Of a stretch of 12,926 nt of DNA, positions 1-12,926 are shown one piece after another. The first letter of the stretch is position 1, and each line of letters begins with the position of its first letter. Both the position numbers and the translations under genes were made by a program. Source of the stretch: Treponema sp. (GTDB taxonomy: Bacteria; Spirochaetota; Spirochaetia; Treponematales; Treponemataceae); assembly GCA_014804085.1 (NCBI GenBank), contig JAAVAM010000023.1:1-12926 (forward strand). The letters run 5' to 3'. The notes under the pieces were generated by a model. The model was not told the DNA's origin. It searched no databases and worked only from the letters and a program-made list of their open reading frames with translations.

Positions 1-134
1 ATTTCGTTCTTGGCGCAGCACACGCCCACAAGCGGACGCTCAAGCTCTTCGTCCGTGTATCCCATCGCATAAAACAAACTGCGGTGCGGCGCGCGCGCCG
101 TTCCTTTGACCGCATTGTCAGATTTTTTGCCCAT
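1..134 (-). CDS. ilvD: Dihydroxy-acid dehydratase, N-terminal fragment (runs off left edge)
   Basis: Only the first 44 codons are in the window. IlvD is the Fe-S dehydratase that converts 2,3-dihydroxy-acids to 2-keto acids in the valine/isoleucine/leucine pathway in the cytoplasm. The visible N-terminus carries the IlvD/EDD-family opening signature: an APHRSL block (about residues 14-19), then [14 protein letters not shown] and a short C-C-A-K-N-E stretch, where family members read 'RAPHRSLL..LG..DEEI.RPLIGV..S.NE'. The ATG at 132-134 follows a GAGG (143-146) with an 8-nt gap, so the start is well supported. It points out of the island and is probably ordinary core metabolism. I see no leader-peptide or T-box structure in the short upstream region, although that region was only inspected by eye. 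Confidence 0.88.
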
Positions 135-173
135 CCTGTGTACCTCAAAGTCTTCAATATAATATGCCGCTAC

Positions 174-202
174 AGCCTACCGCAATGCACCCGCAATGTC
201 AA
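174..202 (-). promoter_or_regulatory. Possible ilvD promoter
   Basis: On the minus strand there is a perfect TTGACA (197-202), then a 17-bp spacer and TAGGCT (174-179), a poor -10 with three matches to TATAAT. It lies about 40 bp upstream of the ilvD start. The -35 is convincing and the -10 is weak, so this is tentative. The rest of 203-285 is AT-rich and holds nothing else that I can recognise. Confidence 0.35.
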
Positions 203-278
203 GAGAAGCAGTTGATTAAACTATACTGCATACATTTTATTATTTATAAAACAACATTTTCTCCCCGCCCTGGCAGGC

Positions 279-309
279 ATGAAAACGCGGCGGCACGAGT
301 GCCGCCGCG
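279..309 (-). terminator. Rho-independent terminator of the DUF4469 gene
   Basis: A perfect 11-bp GC-rich stem (286-296 paired with 299-309, arms CGCGGCGGCAC and GTGCCGCCGCG) begins 6 nt beyond the DUF4469 stop codon at 315. On the minus strand the stem is followed by TTTT at 282-285. The position and orientation fit termination of the repressor-protease-DUF4469 transcript before ilvD. The T-run is short, so termination may be partial. Confidence 0.75.
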
Positions 310-314
310 CCCGC

Positions 315-1085
315 CTACGATTTGAGCATGACGACTTCGCTTTCGCCTATGAGGGTTTCCTTGCGCGACTTCCCTTTGCCCAAGTATGACGTTTCGATGC
401 GCACCCGGTACTTTACGCCCTCTGCAAGATTGGTCGGCGCAAAGAACGTGAGTTCCGAAGGCTTGTTGCGGAAAATCTTTGCATGGTCAACCTCAATCCA
501 ACGGCTTTCATCATCGGCATTTTGCCCGCTTTCTGTCTGCGGCACAAAACAGAGCCGGTCGTTTTCTTCGCCAAGTTTCAGCCGCAGCCCGGTTACGGTA
601 ACAGGCTCGCCGGAAGTCACAAAGCCGTCTTTTTCACCCCGGAAAACGTCCGCGACCTCTTCGATGACGGGCTCTATTTCAGGCTGCAAGATTGCGTCAA
701 CAGAAAGCTCCTTCACTGAATCCAGCGCGTCCTTTGAAGGCGTAAAGCCGAGCGTGAACTGCGAGATGTCAGACGCAGCGTTCGACGCATTCTTGATTTT
801 TCCTTTGTGCTTTATCCTCAAAAGCCCGATGTCAAGCAGTTTTACCGTGTAGCCCTGCCCGAGCAGTTGCAGCAGTTTGTCCTGGTACACTTGCAGATGC
901 CGCAACATAAGCGAGATGTCGGCAACCGTCCCATCATTTTTGATTGCGGTGAGCGTACTTTTTACCGTAGCGGTCTTGCTGGAGACATTCGCAATAAGCG
1001 AGCCGTCGTCCAAAAGCGTATTCTTCCGCAATGTTATCATAAGCCCTGAGTCAAGGCTTTCATTCGTCAATAATTCCTTTTTCAT
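315..1085 (-). CDS. DUF4469 HU-like DNA-binding domain protein
   Basis: A 256-residue protein. Residues 1 to about 110 look like the HU/IHF-like domain that accompanies DUF4469: a beta-rich start, conserved 'LLDIGLLRIKHKGKI'-type strands and a following TLGFTPS segment. About residues 145-256 form the C-terminal DUF4469 module (an Ig-like fold in described members), with the 'GEPVTVTGLRLKL..ENDR..F' and 'RVRIETSYLGKGKSRKE' strands. Such proteins are thought to bind DNA, but no precise role is established. The start at ATG 1083-1085 is chosen because GGAGG (1094-1098) sits 8 nt upstream; an in-frame ATG at 1169 has no such site. It is the last gene of the cluster headed by the XRE repressor and ImmA-like protease, separated from them by a 216-bp leader with a strong hairpin, so it may be transcribed with them or regulated separately. 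Family assignment is from recalled sequence pattern. Confidence 0.75.
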   Translation of the reverse strand: MKKELLTNESLDSGLMITLRKNTLLDDGSLIANVSSKTATVKSTLTAIKNDGTVADISLMLRHLQVYQDKLLQLLGQGYTVKLLDIGLLRIKHKGKIKNASNAASDISQFTLGFTPSKDALDSVKELSVDAILQPEIEPVIEEVADVFRGEKDGFVTSGEPVTVTGLRLKLGEENDRLCFVPQTESGQNADDESRWIEVDHAKIFRNKPSELTFFAPTNLAEGVKYRVRIETSYLGKGKSRKETLIGESEVVMLKS

Positions 1086-1199
1086 ACCAATATCCTCCAT
1101 GATATTTTCATTTGAAAAAAATAGCTTTGTTATTGACCCCGGCGGCCTAGGCGTGATACCATTGTTCAACGAAAGTGGTGTTCACGCACTATTTCTTAC

Positions 1200-1233
1200 G
1201 GGCTTGTGCCTTACGGCAATAAGGCGCAAGCCC
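1200..1233. repeat. 14-bp inverted repeat in the leader of the DUF4469 gene
   Basis: The arms GGGCTTGTGCCTTA (1200-1213) and TAAGGCGCAAGCCC (1220-1233) pair over 14 positions with one G-T-type mismatch and a 6-nt loop. It lies between the protease stop (1302) and the DUF4469 start (1085). No T-run follows on the minus strand, so it is not a classic terminator. It could limit read-through, stabilise the upstream mRNA end, or bind a protein. Confidence 0.6.
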
Positions 1234-1301
1234 TTGCCTTTTCGCACCGGCTACAGCGAAAAGACGCAAAGCCATCTGTTTTCATCATATTCTACACCTC
1301 C

Positions 1302-2012
1302 TCATTGCCAGCCTTGCCGTTCCAGTTCCATTGCATACTCCCTTTCAAAACTGTCAGTGTAGCTCTGTTTCATGGGAGCGACGGAATGTATGAACGCCTC
1401 GAATTTTGTTACCACGAAATCGCCCAAAGAAGCCCCGTCGTTGCGGGCGCGTCGCCTTTCGTTCCAGTTGTAAACTTTCCGCACTGTTTTCATCCGTTTT
1501 TCCGCCGCCTCATACGAAACGCCGAATGTTTTTGCCAAGAATGCTTCGTCGATGGTTTGTCCCCGCTTTGTAAGTTCGATTATAATTTCCTCAGGCATAA
1601 AAAGCTGCGCGGCAAAGAAATTCGCCTCAACCTCATACTTTGCATACAATGCCTCAAACCGGCTGTCGCCCGCCTTTCGCATTTCTGTAATGAGCGCGAT
1701 GTCATGCCCGCAACAAGCATGACCGAATTCGTGTCCCTTGCTGAATTTTTGGCGGAGCGACGGCATCTTGTCATTGTAAAAAACCATGAGTTGCCCGTCT
1801 GATTCCACGATTGCCGCGTCGTCGCTCCCTACAATTTTCCGTGCGCTAAGCCCCGCCCCTTCTATTTCAGAAAACGGCATCAAATCGATGTCGCTCATTT
1901 CCTCAATGACGCTTTCAATCGAAAACGGAAACGTTGTTATGGAACGGGCGCAAAGCAAAATTTCATTGGCTTTTTGCGCGGCCATCTCAAAATCTGGACT
2001 TTCTTCTTTCAT
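1302..2012 (-). CDS. ImmA/IrrE-family metallo-endopeptidase
   Basis: A 236-residue protein with the zinc-protease motif HEFGH at residues 94-98, within 'KFSKGHEFGHACCGH'. It has a downstream 'EVEANFFAAQLFMP' helix (about residues 125-138), whose Glu is the usual third zinc ligand of the ImmA/IrrE (DUF955) family. Family members cleave a partner XRE repressor, for example ImmA cutting ImmR in ICEBs1, or IrrE cutting DdrO in Deinococcus. The gene starts 30 nt after the XRE repressor gene on the same strand, the usual ImmR-ImmA arrangement. The start at ATG 2010-2012 has a purine-rich AAAGGGGG site 5 nt upstream; an ATG 24 nt further upstream lacks one. The residues after about 165 are less typical and may contact the partner. 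The specific substrate is inferred from context. Confidence 0.9.
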   Translation of the reverse strand: MKEESPDFEMAAQKANEILLCARSITTFPFSIESVIEEMSDIDLMPFSEIEGAGLSARKIVGSDDAAIVESDGQLMVFYNDKMPSLRQKFSKGHEFGHACCGHDIALITEMRKAGDSRFEALYAKYEVEANFFAAQLFMPEEIIIELTKRGQTIDEAFLAKTFGVSYEAAEKRMKTVRKVYNWNERRRARNDGASLGDFVVTKFEAFIHSVAPMKQSYTDSFEREYAMELERQGWQ

Positions 2013-2042
2013 AATTCCCCCTTTATTATTTCTCATTTATTT

Positions 2043-2378
2043 TTATTTACTCCTTGATTTTTTGAACGCCGCTTTCAGTATCGCCTCGGCGGTTTCAAGT
2101 TCCGTGGGGTTCAGATCGACCAGCATTCTTTGAATTGAGTTGATTTTTGTTTTTGCGGGATTGTCGGTGATTTCGTCATTGCCCAAAAGGTAGTCCGTTC
2201 CAACACCAAAGAACTTGCACAGCTTTAAAAGCACATCCTGCCGTGGAACAGCCCCGTTCGTCTCCCACATACAGACGCGCGTCTTTTGTATGCCGAGTTC
2301 TTTTGCCAAAGCATCCTGCGTAAGTCCTTTTTTTTCCCGTTCCAGTTTTACCCGCTCCGAAAATTTTTCGTTCCCCAT
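2043..2378 (-). CDS. XRE/Cro-CI-type repressor (ImmR-like)
   Basis: A 111-residue protein with an N-terminal helix-turn-helix at about residues 6-62: 'LTQDALAKELGIQKTRVCMWETNGAVPRQDVLLKLCKFFGVGTDYLLG'. A C-terminal helical tail (about 75-111) probably mediates dimerisation and could be the protease target. The start at ATG 2376-2378 is set by GGAGG 6 nt upstream; an in-frame ATG at 2396 has no such signal. It precedes the ImmA-like protease in one operon and has its own strong promoter upstream, as expected for an autoregulated switch repressor. The ImmR role is an inference from domain type and gene order. Confidence 0.9.
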   Translation of the reverse strand: MGNEKFSERVKLEREKKGLTQDALAKELGIQKTRVCMWETNGAVPRQDVLLKLCKFFGVGTDYLLGNDEITDNPAKTKINSIQRMLVDLNPTELETAEAILKAAFKKSRSK

Positions 2379-2411
2379 CGTCTCCTCCAAAAGCACTTGC
2401 CCTCTTCCTCA

Positions 2412-2454
2412 GTTCAACAACACGCGCATTTGAACAAGTCCAAAATTATTGAAC
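2412..2454. promoter_or_regulatory. Candidate operator half-sites upstream of the XRE repressor
   Basis: The 5' leader of the repressor carries three TTGAAC-type elements: GTTCAA at 2412-2417 (minus orientation), TTGAAC at 2430-2435 and TTGAAC at 2449-2454. The middle one is half of an imperfect palindrome, TTTGAAC-AA-GTCCAAA (2429-2444, 6 of 7 pairs). They lie between the promoter and the start codon, where autorepression would act. This is pattern evidence only. Confidence 0.4.
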
Positions 2455-2461
2455 TATGACA

Positions 2462-2490
2462 ATAGTACCATGCGGGAAAAAGCATGTCAA
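2462..2490 (-). promoter_or_regulatory. Promoter of the XRE repressor-protease-DUF4469 cluster
   Basis: On the minus strand there is a perfect TTGACA (2485-2490), a 17-bp spacer and TACTAT (2462-2467, 5 of 6 matches). This is a near-consensus sigma70-type promoter about 85 bp upstream of the repressor start codon. Confidence 0.75.
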
Positions 2491-2504
2491 TCAGTTTTTT
2501 ACAA

Positions 2505-2521
2505 ATTCAATAAAATTGAAT
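2505..2521. promoter_or_regulatory. Palindrome upstream of the -35 box
   Basis: ATTCAAT-AAA-ATTGAAT is a perfect 7+3+7 palindrome immediately upstream of the XRE promoter. It could be an operator, but AT-rich palindromes of this size also occur by chance. Confidence 0.35.
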
Positions 2522-2551
2522 ATTTTGATGCTCTGCGAAAACGCGATAGCA

Positions 2552-2656
2552 GGAATCGCCTACACTGCACATACGGTATAGCCTATACCGCATATACGGA
2601 ATCGCCTACGCTACATATACGGTATAGGCTATTCCGCATACCGTGTATAGGCTATA
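2552..2656. repeat. 23-bp tandem iteron-like repeats (four full copies plus a partial fifth)
   Basis: Units begin at 2552, 2575, 2598, 2621 and 2644, an exact 23-bp period. Each of the first four starts GGWATMG(S)CTA and most end in CATATAC or a close variant. Units 1 and 3 (GGAATCGCCTAC) and units 2 and 4 (GGTATAGSCTAT) are most alike, giving a 46-bp higher-order repeat in which 27 of the first 30 bases match. Unit 2 contains the perfect palindrome GGTATAG-C-CTATACC (2575-2589), and GCCTATACCG (2581-2590) pairs with CGGTATAGGC (2620-2629). There are no unique spacers, so it is not a CRISPR. Such phased repeats resemble iterons, partition sites or a protein-binding array. They occupy most of the 302-bp gene-free stretch between the helicase gene and the XRE repressor. 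Confidence 0.8.
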
Positions 2657-2680
2657 AATTTTGAATTTCAAGGCTTGCCA

Positions 2681-5227
2681 TTACGCCTTGTTATAGAAAA
2701 TCCTTTCATATTCTTCACGGCGAATTTCCGTGTCAAAGCCGCCCACTTCTGTTTCGTTTGCGTGGCGGTCTATGCCCGTGTATGAAAGCGAGGCATCTTC
2801 GTAACGCTTGAATTTGAAAATGGCATCATTCATAAGCGGCGCGTTGAAAACGCCAAGCGAACAGAGCAATTCAAAGTCTTTTACGTCAAGCCCCGTAACT
2901 TTCTTAAAAAGCGAAGGCTCAAGCTGCGTGATGATGTCGCGCAAAGAACGCTCGCGGTAATCGGTCAAGTACATAAAAATCGGCACTCGCGTCGCAAATT
3001 TTATCAGCTTTTCCTGTATCATCTTCCGCTTGCTTTTGTATTCTTTTTCTTCCTCGGAAAGAAGCCTTTTCTCCTGTTGCGTAAGTTTTTCCTCGCCCTC
3101 TTTTTTCGCCTTTTTGACGTGCTCACTTTTGTTTATGATTGTCTGAATGTCCTGATTGAGCGCGCGGAATCCTTCAATGCGCATCAGCGCGTCGAGCGCG
3201 GCTTTATTGTTCAGAAGCCGGGAAAGCGTCTCATTGTCCACATTTACCAGCAGGGCGGATTCCCAGCGGCGCGCGAGCAAGGTCGCGCTCGTCCCCGCCA
3301 TCGCGATGTCCAGAACGTCCTGCGCGTTGATTTGCTTCATCGTACTGCCGTCATAGGCAAGGACAGGCAGGAACGAAATGAACTCGGCGACCTTCTTTTC
3401 GGGATTGCTTTCCTCAACGTCCAGGCGGCAGGAATAGTCCGAAATCTGGCGCAAGGCGCGGTCAAGCGCAAAATCGAAGATGTAGCAGTTTTCCTTGAGG
3501 ATGATTTTTTCGCCGTCGTCTCCCGCTATTTCCCACGGGTTTTGGACGCGGAACGCCGCCTGGAAATACGTTTCGGGCGAACTCAAGTTGCGGAGCATGA
3601 AAATTCCGCTCCACGGCCTCACCGTAACGCCCGTCGTGAGTTTTCCGCATGAAAGCGTGATCGTTTTTGTCTCAAGCGGATTTTCCATGGCATCCTGCAC
3701 GGGACGCAAAGCCTCAAGCCCGATCCCCGCGCCGCTTCCCGCACAAACGACGATTTTGTAGCTGCGATAAAAAGCGTTCTGCTTTTGCTCCAAAAGATTT
3801 TTCATCGCAAAGCAGCTTGAGACATTCGGCAAAAACCAAAGCGTGTGCGAAAGAATGTTCAAAAGCCGCGCGTCGGAATAGGGCATCGGCGGACGCTTGT
3901 CTTGCCCCAATTTCATATCGTCAATGCTGCTCGGCAAATGCGAGCCGCGAATCAAGTCGAGCCATTTCTGCACCTCGTCCTCGTGGACGAAGTGCGCCTG
4001 CGAGCCTTTGCCCTCCGCCGAGAAAAACACGTTCAAATCGAATTCGTTGAACCCGCCTTGCATGGCGACCTGCCTGATGCTGTCCGGGATTTTGTAGGTG
4101 AACATGACCATTTTCGGAAGCGAGCGATACGGATTTTCTTCGCCGCGAAAGTTTTCTTTTGCGCGCTGCTCGTCGGAATACGTCCAGTTGAAAATCTGCT
4201 CTTCGATGAACTCGCCGCTGTTGAGCGCGCGAAAGGGCGTTCCCGAAAGGAACAGATAATAATCCGTCGTAATCGGAAGGAAGCTTTCGTTGCAGGCGTT
4301 CCCCGCTTCGTTTTTCTGATATGCTTCCACGTCAAAGTCAAAGTCATCCTCGTCGGGATTTTCAAAGAGCCTTTTTGCGTTCTCGCGCCACGCACCAAAA
4401 TGATATTCGTCAAAAATCACCAAATCCCAATTCGTCGTATGGATGAATTCGTTTTTCGCCTTGATGCCGCCGCTTTCGTTCCGTCCGAGCAAGTCCTGGA
4501 ACGAGCCAAAGACGACAATCGGCTTTTTCTTGTCGCACTTTGAAAAGCTTTCGTCAATGTTGATGTCGTCGTTTTGTGCGTCCTTGTTGGAGACGAACTG
4601 CCAGCCTTCAAAATCCACGTGCGAAAGCAAGTCCTCGCGCCATGCCGATTCCACGGCGGGCTTGAACGTAAGGACGAGGACGCGGCGAAACCCCATCTTC
4701 TGCGCGAGCTTGTACGAGGCGAACGTTTTTCCAAAGCGCATTTTCGCGTTCCACAAGAATTTCGGCGGCCTTGAAGCCGCTTCTTTTTTTGCCCGCACAA
4801 AATAGTCGCTTGTCTTTCGCACGGCGTTTTCCTGTTCGGGGCGCATCTTGAAATCCTGCATGCGCTTTTCTTCCGATATTATTCCGTCCCGCACTTCCAA
4901 AATCGCCGCGCGCACGTCCTGCACAGAACAGGCGAACCATTCGTTCCTGTCATTTCCTTCGTTGAGCCGCCTAAAGCCATTTTTGCGGAGAACGCGGTGA
5001 ATCGCCTTGTCGGTGAAGATTGAGCCGTCCGCCCGCATCGCGCTTTCCTTGAGCAAAACCTTTGCCGAAACGCCCACCGTGTGCGTCTGCTCGTTTATGC
5101 GATCGGTCACATCGCGCCTAGTGTAGCCCACTTTGACAAAGCCTTCGTGCGACGGAACGCCGGGCAACATATAGGCGTAAATCGTGGGATTGGATTTTGG
5201 ATGCTGGATAAAAAATTCTTCTTGCAT
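2681..5227 (-). CDS. T5orf172/GIY-YIG nuclease - DEAD/DEAH helicase fusion (putative restriction subunit)
   Basis: An 848-residue protein. Residues about 15-100 fit the T5orf172 branch of GIY-YIG nucleases: a 'TIYAYM' strand, KVGYT at 32-36, Arg43, His77 and the closing NEWF at 95-98 with the probable catalytic Glu96. A superfamily 2 helicase core follows: RPEQ at 129-132, a Walker A variant AKMRFGKT (161-168), DEYH (273-276) and SGTPF (328-332). A motif VI-like 'YFQAAFRVQNPW' lies near residue 555. About residues 690-740 are charged and helical, possibly coiled coil. Helicase-nuclease proteins of this kind usually translocate along DNA and cut it in restriction systems. The two methylase genes upstream on the same strand support that role, although a toxin-antitoxin pair now separates them. 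The start has GGAG (5238-5241) 10 nt upstream. The specific biochemical activity is inferred. Confidence 0.85.
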   Translation of the reverse strand: MQEEFFIQHPKSNPTIYAYMLPGVPSHEGFVKVGYTRRDVTDRINEQTHTVGVSAKVLLKESAMRADGSIFTDKAIHRVLRKNGFRRLNEGNDRNEWFACSVQDVRAAILEVRDGIISEEKRMQDFKMRPEQENAVRKTSDYFVRAKKEAASRPPKFLWNAKMRFGKTFASYKLAQKMGFRRVLVLTFKPAVESAWREDLLSHVDFEGWQFVSNKDAQNDDINIDESFSKCDKKKPIVVFGSFQDLLGRNESGGIKAKNEFIHTTNWDLVIFDEYHFGAWRENAKRLFENPDEDDFDFDVEAYQKNEAGNACNESFLPITTDYYLFLSGTPFRALNSGEFIEEQIFNWTYSDEQRAKENFRGEENPYRSLPKMVMFTYKIPDSIRQVAMQGGFNEFDLNVFFSAEGKGSQAHFVHEDEVQKWLDLIRGSHLPSSIDDMKLGQDKRPPMPYSDARLLNILSHTLWFLPNVSSCFAMKNLLEQKQNAFYRSYKIVVCAGSGAGIGLEALRPVQDAMENPLETKTITLSCGKLTTGVTVRPWSGIFMLRNLSSPETYFQAAFRVQNPWEIAGDDGEKIILKENCYIFDFALDRALRQISDYSCRLDVEESNPEKKVAEFISFLPVLAYDGSTMKQINAQDVLDIAMAGTSATLLARRWESALLVNVDNETLSRLLNNKAALDALMRIEGFRALNQDIQTIINKSEHVKKAKKEGEEKLTQQEKRLLSEEEKEYKSKRKMIQEKLIKFATRVPIFMYLTDYRERSLRDIITQLEPSLFKKVTGLDVKDFELLCSLGVFNAPLMNDAIFKFKRYEDASLSYTGIDRHANETEVGGFDTEIRREEYERIFYNKA

Positions 5228-5267
5228 AGTGGCAAAACTCCTTTTTTATGGATTTTTTCACAATGTA

Positions 5268-5296
5268 TTTACAAAAGACACAATTTGGCATACAAT
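5268..5296 (+). promoter_or_regulatory. Promoter of the toxin-antitoxin pair
   Basis: TTTACA (5268-5273), a 17-bp spacer and TACAAT (5291-5296) make a near-consensus sigma70-type promoter 35 bp upstream of the antitoxin start. It lies in the divergent region shared with the helicase gene. Confidence 0.7.
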
Positions 5297-5306
5297 ATAC
5301 GCCAAA
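5284..5306. promoter_or_regulatory. Probable autoregulatory operator of the toxin-antitoxin pair
   Basis: A 23-bp imperfect palindrome with outer arms TTTGGC (5284-5289) and GCCAAA (5301-5306); 9 of 11 position pairs are complementary. It covers the -10 box, where RelB/DinJ-type antitoxins usually bind to repress their own operon. Confidence 0.6.
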
Positions 5307-5330
5307 AGCACAAGCAAACAGGAGAATGAC

Positions 5331-5648
5331 ATGGCAACAGTAAGCACAAACATTCGCATTGACGAAAACGTAAAGGCGGAAGCCTCAAAACTTTTTGAAG
5401 GACTGGGACTCACCTTGAGCGACGCGGTGAATGTTTTTTTGCGGCAGTCGATTTTGCATCGCGGCGTTCCATTCAAAATCGAGTATCCCGAAGAAAAGCC
5501 CAATCGGGCAACAATCCGCGCGATGAAAGAGGGCGACAGGTTTCTTGCGAAATACGCGAAGAATCCCGAAAAATACAAGAAAAATCCCAAGAAATACGGT
5601 TTGTACAACAACGTGGAAGAACTTTTTGAGGATATGAAAAAATGGTAG
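5331..5648 (+). CDS. RelB/DinJ-family antitoxin
   Basis: A 105-residue protein. Residues 1-50 form the ribbon-helix-helix DNA-binding domain of RelB/DinJ antitoxins: 'VSTNIRIDENVKAEASKLFEGLGLTLSDAVNVFLRQ', followed by the typical 'GVPF' (about 53-56). The lysine- and asparagine-rich C-terminal half (about 57-105) presumably wraps and neutralises the toxin. The ATG at 5331 has GGAG (5321-5324) 6 nt upstream. Its stop overlaps the toxin start by 7 nt, so the two are translationally coupled. The operon runs opposite to the surrounding methylase and helicase genes and looks like a self-contained insertion. Confidence 0.92.
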   Translation: MATVSTNIRIDENVKAEASKLFEGLGLTLSDAVNVFLRQSILHRGVPFKIEYPEEKPNRATIRAMKEGDRFLAKYAKNPEKYKKNPKKYGLYNNVEELFEDMKKW

Positions 5649-5941
5649 CGTTTGAAAACGCAAAATATACAGTCCGCGGAACCTCTAAATTCAAAAAGGA
5701 AATCAGACTCGCAAAGAAAAGAGGGTTGGATATAAAAGAACTTTATCCCATTGTAAAACTTCTCGCGAACGGCGAAACTCTCCCCGAAAAATACGAAGAC
5801 CATGCTTTGGAAGGAAAGTGGAAAGGTCACCGCGAGTGTCATGTCCGCCCCGACTGGCTTTTGATTTACCAAATTAAAGAAGATATGCTCGTTTTGGAAT
5901 TGACACGCACGGGAACTCACGCCGACTTGTTCGGGAAGTGA
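5642..5941 (+). CDS. YafQ-family mRNA interferase toxin
   Basis: A 99-residue member of the RelE/YafQ fold. It retains the YafQ-type active-site pattern: His in 'YEDHALEGKWKGHRECHVRPDWLLIY' (about residues 52-77, including the H-x3-DW block) and His near the end in 'TGTHADLFG' (about 90-98). Family members cut mRNA in the ribosome A site and are held inactive by the DinJ-type antitoxin encoded just upstream. No truncation or loss of active-site residues is visible, so it is probably functional. The gene ends 23 nt before the stop codon of the oppositely oriented methylase gene, with no terminator visible between them. Confidence 0.92.
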   Translation: MVAFENAKYTVRGTSKFKKEIRLAKKRGLDIKELYPIVKLLANGETLPEKYEDHALEGKWKGHRECHVRPDWLLIYQIKEDMLVLELTRTGTHADLFGK

Positions 5942-5964
5942 TGTTTGATTGCGCATAAGCCAGC

Positions 5965-7479
5965 CTACTCCATCGGGCGAATCATCGACTCGATAAAGTC
6001 GATTTCTTCTTGCGATAGATTGTATTTGGCGTACAGTTCTTCGTCCGTCCACGGTTTGGAGAAGTCCTGCATGGGGACGAATTGATAAACGCTTTTTGTA
6101 CCGTTTTGAGTGTTTTTCTTTAACATTACAAAGAATCTAAAGAATTTAGTTTTAATATAGGAAATTACGTTTTCAGCGGTTAATCTATCTTCAAATTTCC
6201 CTATTTGCAAATATGTTTCAGTACAACAAGAATGTGGCTCGCCAATAAAAGGTTTGTTAATAATTTGATGCGGAAATCCTTCTCCAGCTCCATATCCAAA
6301 ACTTATAAATATCTTAAATTTATCAATAGATTCTATATTTTGAGGAATAACATAATCCGTACTTAAATATCCATGGGTCTTATTGGCATAGATTTTTATT
6401 CCATTTGATGAATTGTTTTTTGAGAAATCACTAAATGTCGAAGAAAAACCGAATGGACGGCGAACACTTACTAGTTCCATAAAAGACGGCTCATTAAAAA
6501 TTTTTACTTTATGAAAAATACTTATAGCCTGATTGTATCGTATGAAAACCTCATTTCCAGGCTCTAATAAGTTGCGTTGCATTGATGAAACGGTAGCCTC
6601 TTTGTTATGTGTATTAACAGAACAAACTCCAGCATTATCTCTATCCCATAGAAAATAGCAAACTCCTCCCTTGATTTCTACCCCTGGAAAACAGTCATCT
6701 GCGTTCGGAAAATCGTGTATAATACGTAAATGCGTATCATGCAACATCTCATTTCTAAATTCATCAAGTCCTTTTCCGCCAGTAAACCAACGAGAAGGCG
6801 TAATCATAATAAGATATCGTGGCATGAGTTTTTTTGCTTGAATGACAAATTTATCGTAAATAGGAATTGCGCTTGAGCCTGTACCGCCCCCGTCCCTTAA
6901 TTGATACGGCGGATTACTGATAATAACATCGAATTTCATATTAAATAACTTCTCCAAATCGTCAGTGTGGATAAATTCGTAAGCATGCGTTTCCAGTTCA
7001 TCGCCGCGCTCGTATTCCGATTGGTTTGCGCCGCAGTGTATGCATTTTCCGTTTTTCCACGTGTGCGAAGTTTTTTTGTACCTGATGTTTCCGTCGGCAC
7101 TTTCAAACTTGCTCACCGAAAACGCGCCGTCCGCGCTTTTGCTGCAATACACGCCACGGCGGGCGAGCAGGCCTGTAAGTTCGGTTATGGCAATGCCGAA
7201 AAGCTGCTTGTGAAAAATGTGGTCTATGCGTTCCTGCAAGTCAGGAAGTTGCGGCTCCAAGCCTTTTATCAGCCGTTTTGCGATTTCCCGCAAGAAAACG
7301 CCCGTCTTGCATGCCGGGTCTAGAAAAGTAGCATCGGGATTTTTGAAAAGTTCTTGCGGCAGCATATCCAGCATTTGATTGACGATTTCGGGCGGCGTAA
7401 ACACTTCGTCATTGGACAAATTCGCAAGGCAGGAGAGGACATCGGGGTTATATACTTTTCCGAACAGCGTGTTATCCAT
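5965..7479 (-). CDS. Eco57I-type N6-adenine DNA methylase
   Basis: A 504-residue protein. The methylase motifs are in the usual order: motif X 'SNDEVFTPPEIV' (22-33), motif I DPACKTGVF (54-62, with Lys in place of the usual first Gly) and motif IV NPPY (189-192), which marks adenine N6 methylation. A CIHCG segment preceded by HTWKNGK (about 140-156) may bind zinc. The region after about 230 should hold target recognition. The protein closes with 'PWTDEELYAKYNLSQEEIDFIESMI', a tail type shared by such methylases. The start overlaps the preceding gene by 8 nt (ATGGATAA) and is preceded by AGGAGG, so the two are coupled. Composition changes sharply inside the gene (about 6100-6960 is AT-rich). 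Target sequence is unknown. Confidence 0.9.
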   Translation of the reverse strand: MDNTLFGKVYNPDVLSCLANLSNDEVFTPPEIVNQMLDMLPQELFKNPDATFLDPACKTGVFLREIAKRLIKGLEPQLPDLQERIDHIFHKQLFGIAITELTGLLARRGVYCSKSADGAFSVSKFESADGNIRYKKTSHTWKNGKCIHCGANQSEYERGDELETHAYEFIHTDDLEKLFNMKFDVIISNPPYQLRDGGGTGSSAIPIYDKFVIQAKKLMPRYLIMITPSRWFTGGKGLDEFRNEMLHDTHLRIIHDFPNADDCFPGVEIKGGVCYFLWDRDNAGVCSVNTHNKEATVSSMQRNLLEPGNEVFIRYNQAISIFHKVKIFNEPSFMELVSVRRPFGFSSTFSDFSKNNSSNGIKIYANKTHGYLSTDYVIPQNIESIDKFKIFISFGYGAGEGFPHQIINKPFIGEPHSCCTETYLQIGKFEDRLTAENVISYIKTKFFRFFVMLKKNTQNGTKSVYQFVPMQDFSKPWTDEELYAKYNLSQEEIDFIESMIRPME

Positions 7480-8197
7480 TTTCTTGCACCCTCCTGTAAT
7501 GCGTTATGTATTTTTTCAGGAATATGCCTTCGTCCACGGTGTCGTCGAAAAGACTTCGTTGTTTTGTCTTTGGGGTGCCGTCGCTCTGCGCCAAAAGTTC
7601 GTCAAACGTATAATCGCTCCGTTGCAGCTGGCTTGCGGTCACAAACGCCCATTCGGAAAAGATGATTGGCTCGTCGGTGTCGTTCGCGTTTTCATCAACG
7701 CATTTCAGTGTGAGCGCATTGCCGCAAACGATATTGCGCGAAAGAATAAACTGCACGGCTTCGCGCGTTTGTTCGTTGCAATCCTTTTTACAAACTGCTT
7801 TATATTCCTTATCCCAAAGCGTGAACATTCTCTCCCGGCAAGCAATCACGTTGTCAAGCAAAATATCCACGCCATATATCGACGACGCGGCAAGCACGGC
7901 ATTCTTTTCATAATCGAGATGGCTGCGCCCATACTTGCGTTTCACTACGGCAAGTTTGCGTGAGAGTATTTCGGCGAGAAAATTACCATCGCCACAGGCA
8001 GGCTCTAAAAAGCGACTGTCAATACGTTCTGTTTCATCTTTTACCAAGTCGCACATCGCTTTCACCTCGCGCTCTGCGGTAAAAACTTCACCGTGCTGCC
8101 GTACCCGTTCTTTTGATTTTGTCTGGGCTGAGAATGTTTTTTCTGTCTGCTTTTTATTTTGTTCCATCGGCATACGTCGCGAGGCTCGCAAACGCAT
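7472..8197 (-). CDS. SAM-binding methylase-like protein lacking NPPY
   Basis: Up to 241 residues. It carries a motif X-like 'RVRQHGEVFTAEREV' and motif I EPACGDGNF (residues 65-73 from the 8197 start), then 'SIYGVDIL' and 'RNIVCGNALTL' in the places of methylase motifs II and III. Where motif IV NPPY/DPPY is expected there is only 'IIFSEWAFV'. It may therefore bind AdoMet but not methylate alone, acting as a partner of the coupled Eco57I-type methylase. The start is undecided: ATGs at 8197, 8173 and 8167 all lack a Shine-Dalgarno site. A TATAAT at 8202-8207 puts transcription initiation at about 8195-8197, so translation is either leaderless from 8197 or begins at 8167 (MEQNKK). It is the first gene of the methylase operon and is divergent from the XRE regulator. 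Confidence 0.8.
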   Translation of the reverse strand: MRLRASRRMPMEQNKKQTEKTFSAQTKSKERVRQHGEVFTAEREVKAMCDLVKDETERIDSRFLEPACGDGNFLAEILSRKLAVVKRKYGRSHLDYEKNAVLAASSIYGVDILLDNVIACRERMFTLWDKEYKAVCKKDCNEQTREAVQFILSRNIVCGNALTLKCVDENANDTDEPIIFSEWAFVTASQLQRSDYTFDELLAQSDGTPKTKQRSLFDDTVDEGIFLKKYITHYRRVQENG

Positions 8198-8201
8198 TTC
8201 T

Positions 8202-8230
8202 ATTATAATTCATTTGCATAATAAAGTCTA
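8202..8230 (-). promoter_or_regulatory. Methylase operon promoter
   Basis: On the minus strand there is TAGACT (8225-8230, 4 of 6 matches to TTGACA), a 17-bp spacer and a perfect TATAAT (8202-8207). The -10 ends only 4 nt before the first possible ATG. Confidence 0.65.
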
Positions 8231-8266
8231 TGCATTTGCAGATTATTTTACAATGTAAATGCATAG
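8211..8266. promoter_or_regulatory. Operator array of the divergent regulator
   Basis: CATTTGCA occurs at 8211-8218 and again at 8233-8240, 22 bp apart, and in inverted, one-base-variant form (TGTAAATG) at 8254-8261. The larger inverted repeat CTATGCATTT (8228-8237) / AAATGCATAG (8257-8266) is perfect over 10 bp, and TTTACA-A-TGTAAA (8247-8259) is a perfect palindrome. One arm overlaps the methylase -35 and the other abuts the XRE -10, so a bound dimer could switch both promoters. Binding by the adjacent XRE protein is inferred. Confidence 0.6.
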
Positions 8267-8272
8267 TATAAT
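8267..8272 (+). promoter_or_regulatory. -10 box of the XRE regulator (leaderless start)
   Basis: A perfect TATAAT ends 5 nt before the ATG at 8278, so the likely +1 is the A of the start codon. There is no good -35 at 16-18 bp upstream, as expected for an activator-dependent promoter. Confidence 0.6.
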
Positions 8273-8277
8273 GCGGT

Positions 8278-8577
8278 ATGGATATCTTAGGCAAGATCCG
8301 AAAATTGCAACGCGACCGCCAGTGGACAGACTACAAGCTAGCACAGGAAGCGGACATTCCGTTAGCTACGCTGGTCTCCCTTTTTCAGCGCAACAATCCT
8401 CCAAAAATCGAAACGCTGCAAAGTCTTTGCAAGGCGTTCGGATTGACGCTTGCCCAATTCTTTTTGGAAGATGAAAAAATAGAAGTGTTGAGCGATACGG
8501 AAAAAGAAATGCTCAAAGTGTTCCGCAGGCTTTCTCCCAAACAAAAGCGCGCGCTCGTCACCGTGTTTCAAGATTGA
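8278..8577 (+). CDS. XRE-family regulator, probable controller of the methylase operon
   Basis: A 99-residue protein. Residues about 4-62 form a helix-turn-helix of the XRE type ('TDYKLAQEADIPLATLVSLFQRNNPPKIETLQSLCKAFGLTLAQFF'). A short helical tail follows ('SDTEKEMLKVFRRLSPKQKRALVTVFQD'). It is divergent from the methylase operon, with an operator-like array between the two. Its size and position match controller (C) proteins of restriction-modification systems, many of which are also leaderless. There is no Shine-Dalgarno sequence before the ATG, which supports leaderless translation. The array is not the classic GACT...AGTC C-box, so the C-protein role is inferred. The next gene downstream, the HipA-like kinase, is convergent, so this is not an obvious HipB. 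Confidence 0.87.
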   Translation: MDILGKIRKLQRDRQWTDYKLAQEADIPLATLVSLFQRNNPPKIETLQSLCKAFGLTLAQFFLEDEKIEVLSDTEKEMLKVFRRLSPKQKRALVTVFQD

Positions 8578-8713
8578 GCGCGCCACAAAATGCCCGGCAA
8601 TTGCACATTCGAGTTTAACTATATGCGACGGATTTGATATGGTACTCGGCGATATTTTTCAGACTCTCCGTCACTGGCTTCCGACATGAACACGAAACAC
8701 TTTTCGGGGCTTT

Positions 8714-8738
8714 CGCAAAAATCCCGTTGACACGCCGC
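8714..8738 (+). repeat. 25-bp direct repeat, left copy
   Basis: Identical over 25 bp to 10053-10077. The two copies bracket the HipA-like kinase gene at a distance of about 1.34 kb. It contains the TTGACA box. It may be a duplicated tRNA promoter or a trace of recombination. Confidence 0.85.
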
Positions 8739-8759
8739 ATCAGTGGGGGGGGGTATGAT
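8714..8759 (+). promoter_or_regulatory. Promoter-like copy with a 9-G homopolymer in its spacer
   Basis: The 25 bp at 8714-8738 are identical to 10053-10077, the -35 region of the tRNA-Val promoter. Here TTGACA (8727-8732) is followed by a 21-bp spacer that includes nine consecutive Gs (8745-8753), then TATGAT (8754-8759). At 21 bp the promoter should be nearly silent; losing four Gs would restore 17 bp. No convincing gene lies immediately downstream on this strand, and a transcript would run antisense into the HipA-like gene. The rest of 8578-8825 holds no gene that I can support. Confidence 0.55.
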
Positions 8760-8778
8760 TTATGGTAAGGATAATTTT

Positions 8779-8797
8779 ATTTATCCAAAGGATAAAT
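8779..8797. repeat. Perfect inverted repeat near the 3' end of the HipA-like gene
   Basis: ATTTATCC-AAA-GGATAAAT is an 8+3+8 palindrome, with extra GGATAA/ATCC sequence on either side. It lies 29 bp beyond the HipA-like stop codon. Without a T-run on the minus strand it is a weak terminator candidate, possibly an mRNA end-stabilising hairpin. Confidence 0.45.
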
Positions 8798-8825
8798 CCT
8801 TGTCCGCAGGGAACGGCAGAAACAA

Positions 8826-9959
8826 CTAGCGCAGCAACAACGCGGCATTGCTTCTTATCTGGCTTTCAATGGCAGAAAGCCGCTGCCTCGGCACGTTATA
8901 GCGCGGATGTCGCGTAAAACGAAAACGCAGGATGCCGCGCAGCCTGTCCTTATGCCATTGCGTCATACACGCTTTCGCGGCCTCCACAAAATGGTCATAT
9001 ACGCACGGCAGCAGGCTTCTGTCATAGTCGGCAAGTGATTCGCGCGAATCAAAGTCACCGGGACCGGCAAGACTGTACAGCGAATTTCCGTGGTCAAACA
9101 GCGGCGCAGGCGCAATGATCGTATTTGTCCTGCTGTCAAGCAAGAAGCCGAAATTCCCGTAGTGCCGGTCCGTGTTTTTTATGACGGCATCAAGCACCAG
9201 CATGTCGGCAAGCGACTTTTCAAATGCACCGCCGAGCGACCGATAAAAAGCGGCGACCGCATCAAAACCGCCTTCCGGCACAATTTTCCCGGCAGGAATA
9301 TACGAAACTTCCTTTGTCGTGAAAAGAGCGCACGTAGAGCAAATCTCGCCCTTCCATTTTGATAGCCCGTAGGAAACCGATTGTATGCCGAGTGTCTCCG
9401 CAACCTGATGCGCGTAGAATTCCGAATACGGCTCGAATCCCGTATTTGACGCGCCGCTTGTGCCTCCCTTATAAAGCACAATGCTGCCGTTTATCCGCCG
9501 CCAGCACTTGGGGAGCATTCCGTTCGTCGTGAATTCCGGGCTTGAGGCAAAACTTGAGCGGACAGAACTGCCGTAACCGGTAAAGGCGATGCGTCCCAAC
9601 ACCGCGCTGAACCGGTTGTCATATAAGTTGTAGTTTTCAAACGTGCCGTCGAATCCTTCTTCTACGACCCAATAGCAGTCATTCAGCGACAACCCCTTTG
9701 AGACAGAGATGATTCCGAGCGGCCGGTTCGCGCTCAGACCGCACTTTGCAAGAAAAGAATCGACAAAAGCCCTATTCTTAGGGATGCTCCTGCGGCGTAT
9801 CCATGACTCAAGCCCTTTCTCGGAAAGCTCCAAATCCTTGGGCAGGAGCGTCTTTTTATCTTCATCAGCCCACACGATTTTATATCCCGGAGTGCTGCTG
9901 TTAGCATCCGCAGAAAATCTGAGCAAATCCGTATCAAAATGCTTGAGCGTATAAACCAT
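8826..9959 (-). CDS. Stand-alone HipA-like Ser/Thr kinase
   Basis: A 377-residue protein. The HipA kinase fold is indicated by 'TTNGMLPKCWRR' and 'IVLYKGG' (about residues 145-167; ATP-binding Lys), the catalytic loop KNTDRHYGNFGF (Asp at 264) and APLFDHGNSL (about 285), which supplies the metal-binding Asp. The N-terminal third ('WIRRRSIPKNRAFVDSFL', 'LGIISVSKGLSLNDCYWV') is not the classic HipA N domain but resembles a separate group of HipA-like proteins found without HipB. Targets are unknown; classic HipA phosphorylates a tRNA synthetase. The start at ATG 9957-9959 has a weak GAG/AAAGAAG upstream; an ATG at 9989 has no site. No HTH antitoxin is adjacent. The catalytic residues look intact. 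Confidence 0.83.
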   Translation of the reverse strand: MVYTLKHFDTDLLRFSADANSSTPGYKIVWADEDKKTLLPKDLELSEKGLESWIRRRSIPKNRAFVDSFLAKCGLSANRPLGIISVSKGLSLNDCYWVVEEGFDGTFENYNLYDNRFSAVLGRIAFTGYGSSVRSSFASSPEFTTNGMLPKCWRRINGSIVLYKGGTSGASNTGFEPYSEFYAHQVAETLGIQSVSYGLSKWKGEICSTCALFTTKEVSYIPAGKIVPEGGFDAVAAFYRSLGGAFEKSLADMLVLDAVIKNTDRHYGNFGFLLDSRTNTIIAPAPLFDHGNSLYSLAGPGDFDSRESLADYDRSLLPCVYDHFVEAAKACMTQWHKDRLRGILRFRFTRHPRYNVPRQRLSAIESQIRSNAALLLR

Positions 9960-10052
9960 CTTCTTTACTCGAAAGATACTATAGCACATATTCTAAAAGA
10001 AAAAAAGTGATGACAGCCGCGCCATGTATGCATCAAAACGGCGGCATCTTTC

Positions 10053-10077
10053 CGCAAAAATCCCGTTGACACGCCGC
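10053..10077 (+). repeat. 25-bp direct repeat, right copy (tRNA promoter)
   Basis: Second copy of the sequence at 8714-8738, here forming the upstream part and -35 box of the tRNA-Val promoter. Confidence 0.85.
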
Positions 10078-10094
10078 CGCTTTTTCGGTATGAT
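10066..10094 (+). promoter_or_regulatory. tRNA-Val promoter
   Basis: A perfect TTGACA (10066-10071), a 17-bp spacer and TATGAT (10089-10094), 11 bp upstream of the tRNA. The GC-rich stretch after the -35 contrasts with the G-tract in the left copy of the repeat. Confidence 0.8.
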
Positions 10095-10105
10095 GAAATT
10101 ACTTC

Positions 10106-10177
10106 GGTCGATTAACTCAGTGGTAGAGTGCTACCTTCACACGGTAGAAGTCACTGGTTCAAGTCCAGTATCGACCA
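10106..10177 (+). tRNA. tRNA-Val (anticodon CAC)
   Basis: All arms fold by eye. The acceptor GGTCGAT/ATCGACC pairs over 7 bp, the D stem is ACTC/GAGT and the T arm is ACTGG-TTCAAGT-CCAGT. The anticodon stem is CTACC/GGTAG with loop TTCACAC, giving anticodon CAC (reads GUG). The discriminator is A and CCA is not encoded. It has its own promoter and terminator. It sits at the boundary between the accessory region and the transhydrogenase operon, a usual kind of integration landmark, although I found no duplicated tRNA 3' end in the window. Confidence 0.95.
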
Positions 10178-10187
10178 AATACGCGAC

Positions 10188-10218
10188 AAAAAACGCCCCA
10201 CATTGTGGGGCGTTTTTT
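10188..10218. terminator. Bidirectional rho-independent terminator
   Basis: AAAAAACGCCCCAC and GTGGGGCGTTTTTT form a long perfect hairpin with a T6 tail on the plus strand and the matching T6 on the minus strand. It ends the tRNA-Val transcript from the left and the transhydrogenase operon from the right, 10 nt beyond the pntB stop. Confidence 0.92.
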
Positions 10219-10227
10219 ATGTCCGTG

Positions 10228-11655
10228 CTAGTTGTCGCTGAACTCGCTCACCAGCGCGCTGACGGTCGCCTTTGCGTCGCCGTAAATCATCACGGTGTTG
10301 TCGTTCGTGAACAGCGGGTTCTCCACACCACTGAATCCCGTGCCCTTTCCGCGCTTCAGCACGAATACCGTGCGCGCCTCATGCGCGTTGACGATCGGCA
10401 TGCCGTACAGCGGCGACGACTCGTCGTTGATCGCGTCCGGGTTCACCACGTCATTCGCGCCGATGACGATGGCGACATCGATATTGCTCATCTGCGGGTT
10501 CATCTCGTCGCTCGTCTTGAGCTGCTCATACGGGACGTTCGCCTCGGCAAGCAGCACGTTCATGTGCCCGGGCATACGACCGGCCACCGGGTGGATCGCA
10601 AAGTTCACCTCCGCGCCGTTTTCCTCCAGCTTGTCGCACAGTTCCTTGACTGCGTGCTGCGCCTGCGCCACCGCCATGCCGTACCCCGGCACGATGACCA
10701 CCTGCTTCGCCGCCTCAAGGATCATGTACGCGTCCTCAACGCTCATCGCCTTCGGCTCTTTTGCCGGACCTGCCGCGCCTTTTTTCTTTGCGCCGCCAAA
10801 ACTCTTGAACAGCAGGCTCGCAAAGGTGCGGTTCATCGCCTTGCACATAATCAGCGTGAGGATCAAGCCCGACGCGCCGACCAGACAGCCGGAGACGACC
10901 AGCACCGTGTTGCCGATCGCAAAGCCCGCGAACGCCGCCGCAAGGCCGGAGAGCGCGTTCAGGAACGAGATGATGACCGGCATATCGCCGCCGCCAATCG
11001 GCAGTACCATCGTAAAGCCGAGCAACAGGAACGCCGCCGCCGCCACGATAATGCCGCACCGCTCAATCTGCGCAAAGCCGAACGGGTTGTCCGCCGCAAA
11101 GAGCGCGTACACCACAATCGCGACCAAGCCGATCACGCACAGCAACCCGTTCACGAAATTCTTTGCGGGAATCGCCACGTTCTTCTTGAACGCCTTGCCG
11201 CTCAGCTTGCCCCATGCCACGACCGAACCGGTAAAGGCGACCGCGCCAATGGCAATCGTCAGTCCGAGCGAAATGGCCGTGAACGCGTCGCCCTTGGGCT
11301 GCGCCAAATACTGCGCGATTGCCACGAGGAACGAGGAAAGACCGCCGAATCCGTTGAAGAGCGCGACCAGTTCGGGCATGCCCGTCATCTGCACTTTCTT
11401 TGACCAGACAATGCCGATGAGCGAGCCGACGATGACCGCGACCGCCACGTAGCAGTAGCCGTTGAAGCGGAAGTCCGCGTTCCATGAGCCGACCACGCCC
11501 CGCTCGCACAGGACGGTGATGACCGCGATGAGCATACCGACGGCGGAGTAGCCGTTGCCCTTGCGCGCCGTGTCGGTCTTGCCGAGCAGCTTTATGCCGC
11601 GGATGAAAAAGATACATGAGACCATGTAGAGGATTTTAATCGCTATGTCGTTCAT
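10228..11655 (-). CDS. pntB: NAD(P) transhydrogenase subunit beta
   Basis: A 475-residue protein, full length for PntB. The N-terminal half has about eight or nine hydrophobic membrane segments forming the proton channel (for example 'VAIPAKNFVNGLLCVIGL' and the glycine-rich 'VLPIGGGDMPVIISFLNALSG'). The C-terminal domain from about residue 300 binds NADP(H): 'VVIVPGYGMAVAQAQHAV', 'AIHPVAGRMPGHMNVLLAEA' and 'DVAIVIGANDVVNP'. With PntA it transfers hydride between NADH and NADP+ using the proton-motive force in the inner membrane. The ATG immediately follows the stop codon of the alpha-2 gene. It is the last gene before the bidirectional terminator. Base composition here is GC-richer than in the island. 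Confidence 0.96.
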   Translation of the reverse strand: MNDIAIKILYMVSCIFFIRGIKLLGKTDTARKGNGYSAVGMLIAVITVLCERGVVGSWNADFRFNGYCYVAVAVIVGSLIGIVWSKKVQMTGMPELVALFNGFGGLSSFLVAIAQYLAQPKGDAFTAISLGLTIAIGAVAFTGSVVAWGKLSGKAFKKNVAIPAKNFVNGLLCVIGLVAIVVYALFAADNPFGFAQIERCGIIVAAAAFLLLGFTMVLPIGGGDMPVIISFLNALSGLAAAFAGFAIGNTVLVVSGCLVGASGLILTLIMCKAMNRTFASLLFKSFGGAKKKGAAGPAKEPKAMSVEDAYMILEAAKQVVIVPGYGMAVAQAQHAVKELCDKLEENGAEVNFAIHPVAGRMPGHMNVLLAEANVPYEQLKTSDEMNPQMSNIDVAIVIGANDVVNPDAINDESSPLYGMPIVNAHEARTVFVLKRGKGTGFSGVENPLFTNDNTVMIYGDAKATVSALVSEFSDN

Positions 11656-11970
11656 TTACTTGCCCGCCTTCTTGTCGTCCTTTTTCTTGAACATACCGAG
11701 CATACGGTCGGTGACCAGGTAGCCGCCCACTACGTTGATGGTGGCGAACACAATCGCAAAGAAGCCCAAAATCGAGCCGAGCTGGCTGTAGCCGCCCTCG
11801 CTCACCGTCACCGCGACGGCAGTCACGCTGATTGCGCCGACCACCGTAATGCCCGAAATGGCGTTCGTGCCGCTCATCAGCGGCGTGTGTAGCTGCGACG
11901 GCACTTTCGCGATCAGCTCAAGCCCCAGGAACGCCGCAATGACGAACACGAAAATAAGCATGATGTCCAT
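11656..11970 (-). CDS. pntAB: NAD(P) transhydrogenase subunit alpha, membrane part (alpha-2)
   Basis: A 104-residue membrane protein with three or four hydrophobic segments and the conserved 'SQLHTPLMSGTNAISGITVVGAI' signature of the PntA C-terminal membrane domain, followed by a lysine-rich cytoplasmic tail. In many bacteria the alpha subunit is split into a soluble NAD-binding protein and this small membrane protein, as here. The start at ATG 11968-11970 has GGAG 8 nt upstream (11979-11982); a TTG two codons earlier would be too close to that site. Confidence 0.93.
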   Translation of the reverse strand: MDIMLIFVFVIAAFLGLELIAKVPSQLHTPLMSGTNAISGITVVGAISVTAVAVTVSEGGYSQLGSILGFFAIVFATINVVGGYLVTDRMLGMFKKKDDKKAGK

Positions 11971-11993
11971 TTTCAATTCTCCTTAATACTCAA

Positions 11994-12926
11994 TTACGCC
12001 TTGAAACGCTCGTGGATAATCGCGCCGCCCTGCGTGAGCAGGCAGCCTTTCATAATATCGTCCGCAAGGTTCACTTTCAGCTCGCGCGTCTCCTTGTCAT
12101 AAAAATGCGTGAGGAACGCGGTGATGTTGCCGCTGAACATCTTTGACGCGTCATAGGGCACCTGCCGCTCAAGCAGGTCGCCGCTCATAATCGTCACACC
12201 GTTGTCGGTCACGACATCCTCAAAGAGTTTTGAGCCTTCCACGTTGCCGCCCGTCCCGCACGCCATGTCCACCACGATTGAGCCGGGTTGCATACGGTCG
12301 AGCACGTTCTTTTCGATGAGGCGCGGGGCTTTGCGCCCGAACACTTTTGCCGTCGTGATGACGATGTTCGCCTTTTCGCACACCTTCGCCTGCGCCTCTT
12401 TCTGCTTTGCGATCTGCTCAGGGGTCAGCTCCTTGGCATAGCCCTGCGCCGTCTGCCCCATCTCGCCCAGATCGATCTTGACGAAGCTCGCGCCGAGCGA
12501 GCGCACCTGCTCCTCCACCACCGGCCGCGTGTCGAACGCATCGACGCGCGCGCCGAGCCGCTTTGCCGTGGCGATTGCCTGCAAGCCCGCCACGCCCACG
12601 CCGATGATGAACACGCGCGCCGGGGTAATTGTGCCCGCCGGGGTGACCATCATCGGGAGAATCTTGGGCAGCCGCGCCGCCGCGTTCAGCACCGCCACGT
12701 AGCCCGCGAGCGATGTCTGCGACGACTGCACGTCCATTTTCTGCGCGAGCGTGGTGCGGGGAATCATCTCCAGCGAGACCGCCTGAATGCCCGCCGCCGC
12801 AAACTCGTTCAGCAAATCTTTCTCATTGAACGGGTCAAGATAACTCAGGTGCAGCGTATCTTTTTTGATGCCCGCAATGCTGTCGGGCTTCATGATACGC
12901 ACGACAATATCGCTGTCGCCGTACCC
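11994..12926 (-). CDS. pntAA: NAD(P) transhydrogenase subunit alpha, soluble NAD-binding part (alpha-1), 5' end missing
   Basis: The frame is open to the right edge, so the N-terminus lies outside the window; about 310 residues are present. It shows the alanine dehydrogenase/PntA fold: 'IPRTTLAQKMDVQSSQTSLAGYVAV', a Rossmann NAD-binding site 'FIIGVGVAGLQAIATAKRLGARVDAFDTRP', 'VITTAKVFGRKAPRLIEKN' and 'GSIVVDMACGTGGNVE'. It supplies the NAD(H)-binding domain of the transhydrogenase. It lies upstream of the alpha-2 and beta genes, separated from alpha-2 by 23 nt. The GTG at 12900-12902 is internal, because coding continues upstream of it. Confidence 0.95.
   Translation of the reverse strand, partial: GYGDSDIVVRIMKPDSIAGIKKDTLHLSYLDPFNEKDLLNEFAAAGIQAVSLEMIPRTTLAQKMDVQSSQTSLAGYVAVLNAAARLPKILPMMVTPAGTITPARVFIIGVGVAGLQAIATAKRLGARVDAFDTRPVVEEQVRSLGASFVKIDLGEMGQTAQGYAKELTPEQIAKQKEAQAKVCEKANIVITTAKVFGRKAPRLIEKNVLDRMQPGSIVVDMACGTGGNVEGSKLFEDVVTDNGVTIMSGDLLERQVPYDASKMFSGNITAFLTHFYDKETRELKVNLADDIMKGCLLTQGGAIIHERFKA

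Follow-up and report, generated by a model that had tools for sequence, protein, structure and literature searches.

The window, a stretch of 12,926 nucleotides from a Treponema-like bacterium, most probably carries an ATP-dependent restriction-modification system of the DrdVI type, a judgment that covers both its family and its overall function. DrdVI-type "split methylase" systems are a known but little-studied kind. The initial annotation had proposed open frames for R, M2, M1 and an XRE regulator, all of which were recovered at their coordinates by an ORF check, and Pfam returned the expected domains (T5orf172 and ResIII in R, Eco57I in M2, HTH_26 in the XRE protein; Table 1). Its active-site residues and its operator-like array also stand, but a RelB/YafQ toxin-antitoxin pair between R and M2 had been missed; "three-component" is therefore incomplete for a locus with a toxin-antitoxin pair inside it.

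Table 1. Features of the locus in window coordinates.
Feature	Position	Strand	Description and basis
R	2681–5227	−	GIY-YIG (T5orf172) nuclease and SF2/ResIII translocase fusion, 848 aa; Pfam T5orf172 1.3e-10, ResIII 1.4e-6
RelB/YafQ promoter-like site	5268–5296	+	TTTACA-17-TACAAT; 10/12 matches; consensus match alone
Palindrome TTTGGC...GCCAAA	5284–5306		10-pair stem between RelB and R; covers the RelB −10 box; doubles as terminator-like site on the R strand
RelB/DinJ-family antitoxin (cargo)	5331–5648	+	Pfam RelB 8.3e-15; TIGR02384 above cut-off
YafQ-family toxin (cargo)	5642–5941	+	Pfam YafQ_toxin 1e-35; TIGR00053 above cut-off
M2	5965–7479	−	NPPY N6-adenine methylase and target-recognition region; Pfam Eco57I 2.8e-36
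M1	7472–8197 (as annotated)	−	SAM-binding half-methylase without NPPY; motif counts and structure model
Operator array	8185–8266		GCATTTGC/GCAAATGC-type sites; holds an inverted repeat of 13 nt (8228–8240/8254–8266)
M1 promoter-like site	8202–8230	−	TAGACT-17-TATAAT; 10/12 consensus matches; spacer holds an operator copy
XRE-family divergent regulator	8278–8577	+	99 aa; Pfam HTH_26 1.1e-6

Identity of the Locus and Its Relatives

The gene layout had been thought to belong to no known type, a claim that is not supported, since the plasmid pDrdVI of Deinococcus wulumuqiensis NEB 479 shares the gene order M1-M2-R, with homology to the window proteins over most of their length (55% identity for R over residues 3–838, 51% for M2 and 41% for M1). 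The adjoining M1 and M2 of the window, the former without and the latter with an NPPY motif, are homologous to M1 and M2 of DrdVI, and R, with its GIY-YIG and translocase domains, is homologous to the DrdVI R protein. M1-2.DrdVI has been cloned, methylates GCAGCC (m6A) and has been typed as IIG (PMC6430315); a passage on a GIY-YIG relative presents DrdVI as a fused translocase and REase (PMC4996451). The two loci differ in that M2 and R of DrdVI overlap and hold no cargo, whereas the window has the RelB/YafQ pair at this place, and in that the 800 bp upstream of M1 on pDrdVI yielded no XRE gene. An excerpt of another study names MaeIV (M1-M2, GCACY) of Methanococcus aeolicus as a split methylase similar to DrdVI (PMC10113651); this system is archaeal.

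In contrast to Type III systems, which consist of Mod and Res only and have one Mod methylase, the window has two differing methylase-like genes and a GIY-YIG nuclease. No HsdS-like match, as would be given by the separate HsdS of a Type I (HsdRMS) system, was found among the ten window proteins scanned, and the variable part sits within M2. Type ISP enzymes, exemplified by LlaGI and LlaBIII, unite nuclease (of the Mrr type), helicase, methylase and recognition functions in a single polypeptide and have no M1, whereas the window has a GIY-YIG nuclease and three separate genes. Single-chain GIY-YIG type IIG proteins, represented by the PADLOC model PDLC03626, contain R-like and M2-like parts, as the window does (one part of the model aligns to R, another to M2), but in one fused gene. 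Sixteen distant loci, with 27–40% identity to the window R, were examined, and in 11 of them such single-chain genes lie beside a separate M1 (class B).

At least 7,999 and at least 8,000 candidate relatives, all scored at E ≤ 0.001, in public genomes and metagenomes mean that thousands exist. Our survey comprised 129 loci and the window, from which 13 duplicates were removed, as were 8 loci (9 rows) that had R but no M2. The counts include only loci that reach 250 bits and 45% for R, and they are not independent because the surveyed loci are related. Fifteen of the more distant R matches were taken for examination. A conserved neighbourhood in other genomes, named beforehand as one of the points on which the proposal could fail, was found, the order M1-M2-R being kept. 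Gene content, conserved order and the motif partition, co-varying operator and slot statistics given below are direct observations of this analysis.

We suggest that M1 and M2 would together act as an m6A methyltransferase, in which M2 would provide the catalytic NPPY and a variable target-recognition region, and in which M1 may, with about an even chance, supply the SAM-binding half-domain. Unmodified sites would be reached by R via M2; the SF2 motor of R would then translocate along the DNA, and its GIY-YIG domain would cut. Methylation, translocation, cleavage and repression are predicted activities, and any role of the cargo is likewise a prediction.

Division of the Methylase Motifs between M1 and M2

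The partition of methylase motifs between M1 and M2, together with natural rearrangements of the halves, is new here. The NPPY motif is present in all 86 M2 proteins and in none of the 85 M1 proteins, as the initial annotation had it for the window. In M2, a lysine replaces the first glycine of motif I in 86/86 sequences (Lys58 in the window protein), and the motif II acid is absent, residue 97 being A, G or S throughout (86/86). M1 has an intact motif I and the motif II acid (YG[VI][DE], 85/85). Its Pfam match is to MmeI_Mtase only and lies below the cut-off; in its structure model (mean pLDDT 82.2), residues about 27–183 match the N-terminal parts of MmeI and CamA. In three of the 16 distant loci, which are rearranged, M1 runs straight into the NPPY half of M2 in one fused chain, and the other half of M2 is found on R.

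A different answer to the question of SAM binding is that M2 is a methyltransferase complete in itself, with SAM bound by its unusual lysine-containing motif I, and that M1 is only a structural or DNA-binding partner, comparable to the second Mod subunit in type III systems. We place this slightly below an even chance: M2 lacks the motif II acid that M1 possesses, the chains that join M1 to the NPPY half are missing the N-terminal half of M2, and the P0320 model is weak (pLDDT 70.0, pTM 0.55, 17 sequences).

The division of the motifs, with the NPPY half joining M1 and the other half joining R, offers a testable handle on the choice between marking and cutting. One bold and rather improbable scheme would make M1 and the N-terminal half of M2 alternative first halves for a single catalytic and recognition half. 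Pairing with M1 would then give a SAM-loaded modification state, and pairing with the lysine-bearing half of M2, located on R in some rearranged relatives, a restriction state in which the same site is recognized but left unmethylated; tagging and cutting would be switched by exchange of half-domains, and the cargo slot would hold a back-up killer in case of failure.

The Nuclease-Translocase and the Recognition Region

R is full length, and the residues singled out for its activity are widely kept: in the 42-row R alignment, Arg43, Glu96, Trp97 and the motor residue Lys167 are present in 42/42 sequences and His77 in 38/42, so that the tested motor residues are all, and the nuclease residues nearly all, retained. 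Conserved genes need not mean active restriction, as illustrated by a sibling kind, the DnmA-YeeB-YeeC cluster of Bacillus subtilis (methylase, helicase, T5orf172), for which the excerpted account reports no phage restriction under the tested conditions (PMC9973331). It is conceivable, and in our view unlikely, that the window locus is a relic of this sort, in which methylation by M1 and M2 persists in a regulatory role, R has ceased to restrict, and the toxin-antitoxin pair mainly holds the island in place. The same account describes the B. subtilis cluster as such a relic, the DrdVI-like genes of B. trehalosi are fragmented and inactive according to a passage in PMC4996451, and in the window the toxin-antitoxin genes part R from M2. 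The intact residues and full length of R speak against this reading, as does a comparison with the nearest relative, L007.

R is 98% identical in the two loci, and M1 (residues 24–241) and R lie at 97–98%. M2, on the other hand, differs most at residues about 200–440, with 45–72% identity per 40-residue block as opposed to 95–98% before them. A change confined mostly to residues 201–440, with M1 and R nearly unchanged, is as expected of a specificity region, and the conservation of R despite this change suggests that it is still under selection.

The RelB/YafQ Pair and the Cargo Slot

The RelB/YafQ pair lies between R and M2, on the strand opposite to the restriction-modification genes, and so separates the nuclease gene from the two methylase genes in the window; YafQ ends 23 bp from the M2 stop. 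As in RelB/DinJ-YafQ toxin-antitoxin systems, the antitoxin gene overlaps the toxin gene (7 bp, 5642–5648). The insertion is no accident of assembly, as it is also found in L007, from another assembly, and in L024. The palindrome at the RelB promoter-like site is a probable RelB autorepression site, judging from its position.

The M2|R junction of related loci is a recurrent cargo slot, an observation that is new here: it holds at least 150 bp in 35 of 88 loci, as against 3 of 84 for the M1|M2 junction. Open frames without a Pfam family above the cut-off occupy 11/35 filled slots, and the slot is a place to seek new toxin or abortive-infection genes. Embedded toxin-like accessory genes have precedents in PrrC of the type Ic EcoprrI locus and in HEPN, RhuM and Fic genes of R-M operons, according to excerpts of PMC3710099 and PMC12707154; PrrC differs in belonging to a type I locus, and the examples in these excerpts are mostly of other R-M kinds. 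No PrrC-family match was found among the cargo scanned.

The antisense pair would probably stabilize the locus or serve as a second layer of defence. R might be transcribed by read-through from M2 or from a weak promoter of its own. The promoter scan gave no R-strand site between the toxin-antitoxin genes and R, and the same strand has four terminator-like sites within and just past these genes (5661–5648, 5491–5479, 5386–5373 and 5306–5284), which together argues against easy read-through, although the four sites may be chance, given a terminator total of 16 in the scan against a shuffle mean of 13.9.

A further reading, in our estimation highly unlikely, would regard the pair as a wired second-line effector in the manner of PrrC, silenced by antisense transcription from the M1 promoter and releasing YafQ when the R-M operon shuts down. 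Excerpts of PMC12707154 and PMC3710099 describe PrrC as activated upon inhibition of the enzyme in the EcoprrI locus, no terminator-like site was found by the scan in the 23 bp that separate M2 from YafQ, and cargo is antisense in 7/35 filled slots and includes toxin, toxin-antitoxin, Fic, RES or Abi families (above the Pfam cut-off) in 11/35. However, cargo lies in sense orientation in 26/35 slots, much of it without a known toxin family, terminator-like sites follow further along the R strand, and toxin-antitoxin pairs insert in many places.

The Divergent Regulator and Its Operator

The operator-like sites that lie between M1 and the XRE gene form a real array: the 260 bases around the annotated M1 start contain four sites with at most one mismatch from GCATTTGC/GCAAATGC, a number matched by none of 200 dinucleotide shuffles. 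A small HTH gene beside the R-M genes and repeated sites at their promoter correspond, at the level of sequence, to C-protein-controlled R-M systems. Ten loci have an XRE that shares 47% identity or more with that of the window, and 8 of these contain at least two operator sites, compared with 0 of 49 loci without XRE. L007, the nearest relative, carries a different XRE with weak similarity to the window protein, and its locus lacks operator copies. The layout of promoter and operator at M1, judged by eye, is similar in relatives.

The divergent XRE protein is probably a dedicated repressor, whose palindromic operator co-varies with it and lies within the M1 promoter, a feature new here; the position of the operator suggests repression as its mode of action. 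It would repress both M1-M2 and its own gene through operators in the two promoters. The earlier reading of an R-M-like system with a divergent controller is upheld by the conserved order M1-M2-R, by the presence, in 39 of 91 loci, of a divergent XRE gene upstream of M1, and by this co-variation. No XRE gene was found in 46 M1 loci for which 500 bp or more of upstream sequence was available, pDrdVI among them, and the regulator is therefore an optional module.

The −10 box of the best M1 promoter-like site ends at 8202, and the annotated M1 start at 8197 is for this reason probably wrong; the ATG at 8173 or 8167 is likelier. Homologues of M1 with 233 and 231 residues are the second and third entries among the matches listed.

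Gene Content and Relationship to DrdVI

The window corresponds to contig C30 in an assembly of 2.7 Mb and 75 contigs. It encodes M1, a predicted SAM-binding half-methylase lacking NPPY, M2, an NPPY methylase with target recognition, and R, a GIY-YIG nuclease joined to an SF2 translocase. The closest named M1 relatives among the matches listed stem from Treponema and Treponemataceae MAGs. Tyr17, Arg43, Asp73, Glu96 and Trp97 of R are invariant in a 42-row alignment, as are its MRFGKT loop with Lys167, Asp273-Glu274, SGTP and Arg560/Gln562; His77 is kept in 38 rows. The initial annotation's reading of M1, M2, R and the XRE regulator stands; its inventory omitted the RelB and YafQ genes between M2 and R. 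A Cys-x2-Cys pair of M2 (residues 146-149, between motif I and NPPY; invariant in 86/86) is perhaps a zinc knuckle.

Features of the window
Feature	Position	Strand	Remark
DUF4469 protein	315-1169		HU-HIG match below cut-off
ImmA/IrrE peptidase and XRE genes	1302-2396		beside R
Direct repeats	2552-2640		three overlapping 43-nt copies, 23-nt spacing, with inverted repeats; upstream of the ImmA/IrrE-paired XRE gene
R	2681-5227	minus	T5orf172 and ResIII domains
RelB	5331-5648	plus	opposite to M1, M2 and R; between M2 and R
YafQ	5642-5941	plus	opposite to M1, M2 and R; between M2 and R
M2	5965-7479	minus	8-bp overlap with M1
M1	7472-8197	minus	
Inverted repeat, 13 nt	8228-8240/8254-8266		right arm abuts TATAAT just upstream of XRE start
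XRE	8278-8577		99 aa; divergent from M1
387-aa protein	8826-9989		weak sub-cut-off HipA_C match; PADLOC PDC-M03A matches
tRNA-Val	10106-10177		near the 387-aa protein gene

A search of plasmids with M1 as the query found pDrdVI of Deinococcus wulumuqiensis, on which M1 (2175-2813), M2 (2822-4441) and R (4434-6989) follow the same order as in the window; the respective identities are 41%, 51% and 55%. M1-2.DrdVI has been cloned and typed IIG, with m6A modification of GCAGCC (PMC6430315). Excerpts of one study describe DrdVI as a fused translocase and REase, and DrdVI-like genes of B. trehalosi as fragmented and inactive (PMC4996451), while an excerpt of another assigns MaeIV (motif GCACY) to the split-methylase family of DrdVI (PMC10113651). 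Within the literature searched, DrdVI is named in these three papers alone. Given the shared gene order, these identities and the published accounts of DrdVI and MaeIV, the window locus is, judged by its sequence, a system of known kind, the DrdVI type; the earlier claim of a layout matching no known type does not hold. The studied prototype has neither a controller nor toxin-antitoxin (TA) cargo, whereas the window locus has both.

By analogy with DrdVI and MaeIV, M1-M2 would methylate one short asymmetric site, and R, given its motifs and the description of DrdVI, would translocate and cut unmodified DNA. XRE would hold operon expression low, and the TA pair may stabilise the locus or supply a second layer.

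Conservation and Distribution

The window and 129 fetched loci together gave 89 distinct loci with M2 upstream of an R at least 45% identical to that of the window. In nearly all of them M1 and M2 are coupled: their junction is at most 60 bp or overlapping in 78 of 84 loci (three at 60-150 bp, three at ≥150 bp). The M2|R junction differs, with only 51 of 88 no longer than 60 bp (two at 60-150 bp, 35 at ≥150 bp; Fisher p 2.4e-9, only a rough guide as the loci are related). Rearranged relatives exist as well: natural fissions and fusions place the N-terminal half of M2 on R in L135, L136, L140, L141 and L142, three of which also have M1 fused to the NPPY half, and P0320, a natural 743-aa M1-M2 fusion, occurs on 14 contigs. 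Broken copies lie in L038 (10662-12251; M2 in two pieces) and L057 (3697-4896; one frame that matches first M1 and next M2, with the R tail after it).

When rows at 57% identity or more across at least 390 residues of R are counted, the window type is found in 16/392 genomes of its own phylum and 18/274 of its own family (own genome counted in both), in 4/391 of the class of L010 (titled Clostridia) and in 22/395 of the phylum of L038 (titled Bacteroidaceae); both centre genomes are counted and were chosen for having it. R measures 842-878 aa in most Treponema- or Spirochaet-titled loci (exception L055, 988 aa), whereas in most Clostridia-titled loci among L008-L037 it has roughly 100 additional residues (937-1002 aa). 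Complete M1-M2-R sets are present in records filed as phage or viral (L002, PV036449.1; L003, MT835565.1; several IMG/VR loci among L114-L128); the system therefore probably travels on phages too.

Compared with its L007 counterpart, M2 shows 95-98% identity in every 40-residue block of residues 1-200, dropping to 45-72% in 201-360 and 65% in 361-440 before returning to 82-100% from there to its end. M1 (residues 24-241) and R, by comparison, show 97-98% identity. Divergence confined in this way has the pattern expected of a swapped target-recognition region.

The Divergent XRE Controller

In 39 of 91 loci, a divergent XRE gene is found no more than 800 bp upstream of M1. Operator sites were defined as lying within one mismatch of GCATTTGC/GCAAATGC. 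At least two occur in eight of the ten loci whose XRE is at least 47% identical to that of the window, in 0/29 with a more distant XRE and in 0/49 without XRE. The remaining two of the ten, L012 and L016, carry a related palindrome at a comparable position, judged by eye. The divergent controller initially proposed stands at the sequence level. In the M1 promoter-like site, which reads TAGACT-17-TATAAT in the window, one operator site falls inside the 17-bp spacer. Because of this placement and the repeat arm at the XRE-side TATAAT, we favour the view that XRE represses both the M1 promoter and its own. A type I locus with an upstream C-family gene that apparently represses the whole operon is cited in an excerpted review (PMC12707154).

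A Cargo Slot between M2 and R

The M2|R junction, when filled (≥150 bp), holds YafQ/RelB (window, L007, L024, L048), Gp49 with HTH (L043), PemK with an AAA ATPase gene (L067), Fic (L070, L071), RES (L025), Abi_2 (L018), HEPN_Apea (L020), Schlafen AlbA_2 (L088), YhcG/DUF1016 (L071, L077, L097), RhuM (L087), KilA-N (L079), Bro-N (L103), DUF4160/DUF2442 (L111), DUF2971 (L034), YjcQ (L044) and, below cut-off, PIN (L015) and HEPN_AbiU2 (L036). No family scored above cut-off in L011, L012, L021, L023, L026, L050, L081, L107, L115, L120 and L122, and no convincing frame was found in the L027 and L080 slots. A toxin, TA, Fic, RES or Abi family exceeds the cut-off in 11 of 35 filled slots; cargo is sense in 26 and antisense in seven (window, L007, L015, L018, L024, L043, L048).

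The TA insertion point, 23 bp past the M2 stop, is identical in the window, L007 and L024, and across the segment that begins at the end of M2 and spans the TA genes the window and L024 share 86% identity over 920 columns with one gap. Scans of the window found no terminator-like site within the 23-bp gap separating M2 from YafQ and, on the R strand, no promoter-like site from RelB to R. The same strand carries four terminator-like sites in the interval from the YafQ start to R, although the scan's terminator total is near the shuffle mean. The literature searched, which covers few subscription journals, yielded no description of this slot in DrdVI-type systems. Toxin-like genes within restriction-modification operons are known from excerpted sources, the classic case being PrrC, which sits in a type Ic locus (PMC3710099; PMC12707154), as are back-up effectors for BREX (PMC12839542, in part). 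Filled M1|M2 junctions are few (L071, L087, L097) and contain RhuM, PDDEXK_3 and 23S_rRNA_IVP genes. The ImmA/IrrE and XRE genes beside R, with their repeats, are by their predicted features a separate regulatory or TA-like pair.
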